Below are positions 1 through 64,000 of a stretch of DNA of 64,000 nucleotides, in pieces (the stretch's first letter is position 1; the number at the start of each line of letters is the position of its first letter). Under the pieces are notes generated by a model that saw nothing but the letters and a program-made list of their open reading frames with translations, searched no databases and was not told the DNA's origin. The position numbers and the translations under genes are program-made. The DNA is from Methanosarcinales archaeon Methan_01 (GTDB lineage: Archaea > Halobacteriota > Methanosarcinia > Methanotrichales > Methanotrichaceae). The stretch spans positions 1-64,000 of the forward strand of contig LUYE01000003.1 of the NCBI GenBank assembly GCA_001602645.1, in the 5' to 3' direction.

Positions 1-351
1 GGCTACATCCCCAGCAACGTAAAAGAGGAGTGGATGAACGCCTGCGACATGGTCTGCCTCCCGAGCAGGAACGAACCCTTCGGGATCGTCGTCCTGGAGG
101 GGTGGGACGCGGGCAAGCCGGTGATCGCCACCGAGGCGGTGAGCATCATCAAGAACTTCGAGGACGGCCTCCTCGCCTACATCCAGCCCGAGTCGATAGC
201 CTGGTGCATCAACAGGCTCCTCGACGACCCCGAGGAGATGGAGAGGCTCGGCAGGGCCGGAAGGGAGCGGCTTGAGAGGGAGTTCACCTGGGACGAGATC
301 GCCCGAGAGACGGAGGTGGTCTACAAGAGGGTTCTCGATAAAGGTGGATGA
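1..351 (+). CDS. Glycosyltransferase family 4 (GT-B), C-terminal part
   Basis: The reading frame is open from the first base, so the gene begins upstream; the ATG at 34 in the ORF track is internal. The visible 116 residues are the end of a GT-B glycosyltransferase, the nucleotide-sugar binding half. The segment CLPSRNEPFGIVVLEGWDAGKPVIAT carries the E-x7-E signature of GT4/GT5 enzymes and is followed by the usual helix DDPEEMERLGRAGRERL. Such enzymes transfer a sugar from an NDP- or ADP-sugar; glycogen or starch synthase-like and surface-glycan roles are both possible from this fragment. Donor and acceptor cannot be named. Confidence 0.88.
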   Translation, partial: GYIPSNVKEEWMNACDMVCLPSRNEPFGIVVLEGWDAGKPVIATEAVSIIKNFEDGLLAYIQPESIAWCINRLLDDPEEMERLGRAGRERLEREFTWDEIARETEVVYKRVLDKGG

Positions 352-404
352 ACGAAGCTGCAGGCTCGGACCACGAACTCCGCCCCCATCCCCTTTTTTC
401 ACCA

Positions 405-1160
405 TCACCTCTGAGAGTGCATCAGGGATATGATCAGGTCGTGGACCTCCTCGGGGCGGCCGACCCCCTCGAGGAGGTGGTGGGACCTTCCCCGGGGCGT
501 AGATACGGCCTTCCCGCCTCCGGCTCCTACCATCGCCCTCCCGCCCACCGCCGCCCCCACCATGCTGAAGTCGTCGCCGAGGCCGAGGCCCGAGGCGGTG
601 ATGGGGATGATCGTCCCGAAGTTGAATACCTTTCCGGGGAAGGACTGCTCCACCACCAGGTCGTTTATGTTCTTGTAGAGGAGGGTCCTCCGGTGGACCC
701 CCAGGTGGCCCGACTCCATGATCAGCCTCCAGTTGGTGATGTAGTAGCGGTGAGACCTCCGATGCGCCTCCGTCCCCAGGACCCCGAGGATGCCGAAGGT
801 CGTCAGGATGTGGTTTTGGTCCATAAACCAGTCCAGACCAAAGCCTTCGATGAGGTCGATGTACTCCGGCTGGCCGGGGAGGCTGAAGGCGATGACGGCT
901 GGCGCCCCCAGAGCGAAGAGCCACCGCCAGTTGATCCTGAAGAGGGCGATCAGGACCGCCGGGACGAGGATCGAGAGCCACCAGAGGATCCGGGCCGAGG
1001 TCTCGGGGGTCATATCATAGATCGTAACCGTCGAGCCCGACGAAAAATAAACTCCCACCAAAGAGAGGTAGATCCAGACCCCGTAGAGCCGGTAAAAGGC
1101 TAAGGGGTGGGGCCTGAGGGCCCGGATCATCTCTTCTCCCTTCTGGAGCTTCGGTGACAC
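405..1160 (-). CDS. Membrane protein with bacterial-type PH domain
   Basis: The 251-aa product has hydrophobic segments in its first half (around LYGVWIYLSLVGVYF, ILWWLSILVPAVLIALF and WLFALGAPAVIAFSL). A soluble half follows, with YYITNWRLIMESGHLGVHRRTLLYKNINDLVVEQ, which matches the strand pattern of bacterial PH (YdbS/YdbT-like, bPH_2) domains. The function of this family is not established. The gene converges on the glycosyltransferase at 1-351 and reads away from tRNA-Thr. A TATA-like gttatctatt lies upstream on the minus strand. A Gly/Ala-rich stretch near residues 200-215 may be a flexible loop. The fold call is fairly safe; no pathway can be assigned. Confidence 0.8.
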   Translation of the reverse strand: MSPKLQKGEEMIRALRPHPLAFYRLYGVWIYLSLVGVYFSSGSTVTIYDMTPETSARILWWLSILVPAVLIALFRINWRWLFALGAPAVIAFSLPGQPEYIDLIEGFGLDWFMDQNHILTTFGILGVLGTEAHRRSHRYYITNWRLIMESGHLGVHRRTLLYKNINDLVVEQSFPGKVFNFGTIIPITASGLGLGDDFSMVGAAVGGRAMVGAGGGKAVSTPRGRSHHLLEGVGRPEEVHDLIISLMHSQR

Positions 1161-1454
1161 AGTCCCGCTTTAGGGGCCTACGGAATAGATAACCCTTTTG
1201 TCGTAAAGATCGAAGCTGAAGGTCGGAGCCATGAAAGTCAGGACTAAAGCGATGGTCCCGGGATTCGAAGCCCCAAAGGGCGCAAACTCAAAAAACAAGG
1301 TGGCTGCACGGCCCAGACCTCTCCTCCAGAAAACCGCACCCATACCAAAGGTGAGAGGTACGATTCCGGGAAGACCGGAACCCTTTAGGCTGCTGGGACC
1401 TGACCGAAAGGTTCAAAAACAGAAAGCACGCAAGGGGCGATCGCACCTTTTCGC

Positions 1455-1527
1455 GCCTCGGTGGCTTAGCTGGCATAGCGCGTCCTTGGTAAGGACGAGG
1501 CCGTGGGTTCAAATCCCACCCGAGGCT
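1455..1527 (+). tRNA. tRNA-Thr (anticodon GGT)
   Basis: A complete cloverleaf can be folded by eye. The acceptor stem is GCCTCGG/CCGAGGC, the D arm GCTT...TAGC contains GG, the anticodon stem is CGTCC/GGACG around loop TTGGTAA (anticodon GGT, threonine ACC/ACU), and the T arm is GTGGG-TTCAAAT-CCCAC. The discriminator base is T at 1527 and CCA is not encoded. No intron is seen. It stands alone between the PH-domain gene and the CDC48 gene. Confidence 0.95.
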
Positions 1528-4109
<2,582 letters not shown>

Positions 4110-4125
4110 GGCGGGCGGCGGGGGG

Positions 4126-4145
4126 GGCCGGTTCGAGGACCGGCC
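4126..4145 (+). terminator. GC-rich hairpin after CDC48
   Basis: A perfect 7-bp stem GGCCGGT/ACCGGCC with a 6-nt loop starts 17 bases after the CDC48 stop. The following sequence is T/A-rich (ttcgtaaacatttattcattt). It fits a transcription end between two converging genes. The call rests only on position and structure. Confidence 0.5.
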
Positions 4146-4254
4146 TTCGTAAACATTTATTCATTTCAGATCTAAAAAGTGTAATATTATCGAATAAACC
4201 TTGAGATAATCTATGCATTATTTGAATATTTTTCATCGTATTTCGATATCAGTT

Positions 4255-5187
4255 TCATACCGAACCGCCTGCGAGCAGGAATACGATTATTAAAAACACC
4301 AATAACACGATTAAACCTACAATAGCAACCTTATATTTCTGAAGATCGGACTTATGGCTTTCGGGAACTGCAGCTTCGGCTGCCGTGGAAGGAGTGGTGG
4401 CCACATAGTCAGCAGCCAGATCCGCTAGGCACGAATTTCCCGAATGACCGATGCCCGTTATTACGGGCTTTTTACTAGAAGCAATGGCCCGAACCAAAGC
4501 CTCGTCGTTAAAAGCCATGAAATCTTCTGAAGGACCACCACCTCTAGCCAGAATGATCTCATCTACATCGGGATTTTCATTAAGATCTTTTAGGGCTTTG
4601 ATTATACTGAAGGGTGCCCCTTCTCCCCGCGTGGTCGCATAGGCCATGACTGGTTTAATCGTTGGTTTGCAAGAATTGAATACATTCAAGATATCCTGTT
4701 CAGCATCGCTGTTTTTTGAGGCAATAACCCCCACTTTTCTCGGCCGTAGAGGTACTTTCTTTTTCCTGTCATAGTTGAACAGTCCCTCAGCTTCCAGCTT
4801 CTCTCTGAGGTGCTTTAATTCCCGAGAGGTGTTGCCTTCTCCCACTTGAGTGATCTTCGTGATCTTCAATTGATACTGGCTTCTGGGCTCGAAGCTTATC
4901 AAAGAGCCTCTGGCCACTATCTGGATACCATTGCCTAAATCGTTGCAGACTTCAGCCTGAAGATTTTTAAAATAGACACACGCAAGAACGCTTGTCTCAT
5001 CCTTGAGATCAAAGTAAATATGACCCGAATCTGGCCTGCGCAAGTTCGAGATTTCTCCTTCCAAGAAGAGGTCTTTGAATTGAGGATTTCCAGCTAAGAT
5101 ATCCCTTATTTTCCGAGATAGCTGTGTTACTGAATAAATAACATTTTCGTTATCGTTACCAGTTACTGCTGGCATTTGATTCATCAA
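4255..5187 (-). CDS. xseA: Truncated exonuclease VII large subunit-like protein with C-terminal membrane anchor
   Basis: The first 275 residues align by eye with XseA. An OB-fold region (YSVTQLSRKIRDIL, FLEGEISNLRRPDSGHIYF) is followed by the catalytic domain with VGVIASKN..DILNV, LARGGGPSEDF.AFND and GIGHSGN..LAD..A. In typical XseA a long coiled coil that binds XseB follows. Here the protein stops at 310 aa after a hydrophobic helix (about residues 287-306) and GGSV. The usual GHETD motif reads GHSGN, so the acid expected after the conserved His is an Asn. No xseB lies in the window. Base composition is clearly more AT-rich than its neighbours, suggesting transfer. It may be a membrane-tethered, possibly inactive derivative. 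Confidence 0.85.
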   Translation of the reverse strand: MMNQMPAVTGNDNENVIYSVTQLSRKIRDILAGNPQFKDLFLEGEISNLRRPDSGHIYFDLKDETSVLACVYFKNLQAEVCNDLGNGIQIVARGSLISFEPRSQYQLKITKITQVGEGNTSRELKHLREKLEAEGLFNYDRKKKVPLRPRKVGVIASKNSDAEQDILNVFNSCKPTIKPVMAYATTRGEGAPFSIIKALKDLNENPDVDEIILARGGGPSEDFMAFNDEALVRAIASSKKPVITGIGHSGNSCLADLAADYVATTPSTAAEAAVPESHKSDLQKYKVAIVGLIVLLVFLIIVFLLAGGSV

Positions 5188-5315
5188 GGATCACGACTTT
5201 GGGAGCGGTTATCTTTAATGAGATCACGAATCGTAAAAGGTTGTCGGTTATAATAAATAAAAATTATTCCATCTATTCTTCTGACCCGTATCTATTAGCC
5301 TATACGTTACCTTCT

Positions 5316-5362
5316 TCTTATGTAACCTGAGGAAAAGATTTAACCGGCCAGGTTACATAAGA
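5316..5362 (+). promoter_or_regulatory. 14-bp perfect inverted repeat flanking the TATA box of the znu operon
   Basis: TCTTATGTAACCTG at 5316-5329 is repeated exactly in inverted form as CAGGTTACATAAGA at 5349-5362. The 19-nt spacer holds gaaaagatttaa, a good archaeal BRE/TATA candidate about 27 bases before the TTG start at 5370. This is the layout expected for a dimeric repressor that blocks TBP/TFB access. Because the downstream operon encodes a metal importer, a metal-sensing regulator is a reasonable inference. The regulator gene is not identifiable here. Confidence 0.65.
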
Positions 5363-5369
5363 CGCACCC

Positions 5370-5669
5370 TTGATCCCCAAATACATCCTGGAGGAGCTCG
5401 CCGAGGAGGACCTCCCTCACCTCCTGGAGGTGAGAGATTTCCTCGACCGGCTGATAAGAGATCGCGAAGAATCTCCTGTTGAGGATGGCTCCGAAGCCGA
5501 GACCGGTGAGAGGAGGCCCGCCTCCGTCACCTACCGGCAGGAGTGGATCTACTGCGGCAAGGAGTGCAAAAAATGTCCCCATGGCCCCTACTGGTACTGC
5601 TACTGGAAAGAGGACGGAAAAACCAGGACCAAGTACATCGGCAAGGTCCTCAAGGAGGTGGAGCTTTGA
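5370..5669 (+). CDS. Small Cys-rich DUF6788-type protein
   Basis: The 99-aa product starts at TTG. Its second half holds the family signature YCGKECKKCPHGPYWYCYWKEDGKTRTKYIGK, with four closely spaced Cys (C-x3-C-x2-C-x6-C) plus a His that could bind a metal. The N-terminal half is acidic and helical. The function of DUF6788 is not established. The gene is the first after the inverted-repeat promoter, and its TGA overlaps the TTG of znuA, so it is probably translated together with the metal importer. A zinc-binding or sensing role is inference from this context; the family also occurs outside metal operons. Confidence 0.78.
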   Translation: MIPKYILEELAEEDLPHLLEVRDFLDRLIRDREESPVEDGSEAETGERRPASVTYRQEWIYCGKECKKCPHGPYWYCYWKEDGKTRTKYIGKVLKEVEL

Positions 5670-6592
5670 GCTTGAGGTGCATCTTCCTCCTGGCGCTGGC
5701 CCTCTCGGCGTCCTTTTTATGCGGCTGCATATCCTCCGATGAGCTGGCTTCTTCGAAGGAAACGGACCGCGGCGTCAGCCTCGTCGCATCCACCGTGCCC
5801 CTCGGCCACTTCTCGAAGATGGTGGGCGGAGATCGGGTGCAGGTAGACGTCTTGGTTCCGCCGGGCACAAACCCTCACACCTTCGAGCCGTCGCCCTCCA
5901 AGCTCGTAAAGGTGGAGAATGCAGACATCTACGTCAAGAACGGAGCGGGCCTTGAGATCTGGATGGATAGAATAATGCGGGCCAACGAGGATATGCTCGT
6001 TGTCGACTCCTCTTCCGGGGTGGACCTGATCGAGTCGACCGACGCCGGCGATCACGACCACGACGTGAATCTAGGCGATCACGGCGTTCATGAGGATATA
6101 CTGACGGCCGACCCCCACATCTGGCTCTCGCCGCAGAACGCCATGATCATCGTCGATAACATCTGCGACGGCCTCATCGAGGTCGATCCCGAGAACGCCG
6201 ATATCTATCGGAAAAATAGGGACGACTACCTCGACGAGCTTGCAGAGCTCGATCGTGATCTGAACTCGACCTTCTCGGAGATGGATAGAAAGGAGTTCAT
6301 CGTCCTCCACCCATCCTGGGGCTACTTCGCTCGGGACTACGGCCTCGTCCAGGTGGCGATCCTGGAGGAGGAGAAGGAGCCAGGGCCGAGGTACCTCGCC
6401 GAGATCGTCGAGGTCGCCCGCGAAAAGAACCTCACCACCATCTTCGTCGACAAGAACTTCAACCCGAAGTCTGCGGAGATCATCGCCGAAGAGATCGACG
6501 GCAGGGTGGTGCCCCTGGACCCCCTGGCCGAAGATTACGCGGCGAACATGAGGCACGTGGGCCAGGAGATCGCAGAAAGCCTGAAAGGCTGA
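5666..6592 (+). CDS. znuA: Zinc/manganese ABC transporter substrate-binding lipoprotein (ZnuA family)
   Basis: The ORF track begins at 5543, but the real start is most likely TTG 5666. It overlaps the stop of the previous gene and has the Shine-Dalgarno GGAGGTG 5-6 bases upstream. Translation from there gives a signal peptide LRCIFLLALALSASFLCGC with a lipobox-like end. The metal-site histidines of cluster A-I proteins are present in LGHFSKMV, NPHTFEP, DPHIWLSP and HPSWGYFARDYGL. A His/Asp-rich loop (DHDHDVNLGDHGVHED) lies before the third, as is common in zinc-specific members. It captures Zn2+ or Mn2+ outside the cell and hands it to the permease encoded at 7414. Confidence 0.93.
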   Translation: MSLRCIFLLALALSASFLCGCISSDELASSKETDRGVSLVASTVPLGHFSKMVGGDRVQVDVLVPPGTNPHTFEPSPSKLVKVENADIYVKNGAGLEIWMDRIMRANEDMLVVDSSSGVDLIESTDAGDHDHDVNLGDHGVHEDILTADPHIWLSPQNAMIIVDNICDGLIEVDPENADIYRKNRDDYLDELAELDRDLNSTFSEMDRKEFIVLHPSWGYFARDYGLVQVAILEEEKEPGPRYLAEIVEVAREKNLTTIFVDKNFNPKSAEIIAEEIDGRVVPLDPLAEDYAANMRHVGQEIAESLKG

Positions 6593-6652
6593 GATCCCGA
6601 TGACAGAACCGAGCTGGGAGAGAGAAGGAAGAACGGAAGGAAAGATGCAAAG

Positions 6653-7411
6653 ATGACCGGAGCAAATCCCGTATCCATCGAAGACCTCCAGGTCAGGTTG
6701 GACGGCCGAACCGTCCTGGAGGAGGTCTTCCTGGAGGTCGAAGAGGGGGACTTCCTGGGGCTGATCGGCCCCAACGGCGGGGGGAAGACCACCCTCCTCA
6801 AGGCGATCCTGGGGCTGATCAAGCCCTCCCGGGGGAGGGTCCTCGTCTTCGGGATGAACCCCGAGGCCGCTCGGACCCGGGTCGGCTACCTCCCCCAGAA
6901 GAGCCTCTTCGACCAGAAGTTTCCCGTAAGCTCCGTCGAGGTGGTGATGATGGGCCGGTACGGGAGAAAGGGGCTCTTCGGCCGCTACTGTGCTGAGGAT
7001 AAAGATGCTGCCCTGGCGGCCCTCGCGGCGGTTGGAATGGAAGAGCAGGCCGACCGAGAGATAGGGGCCCTATCGGGAGGCCAGCAGCAGCGGATCTTCG
7101 TAGCACGGGCCCTCGTCTCGGAGCCCGACCTCCTCCTGCTGGATGAGCCCGCCACCGGGATCGACAGCTCAAGGCAGCGGGAGTTCTACGAGCTCCTTAG
7201 AGATTTGAACGAGGATATGACGATAATCATGGTCTCCCACGACATCAGCGCCGTATCCACCTACGTCAAGAAGATCGCCTGCGTCAACCGAAAGCTCTAC
7301 TACCACGGCTCAAAGGAGCTCTTCGCCGAGGAGATCGAAGAGGCGTACCAGTGCCCCGTGGAGATGATCGCCCACGGCATACCCCACAGGGTTTTGAGGG
7401 AGCACGATTGA
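6653..7411 (+). CDS. znuC: Zinc/manganese ABC transporter ATP-binding protein
   Basis: The 252-aa ATPase has Walker A GPNGGGKTT near residue 41, the Q-loop PQKS, the signature LSGGQQQR, Walker B LLLLDEPATGID and the switch-His region MVSHDIS. It follows znuA by 60 bases, and the permease ORF overlaps or abuts its stop, so the order is binding protein, ATPase, permease. It supplies energy for metal import at the inner face of the membrane. Metal specificity is taken from the neighbouring ZnuA-like protein. Confidence 0.95.
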   Translation: MTGANPVSIEDLQVRLDGRTVLEEVFLEVEEGDFLGLIGPNGGGKTTLLKAILGLIKPSRGRVLVFGMNPEAARTRVGYLPQKSLFDQKFPVSSVEVVMMGRYGRKGLFGRYCAEDKDAALAALAAVGMEEQADREIGALSGGQQQRIFVARALVSEPDLLLLDEPATGIDSSRQREFYELLRDLNEDMTIIMVSHDISAVSTYVKKIACVNRKLYYHGSKELFAEEIEEAYQCPVEMIAHGIPHRVLREHD

Positions 7412-7413
7412 CG

Positions 7414-8208
7414 ATGATCGAGACCTTCGCCTACGAGTTCATGCAGAGGGCCCTCGTCGCCGGCGTCGTCGCCGCGGTCCTCTGCGGAGTCATCGGGATC
7501 TACGTCATCCTCAACCGGATCGTCTTCATCGGCGGCGGGATCGCCCACACCGCCTTCGGCGGCATCGGCCTCGGTTACCTCCTCGGAATGGATCCCCTCC
7601 TCTTTGCGGTCCTCTTCTCGGTGGCGGCGGCCCTGGGGATCGGGGCGATCAGCGATCGATCGAAGGTCTCCGAAGATACAGCCATCGGCGTCTTCTGGGC
7701 GGCGGGGATGTCTCTTGGGATAGTCTTTGTGAGCTTCAGCCGGGGATACGCCCCCGACCTCTTCGATTACCTCTTCGGAAACATCCTCGCCGTATCCTGG
7801 GGAGACGTCCTTCTGATATCGGCCCTCACCCTGGCCATGCTCATTCTCGTGGCCCTCTTCTACAAAGACCTCCTCATCCTCTCCTTCGACGCCGGCTACG
7901 GCGAGGCGGTGGGCCTCCCGACAAAAGAGCTCCGCCTCCTCCTCCTCTGCATGGTGGCCCTCTCCATCGTGGTCCTGATCAAGATCGTGGGGATAATCCT
8001 GGTGATCGCCCTCCTCACCATCCCCGGAGCCATAGGTCGGCAGCACGCGCGAAGCATCAAGAGGATCATGGCCCTCTCCATCTTCCTCGGCGGGGCCTTC
8101 GTCCTGGTGGGGCTCGTCGTCTCCTACCAGCTGAACATCCCCTCGGGAGCCACGATAATCCTCGCTGCGGCGGCGACCTTCTTCGCCAGCACCATCCTCG
8201 CCCGATGA
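7414..8208 (+). CDS. znuB: Zinc/manganese ABC transporter permease (ABC-3 family)
   Basis: The ORF was drawn from 7351, but that extension lies inside znuC. ATG 7414, two bases after the znuC stop, gives the normal N-terminus MIETFAYEFMQRALVAGV (TTG 7408 is an alternative). The 264-aa protein is almost wholly hydrophobic, with about eight predicted helices. It has the family features GIAHTAFGGIGLGYLLG and LTIPGAIGRQHARS. It forms the membrane channel for Zn2+ or Mn2+ uptake with the products of the two preceding genes. Confidence 0.94.
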   Translation: MIETFAYEFMQRALVAGVVAAVLCGVIGIYVILNRIVFIGGGIAHTAFGGIGLGYLLGMDPLLFAVLFSVAAALGIGAISDRSKVSEDTAIGVFWAAGMSLGIVFVSFSRGYAPDLFDYLFGNILAVSWGDVLLISALTLAMLILVALFYKDLLILSFDAGYGEAVGLPTKELRLLLLCMVALSIVVLIKIVGIILVIALLTIPGAIGRQHARSIKRIMALSIFLGGAFVLVGLVVSYQLNIPSGATIILAAAATFFASTILAR

Positions 8209-8282
8209 GGGAACAATTTCGAGCTTCGAGGAGGACTTGCACAACAAACTTATACGCCGGGGGCGCTAAAGGCAGGATCGGG

Positions 8283-9293
8283 ATGCAGAACCATCAGATC
8301 CGATCCATTCTCCTCATCCTCCTGCTGGCCCCGGGGGTGGCGAGCCTGGCGGAAGCTGGTGAGGTCCAGTTCGCCGGCGACCACTACAAGGTCCAGGGGG
8401 GTCCGAAGATCGACGTCTCCGTCATAAACCCCGTCTTCTCTCCGGGTGGCAGTGGAACCCTCCGGCTGGTCCTCGCCAACGACGGGATGGTGGAGGGGCT
8501 CGTCCCCGGAGCCGTCCCACCCGGCTCCGAGGGGGATGCGGCCCAAGAGATGCTGGCGGAGTTTCGGTGCCTGGAGGCCTCAAACCTCCGGGTGGACCTC
8601 CATCCTGCTGGGCCGGTCCGGGTCCTCTCGGGTCAGGCCCAAATAGACCTCCTCGGGCCTGGAAATACCTCGCTCCTGGAGTTCGAGATCGATGTCGAGG
8701 AGGATGCCGAGGGTCCGGTCCTCCTCAGCCTCCAGGTCGAATACGAGCATCAGACCGACGTCACCTTCAGCGGCGGCGCCGCCTCGCCCCTCTACCTCCC
8801 CTCGAGCCTCCAGCTGGACCTGATCCTATCGGCGGAGGGCGAACCCACCACCTTAAAGCTCCTCTCGACGAGGTCCGACCTATCTCCCGGGGAGGAGGGG
8901 TCGATCAGCCTCATCGTCGGAAACGCTGGGAGGGCCGAGGCCAGAAACTGCACCGTCCGGCTTCTGGCGGCCCCGCCCGTCATCCCCATATCGGATCGAT
9001 CCTTCCTCGGCGATATACCCCCGGGCGGGGCGGCCGTCGCCCGATTCGACGTCAAGGTAGAGGGGTCGGCCCAGGCCCAGGAGTACAGGATCGGCTGCGA
9101 GATCGGCCATGAGGGCGGTCTTTCAACTCTATCCTTCCCCCTCTTGGTCGCCCACCCCGAGGAGGGTCGCCTCTTCGGTGCCCAACTTGCCGGTCCCCTC
9201 CTCATCGCCGCGGCCCTCGCCGCGATCTGGATCATGAGGAAGAGGGCAAATAGGTCGCCGTGGAGCCGCGGGAACCTCCGGCCCCGGAGATAG
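8283..9293 (+). CDS. Exported membrane-anchored protein with CARDB/S-layer-like beta domains (COG1361-like)
   Basis: ATG 8283 is chosen over the ORF start at 8205 because it begins with a signal peptide (IRSILLILLLAPGVASLAEA) and a TATA-like aacttatacgcc lies about 30 bases upstream. Two beta-rich repeats follow: VINPVFSPGGSGTLRLVLANDG near residue 45 and LSPGEEGSISLIVGNAGRAEARNCTVRLL near 205. These resemble CARDB/COG1361 modules. A C-terminal helix (LLIAAALAAIWIMRKR) anchors it with a basic cytoplasmic tail. The ABC exporter genes that follow suggest it works with them outside the membrane; the substrate is unknown. Confidence 0.8.
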   Translation: MQNHQIRSILLILLLAPGVASLAEAGEVQFAGDHYKVQGGPKIDVSVINPVFSPGGSGTLRLVLANDGMVEGLVPGAVPPGSEGDAAQEMLAEFRCLEASNLRVDLHPAGPVRVLSGQAQIDLLGPGNTSLLEFEIDVEEDAEGPVLLSLQVEYEHQTDVTFSGGAASPLYLPSSLQLDLILSAEGEPTTLKLLSTRSDLSPGEEGSISLIVGNAGRAEARNCTVRLLAAPPVIPISDRSFLGDIPPGGAAVARFDVKVEGSAQAQEYRIGCEIGHEGGLSTLSFPLLVAHPEEGRLFGAQLAGPLLIAAALAAIWIMRKRANRSPWSRGNLRPRR

Positions 9294-9370
9294 GACCACA
9301 GCGCCGACCCATGCCCGCCCCCTTCGCCCACCAACATTCATATCTTCAACCTCCGTCTACACCGAGAACC

Positions 9371-10294
9371 ATGGCAGCGCTCCGGGCTGAGAGGATCTGC
9401 AAGAGCTTTCGGGGCCTCTTCAAGAGGAAGGAGGTCCTCCACCAGGTATCCCTCTCCATCGAGGAGGGGGAGGTCTTCGGCATCCTCGGCCCCAACGGCG
9501 CCGGAAAGACTACCCTCATGTCGATCTTCTCCACCCTGATCCGGCCCGACGATGGGAAGCTGGAAGTTCTGGGTTTCGACGCCTTGAGGGATACCCACGC
9601 CGTCAGGGAGAGGATAAACATCAGCAGCGGAAACCCCAACTTTCCGTGGAGCCTCACCGTGAGGGAGAACCTGAACCATTCGGGGATGCTCTACGGCCTC
9701 TACGGTCGGGACCTCGCCCGGTCCGTGGACGAGGCTATCTCCTCCTTCGAACTCGAGGCTCACGTCGACTCGAAGTTCGAGACCCTTTCGACGGGGCTGA
9801 AGCAGAGGGTATCCCTGGCGAAGTCGATCCTCAACAGGCCTGAGATCCTCTTCCTCGACGAGCCGACCTCGGGCCTCGACCCGGAGATGGCGATGAAGAC
9901 GAGGGCCCTCATCCACCGGATCTACCAAGAGGAGAAGATTACCGTCGTCCTCACGACCCATTACATGCCCGAGGCCGAGGAGCTCTGCGATCGGATCGCC
10001 TTCCTCCGAGAGGGGAAGCTGATCGCTCTCGGGACCCCTGGGGAGCTGAAAAGGGCCCTCAAGATCGGGGACCGGATCTTCATCGACTACGAGGGTGAGA
10101 TCGATCCGATGTGCCTCAGAATAATTCCGGGGGTGATGGACGTAAGGCATTCGCGCGGCAGGGTGGAGGTCGTCTTTGACCGGACTGAGGGGACCCTCGG
10201 CGGGATAATAAGGGCCTTCGTTGGGGCGGAGATCTTGGACATGGGCTTAGAAAAGCCGGACCTGGAGGACGTCTTCCTTGAGCTGGCGAGGTGA
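9371..10294 (+). CDS. ABC-2 type exporter ATP-binding protein
   Basis: ATG 9371 replaces the ORF start at 9260, giving MAALRAERICKSFRGLFKRKEVLHQVSLSIEEGE at the N-terminus; a TATA-like cattcatatc lies upstream. The protein has Walker A GPNGAGKTT, the signature LSTGLKQRVSLAKS, Walker B ILFLDEPTSGLDPE and switch TTHYMPEAEELCDR. A C-terminal regulatory region follows, as in DrrA/NatA-type ATPases. Its 3' end overlaps the permease start at 10278 by 17 bases. It probably drives export of a drug, lipid or surface component together with the next gene. Confidence 0.93.
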   Translation: MAALRAERICKSFRGLFKRKEVLHQVSLSIEEGEVFGILGPNGAGKTTLMSIFSTLIRPDDGKLEVLGFDALRDTHAVRERINISSGNPNFPWSLTVRENLNHSGMLYGLYGRDLARSVDEAISSFELEAHVDSKFETLSTGLKQRVSLAKSILNRPEILFLDEPTSGLDPEMAMKTRALIHRIYQEEKITVVLTTHYMPEAEELCDRIAFLREGKLIALGTPGELKRALKIGDRIFIDYEGEIDPMCLRIIPGVMDVRHSRGRVEVVFDRTEGTLGGIIRAFVGAEILDMGLEKPDLEDVFLELAR

Positions 10295-11063
10295 GCTGAA
10301 CAAGCTACTATCGGCGACGTACAAGAACTGGATCATATCTAAGAGGAACGTCTTCACCGTCTTTGAGCTGGTATTTTGGCCCTTCATCGGCCTCCTCTCG
10401 ATAGGCCTCCTCACCCGGTTCCTGGATGTGGCCGACGACATGGTCGCCTTCGTCCTGGTGGGGGCGATCGCCCTCAGCATCCTTCAGATCAGCCAGATCG
10501 ACGTCGCCTACATCCTCCTCTTCGACCTCTGGTCCAAGAGCATCAAGCAGACCTTCGTCGCCCCCGTCCGGGGCTACCATCTCGTACTGGGGGCGATGCT
10601 CTTCGGCGTCGCCCGAGGGTCGGCGGTCTTCATCATCCTGGCTGCGGCGAGCCGCTACCTATTCGGGTTCAACTTCCTGGCTGGGGGCCTCATCGTCGTC
10701 CTCATCTTCCTCGCCGGGATCTTCATCACCGCGGCGTCCATCGGGATGGCGGTCTGCATATCGATCCTCCTCTTCGGCCAGAGGGCGGACGTGGCGGCCT
10801 GGAGCCTAAGCGGGATCATGATGCTCGTCAGCGGGGTCTACTACCCCGTATCGATCCTACCGTGGCCCCTCCAGATCCTCTCGAAGTCGATACCTCTGAC
10901 CTACTTCCTCGAGTATTACCGGTTCGCTTACGGCTACGGCTCCCACCAGGTTCTCCTGGGGATGGCCCTCGCCCTCCTTTATTTTGCGGCAAGCCTTCTG
11001 ATCCTAAACCTCGCGATAGAGAGGGCGAGGACGACCGGGATGATGCTGAGGCTCTCGGAGTGA
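10278..11063 (+). CDS. ABC-2 type exporter permease
   Basis: The 261-aa protein starts at TTG within the end of the ATPase gene (translational coupling). It has a cytoplasmic N-terminus and about six hydrophobic helices. The motif GIMMLVSGVYYPVSILPWPLQILSKSIPLTYFLEYYR is typical of ABC-2 permeases of the DrrB/NodJ type. It forms the membrane half of the exporter with the ATPase at 9371. The substrate is not evident; the secreted protein at 8283 may be an accessory. Confidence 0.92.
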   Translation: MSWRGELNKLLSATYKNWIISKRNVFTVFELVFWPFIGLLSIGLLTRFLDVADDMVAFVLVGAIALSILQISQIDVAYILLFDLWSKSIKQTFVAPVRGYHLVLGAMLFGVARGSAVFIILAAASRYLFGFNFLAGGLIVVLIFLAGIFITAASIGMAVCISILLFGQRADVAAWSLSGIMMLVSGVYYPVSILPWPLQILSKSIPLTYFLEYYRFAYGYGSHQVLLGMALALLYFAASLLILNLAIERARTTGMMLRLSE

Positions 11064-11117
11064 CGGTCGATTCCTGGAATAACGTTTTAAAGTCGACGAT
11101 TCCTATAAAGTGGGGCG

Positions 11118-12353
11118 TTGAAAGTGACGATCGAGGGGTTCATCGGCAAGATCCGATTGGGAGACCTCCACCCCGTCCGGGTGATGGGGGTGATCAACCT
11201 CAGCCGGGAGTCTTTCTACGAGGAGTCTTACGCCGGCATCGACGCGGTCCTGGGACGGGCCCTCGCCTTCGCCGAAGAGGGGGCGGAGGTCCTGGACCTG
11301 GGGGCGGTCTCGACGGCGCCGGGGTCGCCCCCCATCCCCGAGGAGGAGGAGCACAGGAGGCTCTTTCCCGCCCTGGAGGCGGTCCTGGACGGCCTCGGCG
11401 AGGAGGTCGTCGTCTCCGTCGACACCCAGAGGGCATCGATCGCCGATGATGCTCTATCCGCCGGGGCGGCGTGCATAAACGACGTCTCGGGGCTCCACGA
11501 CCCCTCCATGGCTAAGACCGTGGCCGACCACGATGGGTCCCTCATCATCATGGCGTCGAAGGAGAGGCCCGGCGACATCCTCGATATGAGGGATATCGTG
11601 GCGAACCTCGGCGAGAGGCTGAAGGACGCCACCGCCGCTGGCGTTGCCATCGAGAAGGTGACCGTCGATCCGGGGATCGGCCACTGGACGCCGCCGAAGG
11701 GGCCGGGCCACGATCTCGCGATCCTGGACGGCCTCGACCGACTTAGGATCCTGGAGAGGCCGGTGATGGCGGCGGTCTCCAGGAAGTCCTTCATAGGCGC
11801 GGTCCTAGACAGGCCGAAGCCCGGCGACCGACTGCCCGGGAGCCTCGCCGCCGCCGCCGTCGCCGTCTACAACGGCGCCCACCTCGTCCGGACCCACGAC
11901 GTAGCGGCTTCCCTCGACGTCATCCGGATGGCAGAGGCGGTCCGGGGAGGGCCCGCCCTCGCCAGAGCTGGCAAGATCGAGGTGGAGGTCTTCGGCCACT
12001 GGGGCGATCCCGGGGACCTCCGCTATGCCTTTGCCAGGCTCGGGGTGGGGGAGGGTGGGGCGAGGGCCCTCGGCGGCAAGGGCTCCTTCCGGGCCCTCTC
12101 CATCCGGGGAGTCGCCTCCGGTGAGGCGATAGTGATAAAGCAGGAGATGCTGGCCCGGGGCGGCGACGCCGCGATACCTGCGGGAGCCCTCCGATGCGAC
12201 CCGGAGAAGATGGAGGTCCTGGTTCTGGGGACGGCGGCCCAGCTCCGGGGGCTAGTAAAAAACCTCGGCGTACAGCCCTTCAGGCTGCCGGCGATCGCGG
12301 GGGCCATCGAGGAGGCGCTGGATCGGCTGGAGGACCCGAAACGATATTGGTGA
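11118..12353 (+). CDS. Dihydropteroate synthase-like enzyme of methanopterin biosynthesis
   Basis: The 411-aa protein starts at TTG 11118 behind a TATA-like cgttttaaagtc. Residues 1-275 are a DHPS TIM barrel: VRVMGVINLSRESF, EEGAEVLDLGAVSTAPGS, VVVSVDTQRA, ACINDVSGL, VDPGIGHW, AAVSRKSFIGAVL. A C-terminal domain of about 130 residues (ALSIRGVASGEAIVIKQEMLARGGDAAIP, LGTAAQLRGLVKNLGVQPF) occurs in several archaeal DHPS relatives. In methanogens the DHPS-like protein is thought to act in the pterin branch, joining a hydroxymethylpterin to an arylamine; folate synthesis itself is unlikely. The stop overlaps the GTG of cofE, linking two coenzyme pathways. Confidence 0.88.
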   Translation: MKVTIEGFIGKIRLGDLHPVRVMGVINLSRESFYEESYAGIDAVLGRALAFAEEGAEVLDLGAVSTAPGSPPIPEEEEHRRLFPALEAVLDGLGEEVVVSVDTQRASIADDALSAGAACINDVSGLHDPSMAKTVADHDGSLIIMASKERPGDILDMRDIVANLGERLKDATAAGVAIEKVTVDPGIGHWTPPKGPGHDLAILDGLDRLRILERPVMAAVSRKSFIGAVLDRPKPGDRLPGSLAAAAVAVYNGAHLVRTHDVAASLDVIRMAEAVRGGPALARAGKIEVEVFGHWGDPGDLRYAFARLGVGEGGARALGGKGSFRALSIRGVASGEAIVIKQEMLARGGDAAIPAGALRCDPEKMEVLVLGTAAQLRGLVKNLGVQPFRLPAIAGAIEEALDRLEDPKRYW

Positions 12354-13543
12354 GGCCTTTGGAACTTATCGGAATAAAGACGAATCTGGTGAGGCCCGGA
12401 GAGGACCTGGTCGAGGCGCTCCTCGGAGGGATGGAGCGGTCGGGCCTCGCCCTCACCGACGGCGACGTCTTGGTGGTCGCCGAGAGCGCCATCGCCACCG
12501 CCGAGGGCGGTGTTGTCAACCTATCGGAGGTTGCTCCCGGCCCTCGGGCCCGAGAGCTGGCGGAGAAGTACGGGAAAGACCCGAGGGAGATGGAGCTGAT
12601 CCTCGCCTCCTCCGACCGGATCATGGGCGGGATCCCGGGGGTCGTCCTGACGGTCAAGGACGGGTTTCTCTACCCCAACGCCGGGATCGACCACTCCAAC
12701 GCCCCCCCAGGCCACGTCGTCTTATTCCCGAAGGACCCCCAAAGCTCCGCCGCCGCCATGAGGAGGAGGATGGAGGAGGCGACGGGGAAGAGGATCGGGG
12801 TCGTCATCGGTGACAGCAGGACCCACCCCCTCCGCCTCGGCTGCGTCGGGGTCGCCCTCGCCTGCGACGGCATCCTCCCCGTCGAGGACGCGAGGGGTCA
12901 GAAGGACCTCTACGGGAGGCCCCTCCTGGTGACGAGGAAGGCCGTCGCCGACAACCTCGTCTCGGCGGCGGAGGTGGTGATGGGGGAGGGGGACGAGGGG
13001 GTCCCCGCGGTGATCATAAGAGGGGCTCCCGTGAAGTTCGCCGGCGACGGAGAGGAGATGACGATTCCGAGCATCCCTCCCGAGGAGTGCATGTACATCG
13101 GATCCCTCCGGTGCGGCCCCCACCCCTACCAGGGGGGTTACGACCGGCTGATAGAATCGGCGAGGGGGGCGATGGAGAGGGCCTACGCCCCCTACTCAGG
13201 CTTTCGCGTCGGGGCCGCCCTCCTCACAAAGGGAGGCAGAGTCTACTCCGCCGCCAACGTCGAGAACGCCTCTTCCGGCGCCGCCATCTGCGCCGAGAGG
13301 GCGGCGATCGCGAAGGCCGCAAGCGAAGGGGAGAGGGAGTTTGAGGCCCTGGCGGTGGTGGCGGAGACGGAGGAGCCGGTCGCTCCCTGCGGGATCTGTC
13401 GGCAGAGCCTCATCGAGTTCGGCGACGAGATCAAGGTGATCATGGCGAACGCTCAGGGGGATGCGGAGATCGCGACGGCAGGAGAGCTCTTGCCCCGGGG
13501 GTTTACTGTGAAGGCCTTCGGGACGAAAGATCGAGGGGCATGA
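12350..13543 (+). CDS. cofE: CofE (F420-0:gamma-glutamyl ligase) fused to cytidine deaminase
   Basis: GTG 12350 overlaps the preceding TGA and gives MRPLELIGIKTNLVRPG, a normal CofE start; the ORF-track start at 12194 lies inside the DHPS gene. Residues 1-250 are CofE: AESAIATAEGG, NAGIDHSNAPPGHVVLFP, VVIGDSRTHPLRLGCVGVALACDG, VTRKAVADNLVSAAEVVMGEGDEGVPAVIIRGAPV. It adds glutamate residues to F420-0. Without any stop, residues about 262-397 form a complete cytidine deaminase (AYAPYSGFRVGAAL) with zinc motif CAE near 314-316 and PCGIC near 346-350. The fusion is unusual, as the two activities share no pathway. Both halves keep their key residues. Confidence 0.92.
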   Translation: MRPLELIGIKTNLVRPGEDLVEALLGGMERSGLALTDGDVLVVAESAIATAEGGVVNLSEVAPGPRARELAEKYGKDPREMELILASSDRIMGGIPGVVLTVKDGFLYPNAGIDHSNAPPGHVVLFPKDPQSSAAAMRRRMEEATGKRIGVVIGDSRTHPLRLGCVGVALACDGILPVEDARGQKDLYGRPLLVTRKAVADNLVSAAEVVMGEGDEGVPAVIIRGAPVKFAGDGEEMTIPSIPPEECMYIGSLRCGPHPYQGGYDRLIESARGAMERAYAPYSGFRVGAALLTKGGRVYSAANVENASSGAAICAERAAIAKAASEGEREFEALAVVAETEEPVAPCGICRQSLIEFGDEIKVIMANAQGDAEIATAGELLPRGFTVKAFGTKDRGA

Positions 13544-13697
13544 GAAACTGATCTCTCGTCATCCGCAGATTAATATGGGTCAAAACCTTCTGCCAGATAT
13601 AAGAACGCATAGCTATCACATGTATCTCAGAGTTACTGATATATTGAGACTGGAAATTTTTTATCCATATCGATCGGACATAACCTGGTGAGGGACG

Positions 13698-14987
13698 ATG
13701 ATCTCAGTAGTCGTTGTTTATAATAATAAGCATATTTTTGAAGAGGTGCTGATGAGAAGCCTCAAAGACCAGACCGCCGAGTTCGAGCTGATCGCCCTGG
13801 ACAACACCAGAGGAGAGTTCAAATCGGCATCTGAAGCCCTGAACTATGGTGGCCTCAGGGCTACGGGAAGATACATCATGTTCGTTCATCAGGACGTGGA
13901 CCTGGAGAGAGAAACCTGGCTGGAAGAGGTCGAGAAGATATTGGACGGCATACCCGATCTCGGGATTGCAGGCGTTGCAGGCATGAGCGAGGCTGGGAGG
14001 AGCTTTGCGGAGCGGCAGAGGGGGCATATAAGCAATTCGGGGGAGATCTGGGGGAGGGAGATGGAGAAGGAAGAAGAAGTCCAGACCCTCGATGAACTCC
14101 TCCTGATCATACCCAGGAGTCAATTTGAAAAGATGCAGTTTGATGAGGAGACCTTCGATCACTGGCACTGCTATGGAGCAGACTACTGCCTATCCGTCAG
14201 AAGAAAGGGTTTGAAGGCTTATGCGATACCCGCATTTGTTTATCACAGGTCTACCTCCGCAAATATAAAAAATTTTGGAGTTTATAAGAGAAGGTTGTAC
14301 GAGAAACACAAAAGATATTATAAGCAGATCCATACGACCAGCGGTGAGATCTCCTGGTTGAAACTGAAATTTATGACCGTAACAGATCTGATCAGGCCAA
14401 CGTATATGACCCTATTTCCCGATTGGGCCGACCATCTCAAACGAGACCTCTCCGGCTGCGACACCGTTCTGGATCTGGGATGCGGCCATGACTCCCCGAT
14501 TCGCCGCTGTGAAGTCCCTTCTTCAGTCGGTGTGGATATCTCCGACGCGAATCTGGACGAGAGCGTCAAAAAATGTATTCACGACCAGTATATTAGATCC
14601 AAAATAGAATTGGTCGCCTTCAAGCCGAAATCCTTTGACGCGGTGATATCGATCAACTCCACCGAAAATTTGTCGAAGGAAGAGCAGCGCCAGCTGGTCG
14701 AACGTATGGAACGGTGGGCTAGGAAAAAAGTGATAATTGTATCAACAAATGGGGGCTCCCAGGAAAGGGAAGCTGAGGGCGAGGGACGGGGGTGGAACGC
14801 CAAGGATTTGGAGAAGATGGGATTTAAAATATATGGGATATGCGGATGGAGAAGGCTTGGAAGATATGATAAAACGGATCAGACGAGAAGAATAATCTCA
14901 GATTTGACCCAGATAATTACATACCGACATCCGGATTACGCATTGAAGATTTACGCCGTGAAGGAGCTTGAGGATGCACCAGGGTAG
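13698..14987 (+). CDS. Bifunctional GT2 glycosyltransferase-SAM methyltransferase
   Basis: The 429-aa protein has two modules. Residues 1-230 form a GT-A fold beginning SVVVVYNNKHIFEEVLMRSL, with a DxD-like site in FVHQDVDLERETW and a late HWHCYGADYCLSVRRKG. Residues about 250-425 are a class I methyltransferase with motif I VLDLGCGHDSPI, acidic loop VGVDISDANL and FDAVISINSTENLSKEEQ. It probably adds and modifies a sugar in the surface glycan built by the genes downstream. The gene is more AT-rich than the cofE region before it and marks the start of the glycan island. A TATA-like gatatattg lies near 13637. Confidence 0.85.
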   Translation: MISVVVVYNNKHIFEEVLMRSLKDQTAEFELIALDNTRGEFKSASEALNYGGLRATGRYIMFVHQDVDLERETWLEEVEKILDGIPDLGIAGVAGMSEAGRSFAERQRGHISNSGEIWGREMEKEEEVQTLDELLLIIPRSQFEKMQFDEETFDHWHCYGADYCLSVRRKGLKAYAIPAFVYHRSTSANIKNFGVYKRRLYEKHKRYYKQIHTTSGEISWLKLKFMTVTDLIRPTYMTLFPDWADHLKRDLSGCDTVLDLGCGHDSPIRRCEVPSSVGVDISDANLDESVKKCIHDQYIRSKIELVAFKPKSFDAVISINSTENLSKEEQRQLVERMERWARKKVIIVSTNGGSQEREAEGEGRGWNAKDLEKMGFKIYGICGWRRLGRYDKTDQTRRIISDLTQIITYRHPDYALKIYAVKELEDAPG

Positions 14988-15182
14988 AAGATCATTCATA
15001 TCGATCGTCGCTCATAGGACGAGTGTGGATGAATTAGGGGGGCCAAAGGCGGCATGATAACCCTTCAAGGACCGGACAAAAGCAAAACTATTGGTTTAAA
15101 GGTGTCTGAGGCCTTTAATCACTCAGAAACTGAATGAAACCGAGATCCGCTGAAATTTGCTGACGGAGGGGATGCAGAAAGG

Positions 15183-16130
15183 ATGGCAGATAGTTATCCA
15201 ATGGCTTCAATCATAGTCTTGAACTGGAATGGGCTCAAAGATACTATGGAGTGCATCGAATCGCTGGAGAATCTGACGTACCCGAATTATGAAATTTTGC
15301 TGGTGGACAACGGATCGACGGACGGGTCCCAGGAGGCGGTTAAGGAGAGGTTCCCAGATGTGGTTCTTGTCCAGAACGAGACGAACCTGGGCTTCGCCGC
15401 CGGCCTTGGCGAGGGGATAAAATACGCTTCGGCAGAATATATCGCATTTCTCAACAACGATACCGTCGTGGAGAGGCGATGGCTGGATGAGCTTATCAGG
15501 CCGTTTCTCACCACCGACGATGAGATCGGCGCCACCAGCTCCACCATAATGAGCTACGGAGATAGAGAGGAGGTCCAATACGGAGGAGATAGCAGACTGA
15601 ACATATTCGGCCAGACGCGGGCATCGAATAAGGTGGAGCGAGGAATAAAGGAGACGGGGACCATCTCCGGCGCGAGTTTCATGATGAAAAGGGAGGTCAT
15701 AGACGGCCTCGAGGAGTTCCTCTGCCCCGAATACTTCGCCTACTTCGAGGAGATCGACCTATCATGGAGGCTGGTAAATAGGGGGTACAAGCTGATATAC
15801 TCGCCGGGATCGGTCGTATACCATAAAGGGGGGATGACGAGCAGGAAAATATCCGACAGGATGAGAATAAATGATGTCAGAAACAAATACCTCACATTTT
15901 ACAGAAATCTCCCCAACTCCCGGCTTCTTTTGGCATACCCCTTGCTGCTATTCTTCGACCTCGCCTCGATCCTGGTCCTGGTATTCTACGCGAGGAGGAC
16001 TAAGAACGCGAGATTGAGGTTCCGGGGAATGGTGGAGTTCTTCGGATTGAAGAAGAAGGTTAGGCGATACGGTGACGGTAAGCTATCCTTTCTGGATAAA
16101 CGGATCTTCTGGGATAAGCTTTACCTTTAA
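15183..16130 (+). CDS. GT2 glycosyltransferase, rhamnosyltransferase-like
   Basis: The 315-aa enzyme has the WbbL-type GT2 order: ASIIVLNWNGLKDTMECIESL, LLVDNGSTDGS, FLNNDTVVERRWLDEL (DxD-like NDT), GASFMMKREVI and EYFAYFEEIDLSWRLVNRGYK, then VYHKGGMTS. The C-terminal part contains a hydrophobic stretch (LLLAYPLLLFFDLASILVLVF) that could bind the membrane. AAAGG just before the ATG and a TATA-like ggtttaaagg near 15096 support this start. It converges on the GT4 gene with a 3-base gap. It probably adds a deoxysugar to a lipid-linked glycan; the sugar is not provable. Confidence 0.92.
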   Translation: MADSYPMASIIVLNWNGLKDTMECIESLENLTYPNYEILLVDNGSTDGSQEAVKERFPDVVLVQNETNLGFAAGLGEGIKYASAEYIAFLNNDTVVERRWLDELIRPFLTTDDEIGATSSTIMSYGDREEVQYGGDSRLNIFGQTRASNKVERGIKETGTISGASFMMKREVIDGLEEFLCPEYFAYFEEIDLSWRLVNRGYKLIYSPGSVVYHKGGMTSRKISDRMRINDVRNKYLTFYRNLPNSRLLLAYPLLLFFDLASILVLVFYARRTKNARLRFRGMVEFFGLKKKVRRYGDGKLSFLDKRIFWDKLYL

Positions 16131-16133
16131 GTT

Positions 16134-17165
16134 CTATATCTCATGGAGGAGAGCCTCGAACTCGGATTTAAATCGAGCGCACATCTCCGCCTTATTGAAC
16201 TTCTTAGATATGATTTTGGCCTTATTCGATAGAGCAAGCCGTTTCTCCTCCTCCAGATCGAAATAGCGGAGGATCCCCTCGGCGATATCATCTTGGTCGA
16301 CTCGTCTCACGAACTCCGTTCCCAGTGCCGAGACAACTTCCTTGGTACCGGTCTTCTCCGTCACCATGGTGGGAACGCCCGCCCTCAAGCTCTCGAGGCT
16401 TGATACCGGAAAGGTGTCGGCCCTTGAAGGCTGGACGAACAGGCTCGCGCTCTTGAAATATGGTATGAGGTCGGAGACGTGCCCTTCTACGTGAACGCCC
16501 TTCGTTTCATTCCACCTTTCAGGATGCCCCCCGCCGATGATGTAAAGCTCCGAATCGGGCACTTCGTTCCTCACTTTTTTGAACGCATCCACGAGGATGT
16601 CCATTCCTTTGTAGGTCCCGGAACCGACAGACATGATCATATTTTTTTGTAATTTGGGCGCGAGGGAGCTGAGCCTTTGGTATAGATCCTCCTCTATGAA
16701 GGGGTGGGCCACCCTGATCGGCCCATCTATGAACAATTCCGCAGTTTCTTTGGCGAAGTTCGAGACTGCTATGGCGCCATCTATGTACTTTGATGCGAAC
16801 TTATGGGCAAAGTTCGTAAGCGAACCGTACTGTCCGCTCATCTCCTGGGGGGTGTGTTCCATCATGATAAAGGTGTGATCCGATATCAGGTTGACATTTT
16901 TTAAGGCGTTTCTACTTTTATTTATGGATGCTAATTTCTTTATCGCCACCGGGATGAGGGGAGCACCACCCTCCGTCAGATAAACGTCGTAATCGGGGAT
17001 CAATAAGCCGTTTATGAAGCTCTTCATCATCTTAGGATATATATTGTGATTTACATAGTGGTTGTAACTCCAAAAATCAGCCTCAATGGAATCCGCAAAG
17101 GCCTTATGAGATGGATGCGGATTGTAATATACAAATAATACCTGGGACCTCGATCTATCGAGCAT
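16134..17165 (-). CDS. GT4 glycosyltransferase
   Basis: The 343-aa GT-B enzyme has an N-terminal acceptor domain (VLFVYYNPHPSHKAFADSIEADF) and a C-terminal donor domain with MSVGSGTYKGMDILVDAFKKV and SLFVQPSRADTFPVSSLESLRAGVPTMVTEKTG, where E-x7-E is loosely kept. It starts 9 bases after the GT2 stop at 17175, so the two are probably co-transcribed. It belongs to the minus-strand glycan operon and should transfer a sugar to the growing surface glycan at the cytoplasmic membrane face. Confidence 0.9.
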   Translation of the reverse strand: MLDRSRSQVLFVYYNPHPSHKAFADSIEADFWSYNHYVNHNIYPKMMKSFINGLLIPDYDVYLTEGGAPLIPVAIKKLASINKSRNALKNVNLISDHTFIMMEHTPQEMSGQYGSLTNFAHKFASKYIDGAIAVSNFAKETAELFIDGPIRVAHPFIEEDLYQRLSSLAPKLQKNMIMSVGSGTYKGMDILVDAFKKVRNEVPDSELYIIGGGHPERWNETKGVHVEGHVSDLIPYFKSASLFVQPSRADTFPVSSLESLRAGVPTMVTEKTGTKEVVSALGTEFVRRVDQDDIAEGILRYFDLEEEKRLALSNKAKIISKKFNKAEMCARFKSEFEALLHEI

Positions 17166-17174
17166 ATCAATTAC

Positions 17175-18116
17175 CTATGCATTCAAATTTTGGCGCAGTT
17201 TGGCGTTTTGGACTCCAGTCAAAGCCACCAGCATCTTTTCTCTGTAAATATCTGGGGTTATCAGAGCCGCAAGTACGTGGACGATGCCGTTCTGGATTGG
17301 ATTGAGCTTCATGGATCTGAACATGAACCTGGTCCCTTCAGCCTTGTCCCCTGTAAGATAGTAGAGAGCTCCAAGATATCTGTACTGCTCGGCGAGAGTT
17401 TTCCGATTTCTGGAGAAGTCCTCGTGATGCTTTTTCAGCACGCCCTCGACCCCCAATATTAATCCCGATTGATCGAAGGTCATCTGATCGCCGTGGATGT
17501 GATAGACGGCTAATATTTCAGGTACATATTCGAATTTATATTCTTTTGCCAACCGGATCCACATATCCCAGTCCTCGCAGCTTGGAAGCTCTTCGTCGAA
17601 ATATCCGACGACTTCAAAGCAGGATCTCCTTATTATTATCGTGGTAACGCTGAGGATACTTCCTTTCAGCATCCTGGCATATACATCGCCCCTCTCGGCC
17701 GGGTAATACTCGCCCGCGATCCTTCCATCCTGTTCGGTGCGGTAACCGCTATAAACGACTCCGTAGTTCTCGGTCAATCGATCGAGGAGATCGACCTGCA
17801 TCTCCAGCTTATATGGGAGCCACTCATCGTCATCGTCCAGAAGAGCTACGTAATCTCCCATCGACGAGCGGATTCCCATGTTTCTAGCATTTGAGAGGCC
17901 TCTCCTTCCCGTCTCTGATACGTATCTGATCCTCCGGTCTCCAAAGCCCTTGACGACCTCCTTCGTCTCGTCGTCGGAGCTTCCATCCACCACTATCAGT
18001 TCAAAGTCCTGATAACTCTGACCGAGGACGCTCTTTATGGCCCTGCCCACCAATGACGGCCGATTGTATGTCGGTATTATCACGCTGACGTGAGGGAAAT
18101 CCCCATCTTCTGACAA
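17175..18116 (-). CDS. GT2 glycosyltransferase
   Basis: The 313-aa protein starts at TTG and has a classical GT2 N-terminus: VSVIIPTYNRPSLVGRAIKSVLGQSYQDFELIVVDGSSDDET, LSNARNMGIRSSMGDYVALLDDDDEW (DxD within DDDDE) and later SCEDWDMWIRLA, which holds the catalytic base region. The C-terminal 90 residues are helical. A 287-bp gap separates it from the upstream GT2 gene, so it may have its own promoter. It is part of the glycan island; sugar specificity is unknown. Confidence 0.92.
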   Translation of the reverse strand: MSEDGDFPHVSVIIPTYNRPSLVGRAIKSVLGQSYQDFELIVVDGSSDDETKEVVKGFGDRRIRYVSETGRRGLSNARNMGIRSSMGDYVALLDDDDEWLPYKLEMQVDLLDRLTENYGVVYSGYRTEQDGRIAGEYYPAERGDVYARMLKGSILSVTTIIIRRSCFEVVGYFDEELPSCEDWDMWIRLAKEYKFEYVPEILAVYHIHGDQMTFDQSGLILGVEGVLKKHHEDFSRNRKTLAEQYRYLGALYYLTGDKAEGTRFMFRSMKLNPIQNGIVHVLAALITPDIYREKMLVALTGVQNAKLRQNLNA

Positions 18117-18403
18117 CTCGTCGCCTCTCTATTCCGTCCAGTCATTTTGAGCGATGATATATCTTTCGTCCCATCTTTCGTCCCCCGCAGGCCTTCGTGA
18201 CCGAACCGCCAGGATGCTCCGTATAATCAGAGTTAAATTTGGACCATCAATCTTATCCCAGTTAGGGATCATGGAATCCGATTGACATTCCGTATTTTAG
18301 TCCCTTCTGATGGAGGTGAAAAAAGATCATAATCCGTAGGATGAAGAGACGACACGTGGACATCCCCATGAGATGACAGGTTAGAAAATCCAACGCCCAG
18401 CCT
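18117..18403 (-). other. 287-bp gap within the glycan island, no gene seen
   Basis: No ORF with a recognisable domain was found. It holds an AT-rich stretch including agttaaatttggacc at 18231-18245. The 13-mer TTAAATTTGGACC recurs upstream of the GTPase gene at 43345. It could be promoter DNA for the minus-strand gene at 18116 or a remnant. Confidence 0.3.
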
Positions 18404-19357
18404 TCATCGCCAGATTTTCCGCGCCATCTTCTTTAAAAAAAGAAATAGCGGAGGAGGGATTTTTGCCATTATAAGTGCTTTTATTTTTAATTTATGATGA
18501 TATCTCGTTTTGCATTGTTTGAGTATAACCTCTGCATCATCAGATCTGCCAGCCGATATGTTCAGAAAAGCCCGATTGATCTCCTTCAGTGATATGTACT
18601 CGATCAGGGGTTCCAGGAGATCTGGTGGAACCATCCCTGCCTCTATGGCCTCTCGTGCAGTTTTGACGAAGGGCTCCTCGTGGTCTAAGGGGCTTCTCCT
18701 GTCGCACGCCCGATTTGAGGCATCGCAGTGATAGATCACCCCAAGCTCCCAGCTGAAGGCGACCGGATACTTCAATGCTATCTTGCCGAAAAGGTCCGCA
18801 TCCTCTCCCCACCAATATCCGATGGGGAAGCCCCCCACCTCTTCGAATATGCTTTTGGGAACGGCCATTCCCGACGTGATCACCGGATATTCCCCCAGAG
18901 CCGCCGATTTGAAGTAGTTCGGCATCAGGCCTTCCCAGGGCGGTTCGGGTAGCTCTCTATATTCGGCCGAACGTACCTCTCCATCCATCGTCTGGACTCT
19001 ATAGGCGGTGGCATACATCCCCGCCTCAGGATGCTTGCCTCTCAACCTGAGGACCGTCTCCAGATGGCCGGGCATCCATTCGTCGTCGGCGTCGAGGAAG
19101 GCCACCAGATCCGCCCTCGACCTCTCCACCGCCTGATTTCTTGCAGTTGAGACCCCGGTCCCTTCCTGAAGGAAGAGGCTGATCCGGCGGTCATCGAACG
19201 ATCGGACCGCGGCAGGCCCCTCATCCGTGGAGCCCCCGTCAACTACGACGACCTCGAAGTCCTGAAAGGTCTGATTGAGGACAGAGCGGAGGGCGCGACC
19301 GATATGAGGGCCCTTATTGTAGAGGGGGATCACCACGGAGATCTCGGGCATGATCAA
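18404..19357 (-). CDS. GT2 glycosyltransferase
   Basis: The 317-aa GT-A enzyme has ISVVIPLYNKGPHIGRALRSVLNQTFQDFEVVVVDGGSTDEG, VSTARNQAVERSRADLVAFLDADDEW (DxD) and WWGEDADLFGKIALKY, the acid region expected near the acceptor site. The end is basic (LFLFLKKMARKIWR), suggesting membrane contact. Its start overlaps the stop of the pyruvyl transferase gene by 4 bases, so they are translationally coupled. Substrates are unknown. Confidence 0.92.
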   Translation of the reverse strand: MIMPEISVVIPLYNKGPHIGRALRSVLNQTFQDFEVVVVDGGSTDEGPAAVRSFDDRRISLFLQEGTGVSTARNQAVERSRADLVAFLDADDEWMPGHLETVLRLRGKHPEAGMYATAYRVQTMDGEVRSAEYRELPEPPWEGLMPNYFKSAALGEYPVITSGMAVPKSIFEEVGGFPIGYWWGEDADLFGKIALKYPVAFSWELGVIYHCDASNRACDRRSPLDHEEPFVKTAREAIEAGMVPPDLLEPLIEYISLKEINRAFLNISAGRSDDAEVILKQCKTRYHHKLKIKALIMAKIPPPLFLFLKKMARKIWR

Positions 19358-20607
19358 TCGTCCAAAATATTTCTCAGATATTTCCCCGCTTTCATCGCCC
19401 CCTCCTGTACCTTAGGTATAGTAGACCTGAGAGAGCTCTGGATCTGGGAACGCTGGGATAACATGGAGCCGATCTTCTCTGCGATCGTCTCCGGGGCCAG
19501 CATATCCGGCCCCAGGCAATTATCGTCGCTGCCGAAGAGATCTCTATTGATCCCCCTGGCCTTGATGCTGTAGGCGAAGCTGAGGGTCGGCACCCCCGAC
19601 GAGAGGGCGGCGATCGTGGCGTGGGTCCGAGCCCCGGCGAAGACCGCCATCCTGCCTATGATCCACTTCGTCTCCGAAGCGTTGTATCTTGGAGGGACCA
19701 GGGTTATCTTCTCACGCCCATCCCGGATGCGAGAGACCGCCCGCCGCATGAACTCGTAATCGTTGGAGTCTGGGACCGTCACGTGGGGGATCATGTATAT
19801 GCGCATCCCGGTCCTCGCGGCCACCTCAGCGACGATCGATGCCGCCAACTCGGTCCACCGGTCGAGGTCCCCTCCGGTGACATAATTTGCCATCAGAGGG
19901 CTCAAGTTTATCCCGATCGAATCCTCCTCGATCGAGATCTCATCCTCAATTCCGGCCGGCTTCTCCGGATCCATCATGAAAGCAGGATCTGAGACGGGAT
20001 AGACGTTTTCAACAACGTCGATCCCCCTAAGGTAATCTATGGTGGCGGATTCTCTGGCGAAGATCCCCGTGACCTCCCGAAGGTGGCGGGCCATGTACCC
20101 CTCGTACTCGGGAATCTTATCGAAGGGGCCGACAGAAGCCCCCCAGATGACGATGGGCCTCCCCTTTTCGATGGCGATGTCATCGAGGTCGGTGAATAAG
20201 GTGGGAATCCCATAGTCGAGGGAGTAGTTGTCCCCGCCGACGGAGAGGACCGCCGCCGCTCCGTCGAGGTGAGGGATCATCTTTTGATATTCCAGGTACT
20301 TCAGCATCTCCGGGCGGAAGTAGCGCTTGTGCACATACGACCAGGTATAAGGCCTCCAGAAGTTTCGGAGGGCCTGCTCTCTGCTCATTCTTCCACAGGT
20401 TTGGAGATGGGTGATCGCCCCGTCCCTCTCCACCGCCCGCTGTCTATTGAACTGCTCATCGGAGGAGAAACGGCTGACGCAGATGAAGCAGGGGTCATTG
20501 AAGTGCTTCCGGAGGATCTTCACCGTCCCCCGAACGATCGCCTCACAACCCCGATTCTCATAAGGGGCGTTTCCGGCCAGAATAAATGACGGTCCCTCTT
20601 CATTCAT
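19354..20607 (-). CDS. Polysaccharide pyruvyl transferase family protein
   Basis: ATG 20607, inside the end of the FrhB-like gene (cATGAATGA overlap), is preferred to the ORF start at 20637. The protein has the CsaB/WcaK family start SFILAGNAPYENRGCEAIVRGTVKIL, then VLSVGGDNYSLDYG, IVIWGASVGPFD, FARESATIDYLRG and a C-terminal AGARTHATIAALSSGVPTLSFAYSIKARGI. Family members add a ketal pyruvate from phosphoenolpyruvate to a sugar, giving surface polymers a negative charge. Genes of this family often sit beside FrhB-like genes, as here. The acceptor sugar is unknown. Confidence 0.9.
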   Translation of the reverse strand: MNEEGPSFILAGNAPYENRGCEAIVRGTVKILRKHFNDPCFICVSRFSSDEQFNRQRAVERDGAITHLQTCGRMSREQALRNFWRPYTWSYVHKRYFRPEMLKYLEYQKMIPHLDGAAAVLSVGGDNYSLDYGIPTLFTDLDDIAIEKGRPIVIWGASVGPFDKIPEYEGYMARHLREVTGIFARESATIDYLRGIDVVENVYPVSDPAFMMDPEKPAGIEDEISIEEDSIGINLSPLMANYVTGGDLDRWTELAASIVAEVAARTGMRIYMIPHVTVPDSNDYEFMRRAVSRIRDGREKITLVPPRYNASETKWIIGRMAVFAGARTHATIAALSSGVPTLSFAYSIKARGINRDLFGSDDNCLGPDMLAPETIAEKIGSMLSQRSQIQSSLRSTIPKVQEGAMKAGKYLRNILDD

Positions 20608-21991
20608 GGTGGTTCCCCCGAAGGTGCCCCTGGACATATATAACGATTCTTATAGGGAGCGCCATAATCCATGCCGTCGTCCTTCCGCGAGAAAGCCGTT
20701 TCAGATCGGGGCCCATAGCTTCTCTGAGGCGGCCTGCGTCCTGATCTTCGGATTCAGCCCAGAAGGCCCTGCTCGACCGTCTCATCCTGTCCTTCAAGGC
20801 GATCTCGCGGCGGAGTAGGGGGCTTTTTTCTCTCGCTGGGCGGACCCGTTTCCTCAGCACCTCCCTCCCCATCTCTAGATCGAGATACAACCGATGCGCA
20901 AGGTGCCTCCGCTTAACGTCCACAACAGCCGCCTGACTCCGGATGACATCCTCCACTGGCACCGGTTCGGCCAAGATCCCTCCATCCTGGACGCCTCTTC
21001 GGATCAGATCCTCTATCAGTGGGGACCGGACGACCACCAGGTTCGTCCCCCGATAATCCCTTGAATAATCCGGAAGCCACGCATCCATGAAGGTCACATC
21101 TGCAACCTCAGCAAAGACGTCGTCGCAATAGTTGCAGGCCTTCGGGGTGAACCACCGGTTCGTCCAGGCCTCGGCGATGCCGTCGTTCCAGAAGATCCTC
21201 CGCTCATCTTCAGCCGTGGAGGTGAAGGCATAGTGATAATTGGTCGCAGGGTGGTCAGGGCTCTTTCCGCGGTATCGGACCTCCTTCACCTTCCCCGGCA
21301 GGCAGGCGAGGGAGGCGATGTACTCGGTGAAGGGGCGGCTCTTCATCTGCCCGCAGACGAGGCCAACGGTGACGACGACCCTCTCTCTTAGCTTTGGGTT
21401 CTTCTTCTGAGCCAACCGGATCGCCTTTATGAAGCAGGGAAGGCCGGTTACTGCATAGCTCCCCTGGGTATCGAGGATATGCCTGACGACCCCCGACATC
21501 TCCACAGGGTAGTAGGCGGAGCCAGCCCCGGTCCGCACCCCCTCCGGATCGTCGAAGACGAAGAAGGAGAAGAGCCCCTCAGGGTCGCCGGTGGGGGCGA
21601 CGCAGACGACATGATCGACGATCACCTCTGCCAGCAGCCTCTCCAGAAGCCAAGTCGCCATCCCCCCCGAGGCGCCTGCCGATCGGTGCTCATCTGCATA
21701 GCCGACGAAGGTGGCGAGGTGGTATCCGACCTCGGACCGATGGCCGATACCGGGGACGGAGCCATATAGAGCCTCACCTATCGTATCCTCGTCCTCTTCA
21801 TGATCTGCGAACGGACAGACCTTCAGGCAGAGGCCACATCCTCTGGTGCATGGCTCAACTTCGGCGGGGTTGTACTCGCCGTACCGGTTCCATGCCATCT
21901 CAAGGGCCTCCTCGGGACAGAGGGCGGCGCAGAGACCGCACCCGATGCAGAGTTCATGATCGACAACTTCTGTAACTACGTTTTTTTTCAC
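20600..21991 (-). CDS. FrhB/FdhB-like iron-sulfur flavoprotein in glycan cluster
   Basis: The 463-aa protein begins with a two-cluster ferredoxin domain (CIGCGLCAALCP near residue 15 and CTRGCGLCLKVCP near 48). The F420 hydrogenase/dehydrogenase beta-subunit domains follow (SAGASGGMATWLLERLL, YAVTGLPCFIKAIRLA, VGLVCGQMKSRPFTEYI, CNYCDDVFAEVADVTFMDAW). True FrhB and FdhB oxidise or reduce F420 with FAD. This longer form sits among glycosyltransferases and next to a pyruvyl transferase, where the family probably reduces a sugar or lipid intermediate; that is inference. It overlaps both neighbours (flippase upstream by 4 bases, pyruvyl transferase downstream by 8). Confidence 0.88.
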   Translation of the reverse strand: MKKNVVTEVVDHELCIGCGLCAALCPEEALEMAWNRYGEYNPAEVEPCTRGCGLCLKVCPFADHEEDEDTIGEALYGSVPGIGHRSEVGYHLATFVGYADEHRSAGASGGMATWLLERLLAEVIVDHVVCVAPTGDPEGLFSFFVFDDPEGVRTGAGSAYYPVEMSGVVRHILDTQGSYAVTGLPCFIKAIRLAQKKNPKLRERVVVTVGLVCGQMKSRPFTEYIASLACLPGKVKEVRYRGKSPDHPATNYHYAFTSTAEDERRIFWNDGIAEAWTNRWFTPKACNYCDDVFAEVADVTFMDAWLPDYSRDYRGTNLVVVRSPLIEDLIRRGVQDGGILAEPVPVEDVIRSQAAVVDVKRRHLAHRLYLDLEMGREVLRKRVRPAREKSPLLRREIALKDRMRRSSRAFWAESEDQDAGRLREAMGPDLKRLSRGRTTAWIMALPIRIVIYVQGHLRGNHHE

Positions 21992-23553
21992 GCGGCCAAT
22001 CTCCTGAACTTTGAAGGTATGTAGCTCTCGAAGAGCCTCCGCTCGTACCCGTTGAGCCCCACCTTCCAGACGAGAGGAAGGTACGCAACGGATACGACCA
22101 TACCGGCGACGACCAGCATAGACAGAGATGCGACTTCGACGAGAGAGGCAAGGGCCAACGCCACGATCCCGACAAGGATCGTCGCAAAGATCCCAGAAAG
22201 GATCGAAGGGGTGAAGGTCTGGACCTCAACCCCGAGCACCTTTGTCGCATACCATGGGGTGAAAAAGAAGTTCTTCAGGGTTAGAACGATCGCCCCCGCT
22301 GCCGCCACCCCGTAATAACCCCAGCCGGTCAGAAGCGGCAGGGCAACGGCGAGGGTGATATTACCGACCCCCAACAACAGAGTTGCAGCCCCCGGCACCC
22401 GAACTCTGTTATAGGCCACGTTTATCGAGAAGAGGGGCAAAACCGCCAGATTTACTGATAAATGAAAGGTCAGGAGGAGAATGAGAGGAGCGAGGACCGC
22501 AAACTCCGGGCCTACCCATACGGTGAGGATTTGTGGGGCAAGCCCACATACGAGACCGATCGGAAGGGCCATGGAAAGCCCCATCAGCTTGACCGCGCTC
22601 TTGGTTATCCGTATCAGGGTGTCCGTCTGCCCGCGGGCGTAGAAGGAGAGGATCGTCGGCATCAGAACGCCTGAAAGGATTCCAGCGACAGCTTGGAGGA
22701 GGAGGACCAACTGGAGAGGAATGGCGTACTGCCCCGCAGACGTCGCCCCGAAGAGGAGATTAACGACTATGAGAGCCACTGAATGAAAGAGAAGAGTCCC
22801 GATCTGGTTGACTACCACCCACCACCCCATCCCGCAGAGGTCCCTCACCCTCGAGCGGTCGAAATCTTGAATCGAGACCCGGAGGTGCGGACAGACCCGC
22901 CGGGCAAGGATGAATGATACTACGGAAGCGGCAGCAGCCCCAGCGAAGTAGGCACCGCCGACGAGGGCGAGGCTTGGACCGCGAAGGGTGAAGAGCAGGA
23001 CGATCAGCCCCGTTTGGACCAGGAGGCTGACGAGGTTGACGAGGTTCTGGAGGTCAAGGCGATTGAAGGCGAAGAGCTGGACCGTAAAGTTCCCGTTCCA
23101 GGAGCTGAGAAGAAACGCAGCAGATACCCCGAGAAAGAGGATGACAGCCCCCTTCTCTTCCCCTGCAGGAACGTCGAAGATGGTCGGAACAAACCAGGCG
23201 ACGACTAAGACCACTGGGACCATCAGGAGGACGAGGGCCGATAGGCCGACGAAGGCGGTGTTGAAGGTCCGGTTGGCGAGGGCATAGTCCCCCCGCTGGA
23301 GGTCGACGGTGAGGAACCGGGTGACTACGGTGTTCAGAGACTGGACGAAGATGGCCACGTACCCCGTGATGGAGGCCGCAAGCGGTATCAGCCCATATGC
23401 CGCAACCCCGAGGGTGGATATGAAGTAGGGGACGAGGAGGACGCCGATCCCGACGCTGACCAGGAAATATGCTATGTTGGCCAAAAGATTTCTGGGGAGC
23501 TGGGCGGCGAGGAGCTGGTTGTTCTCATCGGGCATGTCTATATCTATCTCCAA
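21988..23553 (-). CDS. Polysaccharide/oligosaccharide flippase (Wzx/MATE-like)
   Basis: The 521-aa protein is mostly hydrophobic, with about 12-14 predicted helices starting at LLANIAYFLVSVGIGVLLVPYFISTLGVAAYGLIPLAASITGYVAIF. That opening is typical of RfbX/Wzx flippases of the MVF superfamily. It should turn a lipid-linked oligosaccharide across the membrane so the polymer can be attached outside. The gene begins 13 bases after the upstream GT4 gene and its stop overlaps the FrhB-like start (ATGA). Confidence 0.93.
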   Translation of the reverse strand: MEIDIDMPDENNQLLAAQLPRNLLANIAYFLVSVGIGVLLVPYFISTLGVAAYGLIPLAASITGYVAIFVQSLNTVVTRFLTVDLQRGDYALANRTFNTAFVGLSALVLLMVPVVLVVAWFVPTIFDVPAGEEKGAVILFLGVSAAFLLSSWNGNFTVQLFAFNRLDLQNLVNLVSLLVQTGLIVLLFTLRGPSLALVGGAYFAGAAAASVVSFILARRVCPHLRVSIQDFDRSRVRDLCGMGWWVVVNQIGTLLFHSVALIVVNLLFGATSAGQYAIPLQLVLLLQAVAGILSGVLMPTILSFYARGQTDTLIRITKSAVKLMGLSMALPIGLVCGLAPQILTVWVGPEFAVLAPLILLLTFHLSVNLAVLPLFSINVAYNRVRVPGAATLLLGVGNITLAVALPLLTGWGYYGVAAAGAIVLTLKNFFFTPWYATKVLGVEVQTFTPSILSGIFATILVGIVALALASLVEVASLSMLVVAGMVVSVAYLPLVWKVGLNGYERRLFESYIPSKFRRLAA

Positions 23554-23566
23554 AGGGGATACATAT

Positions 23567-24631
23567 TTATAGCAAATTATTATATATATCCTCTATATTC
23601 TCTACTATCCGTCTCCAGTCGTAGCTCTCCAGGTCGCCTTCAACTACCCGTCCGATGGAGATCCTCATGGAATGAGCCAGCTCTTCTGAAGAGATATCTT
23701 CTGGCCGGACCGCCGATACGCCTCCGAACCTCTCCGCAAACTCGCCGAGCCCCCCGGCGGCGTTGACGACGGCTGGAGCCCCGGCCGCCAGAGCCTCCAG
23801 GACCGTCATCCCGAAGGCCTCAACGGAGGAGAGGTTTACGAAGAGGTCGCAGCTCTTCATCCACCTGTATTTGTCCTCCTCTGAGACGAATCCGAGGAGC
23901 TTAACCCTATCGGTCAGGTTCAGCCGCTCCGCCATCCTCTTCAGGTCATTCTGATAAATTCCCGTCCCGCCTATGAAGAACCGGAAATCCTCCGGGAGGT
24001 GCTCCATCGCCTCCACGACCCGGTCGACGTTCTTGTACCGATCGAGCCGCCCTATGTAGAGGATCAGCATCCCCTCCACCTCGAAGGGCTCCGCCCTTTT
24101 TATATCATCCAGATTTATGCCGTTGGGGATCACCTCGATCTTCTCCTCAAAACCGAAGTCCCTCGCCACCAGCCTTCTCTCATATTGAGAGACGCAGATG
24201 ATCCGATCCGCCACCTCGAAGATCCTCGATCCGATTTTCCTGTAGGGGCGATTTAGGATGTTCCGGAGGGGGGTGCTTCCTACGCCGTGGTAGTGAGGGG
24301 TGAAGACGAACTTCTCTCTATCGCAGGCCAGGGCCGCAAATAAGGCAGGAAAGGCGTGGTAGTTGTGGGCGTGGACGACGTCAAAGCCGCCCTGTTTTAA
24401 GTACGAGCGGATCGAAGGCGCGAAAAAGTAGGCCTCCCCCGGGGAGAGGGAACGGAGGCGGGTCACCTTTACGCCTTTGATCACCTCGCTTGGAGGAAGG
24501 CCCCCGGCGAGGTCGGCGGAGATCACCTCCACCTCGTGCCTCTCGGCAAGCATCTCGGCGATCTCCTGGACGTGCCTCTCCACCCCCCCGACGTTGGGGG
24601 AGTAGCGGTGGCATACTTGAGCGATCCTCAC
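23567..24631 (-). CDS. GT4 glycosyltransferase (PimA-like)
   Basis: The 354-aa GT-B enzyme has a glycine-rich N-terminal loop MRIAQVCHRYSPNVGGVERHVQEIAEML, an acceptor-domain VVHAHNYHAFPALFAALA, and a donor domain with LYIGRLDRYKNVDRVVEAM and NLSSVEAFGMTVLEALAAGAPAVVNAAGGLGEF (complete E-x7-E). It resembles enzymes that transfer mannose or glucose to lipid-linked acceptors. It lies 15 bases after the upstream GT2 gene and 13 before the flippase, so it is in the same operon. Donor sugar unknown. Confidence 0.93.
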   Translation of the reverse strand: MRIAQVCHRYSPNVGGVERHVQEIAEMLAERHEVEVISADLAGGLPPSEVIKGVKVTRLRSLSPGEAYFFAPSIRSYLKQGGFDVVHAHNYHAFPALFAALACDREKFVFTPHYHGVGSTPLRNILNRPYRKIGSRIFEVADRIICVSQYERRLVARDFGFEEKIEVIPNGINLDDIKRAEPFEVEGMLILYIGRLDRYKNVDRVVEAMEHLPEDFRFFIGGTGIYQNDLKRMAERLNLTDRVKLLGFVSEEDKYRWMKSCDLFVNLSSVEAFGMTVLEALAAGAPAVVNAAGGLGEFAERFGGVSAVRPEDISSEELAHSMRISIGRVVEGDLESYDWRRIVENIEDIYNNLL

Positions 24632-24646
24632 CCATCGACCCCCTCT

Positions 24647-25558
24647 TCAGCCCCTGATATTCGCGTCCGGCTCCCAAAAGACCGTCGCCCTCTTCGAGAG
24701 GAGCCGCCCCATCCCCCGGAGGAGGAACTGCTCCGTCTCGAGGAGGGTTCCGCCCCGGAACCCCAGCTTCATCATCGGCAGAAGGAGGGGCGAGAGAAGA
24801 AGAGGAAGGATCACCATCGCCGTGAAGTTGAAGGGAAATATGATAAGGCCGTAGAGGCCGTACCTCGGGTTGAGAAAGAGGGTCTTGTTCCGCCACATCA
24901 GCCTGACAAGGCCAGAGGCCCTCCTCGTCTTCTGCTCCTCCCTCCCCTCCTCGGAGGTCTTCTCGTAGAATATGACCGCCGGGTTGAGGATCGACCGATA
25001 CCCCTGCTTTCTTATCTTGAGGGAGAGCTCGCTATCGTCGGCGAGGGAGTCTTCGTCGATCTTCTGAAGCAGCCTCCTCCTGAAGGCGGTGAAAGGTCCG
25101 TGGGCGATGATGGTAGAGTCGATCCTCGACTCCAGGAGCTGGATCGTCATATTCAGGCCTCGGTAGCTCTCCTCGGATCTGGAGCCCATCGGGACCGCCC
25201 TCCCGGTGACGCAGCCGATCCTCTCGTCGGCGAAGGATGAGGCGGCGGATTTCAGGGCCTCCCTATCAAGCATGGCGTCGCAGTCAGTCTTGACTATCAC
25301 CTCCCCGGTGGCGATGGAGTAGCCCTTGTTCAGGCTGTAAGGGAGGCCGCGCCGCTCGTCCTCGTGATCGAGGATGAGCCGGATCTCCCCTCGACCTCTT
25401 AAGCGCTCCTCGACGATCTCGGGAGTCCTGTCGTCGGAGCAGTCGACGACGACCAGTTCCATATCTTTTTTTGGATAATTCAACTCAAGAGTATTTTCCA
25501 ACTTCTTTAAGATCGTCTTCTCTTCGTTGTAAGTCGGAATGACTATAGAAACTTTCAA
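24647..25558 (-). CDS. GT2 glycosyltransferase with C-terminal membrane segments
   Basis: TTG 25558 is preferred to the ORF start (GTG 25591). It begins directly with LKVSIVIPTYNEEKTILKKLENTL and has GGAGG about 10 bases upstream. The enzyme has ELVVVDCSDDRTPEIV, ATGEVIVKTDCDAMLDREAL (DxD as DCD), HGPFTAFRR and DDSELSLKIRKQGY (ED-like acid), then a hydrophobic pair YGLIIFPFNFTAMVILPLLLSPLLL. This is the arrangement of polyprenyl-phosphate or processive membrane GT2 enzymes. It is the first gene of the minus-strand glycan operon; a TATA-like catatatgtc lies near 25690-25700. Confidence 0.9.
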   Translation of the reverse strand: MKVSIVIPTYNEEKTILKKLENTLELNYPKKDMELVVVDCSDDRTPEIVEERLRGRGEIRLILDHEDERRGLPYSLNKGYSIATGEVIVKTDCDAMLDREALKSAASSFADERIGCVTGRAVPMGSRSEESYRGLNMTIQLLESRIDSTIIAHGPFTAFRRRLLQKIDEDSLADDSELSLKIRKQGYRSILNPAVIFYEKTSEEGREEQKTRRASGLVRLMWRNKTLFLNPRYGLYGLIIFPFNFTAMVILPLLLSPLLLPMMKLGFRGGTLLETEQFLLRGMGRLLSKRATVFWEPDANIRG

Positions 25559-25735
25559 CTCTTCAAGCCTCCGCCACCTCGAACTTGCCACCAGGCCTGG
25601 CGAGGACCTTCGCTTTATGGCCGATCGAAAGCGGCGTCTCGCCAGAGAGGAGCTCTACAGGTTCGTCTCCATCGAATAAAACTCCTGACATATATGATGA
25701 TCGCTGGATCTGGTCGCAACACCCCCATCCTCAGC

Positions 25736-27058
25736 CTATCCCGAACCCCCGACCGCCGCCTCCTCGATGAGAAGGTGGGGCGAGCCGTCGCTGACCGGGA
25801 CGAGCTGACCCGATTTGCCGCACCTTCCGCTGTTGAAGGAGAGGTCGTCGCCGACCGCCGTCACCCTCTCCAGGATCTCGAGGATGTGGCCTGAGAGGGA
25901 TACGTCCCGAAGAAGGGACGTCATCTCGCCGCCGCGGACGAGGTAGCCCCGCTTGGCGTTGAACTGGAATATCCCCTCGGCGGTGGAGACCTGGCCGCCC
26001 CGGCTCCCCAAGAGGTAGACCCCGTCCTTCATCTCCTCCAGGATCTCCGGGAGGCTCCAGCCGTCCCTCCCCGGAGGGATGTAGGTGTTGGACATCCTGA
26101 CTACAGGCCTTGAATTTCCTTGCGCCCTGGCGTTCCTAGGGACCCCGCCCAGGCGCGCCGCCGTCTCCCGGGAGTGGAGGTAGGAGATGAGGACGCCATC
26201 ATCCACCAGAACCGTCTCCTCGGTGGCGCTCCCCTCGTCGTCGAAGGGATAGAACCCGTAGAGGGGGAGGCTCGGATCGTCCTTGACGGTCACCAGCTCC
26301 GATCCGATCCGCTCGCCGATCTTCCCCTCCAGGATCGAGCCCCCCTCGAGGACGATGTCCGCCTCGGCGGCGTGGCCCACCGCCTCGTGGACGAAGACGC
26401 CGCCGAGCTCCTGGTCGACGACGACGGGATAGGCCCCCCCTCGGGGGGCCTTTGCGTCGAGGAGGGCCACCGCCGTCTCCCCCGCCCGCCGGGCGAGGCC
26501 CACCGCGTCGACATCCTCGAAGAGTTCCAGGCCGCAGGCTCCGGCCCGGCTCTCCATCCCGGCCTGATAGAGGCCTGACCGGCTCGCCACGGCGGTGACG
26601 TAGAATCCGACCCTCGTCGCCTCGGCCTCCAGATCTCGACCGTCGGAGCTGGAATAATCCGTCTTCAACAGAAGCTCGTTGTAGACCGCCTGGGTGCTCC
26701 CGACCCCCTCCACCTTCGCCGCCTTTTCGATCTCCCGGAGGAGATCGACCTTCTCCTCCAGGGATAGGCTCGCAGGATCCTTCTTTACTGGAACCTTGGC
26801 GCTCTTTCCGGGGATGGAGGGCGCGAGGTCCAACCTCTCGTCTCCGGCGATCCTCCAGGCGGCCCGCCTCGCCCTCTCCAGATCTCCCGGGAGGTCATCG
26901 AGGCTCTCGGTCTGGACGAATCCCCAGGACCCGCCCGCGAGGGCCCTGATGGCCGCCCCCTCAAAGAAGCTCTCCGAGATCTCGTCCAGCTCCCCGTTGT
27001 CGAGGACTATCCTGGTGCCCTTCCCCCGTATCACCCGCAGATCGTGAAACTCGTCCAT
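25736..27058 (-). CDS. tldD: TldD family metallopeptidase
   Basis: The 440-aa protein matches TldD: N-terminal domain with GTRIVLDNGELDEISESFFEGAAIRALAGGSWGF, the metal motif HEAVGHAAEADIV near residue 228, RPVVRMSNTYI, and a C-terminal FNSGRCGKSGQLVPVSDGSPHLLI carrying the conserved Cys. TldD pairs with TldE/PmbA to cleave unfolded peptides or mature modified peptides. No PmbA partner lies next to it here; the next gene on this strand upstream is LonB, 216 bp away. The product is soluble, with no signal peptide. Confidence 0.94.
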   Translation of the reverse strand: MDEFHDLRVIRGKGTRIVLDNGELDEISESFFEGAAIRALAGGSWGFVQTESLDDLPGDLERARRAAWRIAGDERLDLAPSIPGKSAKVPVKKDPASLSLEEKVDLLREIEKAAKVEGVGSTQAVYNELLLKTDYSSSDGRDLEAEATRVGFYVTAVASRSGLYQAGMESRAGACGLELFEDVDAVGLARRAGETAVALLDAKAPRGGAYPVVVDQELGGVFVHEAVGHAAEADIVLEGGSILEGKIGERIGSELVTVKDDPSLPLYGFYPFDDEGSATEETVLVDDGVLISYLHSRETAARLGGVPRNARAQGNSRPVVRMSNTYIPPGRDGWSLPEILEEMKDGVYLLGSRGGQVSTAEGIFQFNAKRGYLVRGGEMTSLLRDVSLSGHILEILERVTAVGDDLSFNSGRCGKSGQLVPVSDGSPHLLIEEAAVGGSG

Positions 27059-27274
27059 CTGATATCCATCTCCAGGCCTTCTCGACGAGGGGAGGGCGTT
27101 GGTACGACTTAACCCTGTCTATCATCCAAAATGAAACGGCCGGAGGGAAGGTGGATTATGAAAAAGAGTGGGCTCCAAGAAATGGTGAAGGATCGGGGGA
27201 ACGGCGAGCACCCTTCGCGACCTCGTTGAGAGAAGGCTTGCCTTTGAACGGGCGGTGGCCTCCTTTTGCCGCTA

Positions 27275-29197
27275 TCAGAGGATCTTGCTTGGGGTAGGGA
27301 TCGTCTCGGGGAGGACGATCCCCAGCTTCTTCTCCGCAGCAAACTTCTTCAGCTTCTCGAGGAGCTTCGGCTTTTGGCCCGAGAAGCTGTACTCGAAGAC
27401 CTCGCTGATGGAGGTTACGGGGATGATCTTGATCCTGTCCTTGAAGGTCTCGTCGATGAGGACGTCCCCCTCGTTCGACTTGGGGATGAGGACGGTGGTG
27501 ATCCCGGCCTGGGCCGCCGCCTCGATCTTCTGGGTGACGCCTCCGACGGGGAGAACGTCTCCCCTCACCGATAAAGACCCCGTCATCGCTATGTTCTGCT
27601 TGATGGGGACGCTCTCGAGGGCGGATATAACCGCCGTCGCTATCGATATGGAGGCGCTGTCCCCCTCGACCCCCTCGTAGGTCCCTATGAACTGGATGTG
27701 GACGTCTTTATTGGTGATGTCCTCGCCGAGGAACTTCTTTATCAGAGCTGAGACGTTCTGTACCGCCTCTTTTGCGATCTCCTGGAGCCGGCCGGTGGCG
27801 ATCACCTTCCCCTCCTCCTTCGACTGGGCTGGGGTGACCTCGGCCATGATGGGAAGAACAATCCCGGAGTCGCCGACGACGGCGAGGCCGTTGACCCTGC
27901 CGATCTCGGCTCCGGAGTTCTTGAACATGCTGTAGTCCTTCCTCCTCTCCAGGTACATGTCGGCGAGCTGCTGCTCTACGGACCGGGCCATCTTCTTCGC
28001 CTCGAGGACGTGTCTCATCTCGGTGAGGACCGCCCCCTCGGACCGGGCGACGTCGCCGGCGACCCGGATCAGGCCGCCGAGGTCCCGCAGGAGGAGGGTG
28101 AGGTGGCCCTTCCTCCCGGATCGCCTCTTCGCCTCCCGGACGATCTCGGCGACGGCGTCCCTGGTGAAGTGGGGGATCTTCCCGTCCCGGTTCACCTCCT
28201 GGGCGACGAATCGGACGAGCTTCTCCCGGTTCTCGACGGTGTCGTCCATGGTGTCCCTCATGTAGACCTCATAGCCGTACCCCTTGATCCGAGACCGCAA
28301 GGCAGGATGCATCCCCGCCATGGCATCGAGGTTTCCAGCGGCTATCATGACGAAGTCGCATGGCACGGGGTCGGTCCTGACGAGGGCCCCGGAGGACCGC
28401 TCGCTCTGGCCGGTGATGGGGTACTCCCCCTCCTGGAGAGAGGTGAGGAGGCTCTGCTGAGACTCCAGCCGAAGGGTGTTCACCTCGTCGATGAAGAGGA
28501 CGCCCTTGTGGGCCCGGTGGATGGCGCCGCTCTCGACCCGATCGTGGCTCGGGGTCTCGAGGCCTCCGGACTGGAAGGGGTCGTGCCGGACGTCGCCGAG
28601 AAGGGCTCCGGCGTGGGCCCCCGTGGCGTCGACGTAAGGGGCCTTCTTCTGTTTGCTGTTGTCCACGAGGAGCTTCGGCACCATCGAGTCGTCCTTGGGG
28701 ATGAGGTACCGCATGGTGAGGAATATCAGGGCGGCGGCGATGATCCCGAAGAGGAGCTGGCCCATGTAGTAGGCGTAAACGAGGAGGCCCATCATGATCA
28801 GCATGAAGAACATGTTCCTGGTCTGGGTCTTCTTCCGCGCCTCCATCTTGTGGGCATCGACTATCTGTCTCCCCCTCCCAGCCGGGACCACCCGGATCTT
28901 GGGATTGTTGTTCTCCTCGGGGTTGTGGTAGACGAGAACGTCCTGGAGGTCCTCTACGGGGAGTAGCTCGCTCATGGCTTTTCCCAGCATCGATTTGCCC
29001 GTGCCCGGGGAGCCGATCAACATCACGTGGCGACGCTGGTGAGCGGCCTTCCTGATCACCTCCACCGCCTCATCCTGGCCGATCACCTGATCGATCAGGC
29101 TCTCGGGAACCTTGACGGTGCTGGTGTCTTCGAACTCGGTGCTGCCCAACAGATCCTTCTTCTCATCGTCCAACAAAATATCGGCCCTCTCGACCAT
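27275..29197 (-). CDS. lonB: Archaeal membrane-anchored ATP-dependent protease LonB
   Basis: ATG 29197 is preferred to TTG 29239 because a TATA box (gttatatagg) lies between the two, about 20 bases before the ATG. The protein has AAA+ Walker A GSPGTGKS, then an inserted membrane anchor of two helices (MFFMLIMMGLLVYAYYMGQLLFGIIAAALIFLTM), the typical LonB feature. Walker B GVLFIDEVNT and sensor AAGNLDAM follow. The C-terminal protease domain has the catalytic Ser in EGDSASISIA and Lys in PVGGVTQKIEAAAQAG. It degrades abnormal or regulatory proteins at the inner membrane. It lies 49 bases after a CDC48 paralogue on the same strand. Confidence 0.96.
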   Translation of the reverse strand: MVERADILLDDEKKDLLGSTEFEDTSTVKVPESLIDQVIGQDEAVEVIRKAAHQRRHVMLIGSPGTGKSMLGKAMSELLPVEDLQDVLVYHNPEENNNPKIRVVPAGRGRQIVDAHKMEARKKTQTRNMFFMLIMMGLLVYAYYMGQLLFGIIAAALIFLTMRYLIPKDDSMVPKLLVDNSKQKKAPYVDATGAHAGALLGDVRHDPFQSGGLETPSHDRVESGAIHRAHKGVLFIDEVNTLRLESQQSLLTSLQEGEYPITGQSERSSGALVRTDPVPCDFVMIAAGNLDAMAGMHPALRSRIKGYGYEVYMRDTMDDTVENREKLVRFVAQEVNRDGKIPHFTRDAVAEIVREAKRRSGRKGHLTLLLRDLGGLIRVAGDVARSEGAVLTEMRHVLEAKKMARSVEQQLADMYLERRKDYSMFKNSGAEIGRVNGLAVVGDSGIVLPIMAEVTPAQSKEEGKVIATGRLQEIAKEAVQNVSALIKKFLGEDITNKDVHIQFIGTYEGVEGDSASISIATAVISALESVPIKQNIAMTGSLSVRGDVLPVGGVTQKIEAAAQAGITTVLIPKSNEGDVLIDETFKDRIKIIPVTSISEVFEYSFSGQKPKLLEKLKKFAAEKKLGIVLPETIPTPSKIL

Positions 29198-29230
29198 AGG
29201 TGAACCTTCTAGCCTATATAACTGATGCTG
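29198..29230 (-). promoter_or_regulatory. TATA-box promoter of lonB
   Basis: Read on the minus strand, cagttatataggctagaaggttcacct leads into the ATG at 29197. The tatata element sits at the distance expected for a nearly leaderless transcript. It lies in the 49-bp gap after the CDC48 paralogue, so lonB can be transcribed on its own even if read-through from upstream also occurs. Confidence 0.55.
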
Positions 29231-29246
29231 GATCGTCAATTCGCCT

Positions 29247-31409
29247 TTACACCTCGAAATCCTTCATCAACCCCTGGTAATCCGCCGCCATCTCCGGGGT
29301 CAGGTGAGGCTTCACCCTATCGAAGGCCTCCCGGAAGTGCCGCCCTTCCACCAGGACCCCCTCGAGGATCAGCTCCTCTCGCCTCATCCCGGGGATGATC
29401 TTCTCCCTCAGGGCGATCATCCCCGCCTCCCGGCAGAGGGTCTCGACGTCAGCGCCGGTCCACCCCTCCGTCATCCCCGCGAGGGCGGAAGCGGAGACGT
29501 CCCCGGCGAGGGGCATCCCTGAGAGGTGTATCTCGAATATCCGCTCCCGAGCCTCCCGGTCCGGCATCGGGATCCTGATCAAACGATCGAACCTCCCCGG
29601 TCGGAGGAGAGAGGGATCCAAGAGGTCCGGCCGGTTGGTGGCGGCGAGGACGACGACGTCCTTCAGCTCTACTACGCCGTCGAGCTCCGTCAGAAACTGG
29701 CTCACCACCCTCTCCGTGGCGTGGGAGTCGAGGCCCGAGCCCCTGGCGGGGACGACAGAGTCGACCTCGTCGAAGAATATGAGGGATGGTGCCGCATGCT
29801 TCGCCTTCCGGAAGACCTCTCTCACCGCCCGCTCCGACTCGCCGACCCACTTGGAGAGGAGTTCGGGGCCCTTCACCGATATGAAGTTCACCCCGGTCTC
29901 GGTGGCGACGGCCTTGGCGAGGAGGGTCTTTCCCGTCCCAGGAGGGCCGAAGAGGAGGACGCCCCGGGGCGGCCTGATCCCAATAGAGGTGAAGGCCTCG
30001 GGGTACTTGAGGGGCCACTCCACCGCCTCCACCAGCTCTTCCTTAGCCCGGTCCAGGCCGCCGACCTGGTCCCAGTGGACCTCCGCCATCTCCACGAAGA
30101 CCTCCCGCATGGCGGAGGGCTCGATCATCTTCAGGGCGAACCTGAAGTCCTCCTCCGCCACCACCAGACCCTCCAGAACCCGGATAGGTATCGCCTCCTC
30201 GGAGTCGAGGTCGGGGATGAGCCTGTTTAAGGTGTGCATCGCCGCCTCCTTGCAGAGGGAGGCGAGGTCGGCTCCGACGAAGCCATGGGTCCTCTCGGCG
30301 ATCTCCTCCAGGTCCACATTCTCCGCCAAGGGCATCCCTCGGGTGTGGACGTAGAGGATCTCGAGCCTTCCATTCTTGTCGGGGATCCCGATCTCCATCT
30401 CCCGATCGAATCGCCCCCCCCGCCGGATCGCCGGGTCGAGGGAGTTGGGCCGGTTGGTGGCGGCGATGACGATCACCTCGCCCCGAGAGGCGAGGCCGTC
30501 CATGAGGGAGAGGAGCTGGGCCACGACCCTCCGTTCCAGGTCCCCCGCCACCTCCTCCCTCTTCGGGGCTATCGAGTCGATCTCATCGATGAAGACGATG
30601 GACGGGGCGGTCCTCTCCGCCTCCTCGAAGATCTCCCGGAGCCTCTTCTCCGACTCGCCGTAGAACTTGGAGGTGATCTCCGGACCGCTGATGCTGATGA
30701 AGTTCGCCTCCGTCTCGCTAGCCACCGCCCGAGCGATGAGGGTCTTCCCCGTCCCTGGCGGGCCGAAGAGGAGGAGGCCTTGGGGGGGCCTTATCCCCAG
30801 CCGCTCGAAGAGCTCGGGGTGACGGAGTGGGAGCTCGATCATCTCCCGGACCATCCTGATCTCTTCCGCGAGGCCTCCGATGTCCTCGTAGGAGACGTCC
30901 CTCACCGCCATCTCCTCCAGGGTATCCTTCAGGATTTTTATCTCCGTCTCGGCAGCCACGACCACCGGCCCCTTCGGGGCGGTGCTCACCACGACGAAGC
31001 CGAGGGCTGACGAGATCATCTCGATCTTCAGCTGCTCCCCCTTCACGATCGGCCTGCCGAGAAGGATCCGGAGGAGGTACTGGGGGCCTCCGACGAGCCT
31101 CGTCCTGCTGGTGGGGGCAACGACGATCCTGGTGGCGGGCCTAGCCTCGCTCTTCTGGACGGTCACCCGATCGTCTATCCCGACGCCAAGGTTGCTCCGG
31201 AGGTTCCCGTCTATCCTGATCACGTCCTTCGCCTCCTTCGGCGAGGCCTGCCAGGCGACGGCGTAGATCGTCCTCTTCCCCTGGATCTCCACCACCCCGC
31301 CACCTTCGACGCCGAGATCGCTGATCAGATCCTGAGCTAATCTCGCGATCCCCCGGCCGACGTCCCGGTGATAGGCCTCCGCCACCCTGAGAGTTGTGGT
31401 CATGGTCAT
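29247..31409 (-). CDS. CDC48/VCP-type AAA+ ATPase, second paralogue
   Basis: ATG 31409 (or 31403) is chosen; the ORF start at 31481 would run into the regulator gene and lacks homology. The protein of about 720 aa has the N-domain ([26 protein letters not shown]), D1 with [17 protein letters not shown] near residue 213 and [15 protein letters not shown], and D2 with [17 protein letters not shown] near 486 and [15 protein letters not shown]. It is clearly related to, but diverged from, the copy at 1950-4109. It is placed between an ArsR-like regulator (22-base gap) and LonB, suggesting co-regulation with proteolysis. The C-terminus has no HbYX proteasome motif. Confidence 0.95.
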
Positions 31410-31431
31410 GCTGATCGAGATCCGAAATCGG

Positions 31432-32118
31432 TCATATCGTCCAAAGCTCGCCCCGCTTTTGAACCTTCCCCTGGGCTGCAAGATCCCTCAGCTTCTCCTC
31501 GACGACCGGAGCGGGGATCCCAAGCCTTCTCGCCAGGGCCCCCGCACCGGATTCGCCGGAGACGAGGACGGTGAGAATCTCCGCCTCCATCTCGTCGGAG
31601 GCGAACTCCCCGATCAGCCCCGTAGCGAGCCGCCTCACCACCATCTCCTCGGAGGCGATCTCCTCCAAAAGCCCCCTCAGCCGAAGCCTCTCCACCTCCA
31701 GCTCCCGGAGGTGCGAGCAGACCTCCTCCAGCTCCGGGGGTCGGACAGCGCCCCTGACCGATCCGACCGGAGCCTTGGGACCCGACGAGACCCGGCTCGC
31801 CCCCTCGACGGCCCTTGTAGGCTCCGGCCTTACAAGAGGCCGAGGGCGGTAGGTCCTGATACCGTAGGAATGGGGGGAGAAGGCGACCTCGAGGACGACG
31901 TTCTCGGCGATCCTGAAGTACTTCCGGCGCCGGTCGTCCCGGTAGCACTCGACTAGCCCCGCCCGCTCCAGCATCTCCAGGTGGTCTATCACCGCCTTGG
32001 GACCGAGGTCGAGCCGCTTGGCCATCTCGTTGAAGTAGAAGGGGCGGCAGGAGAGGAGCTGGAGGATCCTTCTGCGGTTCTCGTTCCCCAGTATGTCCAG
32101 AATCTCCACGGGATCCAA
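31432..32118 (-). CDS. ArsR-like winged-helix transcriptional regulator
   Basis: The 228-aa protein starts at TTG. Its first 80 residues are a winged helix: [70 protein letters not shown], with the recognition helix near [14 protein letters not shown] linker rich in Pro/Arg is followed by a coiled coil ([30 protein letters not shown]) and a second helical module ([46 protein letters not shown]) that looks like another HTH. It is first in the minus-strand group with CDC48 and LonB and may control that group; the signal sensed is unknown. Confidence 0.88.
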
Positions 32119-32271
32119 AACGAAGCCTCAAAAGGTAATTATTGATTAGTAACCACAGGTGAATATAAATCTTTCGTCGATGGTCGATGGTAATCGAACG
32201 CCCCGGATCTTATGGCGGGATCCGGCGGCAGCATCGGGACCCGTGCTGGCGATCTGGAAATGAGATGATAT

Positions 32272-33585
32272 CTATTGGCCATATTCTCCATCGGGCCTAT
32301 TCAGGGGCGTGATCAACAGCTTATCGACTCGGTTGGAATCCATGTCCACGACCTCAAAGCGGAGATCGCCCCATTCGAAGTGGTCGCCGGAGGAGGGTAT
32401 CCTCTCAAACTGCGTCATGGCAAACCCGCCGAGGGTCTGGTAGACCCCCGCGTCCTCCTCGGGCATCTTCTCTACGTCGAAGTTCTCTTTGAAGTCGTCT
32501 ATCGAGATCATGCCATCCACGAGCCAAGAGCCGTCTCCCCTCTGGATTATCGAGGGCTCCGTCAGCTCGTCTATGTTAGGAATATCCCCTACTATCGCCT
32601 CCAGAAGGTCTGTTAGGGTGACGACCCCCTCCACCTCGCCATACTCGTCGACGACGATCGCGAGGTGTATCCCCGTCTCCTTGAACCGCTCAAGGACCTT
32701 CAGCCCCCTCATGCTCTCGGGTACGAAGAGCGCCGGGAAGAGCACCCCATCGAACTGGACCTTCTCGACCCCTTCCGTCCTGAAGAGGAGATCTTTGGCG
32801 TGGACGACCCCCATGACGTTGTCCAGATCGACATTGCAGACGGGAAATAGGGTGTAAGCCCTTCCGGATACCTTCTCCTTGATCGTATCGGGAGTGTCGC
32901 TCGCGTCAAGCCAGACGATCTCCGACCTCGGGGTCATCAGGGTTGCAGCCTTCCGGTCTCTGAGCCTAAATACCCTATCGACCATCTCCTTCTCCGCCTC
33001 CTCGAAGACTCCAGCCCCGGCTCCGAGGTCGATCAAGATCTTTATCTCCTCCTCGGTGACGGGGGGGCCGTTGTTCGGCCTTATGCCGAGAGCCCTGATG
33101 ACGACGTTCGTCGAGCCACTGAGGAGGAAGACTAGGGGGGCCGCCGCCCTGGAGAATAATCTGAGGGGCGCTGCAACGATGGATGCGATCCTCTCCGGGT
33201 CGTTCAACGCCACCCTCTTCGGGACCAGCTCCCCCAGGATCAGCATCGCATACGTTATCCCGATGACGACGATCCCGACGCTGAGGAAGACGCTGTGAGA
33301 GGCGAGGGCCGGAACCGCCTCCAACCAGCCGGCGAGCTCCTTTGCTACCGTCGCCCCGCCGTAGGCCCCAGCCAGGGTCCCGACTAGGGTTATCCCGATC
33401 TGGATCGTTGATAGGAAGGCCGTCGGCTCCTCAGCGAGGTCGAGGGCCACCTCCGCCCCCCCATCTCCCCCCTCCGCCAGCTCCTGGAGCCGGGACCTTC
33501 TGGAGGATACGACAGCGATCTCGGACATGGCGAAGAGGCCGTTGACGATTATCAGCAAAATTATGACGACGATCTCGAAGTTCAT
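32272..33585 (-). CDS. CorC/HlyC family CBS-domain membrane protein (DUF21)
   Basis: The 437-aa protein has the full family order. The N-terminal DUF21/CNNM membrane domain covers about residues 1-195 (MNFEIVVIILLIIVNGLFAMSEIAVVSSRRSRLQELAEGG, GEL.PKRVAL). Two CBS repeats follow (ATLMTPRSEIVWLDASDTPDTI...YTLFPVCN, and LKVLERFKETGIHLAIVVDEYGEVEGVVTLTDLLEAIVGDI), then a C-terminal CorC/HlyC domain (GSWLVDGMISIDDFKENF...YQTLGGFAM). The family is tied to magnesium or cobalt efflux and adenosine-nucleotide sensing. It stands alone between the regulator gene and htpX. Confidence 0.94.
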   Translation of the reverse strand: MNFEIVVIILLIIVNGLFAMSEIAVVSSRRSRLQELAEGGDGGAEVALDLAEEPTAFLSTIQIGITLVGTLAGAYGGATVAKELAGWLEAVPALASHSVFLSVGIVVIGITYAMLILGELVPKRVALNDPERIASIVAAPLRLFSRAAAPLVFLLSGSTNVVIRALGIRPNNGPPVTEEEIKILIDLGAGAGVFEEAEKEMVDRVFRLRDRKAATLMTPRSEIVWLDASDTPDTIKEKVSGRAYTLFPVCNVDLDNVMGVVHAKDLLFRTEGVEKVQFDGVLFPALFVPESMRGLKVLERFKETGIHLAIVVDEYGEVEGVVTLTDLLEAIVGDIPNIDELTEPSIIQRGDGSWLVDGMISIDDFKENFDVEKMPEEDAGVYQTLGGFAMTQFERIPSSGDHFEWGDLRFEVVDMDSNRVDKLLITPLNRPDGEYGQ

Positions 33586-33690
33586 GAAAGGACGCTCTTT
33601 CCCCGGAGTTCAGCCGCTCATAACTTTATATTTTGCGTTCTCCAATGATGGGATAAAAATAAAATTGAGGATGAGGCTATGACGCCCCGG

Positions 33691-34548
33691 CTACTGCATC
33701 GCAGAGAGGCGCGCGATCCTCTCCTCAGTGCTGGGGTGGGTCGAGAAGAGGGATGCGAGCTTCTTCCCCTTGAGGGGGTTGACGATGAACATGTGGGCAG
33801 TCGAGGGGTTGACGTCGGCCTGAACCCTCCCTGAGGCCCCCTCCAGCTTAGAGAGGGCGCTCGCGAGAGCCATAGGCCTTCCGCAGAGCTCCGCCCCCCC
33901 GGCGTCGGCCCCAAACTCCCGAGACCTCGATATCGCCATCTGGATGATCATGGCCGCTATCGGCGCCAGGATCGCCATGGCGATGACCCCGACGATGTTT
34001 CCGCCGTCGTCGTCGTTCCCGCCGAAGATGAGGGACCACTGGGCCATGTTGGCGACGAAGGTGATCACCCCGGCGATGGTGGCGGCGACGGAGCTGATGA
34101 GGGTATCCCTGTTCCTGACGTGGGATAGCTCGTGGGCCATCACCGCCTCCAGCTCGTCTCTATCCAGGATCCTCATGATCCCGGTGGTCGCCGCCACAGC
34201 GGCGTGGGAGGGGTTCCTCCCGGTCGCAAAGGCGTTGGGCATGGGGGTGTCGACGATGTAGACCTTCGGCATCGGCATCTGCGCCCGCTCGACCAGCCCC
34301 CGGACGATCCCGTAGAGCCCCGGCGCCTCCGTCGGCGTCACCTCCCTCGCGTGGTACATCTTCAGCACTATTTTGTCGCTGTACCAGTACGACCCCATGT
34401 TCATCACCAGGGAGAGGAGGAGGGCTATCGCCATGCCGCCCCTCCCCCCCAGGGCTCCCCCGATCAGAAGCATCAGCCCCGTGAGGCTGGCCAAAAGTAG
34501 GGCAGTCCTGATTCCGTTCATCATAGTAACGGGATAGTTCCGGCTCAT
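33691..34548 (-). CDS. htpX: HtpX-type M48 membrane zinc metalloprotease
   Basis: The 285-aa protein has two N-terminal helices ([40 protein letters not shown]), the zinc motif [14 protein letters not shown] (HExxH), two more helices and the third ligand region [28 protein letters not shown]. The end [12 protein letters not shown] is typical of HtpX. It cleaves misfolded membrane proteins at the cytoplasmic face. The gene is followed 44 bases upstream by the TPR gene on the same strand. Confidence 0.95.
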
Positions 34549-34592
34549 ACCCCAAATACTTTGCGTCTATCGATTGAGCCTCTGCCATCTCA

Positions 34593-36467
34593 TCAGAACG
34601 CCTGCAGCTCCTGGAGCCTCTGGAGGGCCGCCGCCCTGTTCGCCCTGGCGTCGGCGAAGGCGGGGTCGATCTCCAGGGCCCGGCCGTAGCAGTCGGCCGC
34701 CTCCGAGTAGCGGCCCAAGTTGTAAAAGGCCGCCCCCTTGTTGTTCCAGGCCCGGGCGTGGACGGGGTCGATCTCAATCGTCCTGTTGTACGAATCCAGG
34801 GCCTCCTCGTTCCTCCCCAGGGCGGTGAGGACGACGCCCCGGTTGTTCCACCCCTCGGCGAGGGCGGGGTCCGCCTCCAGGGCCTGGTCTATGGATTCGA
34901 GGGCCTCGTCGATGTTGCCGAGGGTGTAGAGGATCCACCCCCGGTTGTTCCACGCCTCGGCGTGGTCGGGTTCGAGCTCTGCCGCCCGGCTGAAGTGGGC
35001 CAGCGCCTCCTCCGGCCTCCCGGAGGAGTAGGCGAGGATCCCCTTCCTGTACCATGGGGGCTCGTACTCGGGGTCGATCTCGACGGCCCGATCGAAGGCC
35101 TCCACCGCCTCCGCCGTCCTCTTCAGGTCGGAGAGAGCAACCCCCCGGTGGTACCAGGCCTCGGCCCTCTCGGGGTCGACCTCCAGAGCCTTCTCGTAGC
35201 AGATGAGGGCCTCTCCTGGCCGGTTCATTCTGTAGAGGGCGTGCCCCTTGCTGTGCCAGGCTTCGGCGGACGAGGGGTTGACCCGGATCGCCTCGTCGAA
35301 GGCCTTGATGGCATCGAAGTACCGCCCTTCCAGGTAGAGGACGGAGCCCCGGTTGTACCAGGCTATCTCGTAGCCCGGATCGATCTCGACGGCCCGGCCG
35401 TAGCTCTCCAAGGCCTCCTTCTCCCTGCCCAGAGCGGCGAGGGCGGCGCCCCGGTTGTTCCAGGCGAGGGCGAAGGCGGGCTCGACCGCCAGGGCCGAAT
35501 CGTACGCCTCTACCGCCTCCTCGTACCTTTCGAGGTCGTATAGGGTCCTCCCCCGGTTGTACCAGGCGAGGGCGAAGGAGGGATCGATCTCTATAGATCG
35601 GTTGTACGACTCCAGAGCCTCCTCGGAGCGGCCGAGGTTCGCGAGGGCGAGCCCCCGGTTGTTCCAGGCGAGGAGGTAGCCGGGGTCGGCCCGGAGGGCG
35701 GAGTCGAAGCTCTCGACCGCCTCCTCGTACCTCCCCAGGACCCCCAGGACGAGCCCCCTCTCGTTCCAGGCGGCCTTGTCCGCGGGATCGGCCCCGACGG
35801 CCCCGTCCAGCCGGTCGAGGGCCTCCTCCTCCCGCCCCAGGGACCGGAGGAGCTCTGCCGCCCCCTTCCAGGACCCGACGAGGCCCGGGTCGATCGCCAG
35901 GGCAGAGTCGTAGCATTCGAGGGCCTCTTCCACCCTGCCGAGGGCCCGGAGGGCGTTCCCCCGGTTCTGCCACGCCGCCGCAAGCCCCGGGTCAGAGCTG
36001 ATGGCCCGCTCAAAAGAGAGAGCCGCCTCCTCGTACCTCCCGAGGGCCCCCAGGATCAGCCCCCGGTTGTTCCAGGCCTTCTCGTTCACTGGATCGATCG
36101 ATAGAGAGCGGTTGTAGGCCTCGAGGGCCTCATCGACCCTGCCGAGGAAGGAGAGGGCGTTGCCGAGCTCGTACCAGGCGGCGCCGTCGTCCGGATCGAG
36201 CTCTAGGGCCCGCTCGAAGGCCTCGACGGCCATCTCCCGGTCGGTGAGGTTGTAGAGGGCGATCCTCCCCCGGAGGACCCAGGCCTCGGCCTGGTCGGGG
36301 TCGAGGGCGAGGGATCGGTCGAGGGAGGAGAGGGCGAGGTCGATCTCCCCCTCCCGGTGAGAGCGGTTCGCGTCATCAAATAACTCCCGGGCCGACTCGT
36401 CATCCCCCAGGGCGTGGGGGGCCAAGGCGAGGAGCAGCATCAGCAGGAGAAGGACGCCAAGTCTCAT
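34593..36467 (-). CDS. Exported TPR-repeat protein (about 17 repeats)
   Basis: The 624-aa protein begins with a signal peptide (GVLLLLMLLLALAPHALG). The rest is an almost unbroken run of 34-residue TPR units of the type AWNNRGLALANLGRSEEALESYNRSIEIDPSF. About 17 units fit the length. TPR solenoids bind peptides and hold complexes together; the export signal puts this one outside the cell or in the pseudoperiplasm. No catalytic module is present. NRS/NRT sequons within repeats could be N-glycosylated. It is next to a longer protein of the same type. Confidence 0.92.
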   Translation of the reverse strand: MRLGVLLLLMLLLALAPHALGDDESARELFDDANRSHREGEIDLALSSLDRSLALDPDQAEAWVLRGRIALYNLTDREMAVEAFERALELDPDDGAAWYELGNALSFLGRVDEALEAYNRSLSIDPVNEKAWNNRGLILGALGRYEEAALSFERAISSDPGLAAAWQNRGNALRALGRVEEALECYDSALAIDPGLVGSWKGAAELLRSLGREEEALDRLDGAVGADPADKAAWNERGLVLGVLGRYEEAVESFDSALRADPGYLLAWNNRGLALANLGRSEEALESYNRSIEIDPSFALAWYNRGRTLYDLERYEEAVEAYDSALAVEPAFALAWNNRGAALAALGREKEALESYGRAVEIDPGYEIAWYNRGSVLYLEGRYFDAIKAFDEAIRVNPSSAEAWHSKGHALYRMNRPGEALICYEKALEVDPERAEAWYHRGVALSDLKRTAEAVEAFDRAVEIDPEYEPPWYRKGILAYSSGRPEEALAHFSRAAELEPDHAEAWNNRGWILYTLGNIDEALESIDQALEADPALAEGWNNRGVVLTALGRNEEALDSYNRTIEIDPVHARAWNNKGAAFYNLGRYSEAADCYGRALEIDPAFADARANRAAALQRLQELQAF

Positions 36468-36548
36468 GAAGGGCGGGATCTGACTCGCCTCCGATATACC
36501 TTTTGCTGGCCCTCCGCCGATGGGAGGGGAGAGGGGTGCCGTCGGCGG

Positions 36549-39500
36549 TTACCCCGAGCTGAGCTCGATGAACTTGTCGTAGCACTCGACAGCCTTCCTG
36601 TGCTGCCCCAGCTTGTAGAAGGCGTCCCCCTTCCGGTTCCAGCTCCTGGCGTCCCCCGGATTTATGGCCAAGGCCCGGTCGTAGCTCTCTATCGCCTCCT
36701 CATGCCTCTGGAGGCCATCGAGAGCCGTCCCTCGGATGTACCAGAGATCGGCGTCCCCTGGATCGATCGCAAGAGCCCGATCATAGCTCTCGACCGCCTC
36801 CTCCAGCCTCCCAAGGCTCTGGAGGACCGAGCCCCTGGAGCGCCATACAGCCCCGTCGGTGGGGTCGATCTCGGCGGCGGTGGCGTAAGAGTCCAGGGCC
36901 TCGGAGTACCTCTTCATTCCAGAGAGGAGGTCCCCCTCTTTCTTCCAGGCCTCGGCGGAGGAGGGGTCGGCCTCAGAGGCCCTCTCATAGCTCTCCAGGG
37001 CCTCTTCCTTCCGGCCCAGACCCTCCAGGACCTGACCCTTCAGGCGCCACGCCTCGGCGTCGGCGGGGTTGGCCGCGAGGGCGGCGTCGAAGCATTCGAT
37101 CGCCTCCTCTGCCAGCCCTTGGGCCTCGAAGACGGTCCCCTTCCCGCGCCAGGCCTCGGCAGAGGAGGGGTCGAGGGCGATCGCCCGATCGTAGGAGGAG
37201 GCTGCATCCTCCAGCCTCCCCGCCTTCGCGAGGGCCCGTCCCCTCACAGACCACGCCTCCGGATCCTCCTGATCGAGGGCGATCGCTCGATCGTAGGAGG
37301 CGACGGCATCCCCGGACCTTCCCGCCTCTTCGAGGACAGCGCCCCTCCCGATCCAGAGGATCTTCTCCGAGGTGTTGATGGCGATCGCCCGGTCGTAGCT
37401 CTCTATCGCCTCGTCGTACCTCTGAAGGCCCGCCAGGGCCTGCCCCCTGCCGTGCCAGGCGCCGCCGTCCTCGGAGGCGTTCGCCAGGATCCGATCGAAG
37501 GAGGCGACGGCTTCCTCGAACCTCTCGAGGCCGAGGAGGGCCTCCCCCCTCCCGCGCGCCGCCTCCAGGTCTCTGGAGTCCTCCTGAAGGGCGAGGTCGT
37601 AGGAGGCGAGGGCGCCATCGTAATCTCCCAGCTTCAGGAGGACGAGACCCCTCTTCAGCGAGACCCCTTCATAAGACGGGTCGAGCTCGAAGACGCGGTC
37701 GTAACATTCGGCGGATCTCTCATACTCGCCGAGGATCTGGTGAGCGAGACCCTTCTGATACCAGGCCTTCGCCTCCAGGGGGCTCACCTCGATCACCTTG
37801 TCGTAGCATTCTATCGCCTCGTCGTACCTCCCGAGCAAGTAGAGGGCGTCTCCCTTCTCGTACCGGTCGATCTCGATGACCCTGTCGTAGCATTCTATCG
37901 CCTCATCGTACCTTCCCAGGCCGAAGAGGAGGCCCCCCTTGTTGTACCAGAGGGAGACGTCCGACGGGCTGATCTCCAGGGCCTCGTCGTAACAATCGAT
38001 CGCCTCCTCAAACCTGCCGAGGTCGTAGAGGGCGAGCCCCTTCAGCTTCCAAACCCCCTCATAAGATGGATCGAGCTCGATCACCTCATCGTAGCTCTCA
38101 ACCGCCTCCTCCAGCCGGCTCGCGTTATAGAGGAGGAGACCCCGGTTGTACCAGACCGTCGGATCACCGGGATCAAGGGCTATCGCCCCGTCGTAAGATT
38201 CGACCGCCTCGTCGTACCTCCCGGCGCTGGCGAGGGCCTCGCCCATCCCGTGCCACGCGTCGATTCGGGACCCGTTGAGGGCTATCGCCTCCCCATAGCT
38301 GGTCGCAGCCTCCTGGTACCGCTCCAGCTTGTAAAGGGCCACCCCCCTATTGTACCATGCGTTCTCGTAGCCGAGGTCGATCCCGATCACCTCGTCGTAA
38401 CAGCCGACGGAGTCGTTGTACCTGCCGAGGGCGTAGAGGGTGTTGCACCTGTTGTTCATGACGTCTGGCTGCTCTGGGTCTGCCTTCAGGGCCTCGTCGT
38501 AACAGCCGAGGGCTTCCTCAAACCTGCCGAGGCGGCCGAGGGCGAGCCCTTTGTTGTACCAGACTTCCCCGTCCCCAGGGTCCATCTCCAGGACGTGGTC
38601 ATAGCAGGCCGCGGCCTCATCGTACCTGCCCAGGCTGTAGAGGGCAAGCCCCCGGTTGTACCAGACGTCCTGGCGGCTCGGGTCGATCTCGATCAGCCGG
38701 TCGTAAGCCTCGAGCGCATCCTCCCCCCTTCCAAGCCGGTGGAGGACGACCCCCAGGTTATACCAGGCGTTAGAGTAGTCCGGATCGATCTCCACCGCCC
38801 TCCGATAACATTCCAGAGCCTCCTCTAACCTATCGAGGGTGTAGAGGGCGTTCCCCTTGTTGTTCCAGACGGCGACGAGGTTGGGGTCGATATCGATCGC
38901 CCGGTCGTAACAGGCGATCGCCTCCTCCGCCCTCCCGAGGCTGTAGAGGGCGAGCCCCTTGTTGAACCAGGCGGGGTGGTACAGGGGATCGATCTCGACG
39001 GCGGCATCATAGCATTCGAACGCCTCCTCGTGCCTTCCAAGGCTTCCGAGGGCTATCCCCTTATTGTACCAGACGTCGGTTATGGACGGATCGATATCGA
39101 TCGCCCGATCGTAGCAGTCGATCGCCTCCTCGACTCTGCCGAGGCTATAAAGAGTGAAGCCCTTGCCGTGCCAGGAGGCGGCGTCCTCTTCGTCGATGAT
39201 GATGGCGAGGTCGTAACACTCGAGGGCCTTGTCGTAACTCCTCATCCCCAAGAGGGCGAGACCCTTCTGGTACCAGACCTCCCCCTCGGCGGGGTCTAAG
39301 ACGAGGGCCTCATCGTAGGAATCCACCGCCTCATCGTACCTTCCGAGGCTGTAGAGGGCGAGCCCCCTCGCCCGCCAGAGGTCGGGGTCGGAGGAGTTGA
39401 GCTCTATCGCCCGGTCATAAGCCTCCATCGCCTCTTCGTCGATCCCCATTCCGTATAGGACGAACCCCTTGCTGTACCAGATGTAGGGGTCCTGGGGGTC

Positions 39501-39764
39501 GATCTCCAGGGACCGGTTGAAACAGATCAGAGCCTCGCCGAACCTCCCGAGGTCGCTGAGGATGTACCCCTTCAGGTTCCAGGCGTCGGGGTAGGCTGGA
39601 TCGATGTCAAGGGACTTGTTAACATAAAGAAGAGCTAGATCGTAAGATTCGTTAGAGTAGAAGCTTATGGCCTTCCCGAGCCACCCTCCTGAAGGGTCCT
39701 CCCCGGAGGCCAGAGGCGTGAGGACGAGAGCCATGATCAGGATCGACAGGGCCGCGAGCTTCAT
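36549..39764 (-). CDS. Exported giant TPR-repeat protein (about 30 repeats)
   Basis: The 1071-aa protein starts with a signal peptide (LAALSILIMALVLTPLASG) and then about 30 TPR units such as WYNKGLALGRLGRFEEALGCYDEALKADPEQ. One unit is short: EIDRYEKGDALYLLGRYDEAIECYDKVIEVSP lacks about a dozen residues, an in-frame loss between neighbouring repeats. Repeats after about residue 700 use more Ala/Gly and differ from the Tyr/Trp-rich front half. It is 81 bases upstream of the 624-aa TPR gene on the same strand, so the pair may be one transcription unit formed by duplication. Likely an extracytoplasmic scaffold. Confidence 0.92.
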   Translation of the reverse strand: MKLAALSILIMALVLTPLASGEDPSGGWLGKAISFYSNESYDLALLYVNKSLDIDPAYPDAWNLKGYILSDLGRFGEALICFNRSLEIDPQDPYIWYSKGFVLYGMGIDEEAMEAYDRAIELNSSDPDLWRARGLALYSLGRYDEAVDSYDEALVLDPAEGEVWYQKGLALLGMRSYDKALECYDLAIIIDEEDAASWHGKGFTLYSLGRVEEAIDCYDRAIDIDPSITDVWYNKGIALGSLGRHEEAFECYDAAVEIDPLYHPAWFNKGLALYSLGRAEEAIACYDRAIDIDPNLVAVWNNKGNALYTLDRLEEALECYRRAVEIDPDYSNAWYNLGVVLHRLGRGEDALEAYDRLIEIDPSRQDVWYNRGLALYSLGRYDEAAACYDHVLEMDPGDGEVWYNKGLALGRLGRFEEALGCYDEALKADPEQPDVMNNRCNTLYALGRYNDSVGCYDEVIGIDLGYENAWYNRGVALYKLERYQEAATSYGEAIALNGSRIDAWHGMGEALASAGRYDEAVESYDGAIALDPGDPTVWYNRGLLLYNASRLEEAVESYDEVIELDPSYEGVWKLKGLALYDLGRFEEAIDCYDEALEISPSDVSLWYNKGGLLFGLGRYDEAIECYDRVIEIDRYEKGDALYLLGRYDEAIECYDKVIEVSPLEAKAWYQKGLAHQILGEYERSAECYDRVFELDPSYEGVSLKRGLVLLKLGDYDGALASYDLALQEDSRDLEAARGRGEALLGLERFEEAVASFDRILANASEDGGAWHGRGQALAGLQRYDEAIESYDRAIAINTSEKILWIGRGAVLEEAGRSGDAVASYDRAIALDQEDPEAWSVRGRALAKAGRLEDAASSYDRAIALDPSSAEAWRGKGTVFEAQGLAEEAIECFDAALAANPADAEAWRLKGQVLEGLGRKEEALESYERASEADPSSAEAWKKEGDLLSGMKRYSEALDSYATAAEIDPTDGAVWRSRGSVLQSLGRLEEAVESYDRALAIDPGDADLWYIRGTALDGLQRHEEAIESYDRALAINPGDARSWNRKGDAFYKLGQHRKAVECYDKFIELSSG

Positions 39765-39883
39765 GAGCGAATAAATCGCAGTATTTGTCGATATATTTTG
39801 TGGTTTGGATGGAGACCCGGTCCCTCGTCGCGCGGACGACGGTGGAGAAGGCGGCTTGAGATCGGTCCCGCCTCCGGCCCTCC

Positions 39884-40315
39884 CTATTTGAGCCTCTTCG
39901 TCATCAGAAGGGCGTCCCTTCCGGGGCCGTAATAGTCCAGGAGGAGCCCGGCCTTCTCAAAGCCGAGGCCGAAGTAGAGGGCGATGGCCCTCCTGTTCTC
40001 CGCCGAGACCTCGAGGATGGAGGCCTCCGCCCCCTGGGACGCGAACTCCTCCTCCAGGGCCTCCATCAGCCTCCGTCCCAGGCCCCGGCCGCGCCGTTCG
40101 GGAAGGACCTCCAAGGTCACCACCTTCCCCCAGCTCCCCCTCGAAAAGCCCGCGACGAACCCGACTATTTCGCCCTCCTCGGCCACCAGGGTCGTCGCCG
40201 CCGCCAGGAGGAGGGCGACGGTCTCGGGAGGGAAGGCGACCTCTGGGGAGAAGCAGGACCTCTCGGCGGCGAGGATCGAGGGGAGATCCGAGGGCTCGCC
40301 CCCCCTGATCCTCAT
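39884..40315 (-). CDS. rimI: GNAT N-acetyltransferase, RimI-like
   Basis: The 143-aa protein has the acetyl-CoA binding loop LEVLPERRGRGLGRRLMEALEEEF and the late LEVSAENRRAIALYFGLGFEKAGLLLDYYGPGRDALLMTKRL, which is the RimI pattern (N-terminal acetylation of proteins). In archaea this family acetylates many protein N-termini. Its start overlaps the stop of the DUF2111 gene by 4 bases. Substrates in this organism cannot be read from the sequence. Confidence 0.88.
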   Translation of the reverse strand: MRIRGGEPSDLPSILAAERSCFSPEVAFPPETVALLLAAATTLVAEEGEIVGFVAGFSRGSWGKVVTLEVLPERRGRGLGRRLMEALEEEFASQGAEASILEVSAENRRAIALYFGLGFEKAGLLLDYYGPGRDALLMTKRLK

Positions 40316-40692
40316 CTATTTCTAGATACCTCTTTTACGACCTGGGTGTAAGCCCCGAAGACGGATGGAATGTCTATGGTGCCAACGACGTCGACGACCC
40401 CCATCGCTGCAATTACTTCGCCATCCCGATCGAAGATGGGGGAGACGGATACGGGAACGCCCTGGTAGACGCCTCTCTTGGGGACGGTCCTGACAGCCTT
40501 TCCGGAGGCCATCGCCTCTTCGAGGGCGGGTCCCGAGTAACTTTCGTCGAGGACCTTCCCCCCCTCCACCCTGACCCCCGGTGCCCTCAGGCTCCTCAGG
40601 GTTACGGGCAGGCCCAGGATCTGGTTTACGGCCAGCGCGATGGGGGCAAGGTCGGAGGACCCCGAATTCTCCGATATTATCAGCTCAGCCAT
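40312..40692 (-). CDS. DUF2111 protein (methanogen family)
   Basis: The 126-aa protein matches the DUF2111 pattern seen in methanogens: SSDLAPIALAVNQILGLPVTLRSLRAPGVRVEGGKV near the start and a PAS/GAF-like core GVYQGVPVSVSPIFDRDGEVIAAMGVVDVVGTIDI. The last part suggests a small-ligand sensing fold. The function is not known. It is coupled to a RimI-like acetyltransferase gene by a 4-base overlap. Confidence 0.85.
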   Translation of the reverse strand: MAELIISENSGSSDLAPIALAVNQILGLPVTLRSLRAPGVRVEGGKVLDESYSGPALEEAMASGKAVRTVPKRGVYQGVPVSVSPIFDRDGEVIAAMGVVDVVGTIDIPSVFGAYTQVVKEVSRNR

Positions 40693-40731
40693 GGGATAAC
40701 TTCAGGCGCCAATTGTTGATATAGTCTCCCC

Positions 40732-41904
40732 TCACCGCTTCGCCAGGAACCTCGCCTGGAATCCGTGGTACTTGGCAAAGCCCTCAGAGTCCCTCTGGCT
40801 CAGAGTCTTGCTGTCGAAGGAGACCATCTCCTGGTCATATATGGCGTCTGGCGACCTCCTGCCGACGGAGAAGGCCCTGCCGCAGGATAGCTTCATCCTG
40901 ACGACGCCGTTCACCCTCTTTTGGCTCTGGTCGACGAAGGCGGAGAGGTCGGAGTATAGGGGATCGTTTACCAGGCCCATGTAGGCGAGCTCCGACCATG
41001 CCTCGTCGACCGAGGCCTTGAACCGCAGCTCCGCCCGGGATAGGACGAGCCTTTCTAGATCCCGATGGGCGTTGAGTAGGACCGTCGCTGCGGGGTGCTC
41101 GTAGTTCTCCCTCGCCTTGAGGCCGAGGACCCTGTCCTCGACCATGTCGGTCCTACCGACGCCGTGATCTCCGGCGATCCTGTTGAGGTTCTCGATCAGC
41201 TCGACCCCACCCATCCTCTGGCCGTCGAGGGCTATCGGAACCCCCGCCGAGAACTCGATCTCGACCGTCTGGGGAGCAAGACTCCTCTCTGGGGACCTGG
41301 TCCAGGCGTAGATCTCCTCGGGGGGCTCGAAGAAGGGGTCCTCCAAGAGGCCACCCTCGATGCTCCTCGACCAGAGGTTCTCGTCTATGGACCAGGGCCT
41401 CTCCCGAGTCACCGGGACGTCGATCCCGTGATCCCTAGCGTAGTCGATCTCCCACTCCCGGCTCAGGTCCAGGTCGCGCATCGGCGCCACCACCCGCATC
41501 TCCGTCGCCCTGAAGATCGCCTCGAACCTCAGCTGGTCGTTGCCTCTGCCGGTGCAGCCGTGGCCCAGGGCGTCAGCGCCCAATCGTTCTGCCATCTCCA
41601 CCGTCTTTCTCGCAATGAGGGGCCGGGCGATGGCGGTGCCGAGGACGTACCCCTCGTAGGAGCCGTTCGCCTTGATGGCGGGGAAGATGTAGTCGCTGAC
41701 GAACTCCTCCTTCGCGTCGATGACGTGATGCTCATCGCTCAGCTTCTCTGCCCTCTTGTTTCCCCTCTCGATATCCCCCTTCGGCTGGCCGACGTCTGTC
41801 AGGACGGTTATCACCCTATCAAATCCGTAACGCTCCCGGAGGAGAGGGATGCAGACCGATGTATCGAGCCCTCCAGAATAGGCGAGGACTATGACTCCAG
41901 ACAA
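40732..41904 (-). CDS. argG: Argininosuccinate synthase
   Basis: TTG 41904 is preferred to the ORF start at 42027. It gives [22 protein letters not shown], the normal N-terminus with the SGGLDTS ATP-pyrophosphatase loop, and a TATA-like gttaaaata lies about 35 bases upstream. The 390-aa enzyme has the expected [40 protein letters not shown] and [16 protein letters not shown] segments. It joins citrulline and aspartate with ATP to form argininosuccinate in arginine synthesis. The gene is divergent from the radical SAM gene across about 100 bp. Confidence 0.96.
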
Positions 41905-42004
41905 TTCAATATCACCGGGGGCTACTCGGCGATCAGTTATTTTAACTCTATGGCCAGGACGATCGATCGATAACTCTATAACTTCTAGACCGAGATGAGA
42001 ACCG

Positions 42005-43099
42005 ATGACCCCTCTACTGAAGACCACCGCCCTGACGGTGGACTACGACCAGGATAGGAGGACGCTCCAGGCCCGAGGAGCGATCTCGGTGCTGGTCCAG
42101 CCGGCCCTGAACAAGATAAATCAGAGGCTGGCCGAGGAGAAGCCCGCCCTGGTGAGGGAGGATGACATAGTCGCCTCCACATGGCTTCCTCCCATCCCCA
42201 GCGGCCCCTTCAAGAGGTTAGTCCTCAGCGAGGCGAAGATCGCCATCGGTAGGTTCGTCCCTCAGACCGTCAGCATCGAGGTGACGAGGGCGTGCGGCTG
42301 CAGCTGCGACCACTGCCTGATTAAAGAGGGCGAAGGGGAGCTCGATACCGAGGAGATCAAAAGGATCATCGACGAGGCCCTGGACCTGGGGGCGAGCATC
42401 ATCACCTTCACCGAGGGGGACCCCCTCCTCCGGGAGGATATCCTCAAGCTGATCCGCCACGTCGACCCGGAGCGGGCGGTGGCGAACCTCTTCACCCCTG
42501 GCCTGGAGATGACCCCGGAGAAGGCGAGGGAGCTGAAGGCTGCCGGCCTCTACAACATCCTGATAGGGATCTACAGCAGAGATCCCTCGGTCCACGATCG
42601 GATTCGAGGAGTCCCCGGCGCCCATCAGAAGGCGATAGACGCCATAAAGATGGCCCTGGATGCGGGGCTCCTCGTCACCATGTCGACCCACATCAAAGGA
42701 GACGGGGTCTCGGAGATCTTGGACCTCTACGACCTGGCGGCGGAGCTCGGAGTCCACGAGTTCTCGATCTGGGAGGGGATCCCAACCACTCCGGCGGAGG
42801 AGCTCACCACGCTGGATCGGGAGACGATCCTCCGGTTCTACAAGAAGGTGAACCGGACCCCGGGAGGACCGCGAGCCTTTGCCAGCACCTACTTCGAGGG
42901 GCAGATGCTCGGCTGCATGGCGGGACGCCGCTGGCTCCACGTAGGGGTCGACGGCAAAGTGAGGCCTTGCCCTTACCTCGGCGAGGTTGTAGGAGACGTC
43001 CGGGAGCGTCCTCTCAAAGAGATATGGAAGGACGCCAGAAGCTCTGGCGAGTTTGAAGAGTTCAGGTCCGACTGCCCAGCCCAGGGCCAGCCCCTCTGA
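42005..43099 (+). CDS. Radical SAM protein with partial SPASM-like C-terminus
   Basis: The 364-aa protein carries the radical SAM motif CGCSCDHC (C-x3-C-x2-C) near residue 97 and the partial-barrel segments FTEGDPLL and [18 protein letters not shown]. After the barrel, [42 protein letters not shown] resembles a SPASM/twitch domain, but the protein ends at DCPAQGQPL without a full second cluster. Members of this class modify peptides, heme or cofactors. No precursor peptide gene is visible beside it. A TATA-like ctataact lies just upstream. The substrate is unknown. Confidence 0.88.
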
Positions 43100-43362
43100 G
43101 GGCCGGCGGTGGCTCGCAGAGGCGGCGACTTGCCTTGTTTGTGAGCCAGCCCAGCCAGGAGAACGCTCATCCGCCGGCTTCTCGCGATCGTCGAGAGAGG
43201 CAGCTCTGGGTCGGCCAGATCCAACCGATGAGGGGTCAATTTCTCGCCGCCTCTCGCATCAAAAGTCGAGACCATCGGCTTCTGGATCGATCCAACGGCT
43301 AGGGACCTGGAGGGAGAAGACCGAAAGCTATCGGAATTCCAGAATTAAATTTGGACCTTTGA
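43100..43362 (+). other. Gene-free stretch with long inverted repeat, possible structured RNA
   Basis: No protein gene was found between the radical SAM gene and the GTPase promoter. An 11-bp perfect inverted repeat (AGAGGCGGCGA at 43118-43128, TCGCCGCCTCT at 43244-43254) could form a stem closing about 115 bases. A shorter competing stem GGCTC/GAGCC starts at 43111. It could be a non-coding RNA or a terminator region. No known RNA family was recognised. Confidence 0.3.
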
Positions 43363-43373
43363 CTATAAAAAAA
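43363..43373 (+). promoter_or_regulatory. TATA box of the arvABC operon
   Basis: ctataaaaaaa lies 55 bases before the ATG at 43428 and is preceded by the 13-mer TTAAATTTGGACC (43345-43357). Transcription would start near 43398, leaving a short leader with AGAGAGG as ribosome site. Its shape and position fit an archaeal promoter. Confidence 0.55.
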
Positions 43374-43427
43374 GCGGTGGAAAATTATTAGTACCTACAT
43401 GATCATCTTTCAAAGAGAGGATTGGGC

Positions 43428-44063
43428 ATGAGCGTCATCAGAAGTCTAAAGATGAACTTTGCCATCTGGATAAAATGGATCATCGGTAAAAAGAGGGCCA
43501 GAATAGGCATATACGGTCCGCCCAACGCCGGAAAGACGACCCTCGCGAACAGGATCGTAAAGGACTGGAGCGGGGTTGAGACCGGCGGCATATCTCACAT
43601 ACCTCATGAGACCAGGAGGGCGATGAGAACCGATGGCGTGGTGATAAACGCCAACGGATCCAGCGTCGAGCTGGACATCGTCGACACGCCGGGGATGGCC
43701 ACCAAGATCGATTTCAGGGAGTTCATGGCTTACGGCTTGGAGGAGGAGGAGGCCAAGAGGAGGGCCAAGGAGGCGACGGAGGGGGTCATCGAGGCGATCA
43801 AATGGCTGGAAGATTTGGACGGCGTTCTTCTGGTGATGGACTCCACGGAGGACCCCTATACCCAGGTGAACGTAACGGTGGTGGGAAACATGGAGGCGAG
43901 GAAGCTGCCCCTCCTGATCGTCGCCAACAAGATGGACCTGCCCAAAGCCGCTCCATCAAGGATCAAGGCGGCCTTTCCTCAACATCCCATCGTACCCATC
44001 TCGGCGCTGGAAGGTTCGAACATCGATGAGCTTTATGCGGCCATAGCGAGGCACTTCGGGTGA
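43428..44063 (+). CDS. arvA: Era-like small GTPase, ArvA/OapA type (archaeal vesicle budding)
   Basis: ATG 43428 with AGAGAGG upstream is chosen over TTG 43422. The 211-aa protein has all G motifs: G1 GPPNAGKTT near residue 31, G3 DTPGMA, G4 ANKMDL, G5 ISALEGSN. The first 24 residues (SVIRSLKMNFAIWIKWIIGKKR) could form an amphipathic membrane-binding helix. The three-gene order GTPase, DUF2073, zinc ribbon is conserved in Euryarchaeota. In Haloferax the GTPase of this set drives extracellular vesicle formation, so this is probably the vesicle-budding GTPase. The role in a methanogen is inference. Confidence 0.9.
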   Translation: MSVIRSLKMNFAIWIKWIIGKKRARIGIYGPPNAGKTTLANRIVKDWSGVETGGISHIPHETRRAMRTDGVVINANGSSVELDIVDTPGMATKIDFREFMAYGLEEEEAKRRAKEATEGVIEAIKWLEDLDGVLLVMDSTEDPYTQVNVTVVGNMEARKLPLLIVANKMDLPKAAPSRIKAAFPQHPIVPISALEGSNIDELYAAIARHFG

Positions 44064-44064
44064 G

Positions 44065-44430
44065 ATGATGCGGGAAGTACAGATGGATCTCATCTCCGCC
44101 GAGAGGCTGGAGACCATGTCCTCCATGGAGAAGATCCGGCTCATTCTGAGCAAGGTCAAGAGGGGAAACATCGTGGTGCTGGAGCTGGGCCTGACACCAG
44201 AAGAGGAGGTCAAGCTGATCGAGATGACGATGACCGAGATCCGCCTCGACGAGTTTTCTGGGATAGAGATCGAGAGCTACCCGGTCAAAAACGAGTCTAC
44301 GTTTTTAAACAAGATCCTCGGCAAATCCGGGATCAAGACGAGGATGACCGTCATAGGCCCAGCAAACCAGCTCCGGACCGTAGAGAAGGACAAGTACCAG
44401 ATCAGCACCAAGGTCTCGGTCGGTGACTGA
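44065..44430 (+). CDS. arvB: DUF2073 protein, ArvB/OapB family
   Basis: The 121-aa protein starts one base after the GTPase stop (ATG 44065 or 44068). It fits DUF2073/OapB-ArvB: MDLISAERLETMSSMEKIRLILSKVKRGNIVVLELGLTPEEEVKLIEMTMTEI, then RMTVIGPANQLRTVEKDKYQISTKV. It is small, soluble and mixed alpha/beta, with no membrane segment. The family always travels with the small GTPase and zinc-ribbon gene and probably regulates or scaffolds the GTPase. The exact activity is not established. Confidence 0.9.
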   Translation: MMREVQMDLISAERLETMSSMEKIRLILSKVKRGNIVVLELGLTPEEEVKLIEMTMTEIRLDEFSGIEIESYPVKNESTFLNKILGKSGIKTRMTVIGPANQLRTVEKDKYQISTKVSVGD

Positions 44431-44435
44431 TCGCC

Positions 44436-45014
44436 ATGCCCCACCTGTGCACCCGATGCCGCAGCGTCTTCGAGGATGGGATGGACGTTCTAGAGGGGTG
44501 TCCCGTCTGCGGCTGGAACAAGTTCCTATTCGTCAAGTCAAAAGACAAGATAAAGGAGGTACGTGGTGCGCTGAAGGCCTCGGAGATCGGGGGGCCCTGC
44601 GAGCCCTGGCCTGAGGGGGACGGCTCCCTCGGAAAGATCCTGAAGGCGTCTCCGAGCGGGGATATCAAGACGGACCTGTCCAAGACCGATCCGATGAAGA
44701 AGAATCCGCCCAAAAGAGGGCGACGAGAGAGGTCGGGCCGGAACGAGAGGCCGATGGATAGGGGCCGGGGAACCCTGGGATTTATAGATCTGGATTCGAA
44801 GAAGGATATATCCCAAAAACCCCCGGAGCGAAAAACCGAGATGCATAAAATCGATGAGGATAAGACGCTGGAGAGCATCAGGATGCCGGAGCCAGGCACC
44901 TACGAGCTGAACCTCCCCACCCTCTTCGAGCGCGACGAGCTGGTGATGGCAGTAAAGGAGGGCACTTACCTGATAGACCTCAACTCTGCCTTCAAAAAGT
45001 CCAAAAAGAATTGA
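44436..45014 (+). CDS. arvC: Zinc-ribbon protein, ArvC/OapC family
   Basis: The 192-aa protein begins with a zinc ribbon (LCTRCRSVFEDGMDVLEGCPVCGWNKFLF, two CxxC knuckles). A charged, low-complexity linker of about 90 residues rich in Lys/Arg/Pro follows. The conserved C-terminal module is PGTYELNLPTLFERDELVMAVKEGTYLIDLNSAFKK. It starts 5 bases after arvB. The linker is probably disordered, and the family's job with the GTPase is unknown. It completes the Arv operon. Confidence 0.9.
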   Translation: MPHLCTRCRSVFEDGMDVLEGCPVCGWNKFLFVKSKDKIKEVRGALKASEIGGPCEPWPEGDGSLGKILKASPSGDIKTDLSKTDPMKKNPPKRGRRERSGRNERPMDRGRGTLGFIDLDSKKDISQKPPERKTEMHKIDEDKTLESIRMPEPGTYELNLPTLFERDELVMAVKEGTYLIDLNSAFKKSKKN

Positions 45015-45020
45015 AGCCCA

Positions 45021-45179
45021 TCATCTCGCCCGATCGTCCCGCTCCACCTCGACGACCATCCTCTTCCATTGGGGATCGACCCCCCGGAGGGATTCGGCCA
45101 CCCCCGATACCACCTTCTCCATGATCTCCTGGGTGAAGGAGTTCATGGGGATCGCCTTCCCGTCCACCAGAAGCGTCAC
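45021..45179 (-). CDS. Small conserved-looking protein (52 aa), not in ORF track
   Basis: An open frame from GTG 45179 to TGA 45021 encodes VTLLVDGKAIPMNSFTQEI followed by MEKVVSGVAESLRGVDPQWKRMVVEVERDDRAR. The DGKxIPxN-F pattern and amphipathic helix look like the short proteins of methanogens that begin KV.L.VDGKEIPLN.FV. The AAG codon before the GTG hints that the family start may be one or two codons earlier, where CTG stands in place of ATG. A TATA-like ttaaaata lies about 35-45 bases upstream. It converges on arvC with a 6-base gap. Function unknown. Confidence 0.6.
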   Translation of the reverse strand: MTLLVDGKAIPMNSFTQEIMEKVVSGVAESLRGVDPQWKRMVVEVERDDRAR

Positions 45180-45269
45180 CTTCAGGCTTCTACACCCCCG
45201 AATCTCTACGATCTATTTTAAGGCCTCAGAGATGTCTCATCCCCCTCGCGGAGGCCTAGATTAAGGCCT

Positions 45270-45686
45270 TCAGGCCCCCCCGAAGATGGCGATGGGCGGA
45301 GTATAAACCGATACGCCAGAGAGGGTCCTGTTGCTATCGGAGATCGAGAAGGGGGGGGTGTAAACCGTCGTCCGCGAAAGGGTCCTGTTGCTCATGGATA
45401 TTGAGAAGCTGGGCGTGACAGTTATGGGGGTTGAAGCTCTCAGCTCCATAGGGTCGACGCTTCCCGTGCCGGGGAAAGTCCCGAAGCTTCTGCCCAGGCT
45501 CCTGACATCTACGGCGTCGGTGGTGGCCGTGGGGACCTCTCGGGCATAGGATATGACCACAGGGGTCATGCTGGCCTTGATCTCGGACTTTTTGCCAAGA
45601 GTGCTCAGATCAATAGGAGTTTTAGCAGCTGCGACCATGCCCACCAGGAGCATGGTGACGATCAGCACCGTCAAAATTATTCTCAT
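45270..45686 (-). CDS. Small exported protein with repeated sequon-rich segments
   Basis: The 138-aa protein has a signal peptide (RIILTVLIVTMLLVGMVAAA). Near the end two similar segments follow each other: PSFSISMSNRTLSRTTVYTPP and PFSISDSNRTLSGVSVYTPP, each with an N-glycosylation sequon NRT. It is Ser/Thr-rich and has no Cys. GGGAGGT is placed shortly before the ATG. No family was recognised. It could be a cell-surface or sheath-associated peptide, but that is inference. Confidence 0.7.
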   Translation of the reverse strand: MRIILTVLIVTMLLVGMVAAAKTPIDLSTLGKKSEIKASMTPVVISYAREVPTATTDAVDVRSLGRSFGTFPGTGSVDPMELRASTPITVTPSFSISMSNRTLSRTTVYTPPFSISDSNRTLSGVSVYTPPIAIFGGA

Positions 45687-45969
45687 AGATAACCTAACCT
45701 CCCTATTCCTATGGGCCGGGTCTTTGAATTATTACCATTTATTCCTTTTGATGAGAGGCGGCGGTGGTCGAGCCGATGCCGACCGCCGGACGAAGGGGAT
45801 AGCTCCCACGGTCCTCTGAGGCGGCAGAGAATGCAGATGAAGGGCAAATGGGGCTCGCCGCCCCCGGAGAGATATGGTGCTAGGCCCTCCCGCCCCGCAA
45901 GCCCGGCGCCGCTGGAGGCCTCCTCCTCCCCACCAGCAGAGGCCCTAGGGAGCGGCCCGATGGAGGGCC
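45687..45969 (-). other. 283-bp gap, no gene seen
   Basis: The stretch between two exported-protein genes is GC-rich apart from an AT-rich part near 45720-45740 that may hold the promoter of the 138-aa gene (minus strand, aaatggtaataattcaaag). The 96- and 103-aa ORFs across it have no recognisable domains or signal peptides and are rejected as genes. Confidence 0.3.
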
Positions 45970-46521
45970 TCACCTCTCCCAGCTCCGGGAGGCCTCATCA
46001 TAGCGGGCGACGGCGTCGCTAAGATAAGATCGGATCCTCCGCTCTCCCGTCGATCCGACGGCGCTGTGCCATACGACCTCCGTCCCCCCGCCTGGCCCGG
46101 GCCCCAGGGTCAAAAAGACGGTCAGGGGAACGTAGATGGGATCTGCCCTCGGATCCCCCTGGGGATAGTAGACGAGGAGCCCCCCCCAGCCCTTTTCGTA
46201 TTCGCTCTCTGTCAAGACGTCCTGGTAAGCCACCTCGTCTCCGAGAACTCCTAGGACCCGTATTATCGCCGCCTCTTGCTGGACGCAGGCGGCGCAGTGA
46301 GAGCTGTGGAAGAGGATCATCACCGGCCTCTCCTCCAGGGGATCGAGGGCCCAGGAGGGATGTTCGACAGACGACCCCGCATACGAATGCTGATCGGGGT
46401 AAGTTATCCACCAGTCCTCGGGTCCCGACCCGATGAGATGCTCAAAGACTGCCTCTTCCGCCGCCGCTCCCAGAACGGAGACAGCCAGGAAGAAAACGAG
46501 CGCCAGGCTGAGGGATGACAA
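45970..46521 (-). CDS. Exported thioredoxin-fold protein
   Basis: The 183-aa protein has an N-terminal signal peptide (SLSLALVFFLAVSVLGAAAEE) and a thioredoxin-like strand-helix RPVMILFHSSHCAACVQQEAAIIRVLG with CxxC (CAAC). A later cis-Pro-like segment YVPLTVFLTLGPG and conserved Tyr/Trp residues fit the fold. It probably acts outside the membrane on protein disulfides. Family assignment beyond the thioredoxin superfamily is not possible. Confidence 0.78.
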   Translation of the reverse strand: MSSLSLALVFFLAVSVLGAAAEEAVFEHLIGSGPEDWWITYPDQHSYAGSSVEHPSWALDPLEERPVMILFHSSHCAACVQQEAAIIRVLGVLGDEVAYQDVLTESEYEKGWGGLLVYYPQGDPRADPIYVPLTVFLTLGPGPGGGTEVVWHSAVGSTGERRIRSYLSDAVARYDEASRSWER

Positions 46522-47043
46522 TGCTTACCAGCTCCCACTACCCCCTTATGCCTTCCGGAGATTTATCTTCTTTTCCCCCGCCCTCTCCGTCCCGGCGGAC
46601 CTCGGCCCATCCTCCTGCCGGGGAAAGGAGGGGCCTCGTACCCATCGTCACGCCGGCGTGGTGCCCCTCGATCCTTTGGTGGAGAGGGGAGGAAAACTGG
46701 GGCCTTCCTTCCGGAGCGGCTGGGGAGGGGGCCGCTACAAAGCCGCCCTCTCCTCGGATTTGGTGATTCCCGACCGAATATGTGATAAATATGGAGATCC
46801 AAGGTGGGGACCGTCCATAGGAAGCACCCCTGGGCTTAGGGGATGGGGGCGGGAACGACTGCTGAATGCCAGATCCGCGGCAGAGAGATGGTTGCCGGGG
46901 GTCAGAACCCCATGAGGTCTGGATCGGACGGCGACATTCGCCTCAGAGGCGAGGTGGACTTTCCCTCAAAAGCGGTCGATTCTGCCGCCAAGAGCTTTCG
47001 TAAAACCGATTGAGGATTACAATAGATTGCGGAGAATATTATT
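46522..47043 (+). other. 522-bp gene-free region, possible promoter and structured RNA
   Basis: No convincing protein gene is present in either strand. gtgataaatatgg near 46781 resembles a TATA box. It is followed by about 250 bases with several short stems (GGGG-tcagaa-CCCC near 46897-46912 and CGCCT-ca-GAGGCG near 46939) before the rhodanese-like gene at 47044. Either that gene has a long leader or a non-coding RNA lies here. No SRP or RNase P RNA signature was recognised. Confidence 0.3.
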
Positions 47044-47973
47044 ATGCAGACTGAAGGAAGGCTGTCATCAAAGATCGTAGCAGTTATCGTGGTTGTAGCC
47101 TCCCTGACGGGCGGAGCTTCCGCTGGCTGCAGCGCCTGCGGCGGTGGTTCCACCTGGATGGGAGGGTCGTCTATGGGCATCTCCTGGGCGGAGCAGACTT
47201 TGGAGACTGGGACCACCACCTCGGCGGGATCGAGCTCTTCGGCGGGGACTTCTGCCGCTGCCGATGGGGAAGAGGTTGACGGATCGGCTTCGGCGATCTC
47301 CCCGGAGGCGCTATTCATCGACCAGAACGGCGAGAGGAGGCTGGTCGCCGCCTTCGTCGGGGTCCCCGGGGAAGCCTCCTACATCGAGGGGTCGATCCAC
47401 CTCCCCCTCGACCAGGTCTTCGCCGAGGATGGAGGCATCAAGTCCCCCGCCGAGATCGCAGCCATCTTCGGAGCGGCGGGGATCGCTGAGACCGACCCCC
47501 TCGTCATTTATGGCGACTCCTTCGTCAACGGGTACGACACCTTCGCCTTCTGGGTCATGTCTTACCTCGGCCACGAGGAAGTCCTCCTCCTGGAGGGGAC
47601 GAGGGCCAACCGGGAGGCTGCAGGGCTTGAGTTCGTGTCTGCCCCTGCGGTCAGGGCGGCCGTCGCCTACAATTCCACCCCCAACCTCGGCCTCCTGACG
47701 GTCGAAAGCGAGCTCGCGGATGAGCAGCTGGTGGACCCCAGGACCCCGGCGGAGTTCTCTGCCGGCCACCTGGACGGGGCGATCAACGTCGACAGCACGA
47801 CGGTCATAGGGATCGACGGCCTCGCCAGCGACTCGGCTCTGGCCCAGGCCTTCCGCGGCCTTGAGAAGGACGAGCCCGTCGTAGTCTACTCCAGCCGGGG
47901 AGGCGTAGCCTCGATCGTCTGGTACGCCCTCTTCGACCAGGGGTTTGTGCCAAGCATCATGATCGTGGGCTGA
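47044..47973 (+). CDS. Exported rhodanese-like protein lacking catalytic Cys
   Basis: The 309-aa protein has a signal peptide (IVAVIVVVASLTGGASAGC) with a lipobox-like end, then a Ser/Thr/Gly-rich linker. Two rhodanese domains follow: residues about 90-200 (VAAFVGVPGEASYIEGSIHLPLDQVF, DPLVIYGDSFVNGYDTFAFWVMSYLGHEEVLLLEG) and 215-309 (DEQLVDPRTPAEFSAGHLDGAINVDS, PVVVYSSRGGVASIVWYALFDQGF). The active-site loop that should read C-R-x-G carries SSRGG, and the first domain has GDSF, so neither has the Cys that carries sulfur. It may bind sulfur compounds or serve as a structural or sensory protein. Confidence 0.86.
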   Translation: MQTEGRLSSKIVAVIVVVASLTGGASAGCSACGGGSTWMGGSSMGISWAEQTLETGTTTSAGSSSSAGTSAAADGEEVDGSASAISPEALFIDQNGERRLVAAFVGVPGEASYIEGSIHLPLDQVFAEDGGIKSPAEIAAIFGAAGIAETDPLVIYGDSFVNGYDTFAFWVMSYLGHEEVLLLEGTRANREAAGLEFVSAPAVRAAVAYNSTPNLGLLTVESELADEQLVDPRTPAEFSAGHLDGAINVDSTTVIGIDGLASDSALAQAFRGLEKDEPVVVYSSRGGVASIVWYALFDQGFVPSIMIVG

Positions 47974-48037
47974 AGGAAACGAACAGGGGAGAATCGCGGG
48001 TGGCTACCTCGCCCCCCCACCCCCCCGGGTCCAATCC

Positions 48038-49840
48038 TCAAATCGGCCAGAACCACAGGATCAGGGGGATGGCGGCGAGGGCGGCGACGCAGCTAAGGGG
48101 GAGGCCGAGCCGCCAGTAGTCCCCGAAATGGTAGCCCCCTGGACCCATCACCAGGGTGTTGGACTGATGGCCGATCGGCGTCAGAAAGGCGCACGAAGAA
48201 CCGATGGCTACGGCCATCAGGAAGGGGTCTGGTGAAGATCCCAGGAAGTTTGCAGAATTGAGGGCTATCGGTGACATGATCACTGCCGCAGCGGCGTTGT
48301 TGACGATGTTTGTCAGGATCATCGTCCAGATCAGAAGAGCCGTCAGGATCACCATCGACGAGTAGGAGCTCAAGACCGCGAGCATCGCCGAAGAGATCAG
48401 CTCGGCTCCACCGGTGCTCTCCAAGGCGCCGCCTACCGGGATCAATCCTCCCAGGAGCACTATCACCGGCCAGTCGATGCTATCGTAGGCCTCTCGGAGG
48501 GTGAGAAGGCCGCTCATCACCATGGCGACAGCAGCCGCCACGAAAGCCCCCTGGACGGGGAGAAGGCCTGCTGCCACCGCCAATATCGCCGAGCCGAAGA
48601 TCCCCACGGAGAGGACGATCCTCTTAGGCTGGCCTAGGCGGAGGCCGCGTTCCGCCAGGGGTAGACATCCTATGGTGCTGAGCACCTCGGGGAGGAACTC
48701 TTTCGGCCCCTGGAGGAGGAGGACGTCGCCCGCCTGAAACCGGATCCTGCCCAACCGCTCTTGGAGGCGGGCGCCGTGGCGGGCTACGGCGACCAGGTTA
48801 ACGCCGTATCGCCATCGCATATTGAGGGACCTCGCGGTCCTCCCGATGAGGAGGGAGTCGGTCTTGACCACCGCCTCCGATACCCCCATCTCCTCGGAGC
48901 GGAGGAGATCCTCTCCGAGCTTCTTCCCCACGGCGAGCTCGAAGCCTGTGGCGGCGAGGAAGGTCTTCAGCACCTCGGCGTCGGACTCCACCAAGAGGAT
49001 ATCCCCTGGGAGGAGGGGATGAAATACCGACGGGGATGCGAACCGGGTCTCGCCCCTCAGAAGCCCCAGGACCTGGAACTCGGCTTTGGAGGCCTCCCTC
49101 ACCTCCTGGAGGCTCTTTCCTGCGAGCTTCGATCCCTCGGGAACCAGGACCTCTGTCAAGTAGTTCTCGATCTCGAAGAGGTCCTCCCGCGAAGATGGAG
49201 CCTTACGCCTCGGGGTCAGCTTCCAGCCGATGAGCCATATGAAGAGGAAGCCCGCCACCAGGACCCCCGCCCCCACGGGGGCGAAGTCGAAGATCTTGAA
49301 GGGAGCCCCTAGGTGTTCTTCTCGATAGGCGGAGACGATGATGTTCGGCGGAGTGCCGATGAGGGTCAATAGGCCGCCGAGGAGGGATCCGAAGGCCAGG
49401 GGCATGAGGAGGATCGACGGTGGATTACCGCCCTTGATGGCCATCCTGATGCTGGCGGGCATCAGGAGGGCCATGGCTCCTACGTTGTTCATGAACCCGG
49501 ATAGGACGGCGACGAGGCCGGTGAGGGAGGCGACCTGGCGGGTCGGCGATTCCCCCGCCCGGGAGAGCCAGCCGGCCATGACGTCGACGACCCCCGAGTT
49601 CTGGAGGCCCCGGCTGGCGACGAGGACGGCGGCGACGGTGATGACGGCGGGATGGCCGAAGCCGAGGAAGGCATGATCCCAGGGGACGAGGCCTGCTATC
49701 GTGGCCGCCAGGAGAGCCAGAAGAGAGACGACGTCGTACCGCCAGCGGCCCCAGATGAATAGGACGAGGGTCAGAAGAAGAATTCCAAAGATCGTCGTCT
49801 GATCTATGTTCATTCCGAAAATGAGTGGTAGGCCCGCCAT
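48038..49840 (-). CDS. SLC13/DASS-type transporter with two RCK_C (TrkA-C) domains
   Basis: ATG 49840 is chosen because GAGGGAGTG lies just before it and a TATA-like ctataaat is about 30 bases upstream; the ORF start at 49945 is further out. The protein of about 600 aa has 10-13 helices in two halves. The first half includes GFGHPAVITVAAVLVASRGLQNSG, SGFMNNVGAMALLMP and LIGTPPNIIVSAY. Two cytoplasmic TrkA-C repeats (EVLVPEGSKLAGKSLQEVR, SLLIGRTARSLNMRWRYGVNLVAVARHG) separate it from the second half with ILTNIVNNAAAAVIMSPIA. It probably moves an anion such as sulfate or dicarboxylate with Na+ or H+; the ion is unknown. Confidence 0.92.
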   Translation of the reverse strand: MAGLPLIFGMNIDQTTIFGILLLTLVLFIWGRWRYDVVSLLALLAATIAGLVPWDHAFLGFGHPAVITVAAVLVASRGLQNSGVVDVMAGWLSRAGESPTRQVASLTGLVAVLSGFMNNVGAMALLMPASIRMAIKGGNPPSILLMPLAFGSLLGGLLTLIGTPPNIIVSAYREEHLGAPFKIFDFAPVGAGVLVAGFLFIWLIGWKLTPRRKAPSSREDLFEIENYLTEVLVPEGSKLAGKSLQEVREASKAEFQVLGLLRGETRFASPSVFHPLLPGDILLVESDAEVLKTFLAATGFELAVGKKLGEDLLRSEEMGVSEAVVKTDSLLIGRTARSLNMRWRYGVNLVAVARHGARLQERLGRIRFQAGDVLLLQGPKEFLPEVLSTIGCLPLAERGLRLGQPKRIVLSVGIFGSAILAVAAGLLPVQGAFVAAAVAMVMSGLLTLREAYDSIDWPVIVLLGGLIPVGGALESTGGAELISSAMLAVLSSYSSMVILTALLIWTMILTNIVNNAAAAVIMSPIALNSANFLGSSPDPFLMAVAIGSSCAFLTPIGHQSNTLVMGPGGYHFGDYWRLGLPLSCVAALAAIPLILWFWPI

Positions 49841-49988
49841 CACTCCCTCAATTATGGCAGAATGGAATTTATAGATTTGGCAGGGGGATAATCCCATCGG
49901 GTCGAACTTTGGGTGCCATCCCGGAGTCCAGCGGGATACCTCCAAATCGATCTCAAAGCCGGATCGCCAGAACCGCCCCGGTAGGGAG

Positions 49989-50270
49989 TCATTTCTTATC
50001 TAATATCTTTATCAAGTGGTAGCCGAAATCGGTCTTCACCGGGCCGACGACCTTCCCCTTCTCCCCTGCGAAGGCGGCTTGCTCAAACTCCGGGACCATC
50101 TTCCCCTTCCCGAACCATCCGAGGTCGCCCTTGTTCTTCGAGGAGGGGCAGTCGGAGTACTTCCGGGCCATCTCGGCGAAGCTCTCTCCCCTGCTGATCC
50201 TCTCGAGGACCTCCTTCGCCTTCTTCTCCGTTTTTACAAGAATGTGGGCCGCGTGAACCTGTTTCGTCAT
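49989..50270 (-). CDS. Parvulin-type peptidyl-prolyl isomerase
   Basis: The 93-aa protein is a single PpiC/rotamase domain without a signal peptide: QVHAAHILVKTEKKAKEVLERISRGESFAEMARKYSDCPSSKNKGDLGWFGKGKMVPEFEQAAFAGEKGKVVGPVKTDFGYHLIKILDKK. The catalytic Cys/His positions (HILV, YSDCPS, FGYHLI) are in place. It helps protein folding in the cytoplasm by turning prolyl bonds. It stands alone between the transporter and the sensor protein. Confidence 0.96.
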   Translation of the reverse strand: MTKQVHAAHILVKTEKKAKEVLERISRGESFAEMARKYSDCPSSKNKGDLGWFGKGKMVPEFEQAAFAGEKGKVVGPVKTDFGYHLIKILDKK

Positions 50271-50364
50271 GGATAGGTCGTTGGCGGGGCCGGATAAAAA
50301 GGTTCTCTGAGCCTCTAATCCGGCGGCATCTCTCCGCCCTCCTTCTCCATCGGCGAGGATATCA

Positions 50365-52395
50365 TCATGGACCCGAGATCCGCCCCTCCCCTGGCCTCAT
50401 CTCCTGGATGACCCCCGTCATCCTCACCGGACGACCACTCTCGTCCCATGAGACCACCTTGCCCCGGCCCGAAATCCAGACCCAGAGCCCGTCTTTCGAC
50501 CTCATCCTGTGTTCGGTCTCACAGTAAGGGGTCAGACCCTCCAGGTGATCCATCAGGGACTGCTTTACTCTTGCCCGGTCTTCGGGATGGACGAGACGGT
50601 CCCAGATACCGAGGTGGGTCTTCAGCTCCTCCGCAGAGTACCCCAATATATCTCCCCATTTATCGCTGAAAGCCTCCTCCCCCGTCTCCAGGTTCCAGTC
50701 CCAGATCCCTAGGTTTCCGCCCTCGATGGCCATCTTCAGCCGCTCCTCGCTCTCCTTCAGGGCCATCTCAGCAGCCCTCCGCTCGGTTACGTTCGTGACG
50801 GAGACGATGTACTGCCTGGTTCTGGGGATGATGCTGGCCCGAAAAAGGCCCCGCTTTATGCCGCCCCATCTGTCGATCAGGTCGGCCTCATACTGGGCGG
50901 TGGGGATCTTCAGCCTCCTCTGTCCTTTCCGGAAGAGCTCCCAGAGCCCTTCCCGATCCTCCTCGGCGATGAATTCATCCCACCTCATCTTCCCTTCGAT
51001 CTCCTGGGGAGGGCGTCCAAAGAGGACCTCGGATTCGGAGTTAACCTTCGATACGATGCCGTCCTCCTCCACGATAGCCATCGCCGTGCCGCTGTTCTCG
51101 AAGATGGCGCGATAGTACTCCTCGCTCTTCTGGAGGTTCTCCTCCATCCGCTTCTGTTCGGTGATGTCTACGCTGACGTCCAGGGCGGCCCGCATCTGTC
51201 CTGACTCGTCGAAGAGGGGGTAAGTCGAGAAGATGGCAGGAAACCTCTCGCCGTTCTTTCGTACCAGCGTAGTGAACCCGGAAAGGCCCCGACCCCCTGC
51301 CCTCATCTGCCGGTGGACCTCGGAGAAGAGGGCCACGTCCTCTGGGAGGTGAAGCCTTGAGACCGGCTTTCCCACCATCTCCTGGCGACGGTAGCCGAAG
51401 ATCATCTCAGCCCCGGGGCTGAACTCAAGGACGGTGGGATCTGGGTCGGATCCGTCGGTTATGACGAAGGAGACCTCTGCTGCCTCGAAGATCGCCCGGA
51501 GCTGCTCTTCACTCCGCCTCAGCTCCTCCTGCGCCCGCAGTCGATCGATAGCGTTTCCTGTCATGGCGGCGATCGTCTCCAGGCCGCTCCGTCCCGCAGA
51601 GGGGATCTCGTCGGCGGTGTGGGACCCGACGCTAAAGTAGCCTATTACCTCCCCCTCGTGGTGGATGGGGACGGCGGCCATGGCCCGGAGCCCCTCCCGC
51701 TCTCGAGCCTCTTGAAGGGGCAGATCCTTTTCTTGGTAATTTATGTAGATCGGCCCTTCGGCCCTGGCGATAAGGGAGGTGCTGGGATTCCGTCTCCTCT
51801 TGGATATCGCTGCGACATACTCGGGGGAGAGACCCTCGGAGTGGCGGAGGACGAAGCACCCCGAGGCCCTGTCCAGAAGGTACATCGTCCCGCAGTCAGT
51901 CTCCGATACAGCAATCGCCGCCTCAACACAGCGCTGAAGGGCCGCCGATAGGGAGGTGGCTCCCGATAGTTGGAGGGCCAGGTCCCTCTTAACGAGATCC
52001 TCCCTCCTAGAACGATATCGTTCGGCGGCCTGGCGGATCTGATGGGAGAGCTCCACGAATAGAACCGTCGGTCTTCCGTCCTTCTGGAGGTAGTAGTCGG
52101 CGCCGGAGTTCAGCGCCTCGATCACCACCTCCTCGCGGCTCTTTCCGGTGAAGAGGATGAAGGGGATCTCGAGCTTCCTGCTCCGGACGGCCTTGAGAAA
52201 GGCGATCCCGTCCATATCCGGCATGGCATAATCGGAGATGATTACGTGGTAGGGGCCCCCGTCGCCCTCCAGCCGTTTCAAAGCATCGGCCGCCGACTCC
52301 GTCCCATCTACCTGGATGTCTCCCGCCCTCTCGAGGAAGATGGCGGATAGCTCCAGAATGGTGGGGTCGTCGTCGACCATCAGAATCTGGATCAC
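50365..52395 (-). CDS. REC-GAF-PAS-PAS-PAS signalling protein without a kinase domain
   Basis: The 676-aa protein begins with a response-regulator receiver (ILMVDDDPTILELS, phospho-acceptor Asp near residue 55 in VIISDYAMPDMDG, then TGKS). A GAF domain follows (about 150-285, with CGTMYLLDRASGCFVLRHSEGLS), then three PAS domains (about 295-410, 415-530, 545-665, the last with LGIWDWNLETGEEAFSDKWGDILGYSAEELKTHLG). The protein ends after the last PAC motif (VRMTGVIQEMRPGEG), so there is no HisKA/HATPase output. It is probably an input or relay protein for a separate kinase. No partner is next to it. Confidence 0.9.
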   Translation of the reverse strand: MIQILMVDDDPTILELSAIFLERAGDIQVDGTESAADALKRLEGDGGPYHVIISDYAMPDMDGIAFLKAVRSRKLEIPFILFTGKSREEVVIEALNSGADYYLQKDGRPTVLFVELSHQIRQAAERYRSRREDLVKRDLALQLSGATSLSAALQRCVEAAIAVSETDCGTMYLLDRASGCFVLRHSEGLSPEYVAAISKRRRNPSTSLIARAEGPIYINYQEKDLPLQEAREREGLRAMAAVPIHHEGEVIGYFSVGSHTADEIPSAGRSGLETIAAMTGNAIDRLRAQEELRRSEEQLRAIFEAAEVSFVITDGSDPDPTVLEFSPGAEMIFGYRRQEMVGKPVSRLHLPEDVALFSEVHRQMRAGGRGLSGFTTLVRKNGERFPAIFSTYPLFDESGQMRAALDVSVDITEQKRMEENLQKSEEYYRAIFENSGTAMAIVEEDGIVSKVNSESEVLFGRPPQEIEGKMRWDEFIAEEDREGLWELFRKGQRRLKIPTAQYEADLIDRWGGIKRGLFRASIIPRTRQYIVSVTNVTERRAAEMALKESEERLKMAIEGGNLGIWDWNLETGEEAFSDKWGDILGYSAEELKTHLGIWDRLVHPEDRARVKQSLMDHLEGLTPYCETEHRMRSKDGLWVWISGRGKVVSWDESGRPVRMTGVIQEMRPGEGRISGP

Positions 52396-52677
52396 GATCT
52401 ACCTCCCGGAAGGCCGCATTTCATCTCAGAAGGCCTCCTATCTTCCGCCCCGACGCCTCTGAAATCCCTCGAGGCTCCACCCGGGCGATAACCCTTCTAA
52501 ACCCATCCCTCGAAGGTGATCGCGGCCATCCTCCGGATGGGGGAGGGAGGCCCCCAGGACGGCTCCTCCTCCGGCGGCGAGGTTCGAGCCGCCCCATCGG
52601 GCCCCGCTGAAGGGTCATCGTTCCAAGGCTTGAGGATGAGGAGTAGGCCGGCGCAATATCGGGGGGCACTATCGGGC
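52396..52677 (-). other. 282-bp gap, nothing recognised
   Basis: GC-rich DNA between the sensor gene and the inositol-phosphate synthase gene. The short ORFs here have no domains and carry shadow-like Arg/Pro/Ser composition. No TATA box stands out beyond the AT-poor sequence. Confidence 0.25.
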
Positions 52678-53832
52678 TCAATCGCCCCTATCTTGGACCG
52701 CTGTGGCGACCCTGGACATCAGGGGCGCCTCGGGGGCGAGGTCGCAGACCTCCCCCTTTATGAACCTCTCCAGAAGCTCCCTCGCCACGAAGTCCGGATA
52801 CTGGACCGGAGGATGCTTCATGGTGTACGCCGAGATCTCCAGGAGAGGGCCGCCGATCTTCCTGTCGATGGCCATCTTGCAGACCCTTATGGCATCTATC
52901 GTCGATCCGCCGCTGTTGGGGGAGTCCTCCACCGAGAGCCTCAGCTCCAGGTTTATCGGGACGTCCCCAAAGATCCTACCCTCCATCCGGAGAAAACAGA
53001 TCTTGTTGTCCTTCTGCCAGGGGATGTAGTCGGAGGGGCCTATGTGAATGTCGTCAGCCATCAGGGGTACGTCCAGGACTGACTGGACCGCCTCGGTCTT
53101 GGAGATCCTCTTGGATTTGAGACGGTCCCGACTGAGCATGTTAAGAAAGTCTGTATTTCCTCCGGTGTTCAGCTGGTAGGTCCGGTCGAGCTTGCAACCT
53201 CGGTCGTTGAATAGCTTGGCGAGGGTCCTGTGAACGATGGTGGCTCCAATCTGGCTCTTTACGTCATCCCCGACGATCGGGATCCCCGCGTCCTTGAACT
53301 TCCTCGCCCAAGCCGGGTCGGAGGCTATGAAGACCGGCATGCAGTTGACGTATCCCACCCCGGATTCCAGGGCGGCCTGGGCGTAGAAGCTGCTCGCCTC
53401 CTCGGAGCCGACGGGCATGTAGTTTATCAGGACCTCGGCCCCGCTCTCCTCCAGCTCCCTGGCGACGTCGCAGGGCTCCCGGTCCGAGACGACAAAGGTC
53501 TTGCTCTCATCGTAGGAGGCCATGTGAGGGGCGACGCCGTCCAGGACAGGACCCTTCTTCACCTCCACCCCCATGAAGGGGACGTTGGAGTAGAAGGTCT
53601 TGGTGCAGTTGGGCGGGGAGAAGATCGCCTCGCTGACGTCCTTTCCCACCTTCCTCTCATCGATCTCAAAGGCGGCCACCACCTCAATGTCCCCCGGCCT
53701 GTAGCCGCCGATGGACCGATGCATCAGCCCTATCCAGTTATCTTCGTCGGAATTTTTATAATATTCAATCCCTTGGATGAGAGAGCTGGCGCAATTGCCG
53801 AGACCAGCAATTGCTAATTTTATCTTTCCCAA
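52678..53832 (-). CDS. ino1: Myo-inositol-1-phosphate synthase
   Basis: The 384-aa protein starts at TTG with GGGAGGCG upstream. It has the NAD-binding start LAIAGLGNCASSLIQGIEYYK, the family motifs VNCMPVFIASDPAWARKF, PIVGDDVKSQIGATIVHRTLA, QLNTGGNTDFLNML and SKRISKTEAV. It turns glucose-6-phosphate into inositol-1-phosphate, used for archaetidylinositol lipids and, in some archaea, compatible solutes. A TATA-like gatttatctaa lies in the leader region near 53900-53912. Transcribed alone. Confidence 0.94.
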   Translation of the reverse strand: MGKIKLAIAGLGNCASSLIQGIEYYKNSDEDNWIGLMHRSIGGYRPGDIEVVAAFEIDERKVGKDVSEAIFSPPNCTKTFYSNVPFMGVEVKKGPVLDGVAPHMASYDESKTFVVSDREPCDVARELEESGAEVLINYMPVGSEEASSFYAQAALESGVGYVNCMPVFIASDPAWARKFKDAGIPIVGDDVKSQIGATIVHRTLAKLFNDRGCKLDRTYQLNTGGNTDFLNMLSRDRLKSKRISKTEAVQSVLDVPLMADDIHIGPSDYIPWQKDNKICFLRMEGRIFGDVPINLELRLSVEDSPNSGGSTIDAIRVCKMAIDRKIGGPLLEISAYTMKHPPVQYPDFVARELLERFIKGEVCDLAPEAPLMSRVATAVQDRGD

Positions 53833-54157
53833 TCTCGTCGCCTCCCAAATTGACCTGAAGTAGTAAAGCTCGACGTGCTATCGAGTATGCTACATTTCTA
53901 TTAGATAAATCTATAGGCCATCCTGAGGTCGTAATTTGGGGTCCACGAGGTCGACAGAAGTCAATTTTCGTACTCTTGGTGATCCCCGATCCTCGATGGA
54001 GACGGTGGAGAAAATGCCCCCGATCCGGGGGGGCCGGGAAGGAGGAGGGATGGCATTCTCCGGGTCAACGGCGCTGGAAGGAGTCGAGGGCTCATAAGAC
54101 CTCCGGGGCCCTCAGCTCCGGACCCCTTCAAGGTCCCCTCAGACCCCGAACCCGCAC
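53833..54157 (-). other. 325-bp gap with promoter of ino1 and a hairpin after pheA
   Basis: The right half (near 54007-54060) can fold as gagaaaatgcc/ggcattctc around a GC-rich core (cccc-cgatcc-gggg), placed where pheA transcription would end. The left half holds an AT-rich stretch that includes the likely TATA box of ino1. No protein gene was found. Confidence 0.4.
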
Positions 54158-54970
54158 CTAGTCGGTCCGCGGATAGGACCCCAGGACCTTGGTCACCGCC
54201 GCCCTCTCCCGGATCCTCGCCAGAGCCTCGGCCACCGGGGGGTCGGTGGCGTGACCCTCCAAGTCTATGAAGAAGTAATAGTCTCCGAGAGCCCGCTTGC
54301 TGGGCCGCGACTCGATCCTGGTGAGGTTTATCCTCCTCTTCGCAAACTCTCCCAGAACCTCCCAAAGGGCTCCGGGCTCGGCCCTCTCCAGGTACAAGGC
54401 GAGAGATGTCTTGTCCCTGCCCGTAGGCGCCGGCGCCTCCCGCCCCACCACCACAAACCGGGTGACGTTCTGGTCTGAGTCCTGGACGTCTCTCTCGATC
54501 ACCGAAAGGCCGTACCGCTCTGCTGTTTCGGCGTCGGCGATGGCCGCCATCTCCGAGAACTCCCCGGCGAGCTTGGCGGCGTGGCTGGTGGATCCGGTCG
54601 TCCTCAGCTCGGCCTCTGGAAACCGACGTTTTAGATAGCCCCTGCACTGGGCGAGGGCCTGGGGATGGGAGAGGATCACCTTCACCCCCCCCGCCTCACC
54701 ACGGCCGAGGAGGCAGTGCCTCACCTGGAGGTTTATCTCTCCTGAGATCTCGACTTTCCGCCGGAGGAGGGCGTCTAAGGTCTGGCCCACCGACCCCTCC
54801 AGGCTGTTCTCCAGGGGGACGACCCCCGCCTCCACCGCCCCCTCCTCGACGGCGGCGATCACCTCCTCGAAGTCCCGGAAGTAGCGGATCTCGGCTCCGG
54901 GGCTGAACCGCTTTGCCGCCTTCTCCGAGAAGGTCCCCTCCGGCCCCAAGACCCCGATCAACTGGCTCAT
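54158..54970 (-). CDS. pheA: Prephenate dehydratase
   Basis: The 270-aa protein has the dehydratase start LIGVLGPEGTFSEKAAKRFSPGAEIRYFRDFEEVIAAVEEGAVEAGVVPLENSLEGSVGQTLDALL with the PLENS motif. It also has SHPQALAQCRGYLKRRFP and the late DQNVTRFVVVGRE (the TRF motif), followed by an ACT regulatory domain (TSLALYLERAEPGALWEVLGEFAKRRINLTRIESRPSKRALGDYYFFIDLEGHA). It converts prephenate to phenylpyruvate and is inhibited by Phe in relatives. The start overlaps the stop of the HMG-CoA reductase gene by 4 bases. Confidence 0.96.
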   Translation of the reverse strand: MSQLIGVLGPEGTFSEKAAKRFSPGAEIRYFRDFEEVIAAVEEGAVEAGVVPLENSLEGSVGQTLDALLRRKVEISGEINLQVRHCLLGRGEAGGVKVILSHPQALAQCRGYLKRRFPEAELRTTGSTSHAAKLAGEFSEMAAIADAETAERYGLSVIERDVQDSDQNVTRFVVVGREAPAPTGRDKTSLALYLERAEPGALWEVLGEFAKRRINLTRIESRPSKRALGDYYFFIDLEGHATDPPVAEALARIRERAAVTKVLGSYPRTD

Positions 54971-56223
54971 CTCATCTCACTGAGCAGCTCCCTTGCACGA
55001 TCGACGTTGATCCTCTTCTCCGCCGCCATCTTCGCCGCCACCGCCTCGATCTCGTCGCCCTTCGCCCCGGCCTGGACGGCGACGTTCCGGGCGTGGAGCG
55101 ACATGTGCCCCCGCTGGATCCCCTCGGTGGCGAGGGCCCGGAGGGCTGCGAAGTTTTGGGCGAGGCCCACCGACGCCAGGATGCGGCCGAGGTCGTCGGC
55201 GGATCTGAGCCCCAGGACCCGGACGGCTGCCCTGGCGACGGGGTGGACCCTCGTCGCGCCGCCGACGGTCCCGACGGCGACGGGGAGCTCTATCGAGCCG
55301 ACGAGGTCTCCGTCCCGGTTCTTCTCGTAGACGGAGAGGGACCTGTACCTCCCGCCCCGGGCAGCGTAGGAGTGGGCCCCGGCCTCGATCGCCCTGGTGT
55401 CGTTTCCGGTGGCCATCGTCACCGCCGTGACCCCGTTCATGATCCCCTTGTTGTGGGTGGCGGCCCGATAGGGGTCGCTCTCCGCCAGGGCGGAGGCGAG
55501 GACGATCCCGTCGACGACCTCCGGCCCGCCGATCTCCCCGGCCCTGAAGACGGCCCGGGCGCGGGCCAGCCTCAGGTCCGCGAGGTTAGATATGATCCTG
55601 AGGTAGACCCTCCCGCCGGTGATCTCCTCGATGAAGGGAGCGAGGGCCTCTGCCATGGTGTTGACGGCGTTGGCGCCCATGGCGTCCCGGCAGTCGACGA
55701 GGAGGTGAACAACCACCATCGGTCCCTTCCTCGTCTCGACGACCTCCGCCTCGACCCCGACGACCCCGCCCCCGTAGCTGACGAGCATCGGGTCCTTCTC
55801 GTTAGCCCTCGACGTGATCTCTTCGGACCTGGATAGGATGGCGAGCCGCGCGCCCCAGGGGTCATCGACCCCCGTCACCTGGATGAGGGCCCTCATCACC
55901 GGCTTCGTGCTGCTGGTGACGAAGCCACCCCCGGCGAGGGCCATCTTAGCCCCGTTGCTCGCGGCCGCGATCACCGAGGGCTCTTCCGTCGCCATGGGGA
56001 CGAGCAACTCCCGGCCGTCGATGAGAAAGTTGGTGGCGATCCCCAGGGGAACCTGGAAGAGCCCCACCACGTTCTCGACCATCTTGTCAGCCTGGTCGAG
56101 GGAGAGGCCCACCCTCCCGATCGCCTCCACCTCCGCCTCGGAGAGGCCAGCGTTCTCTGCCACCATCTTCAGCCGATCCGGCGCTGAAAGCTTATAAAAC
56201 CCCGAAATTCTCGACGTCTTCAA
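54967..56223 (-). CDS. hmgA: HMG-CoA reductase, class II-type
   Basis: The 418-aa enzyme has the catalytic segments MATEEPSVIAAASNGAKMA (Glu), VDCRDAMGANAVNTMAEALAP, HNKGIMNGVTAVTMATGNDTRAIEAGAHSYAARGGRYRSL (Lys, Asp) and HMSLHARNVAVQAG (His near the end). It makes mevalonate for archaeal isoprenoid lipids. The pattern and the short N-terminus fit class II enzymes of bacteria and Archaeoglobus better than the class I enzymes of most archaea. It is coupled to pheA by a 4-base overlap though the pathways differ. A TATA-like element before the ATG is on the minus strand near 56243. Confidence 0.95.
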   Translation of the reverse strand: MKTSRISGFYKLSAPDRLKMVAENAGLSEAEVEAIGRVGLSLDQADKMVENVVGLFQVPLGIATNFLIDGRELLVPMATEEPSVIAAASNGAKMALAGGGFVTSSTKPVMRALIQVTGVDDPWGARLAILSRSEEITSRANEKDPMLVSYGGGVVGVEAEVVETRKGPMVVVHLLVDCRDAMGANAVNTMAEALAPFIEEITGGRVYLRIISNLADLRLARARAVFRAGEIGGPEVVDGIVLASALAESDPYRAATHNKGIMNGVTAVTMATGNDTRAIEAGAHSYAARGGRYRSLSVYEKNRDGDLVGSIELPVAVGTVGGATRVHPVARAAVRVLGLRSADDLGRILASVGLAQNFAALRALATEGIQRGHMSLHARNVAVQAGAKGDEIEAVAAKMAAEKRINVDRARELLSEMR

Positions 56224-56307
56224 TGAAAATCCTCCACGAAGCCCAGAGAGGAGAAACCTCGTCCCCGGAGGGGAAAAACTTTATGCCAGCCAGCACTTCT
56301 TTTTTAT

Positions 56308-57843
56308 GTGGATGGATCACCGACCCTGAAGGTGGACGAGGAGATCGCGAGGCTCGAGGAGGCGGTGGGTAGACTCAGCCCCGTCCAGAAGATGCTCCTG
56401 GGGACCGACGGCTCTGTCACCTGCCTCCTGGAGGTGGTCACGGGTAGCCCTGTCGAGATCGAGACCCTCGCCCAGAGGGTGGTGGCGGCAGACGAGAGGA
56501 CCGCCCGGGAGCTGGAGATCGAACCCGGCGACGAGGTGAACTATCGGGTGGTGAAGCTGAAGAGCTCCGCCTCGGGGGAGACTCTGATCCACGCCACCTC
56601 CTTGGCCCCCATCAAGCGGCTCGAGGACCGATTCAAAACCGACCTGATGCGGGCGGATACGCCGATCGGCACGATCCTCAAGAAGCACCGGATCGAGTCG
56701 AGGCGCGACCTCCTGAGGTTCCGGGCCTTGAAGGATGCGGCCGAGATGGGAGGGATCTTCGACGTCCTCTCCAAAGAGCCGCTCCTGTCGAGGGACTACA
56801 AGATCATCCGGCATGGGAGGCCTCTGATGGCGATCACCGAGACATTTCCCTACCACAAGTTCCAGGACAGGGATCGGGTGGTGGTCCAGACCCCATCTCG
56901 GATCCACATCACCCTCACCGACCTCGCCGGGGACCTGGGGCGCGTCGACGGGGGGGTCGGGATAGCCCTGGAGGAGCCCTCCATCTTGGTCGAGGCGGAG
57001 AGGGGCGAGGCCCTCACCGTCCGGGGCGATAACGTCGACCGGGCGAGGGCGGCGGCCCTCGCGGCGATGGATAGGTTCGATCTCGGCGGAGCCGATATCA
57101 GGATTCGTTCCTGCTACCAGCAGCACGTCGGCCTCGGCGGTGGGACCCAGCTCGCCATGGCCGTCGGAAAGGCCCTATGCGAGCTCTACGGCCTCTCTCC
57201 TCCGGCTCGCGAGATCGCGAAGGCCGTCGGGAGGGGCGGGACGAGCGGGATAGGGGTCGCCGCCTTCGAGGGGGGCGGGTTCATCGTCGACGGCGGCCAC
57301 TCCTTCGGACCCGGGAAGGAGAAGGAGGACTATCGCCCCTCCTCAGCCTCGACGGGGGTCGCGCCACCGCCGGTGATCATGAGGGCGGAGGTACCTCGGG
57401 ACTGGTGGTTCCTCCTGGCGGTGCCGAATATACCCAAGGGTGCCCACGGCACCCACGAAGCAGACGTCTTCGAGACCTTCTGTCCGGTGCCGAGGGAGGA
57501 GGTCTCCGAGCTCTGCCGCGAGATCCTAGTCAGGATGGTGCCGTCGGTCCTGACGGGGGAGATCGAGGGCTTCGGGAAGGCGATCAACAGGATCCAGGAG
57601 CTGGGGTTCAAGAGGGTGGAGGTGGAGCTCCAGCACCCGCTGGTGCGAAGGCTGATGGAGGTGATGAGGGAGGCGGGCGCCGTCGGGGCGGGGCTCAGCT
57701 CCTTCGGGCCTACGGTCTACGCCGTAGCCGACTCCAGCACGAGGGAGATCGAGGCGGCGGCGATGGCGGCGATGGAGGATGTAGGCGGCGAGGTTGTCGT
57801 CACCAGGTCCCGAAACTTGGGGGCGGAGACGAGGATCTGCTGA
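56308..57843 (+). CDS. mptG: Chorismate lyase-like (DUF98) domain fused to beta-RFAP synthase
   Basis: The 511-aa protein starts at GTG 56308; aaaaactttatgcc upstream could be its TATA region. Residues 1-190 match the DUF98/chorismate pyruvate-lyase fold (LLGTDGSVTCLLEVVTGSPVEIETLAQ, ELEIEPGDEVNYRVVKL, LSRDYKIIRHGRPLMAITETFP). Residues 200-511 form a GHMP-type beta-ribofuranosylaminobenzene 5'-phosphate synthase (RIHITLTDLAGDLGRVDGGVGIAL, HVGLGGGTQLAMAVGKAL, GRGGTSGIGVAAFEGGGFIVDGGHSFG). The first module would make 4-hydroxybenzoate, the second would join it to PRPP, an early step to methanopterin. The two consecutive steps in one chain argue for channelling. Confidence 0.9.
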   Translation: MDGSPTLKVDEEIARLEEAVGRLSPVQKMLLGTDGSVTCLLEVVTGSPVEIETLAQRVVAADERTARELEIEPGDEVNYRVVKLKSSASGETLIHATSLAPIKRLEDRFKTDLMRADTPIGTILKKHRIESRRDLLRFRALKDAAEMGGIFDVLSKEPLLSRDYKIIRHGRPLMAITETFPYHKFQDRDRVVVQTPSRIHITLTDLAGDLGRVDGGVGIALEEPSILVEAERGEALTVRGDNVDRARAAALAAMDRFDLGGADIRIRSCYQQHVGLGGGTQLAMAVGKALCELYGLSPPAREIAKAVGRGGTSGIGVAAFEGGGFIVDGGHSFGPGKEKEDYRPSSASTGVAPPPVIMRAEVPRDWWFLLAVPNIPKGAHGTHEADVFETFCPVPREEVSELCREILVRMVPSVLTGEIEGFGKAINRIQELGFKRVEVELQHPLVRRLMEVMREAGAVGAGLSSFGPTVYAVADSSTREIEAAAMAAMEDVGGEVVVTRSRNLGAETRIC

Positions 57844-57889
57844 ACTGAGGGCTTTGATTAGAACGATGCTTATGGAAGGATGAAAAGAG

Positions 57890-58945
57890 ATGAGCGAGAT
57901 TGAAAGGCTTCTTGAACGGCTGAGCAACGCCCACGGGATATCTGGGAGGGAGGGTTCGATCCAGGAGATCGTCCGCGAGGAGATAGGACCTGTCGTCGAC
58001 GAGGTCAGGGTCGACAACCTCGGAAACCTCGTCGCCACGAGAAAGGGTGAGCGACCGTCGGTGATGATCGCAGCCCACATCGACGAGATAGGCCTCATGA
58101 CCAAGTACGTCGACGAGAAGGGGTTCATCCGGTTTGTCACCATCGGAGGCTGGTTCGACCAGACCCTCCTCAACCAGAGGGTGATCATCCACGCCGACGC
58201 GGGGCCGATATACGGCGTCATCGGCTCGAAGCCCCCCCACGTGATGACCCCCGAAGATCGGAAGAAGCCGATCGAGGTGAAGGACATGTTCGTCGACGCC
58301 GGCTGCCCAAGCCAGGACGAGGCGGAGAGGCTGGGGATCAAGCCCGGGACCCCCATGAGCATCGATCGGACCTTCGCCAGGCTTGCCGGTGAGATGGCGA
58401 CGGGGAAGGCCTTCGACAACCGGGCGGGGGTCGTCATAATGATCGAGGCCCTCAAGAGGACGAAGACGAAGTCCACGATATACGCCGTGGGGACGGTCCA
58501 GGAGGAGGTGGGGCTGAAGGGCGCGAAGACCTCCGCTTTCGGCCTCCGTCCCGACGTCGCCCTCGCCACCGACGTCACCATCCCCGGAGACCATCCAGGG
58601 ATCGATAAGAAGGATTCGTCCCTGGAGATCGGGAAAGGGCCGGTCATCATCATCGCCGACGCCTCGGGGCGAGGGATCATCGCCACGGAGAAGGTCGTCA
58701 CCTGGCTCGCTGAGACGGCGAAGGAGTTCGATATCGCCGTCCAGATGGAGGTCTCCGGCGGCGGAACGACCGACGCCACCTCGATCCAGCTGACCCGAGA
58801 GGGGATCCACACGGGGGTGATCAGCGTCGCCACCCGATACATCCACTCTCCCGTCGAGGTTTTGAGCTTGAAGGACGTCGACGCCTGCGCCGAGCTGATC
58901 GCCCGGGCCCTGGAGACGGCAGAGAGGCACTTCAAGCCCGATTGA
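57890..58945 (+). CDS. M42 family aminopeptidase (FrvX/TET-like)
   Basis: The 351-aa enzyme has the co-catalytic metal motifs of clan MH: MIAAHIDEIGLM, FDNRAG, TVQEEVGLKGAK, LATDVT and RYIHSPVEVL. It probably forms a large TET dodecamer that trims peptides after proteasome or Lon action, or acts on glutamyl residues. It lies 46 bases after the RFAP synthase gene on the same strand. No signal peptide. Confidence 0.95.
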   Translation: MSEIERLLERLSNAHGISGREGSIQEIVREEIGPVVDEVRVDNLGNLVATRKGERPSVMIAAHIDEIGLMTKYVDEKGFIRFVTIGGWFDQTLLNQRVIIHADAGPIYGVIGSKPPHVMTPEDRKKPIEVKDMFVDAGCPSQDEAERLGIKPGTPMSIDRTFARLAGEMATGKAFDNRAGVVIMIEALKRTKTKSTIYAVGTVQEEVGLKGAKTSAFGLRPDVALATDVTIPGDHPGIDKKDSSLEIGKGPVIIIADASGRGIIATEKVVTWLAETAKEFDIAVQMEVSGGGTTDATSIQLTREGIHTGVISVATRYIHSPVEVLSLKDVDACAELIARALETAERHFKPD

Positions 58946-59035
58946 TATGGCCACCGATCTCGGCAGAAGGCCGACGTCGACCCATTTTTCCCTAGATCAC
59001 TTTTCCGAATGATTTCATGTCCTGGGGGACGGACC

Positions 59036-59074
59036 GGTAAAAAAGGGATGATAACGCCCTCCGCGAGGAGGGCG
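59036..59074 (-). terminator. Hairpin-T terminator of the Usp operon
   Basis: On the minus strand, CGCCCTCC-tcgc-GGAGGGCG (59055-59074, 8-bp stem, 4-base loop) is followed by TTATCATCCCTTTTTTACC. It lies 13 bases after the stop of the 39-aa gene and fits an intrinsic terminator for the long minus-strand run. Confidence 0.65.
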
Positions 59075-59087
59075 CCTGTCTGGAGAA

Positions 59088-59207
59088 CTAGCTGCCGCCT
59101 ATGAGGCTTATGACCGTATAGGCCAGGAGAGTTCCCACTACCAATACTACCGCGAAAGCTGGAAAGGCGATCCCGGAGGATATCATCTCTACTGCCATTA
59201 TGATCAT
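59088..59207 (-). CDS. 39-aa single-helix membrane protein, not in ORF track
   Basis: The frame ATG 59207 to TAG 59088 encodes MIIMAVEMISSGIAFPAFAV followed by VLVVGTLLAYTVISLIGGS. The ATG overlaps the stop of the Usp gene (ATGA), which is strong evidence for translation. The peptide has one hydrophobic helix of about 22 residues after a short amphipathic start and almost no charge. A terminator follows. Small membrane proteins coupled to Usp genes may anchor or signal for them, but the function is unknown. Confidence 0.65.
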   Translation of the reverse strand: MIIMAVEMISSGIAFPAFAVVLVVGTLLAYTVISLIGGS

Positions 59208-59635
59208 CTCACTACGAGGACGGGGCAGGAGGCCCAATACAGAACTTTCTGGACGACGCTTCCGATGAGGAGCTTGGTGACGCCGCTCTCACCATGGCTT
59301 CCCATGACGATCAGATCGACCCCCTCGGTCCTGGCGAGGTCGACGATGGCGTTGGCGGGAGCCCCGGACCTGACCATCGTCTCGACGGCCACGCCGGCCT
59401 CGTCGGCCATCTTCTTGATATCAGCCACGGCCTTCTCTCCGCTGGCCTGGAGCTTCGCCTCGATCTCCTTCTTGTCTGCGCCCAGCTGCCTGACGGCGCT
59501 GGCCACCACGACCTCATTCACAATGTAAACTCCGAGCAGCTTCGCGCCCGTGGCCTTGGCCAAGTCCACGCCGTGCTGCACTGCGACCTTGGACTTGGCG
59601 GAGCCGTCTGTAGCAACTAAAATCCGATCGTACAT
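59204..59635 (-). CDS. Universal stress protein (UspA family)
   Basis: The 143-aa protein begins DRILVATDGSAKSKVAVQHGVDLAKATGAKL and has the ATP-binding loop GSHGESGVTKLLIGSVVQKVL (G-x2-G-x9-G-S). The leader contains a TATA-like atttatatc near 59700-59712 and GAGAGGTG before the ATG, so it has a promoter of its own. It binds ATP and likely acts in stress signalling. Its stop overlaps the start of the 39-aa membrane gene. Confidence 0.96.
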   Translation of the reverse strand: MYDRILVATDGSAKSKVAVQHGVDLAKATGAKLLGVYIVNEVVVASAVRQLGADKKEIEAKLQASGEKAVADIKKMADEAGVAVETMVRSGAPANAIVDLARTEGVDLIVMGSHGESGVTKLLIGSVVQKVLYWASCPVLVVR

Positions 59636-59778
59636 CTTATCACACCTCTCAAATCTCCCTACAACCTTCAGAACCCTTTGAGTTCATCCATTACGCCTTT
59701 GATATAAATAGGTATCTTTCCGATACCGGCATCAAGAAGCCTTATAAAGGGCATATATGCGCCGCTGGAAGAGCCCCG

Positions 59779-60219
59779 TCATCTCACTATCATCACCGGC
59801 ACAGAAGACCAGTTCAGGACCTTCTGGGCGACGCTCCCGATCAGCTTCGAAGACAAGCCTCCCTCGCCGTGGCTTCCCATCAGGATCAGGTCGGCCCCCT
59901 CGATCTCCGCCGTATCGACGATCCTGGAGGCTGGGTCCCCCTCCTTTATGAGAGGCTCCACCCGAACCCCCGCAGCCTCCCCCATCTTGCATACCTCAGA
60001 GACAACCTCCTCGGCGGAGGCTTTGAGGGCCCGCCTCAGATCCTCCTGGGCGAACCCCCTGCCGATCATGGCGGCGATTACCCTCGATATCGCCATCTCA
60101 TTTATTACGTAGAGGACCACCACCTCGGACCCGAGGAACTTCGCGAGCTTGATGCCGGACCTGCTGGAGTTCATGGAGGTAGCAGAGCCGTCGGTGGCTA
60201 TCAGGATCTTCTCGTACAT
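59779..60219 (-). CDS. Universal stress protein (UspA family), second copy
   Basis: ATG 60219, with GGAGG and a spacing of about 9 before it, is preferred to the ORF start at 60246. The 146-aa protein starts MYEKILIATDGSATSMNSSRSGIKLAKFLGSEVVVLYVINEMA and ends with the ATP loop GSHGEGGLSSKLIGSVAQKVLNWSSVPVMIVR. It is a diverged relative of the next gene downstream. It is 28 bases after purE on the same strand. Confidence 0.95.
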   Translation of the reverse strand: MYEKILIATDGSATSMNSSRSGIKLAKFLGSEVVVLYVINEMAISRVIAAMIGRGFAQEDLRRALKASAEEVVSEVCKMGEAAGVRVEPLIKEGDPASRIVDTAEIEGADLILMGSHGEGGLSSKLIGSVAQKVLNWSSVPVMIVR

Positions 60220-60247
60220 CTTATTACTCCTCCTGGATCTTTCCACC

Positions 60248-60643
60248 CTAAGGCCGATCTTTCGCCCTCAATATCCTCACCGCCAGGAGGGCGGCGTTCT
60301 CCCCCGCGTCGATCCCCACGCAGGCGACGGGGACCCCTGGCGGCATCTGGGAGATGGCGAGGAGGGCGTCGAGGCCCCCCAGCTTTGCGCTCACCGGGAC
60401 CCCGATCACCGGCCGATCCGTCCGAGAGGCGATGAAGCCGGGGAGAGCGGCGGATAGCCCCGCCACGGCTATGAAGATCTTTGCATCCGTCTCCTTTATG
60501 TAACGGTCCAGAGCGACGGGATCTCTGTGGGCCGAGAGGATACGCTCGTCGTAGTCGACCCCCTTCTCCACCAGGACCCGCAGGACCTTCTCCACCACAG
60601 AGCTATCCGATTTGGACCCGGATATGACGGCGATATCGGTCAT
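60248..60643 (-). CDS. purE: PurE-like N5-CAIR mutase
   Basis: The 131-aa protein has the PurE fold: [48 protein letters not shown] with the conserved SDSS and [57 protein letters not shown] covers the active-site rim. PurE rearranges carboxyaminoimidazole ribonucleotide in purine synthesis. GLSAALPG differs from the GGAAHLPG of many bacterial forms, so an archaeal-type carboxylase role is possible. It sits between chorismate mutase and the Usp genes. Confidence 0.9.
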
Positions 60644-60691
60644 GACACAAAACCTCTCCGTTTTCTGAACCCGAAGGCCTCGAACCGCAGA

Positions 60692-60976
60692 CTAGGGGAG
60701 GTTATTCTCACCTTGAAGCTCGTGCTGCTTCTCCAGGCTCATCCTTATCAGGATCGCGAAGACCTCCTTCACCGCCCCAGCGTCAATGCCGAGCTCCGTC
60801 GCCGAATCGAGGGCCCGCTTCATCACGAGCTTCTCCTGTTTTTTGTCCTCGATTCCGACGCCCAGTGCCCGTTTGGCCTCGAAGATATCCTCCGCCAGCC
60901 TCACCCGTTCGTAAATCAGCCGTATTATATCCCGGTCGACTTTTTGGACTTCTGCGCGAAGATCTTCCAGGCTCAT
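60692..60976 (-). CDS. aroQ: Chorismate mutase (AroQ class)
   Basis: ATG 60976 overlaps the TGA of the shikimate kinase gene (ATGA); GTG 60985 is an alternative. The 94-aa all-helical protein has LRAEVQKVDRDIIRLIYERVRLAEDIFEAKRALGVGIEDKKQEKLVMKRALDSATELGIDAGAVKEVFAILIRMSLEKQHEL. The conserved Arg, Lys and Glu-Lys positions of AroQ are present. It converts chorismate to prephenate, the substrate of pheA encoded 6 kb away. It is a monofunctional form. Confidence 0.95.
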   Translation of the reverse strand: MSLEDLRAEVQKVDRDIIRLIYERVRLAEDIFEAKRALGVGIEDKKQEKLVMKRALDSATELGIDAGAVKEVFAILIRMSLEKQHELQGENNLP

Positions 60977-61833
60977 CGTCGCCACCCCGGTCCTTTGATT
61001 GAGCCCCTGTTGTTAACCTTCGTCCTTATCACCCTTCCGCCCAGTGGGAGCCAGGCCGCCTCGACATCGCCGATATTTTCGTCCTCGACCAGGGCGGCGT
61101 AGGCGGGACCCGTCCCCGAGAGGCTGGCGCCTTTGGCTCCGCCGCCGAGGGCCGCGAATATGGGGTCGGATGATAGGCGGAGGGCGCTGCAGTAGACGAG
61201 GCCGTTGAGGGTCATCGCCCTAGGATAGTCTCCCGCCAGGGCGAGGTCAAAGATCGTGTCCGCCACCGGGGCGAGAAGCCTCGACCTCCTGACGTCCGTC
61301 TCCCTCGAGAAGATCTTCTCTGCCGGGACGAGGAGGAGGACCTCCGACTCCATCTCCTCCCTCTTGAGGAGCTCGAGCCTTCGGTTGTCGGTGACGACGA
61401 CCCCCCCCAGCATCGAGGCGGCGGCGTCGTCGAAGGCGCCGGTGATGGTGACGCCGGCGTCCATGGCCGCCGCGACCCCGGTCCTCGTCGCCTCCAGGGG
61501 GTCGAGGTCCTCGCCGAGGGCGTCGAGGGTGGCGAGGACGACGGCGTTGGCGGCGGCGCTGCTGCTCTTCAGCCCCCGGGCCAGAGGGATATCGCTCCAC
61601 GTCCTGACGACTCCTCCAGCGACGACGCCGAACCTCTCCAGGACCCTTTCGACGGACCTGACGATCAGACGGTCGTCTATGCCGGGTACGTCGCCTTTGA
61701 CCGGCGGGGGACCGTCCAGGATCACCTCGGCAGAGGTCTTCAGGTCGACCCCGAAGGCCGACCCCTTCCAGTTGGCTACGGCGTTGAGGACCGTGGCGGC
61801 GCCGAAGGCCGTCGCCGTTCCCCTCCGCCTCAC
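60973..61833 (-). CDS. aroK: Archaeal GHMP-type shikimate kinase
   Basis: The 286-aa enzyme belongs to the GHMP superfamily used for shikimate phosphorylation in archaea, not the bacterial AroK family. It has the start TATAFGAATVLNAVANWKGSAFGVDL, the ATP loop IPLARGLKSSSAAANAVVLA and the late LGGGAKGASLSGTGPAYAALV. It makes shikimate-3-phosphate on the way to chorismate. It is coupled by 4-base overlaps to the nuclease-like gene upstream and to chorismate mutase downstream, forming an aromatic operon core. Confidence 0.95.
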   Translation of the reverse strand: MRRRGTATAFGAATVLNAVANWKGSAFGVDLKTSAEVILDGPPPVKGDVPGIDDRLIVRSVERVLERFGVVAGGVVRTWSDIPLARGLKSSSAAANAVVLATLDALGEDLDPLEATRTGVAAAMDAGVTITGAFDDAAASMLGGVVVTDNRRLELLKREEMESEVLLLVPAEKIFSRETDVRRSRLLAPVADTIFDLALAGDYPRAMTLNGLVYCSALRLSSDPIFAALGGGAKGASLSGTGPAYAALVEDENIGDVEAAWLPLGGRVIRTKVNNRGSIKGPGWRR

Positions 61834-62426
61834 GGCAACCCCGCCTCGATGATCGCCTTCAGCTTCTCAAAGTCCTCGGCCACCTCGGGGCTCCCAGACC
61901 GGTGGTACTTGTCGATCAGCTTATCGATCAGCTCCAGCTCCGATACCGCGGAGCTGAAGGAGGGATCATGGCTTCCGAGCATAAAGAGGGGTATGACGAC
62001 CGCCCCTCCCCGAACGGTCTCCTCCGTCAGCCCATTCACCACCACGACGAAGGTGTAGGCCCGGTAGCCTAGGCCTGCGGCGATGTTCTTGGCCAGGCTT
62101 CCGATCTGCTGGATCCTCCGGGTCGAGAGGTTCTTGTAGGCTGCGACCGAGTCCTTGTACTCCACGAACATGAGAGCTTCATCGGTCCAGAGGATGGCGT
62201 CGTACTCCACGATCGCGACGGAGTTCTTCATCGCCACGACGTTGAATAGGACGCCGCGACACCATGAGAGGTTGAGGTTTATCCTGAAGTCCAGCTCCGT
62301 ATCCTGGACGGTCCTGGACTTCAGGACGTAAGGGTCACTCCTCAGCTCTATCATGGTGGAGGAGACCCCCTGGTCGGTTAAAGGATTTTCCTCTCTTGGG
62401 GGGCAAAGGGATAAGGCCGACCTCAT
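61830..62426 (-). CDS. PD-(D/E)XK nuclease-like protein
   Basis: The 198-aa protein has a likely restriction-endonuclease-like core: VEYDAILWTDEALMFVEYKDSVAAYKN, where VEYDAILW and the ExK of VEYKDS could be the metal site. SLAKNIAAGLGYRAYTFVVVVNGL follows. GGAGGT with an 8-base spacing supports ATG 62426. It is coupled by a 4-base overlap to shikimate kinase, an unusual neighbour for a nuclease. The family and substrate are unknown; the call rests on the D..ExK pattern and could be wrong. Confidence 0.6.
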   Translation of the reverse strand: MRSALSLCPPREENPLTDQGVSSTMIELRSDPYVLKSRTVQDTELDFRINLNLSWCRGVLFNVVAMKNSVAIVEYDAILWTDEALMFVEYKDSVAAYKNLSTRRIQQIGSLAKNIAAGLGYRAYTFVVVVNGLTEETVRGGAVVIPLFMLGSHDPSFSSAVSELELIDKLIDKYHRSGSPEVAEDFEKLKAIIEAGLP

Positions 62427-62451
62427 GAGAACAGACCTCCGGTGAAGTTAA

Positions 62452-62757
62452 TTGACGGATAAAAAAAGGATGGAGCAGCTGGGGGTCAGGATCCCCGATA
62501 GGCTGGAGCCGGTGTACGCGAACCTGATCAAGATCAGCCACGCCGACGACGAGGTCACCCTGACCTTCCTCCACAAGATCCCCGAGACGAATTTGGCCCA
62601 AGGCAGGGCGATCGTTACTATTACGCCGCAGCACGCGAAGAGGCTGCTGCGGGCCCTATCCGCGAACCTGAAGAGGTATGAGGCGACCTTCGGCGAGATA
62701 AAGCTCCCCGAGGACGGCGGCGCTCGGGAGGAGAGCAGCAACGTCGAGGTGGCCTGA
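62452..62757 (+). CDS. DUF3467 protein
   Basis: The 101-aa protein has RIPDRLEPVYANLIKISHADDEVTLTFLHKIP and GRAIVTITPQHAKRLLRALSANLKRYEATFGEIKLP, the DUF3467 pattern (small alpha/beta protein, function unknown). TTG 62452 follows GGTGAAG, and ATG 62470 is a possible alternative with AAAGG before it. The gene is divergent from the nuclease-like gene over 25 bp, so the two promoters overlap. The last 15 residues are acidic and probably flexible. Confidence 0.88.
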   Translation: MTDKKRMEQLGVRIPDRLEPVYANLIKISHADDEVTLTFLHKIPETNLAQGRAIVTITPQHAKRLLRALSANLKRYEATFGEIKLPEDGGAREESSNVEVA

Positions 62758-62831
62758 CCCCGGCCGGACCGCCCCTGAGCCTCCGACCCGCCAGGACCGA
62801 AACCTCCCCCACCGCCCCCTCCAGGCCCTGA

Positions 62832-63992
62832 TCAGCCCTGGAGGAGGCTCCAGACGAGGGCTGGGATCATCCTGGGGCGGGATCGGGCGAGGGCGACCCC
62901 CGACGATAGCCCTTTTCTGAATAGGGATCCCGAAAGGTCGAGGTCTCCCTCCGCGAGGCCCGCCGCCAGCCGGTCTATATCCTCGTCGTCCATACCCCCG
63001 AGGGTCAACAACGAAGCCCGCCCCATCCGGTACTCCAGGCCGAACTCCCGGCGCCAGAGGCGGACGTAGGGCGAGAGCCCCCGCCCCGAGACGTCCCCAG
63101 ACGCGACGGCCCGGGCCGCCACATCCCCGGCGATCGTCCCCGCCCGGATGGCGTAGGCGATCCCGCTCATGCCGGCGGCGGCGCCCGTCGCCATCAGGGA
63201 GTCGGCGACGATCTCCCCCGGCAGCGCAGCGATGGCGTCCCCTCCCCGGTTGATGGAGACGACCTTCATCTCCCGGACGTCGTACTTGGCGGAGTTGCGG
63301 TGCTTGAAGAGCTCCACGAACCGGTCCAAAAAGGGGCGGACGTCTCGGCCGCGCCCCCGGACGAAGACTCCCAAGGTGGCCAGATCGCCGCCGCCGGGGG
63401 AGAAGGTCGCCTTCCAACCCGGAGAGATCGAGCCGACGAAGTACTCGAACCGCCGCTCCTCCCCCAGGCCCGCTAATTCGACGACCGCCTCGGCGGCCCA
63501 GGCGACGTCTTCAGGATGCTGGAGCGGCGAAAGCCCCTCTCTTCTCGCAATCAAGCCATCGACCCCGGAGGCGTCTATGACGACCCGCGCCCCTATCTCC
63601 CCGGCGTCGGTCTCGACCCGCCGCCCGGTGCCCGCCGGGGGGGCGCTCCGTGCCTCGCCCCGGAGGAGCCGGGCCCCGGCCCTCTCGGCCCGTTCGAGGT
63701 AAAGCGCATCGAACCTTGATCGGTCGATGAAACTCCCCGGCGCCGGGATCTCGACGGCGTGGCCAGCGGGGGAGATGATCCGCATCCCTTCGAGGTCGTG
63801 GAGGACGTACTCCCGCTCGACGGCTAAACCCGCCCGGGAGAACATCCCGTCGAAGAAGGTGTTCGCCGGGTGGTCGAAGCTCCCGCCCATGTCTTTATCA
63901 AGGAGTATCACCTCGGCGCCGCTTTTGGCGGCCGAGGTGGCAGCGGCGATCCCCGAGGGGGAGGCCCCCACCACCAGAACGTCGCAGTTCAC
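62832..63992 (-). CDS. Geranylgeranyl reductase-family FAD-dependent oxidoreductase
   Basis: The 386-aa protein starts with the FAD loop CDVLVVGASPSGIAAATSAAKSGAEVILLDKD and has ARVVIDASGVDGLIAR, SISPGWKATFSPGGGDLATLGVFV and DSLMATGAAAGMSGIAYAIRAGTIAGDVAARA (second FAD motif). This is the geranylgeranyl reductase family, which saturates the double bonds of archaeal lipid chains; related enzymes act on other isoprenoids or quinones. The ATG at 63992 lies 8 bases before the window end, so upstream context is missing. It is convergent with the DUF3467 gene. Confidence 0.85.
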   Translation of the reverse strand: MNCDVLVVGASPSGIAAATSAAKSGAEVILLDKDMGGSFDHPANTFFDGMFSRAGLAVEREYVLHDLEGMRIISPAGHAVEIPAPGSFIDRSRFDALYLERAERAGARLLRGEARSAPPAGTGRRVETDAGEIGARVVIDASGVDGLIARREGLSPLQHPEDVAWAAEAVVELAGLGEERRFEYFVGSISPGWKATFSPGGGDLATLGVFVRGRGRDVRPFLDRFVELFKHRNSAKYDVREMKVVSINRGGDAIAALPGEIVADSLMATGAAAGMSGIAYAIRAGTIAGDVAARAVASGDVSGRGLSPYVRLWRREFGLEYRMGRASLLTLGGMDDEDIDRLAAGLAEGDLDLSGSLFRKGLSSGVALARSRPRMIPALVWSLLQG

Positions 63993-64000
63993 GGTTGTTT

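What the first reader, a model, noticed from the sequence alone, without database searches (positions are those of the whole stretch)
4255..5187. Minimal exonuclease VII large subunit tethered to the membrane
The gene keeps the OB-fold and catalytic domain of XseA but ends in a transmembrane helix in place of the XseB-binding coiled coil. The GHETD motif is GHSGN, so the acid after the catalytic His is lost. It is AT-rich against a GC-rich background, and no xseB is nearby. A membrane-bound single-strand nuclease, or a dead decoy that binds ssDNA at the membrane, would be a new variant of this family and might serve in DNA uptake control or defence.
Basis: partly seen in the sequence, partly recalled or inferred. 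Interest (0 to 1): 0.72.

Follow-up and report, generated by a model that had tools for sequence, protein, structure and literature searches.

The report
Eroded copy of membrane-anchored exonuclease VII
This methanogen gene is a shortened, probably nuclease-dead leftover of a rare, apparently undescribed membrane-anchored form of the DNA-cutting enzyme exonuclease VII, whose intact two-gene versions sit in a few relatives, some beside anti-virus genes.

Summary
In detail: 4255-5187(-) encodes an XseA OB-fold plus catalytic core ending in a transmembrane helix, with GHSGN for GHETD and 45% GC against about 60-67% nearby. The reading 'a minimal, complete ExoVII' does not hold. The gene belongs to a monophyletic, tail-anchored XseA clade (support 100/100) of seven loci: six in Methanotrichaceae, one in another archaeal MAG. 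Five are intact: OB-fold, catalytic core, coiled-coil stalk, C-terminal TM helix, and a dedicated second xseB directly behind xseA. The window copy is a derivative: stalk deleted in frame, xseB reduced to a ~67-nt remnant, and five near-invariant residues replaced (E. coli T146, Q177, E239, D241, R252), more than in any of 53 other XseAs. Yet its frame is open while the xseB remnant is riddled with gaps, so the short protein was probably kept under selection. Best reading: a catalytically crippled, membrane-held ssDNA-binding descendant of a membrane-anchored ExoVII; a decaying gene is the main rival. The host has a normal xseA-xseB elsewhere. Intact loci adjoin known defence genes in two independent settings, so defence is plausible but unproven. 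The real novelty is the tail-anchored XseAB operon, not the window gene.

The parts
4255..5187 (-). Shortened tail-anchored XseA gene (310 codons from TTG 5187; likely start ATG 5175)
   Evidence: start by comparison with relatives
4852..5136 (-). OB-fold (tRNA_anti_2), including the F equivalent to E. coli F63 (DNA-binding residue)
   Evidence: Pfam; F72 in 309-aa numbering; F63 role from PMC11077951
4351..4782 (-). Catalytic core, first half of Exonuc_VII_L; D164, R214, H247 kept; T155A, Q186R, E248S, D250N, R261V (309-aa numbering)
4435..4449 (-). GHSGN in place of GHETD/GHExD
4258..4362 (-). C-terminal tail ESHKSDLQKYK + TM helix + AGGSV, homologous to the C-terminus of stalked relatives; the stalk is deleted immediately before it
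   Evidence: 60% identity to G003 tail, E=4.4e-5; alignment; AF2 helix 278-304
4273..4329 (-). Transmembrane helix VAIVGLIVLLVFLIIVFLL
   Evidence: hydropathy
4191..4257 (-). Eroded remnant of xseB beginning at the ATGA overlap with the xseA stop
   Evidence: DNA local alignment score 26.5 to relatives' xseB; 4 of 4000 shuffles reach it; 0 of 4000 for the first 80 nt
4151..5314 (.). Accessory segment: homology to eight same-genus genomes stops at about 4112-4150 and resumes at 5315; other genomes carry different cargo or almost none here
1950..4109 (+). Flanking CDC48-type AAA ATPase (core gene)
5543..6592 (+). Flanking ZnuA-type metal-binding protein of a znu operon (ORF as listed; true start probably further in)

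Best explanation
The gene descends from a two-gene operon for a membrane-anchored exonuclease VII (tail-anchored XseA plus its own XseB). In the intact form (inferred), the OB-fold/catalytic head is held in the cytoplasm next to the membrane by a coiled-coil stalk that probably carries XseB, and cuts single-stranded DNA appearing there, such as incoming viral or plasmid DNA. In the window's lineage the stalk was deleted in frame, xseB eroded, and signature residues of the catalytic domain were replaced (shown). The remaining protein keeps the OB-fold, the core fold and the anchor; most likely it is a catalytically dead or crippled ssDNA-binding protein at the membrane that is still under selection (inferred). 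Descent from the operon I hold at about 0.9; retention as a functional pseudoenzyme rather than a decaying gene at about 0.5.
For: Clade: 100/100 support, separate from the host's own canonical XseA. Five stalked relatives carry coiled coil + TM. A second XseB over the Pfam cut-off lies directly behind each of the five. The window tail is homologous to theirs. xseB remnant at the expected place; weak upstream similarity too, 4 of 1000 shuffles. Five of 43 near-invariant columns broken, the most of 54 sequences. OB residue F63 equivalent kept. Fold kept: AF2 pLDDT 91, best PDB match E. coli ExoVII 8txr, 8.9e-29. Selection: codon-position change rates on the window branch 0.168/0.132/0.347, so amino-acid-changing sites are still constrained, though less than in sister L132 (0.114/0.073/0.326). 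The aligned xseB remnant needs several frame-breaking gaps in 67 nt, whereas 927 nt of xseA has none; at even 1 per 67 nt chance is about 1e-6.
Against: The indel contrast rests on one 67-nt gapped alignment. Relaxed constraint and loss of partner, stalk and conserved residues also fit ordinary decay. ssDNA binding, membrane location and loss of activity are not measured. The essential role of D241 in E. coli is from memory (Poleszak 2012), not read here.
Confidence: 0.5

Rival explanations
1. A pseudogene in the making: a horizontally acquired tail-anchored xseAB operon is being lost, and the xseA frame simply has not yet picked up a stop.
For: Stalk deleted, xseB eroded, conserved residues lost, longer branch and relaxed constraint, accessory site with high turnover. 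G005 shows another broken copy: core and stalk/TM/xseB on different contigs.
Against: 310 codons open with the TM intact, while the neighbouring xseB remnant needs several frame-breaking gaps; third-position changes still exceed first and second.
Confidence: 0.35
2. One reading: a minimal, XseB-free membrane ssDNA nuclease.
For: D155, R205 and H238 equivalents are kept; one Omnitrophota homologue also has N at the D241 position (L111).
Against: D241, E239, R252, Q177 and T146 equivalents all replaced; no XseB and no stalk; second half of the XseA family model absent.
Confidence: 0.1
3. Assembly or binning artefact: the short form does not exist in the organism.
For: The genome is a draft of 85 contigs with 3.2% estimated contamination; no second copy of the short form was found.
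Against: The segment sits cleanly between cdc48 and the znu operon, which also neighbour each other in most same-genus genomes; the junction is in frame; the xseB remnant shows real erosion.
Confidence: 0.05

Closest known systems
Exonuclease VII large subunit XseA (PF02601/PF13742, TIGR00237; PDB 8txr)
   Same: OB-fold and catalytic core, D155/R205/H238 equivalents; intact relatives also have D241, a coiled coil and a cognate XseB gene
   Different: The clade lacks the canonical C-terminal SPLxTLxRGY region and ends in a TM helix; the window copy also lacks stalk, XseB and D241
SNIPE (membrane-bound GIY-YIG nuclease that cuts phage DNA during injection; PMC13190303)
   Same: A single TM helix holds a nucleic-acid-binding nuclease at the membrane; a way the intact form could work
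   Different: Different nuclease domain, N-terminal anchor, DUF4041; no homology; no defence assay for the XseA clade
Host's own canonical XseA-XseB (G000 C69)
   Same: Same family, 38% identity over the core
   Different: Full length, no TM tail, GHETD, adjacent intact xseB; distinct clade

Membership tests
Exonuclease VII large subunit (XseA) | N-terminal OB-fold | tested here: met
   PF13742 1.1e-22
Exonuclease VII large subunit (XseA) | Scores above the xseA equivalog cut-off | tested here: met
   TIGR00237 291.1 vs 180 bits, but only positions 1-260 of 389
Exonuclease VII large subunit (XseA) | Catalytic residues D155, R205, H238, D241 (E. coli; the set is recalled from the literature; D155 is named catalytic in PMC11077951, H238A is in the title of 8txr) | tested here: not met
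   Three of four kept; D241 is N, E239 is S. All four kept in the five intact relatives and G005
Exonuclease VII large subunit (XseA) | Coiled coil that carries XseB | tested here: not met
   Absent in the window protein; an 80-residue helix in stalked relative L131
Exonuclease VII large subunit (XseA) | Cognate xseB | tested here: not met
   Only a remnant at 4191-4257; intact in five relatives. The host's canonical xseB is elsewhere
Exonuclease VII large subunit (XseA) | ssDNA-specific exonuclease activity | not testable with these tools
   needs protein
Tail-anchored XseA clade (defined here) | Clade membership and homologous C-terminal TM tail | tested here: met
   100/100; tail 60% identical, E=4.4e-5
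SNIPE | DUF4041 and GIY-YIG domains | tested here: not met
   No significant Pfam match (a LEM-3_GIY-YIG line at E=0.15 is below the cut-off)
Known anti-phage defence protein | Match to a PADLOC model | tested here: not met
   No match for the window protein or for relative L131

The most novel reading that the evidence does not exclude
Some methanogens carry a mobile two-gene system, a tail-anchored exonuclease VII with its own XseB, that degrades single-stranded DNA at the membrane as antiviral or anti-plasmid defence; the window's lineage has turned it into a nuclease-dead, membrane-held ssDNA trap or dominant-negative partner.
Probability: 0.25. Interest if true: 0.75.

Novelty: new variant of a known kind. 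Interest (0 to 1): 0.5.

Why it matters
Exonuclease VII is treated as a soluble repair enzyme. A clade that pairs its own XseB with an XseA anchored in the membrane would be a second architecture for this enzyme and a candidate for cutting DNA at its point of entry, an idea recently shown for an unrelated nuclease (SNIPE). The window copy offers a natural test of which parts are dispensable: partner, stalk and probably catalysis are gone, but the DNA-binding fold and anchor remain. I found no description of a membrane-anchored XseA in the papers held here.

Tried and rejected
Hidden frameshift with a normal C-terminus: rejected, no room and no coding frame. TM tail as a chance replacement: rejected, homologous tail in relatives. 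TM tail common in XseA: rejected for the loci surveyed, about 120 of them canonical; searches of 238 class-level and 394 phylum-level genomes found only the seven clade loci, L041 being G321. Other phyla were sampled only through the best matches to the window protein, so TM-tailed XseA of separate origin elsewhere is not excluded. Virus carriage: a viral contig scan found no relative; plasmid and phage searches returned only matches below 60% identity that do not cover the whole protein. The first protein-level test of the xseB remnant was not significant (375 of 1000 shuffles reach the score; anchored version 58 of 2000); only the DNA-level test was. Defence enrichment could not be given a background rate; Azaca ZacC occurs in 5 of 50 family genomes, so one adjacency is weak evidence. 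The key paper on XseA mutants is not held.

Full report
What is there. The ORF at 4255-5187(-) is real. It carries an OB-fold (PF13742, residues 18-112) and the first half of the XseA catalytic family (PF02601, 136-279), scores above the NCBIfam xseA cut-off and matches the E. coli ExoVII chain 8txr over residues 16-273. It ends in a strongly hydrophobic 19-residue helix. Its GC is 44.8% in surroundings of 60-67%. The host is an archaeal draft genome; the nearest named relatives of the gene are in Methanosaeta/Methanothrix MAGs.

It is a second copy. The same genome has an ordinary full-length xseA (C69:57148) with an adjacent xseB (C69:58395). The two XseAs are 38% identical and fall in different clades.

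Relatives define a tail-anchored clade. Four Methanotrichaceae genomes (G003, G016, G017, G021) hold proteins 59-64% identical to the window protein, in open frames of 391-420 codons; G321 (a Methanosarcinales MAG, locus L041) holds one at 49% and G005 a broken one at 52%. All five intact ones have the OB-fold, the catalytic core with D155, R205, H238 and D241 equivalents, a coiled-coil segment of variable length, and a C-terminal TM helix preceded by KYK; they lack the canonical C-terminal SPLxTLxRGY region. The clade is monophyletic with 100/100 support on a long stem and does not group with Methanotrichaceae canonical XseA. In the loci fetched, about 120 of them canonical, no other XseA had a TM tail. 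Searches of 238 class-level and 394 phylum-level genomes found no further members.

The intact form is a two-gene operon. Directly behind each of the five stalked genes, overlapping or within a few bases of the stop, lies an ORF such as MNDKRYFDNIGRIQAIISRLDSEKLPPEEARELYKTGRELIEECEAIL; these are XseB family members over the Pfam cut-off, additional to each genome's canonical xseB. In G005 the core lies on contig C146 and the stalk, TM and XseB on contig C62, so that copy is interrupted or split. AlphaFold gives the stalked protein a head, an 80-residue helix and a separate TM helix. That XseB binds this stalk is inferred from canonical ExoVII.

The window copy is a derivative. Its last 35 residues are homologous to the relatives' tail (60% identity, E=4.4e-5); the stalk is missing in frame between VP and ESHKSDLQKYK. 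The 67 nt that begin at the stop align at DNA level with the relatives' xseB start (score 26.5; 4 of 4000 dinucleotide shuffles reach it, 0 of 4000 for the first 80 nt), with the ATGA overlap kept but with gaps and in-frame stops. A protein-level version of this test was not significant. Upstream similarity is weak (4 of 1000 shuffles). Of 43 columns that are at least 95% conserved in the other sequences, the window protein breaks five (T155A, Q186R, E248S, D250N, R261V in 309-aa numbering); no other of the 54 sequences breaks more than three. These correspond to E. coli T146, Q177, E239, D241 and R252. The F63 equivalent, whose alanine mutant is described as a DNA-binding mutant (PMC11077951), is kept.

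Is it still functional? On the window's branch the change rates at codon positions 1, 2, 3 are 0.168, 0.132, 0.347; on the sister branch L132 they are 0.114, 0.073, 0.326. So constraint is present but looser. The xseA frame has no frame break in 927 nt, whereas the aligned 67 nt of the xseB remnant need several; even at one break per 67 nt an unbroken frame would be expected with probability about 1e-6. This favours a protein that was kept after its partner was lost, but it rests on one short alignment, so decay remains a serious rival. Structure prediction keeps the head fold (pLDDT 91; best PDB match 8txr; the low TM-score there reflects the placing of the domains and the tail against each other, which the monomer model does not fix).

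Genomic setting. In the window the gene fills an accessory gap between cdc48 and a znu operon. None of eight same-genus genomes has it; homology ends at about 4112-4150 and resumes at 5315, and the gap holds different genes or almost nothing in other genomes. In G013 it holds a DNA methyltransferase and an ORF without a family. Among intact loci, the G003 operon lies convergent to a complete Azaca system (ZacA, ZacB, ZacC) and near a transposase and a YhcG-type nuclease; the G016 and G017 loci share a downstream DrmD-like helicase, followed in G016 by a DrmMI/type IIG-like methyltransferase and SoFic. These count as two independent associations without a background rate; Azaca is in 5 of 50 family genomes. 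The system name Azaca for ZacABC is from my own knowledge of the defence-system literature.

Mechanism. Shown: homology, architecture, operon structure in relatives, deletion, xseB erosion, residue losses. Inferred: cytoplasmic head, membrane insertion of the tail, XseB on the stalk, ssDNA cutting at the membrane by intact members, ssDNA binding without cutting by the window protein, and any role in defence. SNIPE (PMC13190303) shows that a membrane-bound nuclease can cut phage DNA during injection; it is an analogy of working, not of descent.

Verdict. The finding points to something more interesting than the window gene itself: an apparently undescribed tail-anchored XseAB operon in methanogens.

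Noticed in passing
window 4110-5315 and the same site in G008-G014 (L135-L141): The cdc48-znu gap is a turnover hotspot in this genus: methyltransferase, metal-binding protein, DNA methyltransferase with an unassigned ORF, other ORFs, or nearly empty.
   Followed up: partly
window 5317-5361: Perfect inverted repeat CTTATGTAACCTG / CAGGTTACATAAG just upstream of the small ORF and znu operon; one arm at least is conserved in several same-genus genomes, and genus-wide homology starts at 5315. A possible metal-regulator operator.
   Followed up: partly
L187 (G005 C62) and L133 (G005 C146): The G005 tail-anchored xseA is split between two contigs right after the catalytic core (stop after AAVPNMEV), while stalk, TM and xseB lie on the other.
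   Followed up: partly
L111 (Candidatus Omnitrophota): An XseA with GHQDN, so a natural D241N-like change in an unrelated long-branch sequence.
   Followed up: no
window 13698-19357: AT-rich stretch (about 47-51% GC) of glycosyltransferase genes, probably a surface-glycan cluster of foreign composition.
   Followed up: partly
L137 (G011): A second, partial cdc48-like copy lies downstream of cdc48 at the same hotspot.
   Followed up: no
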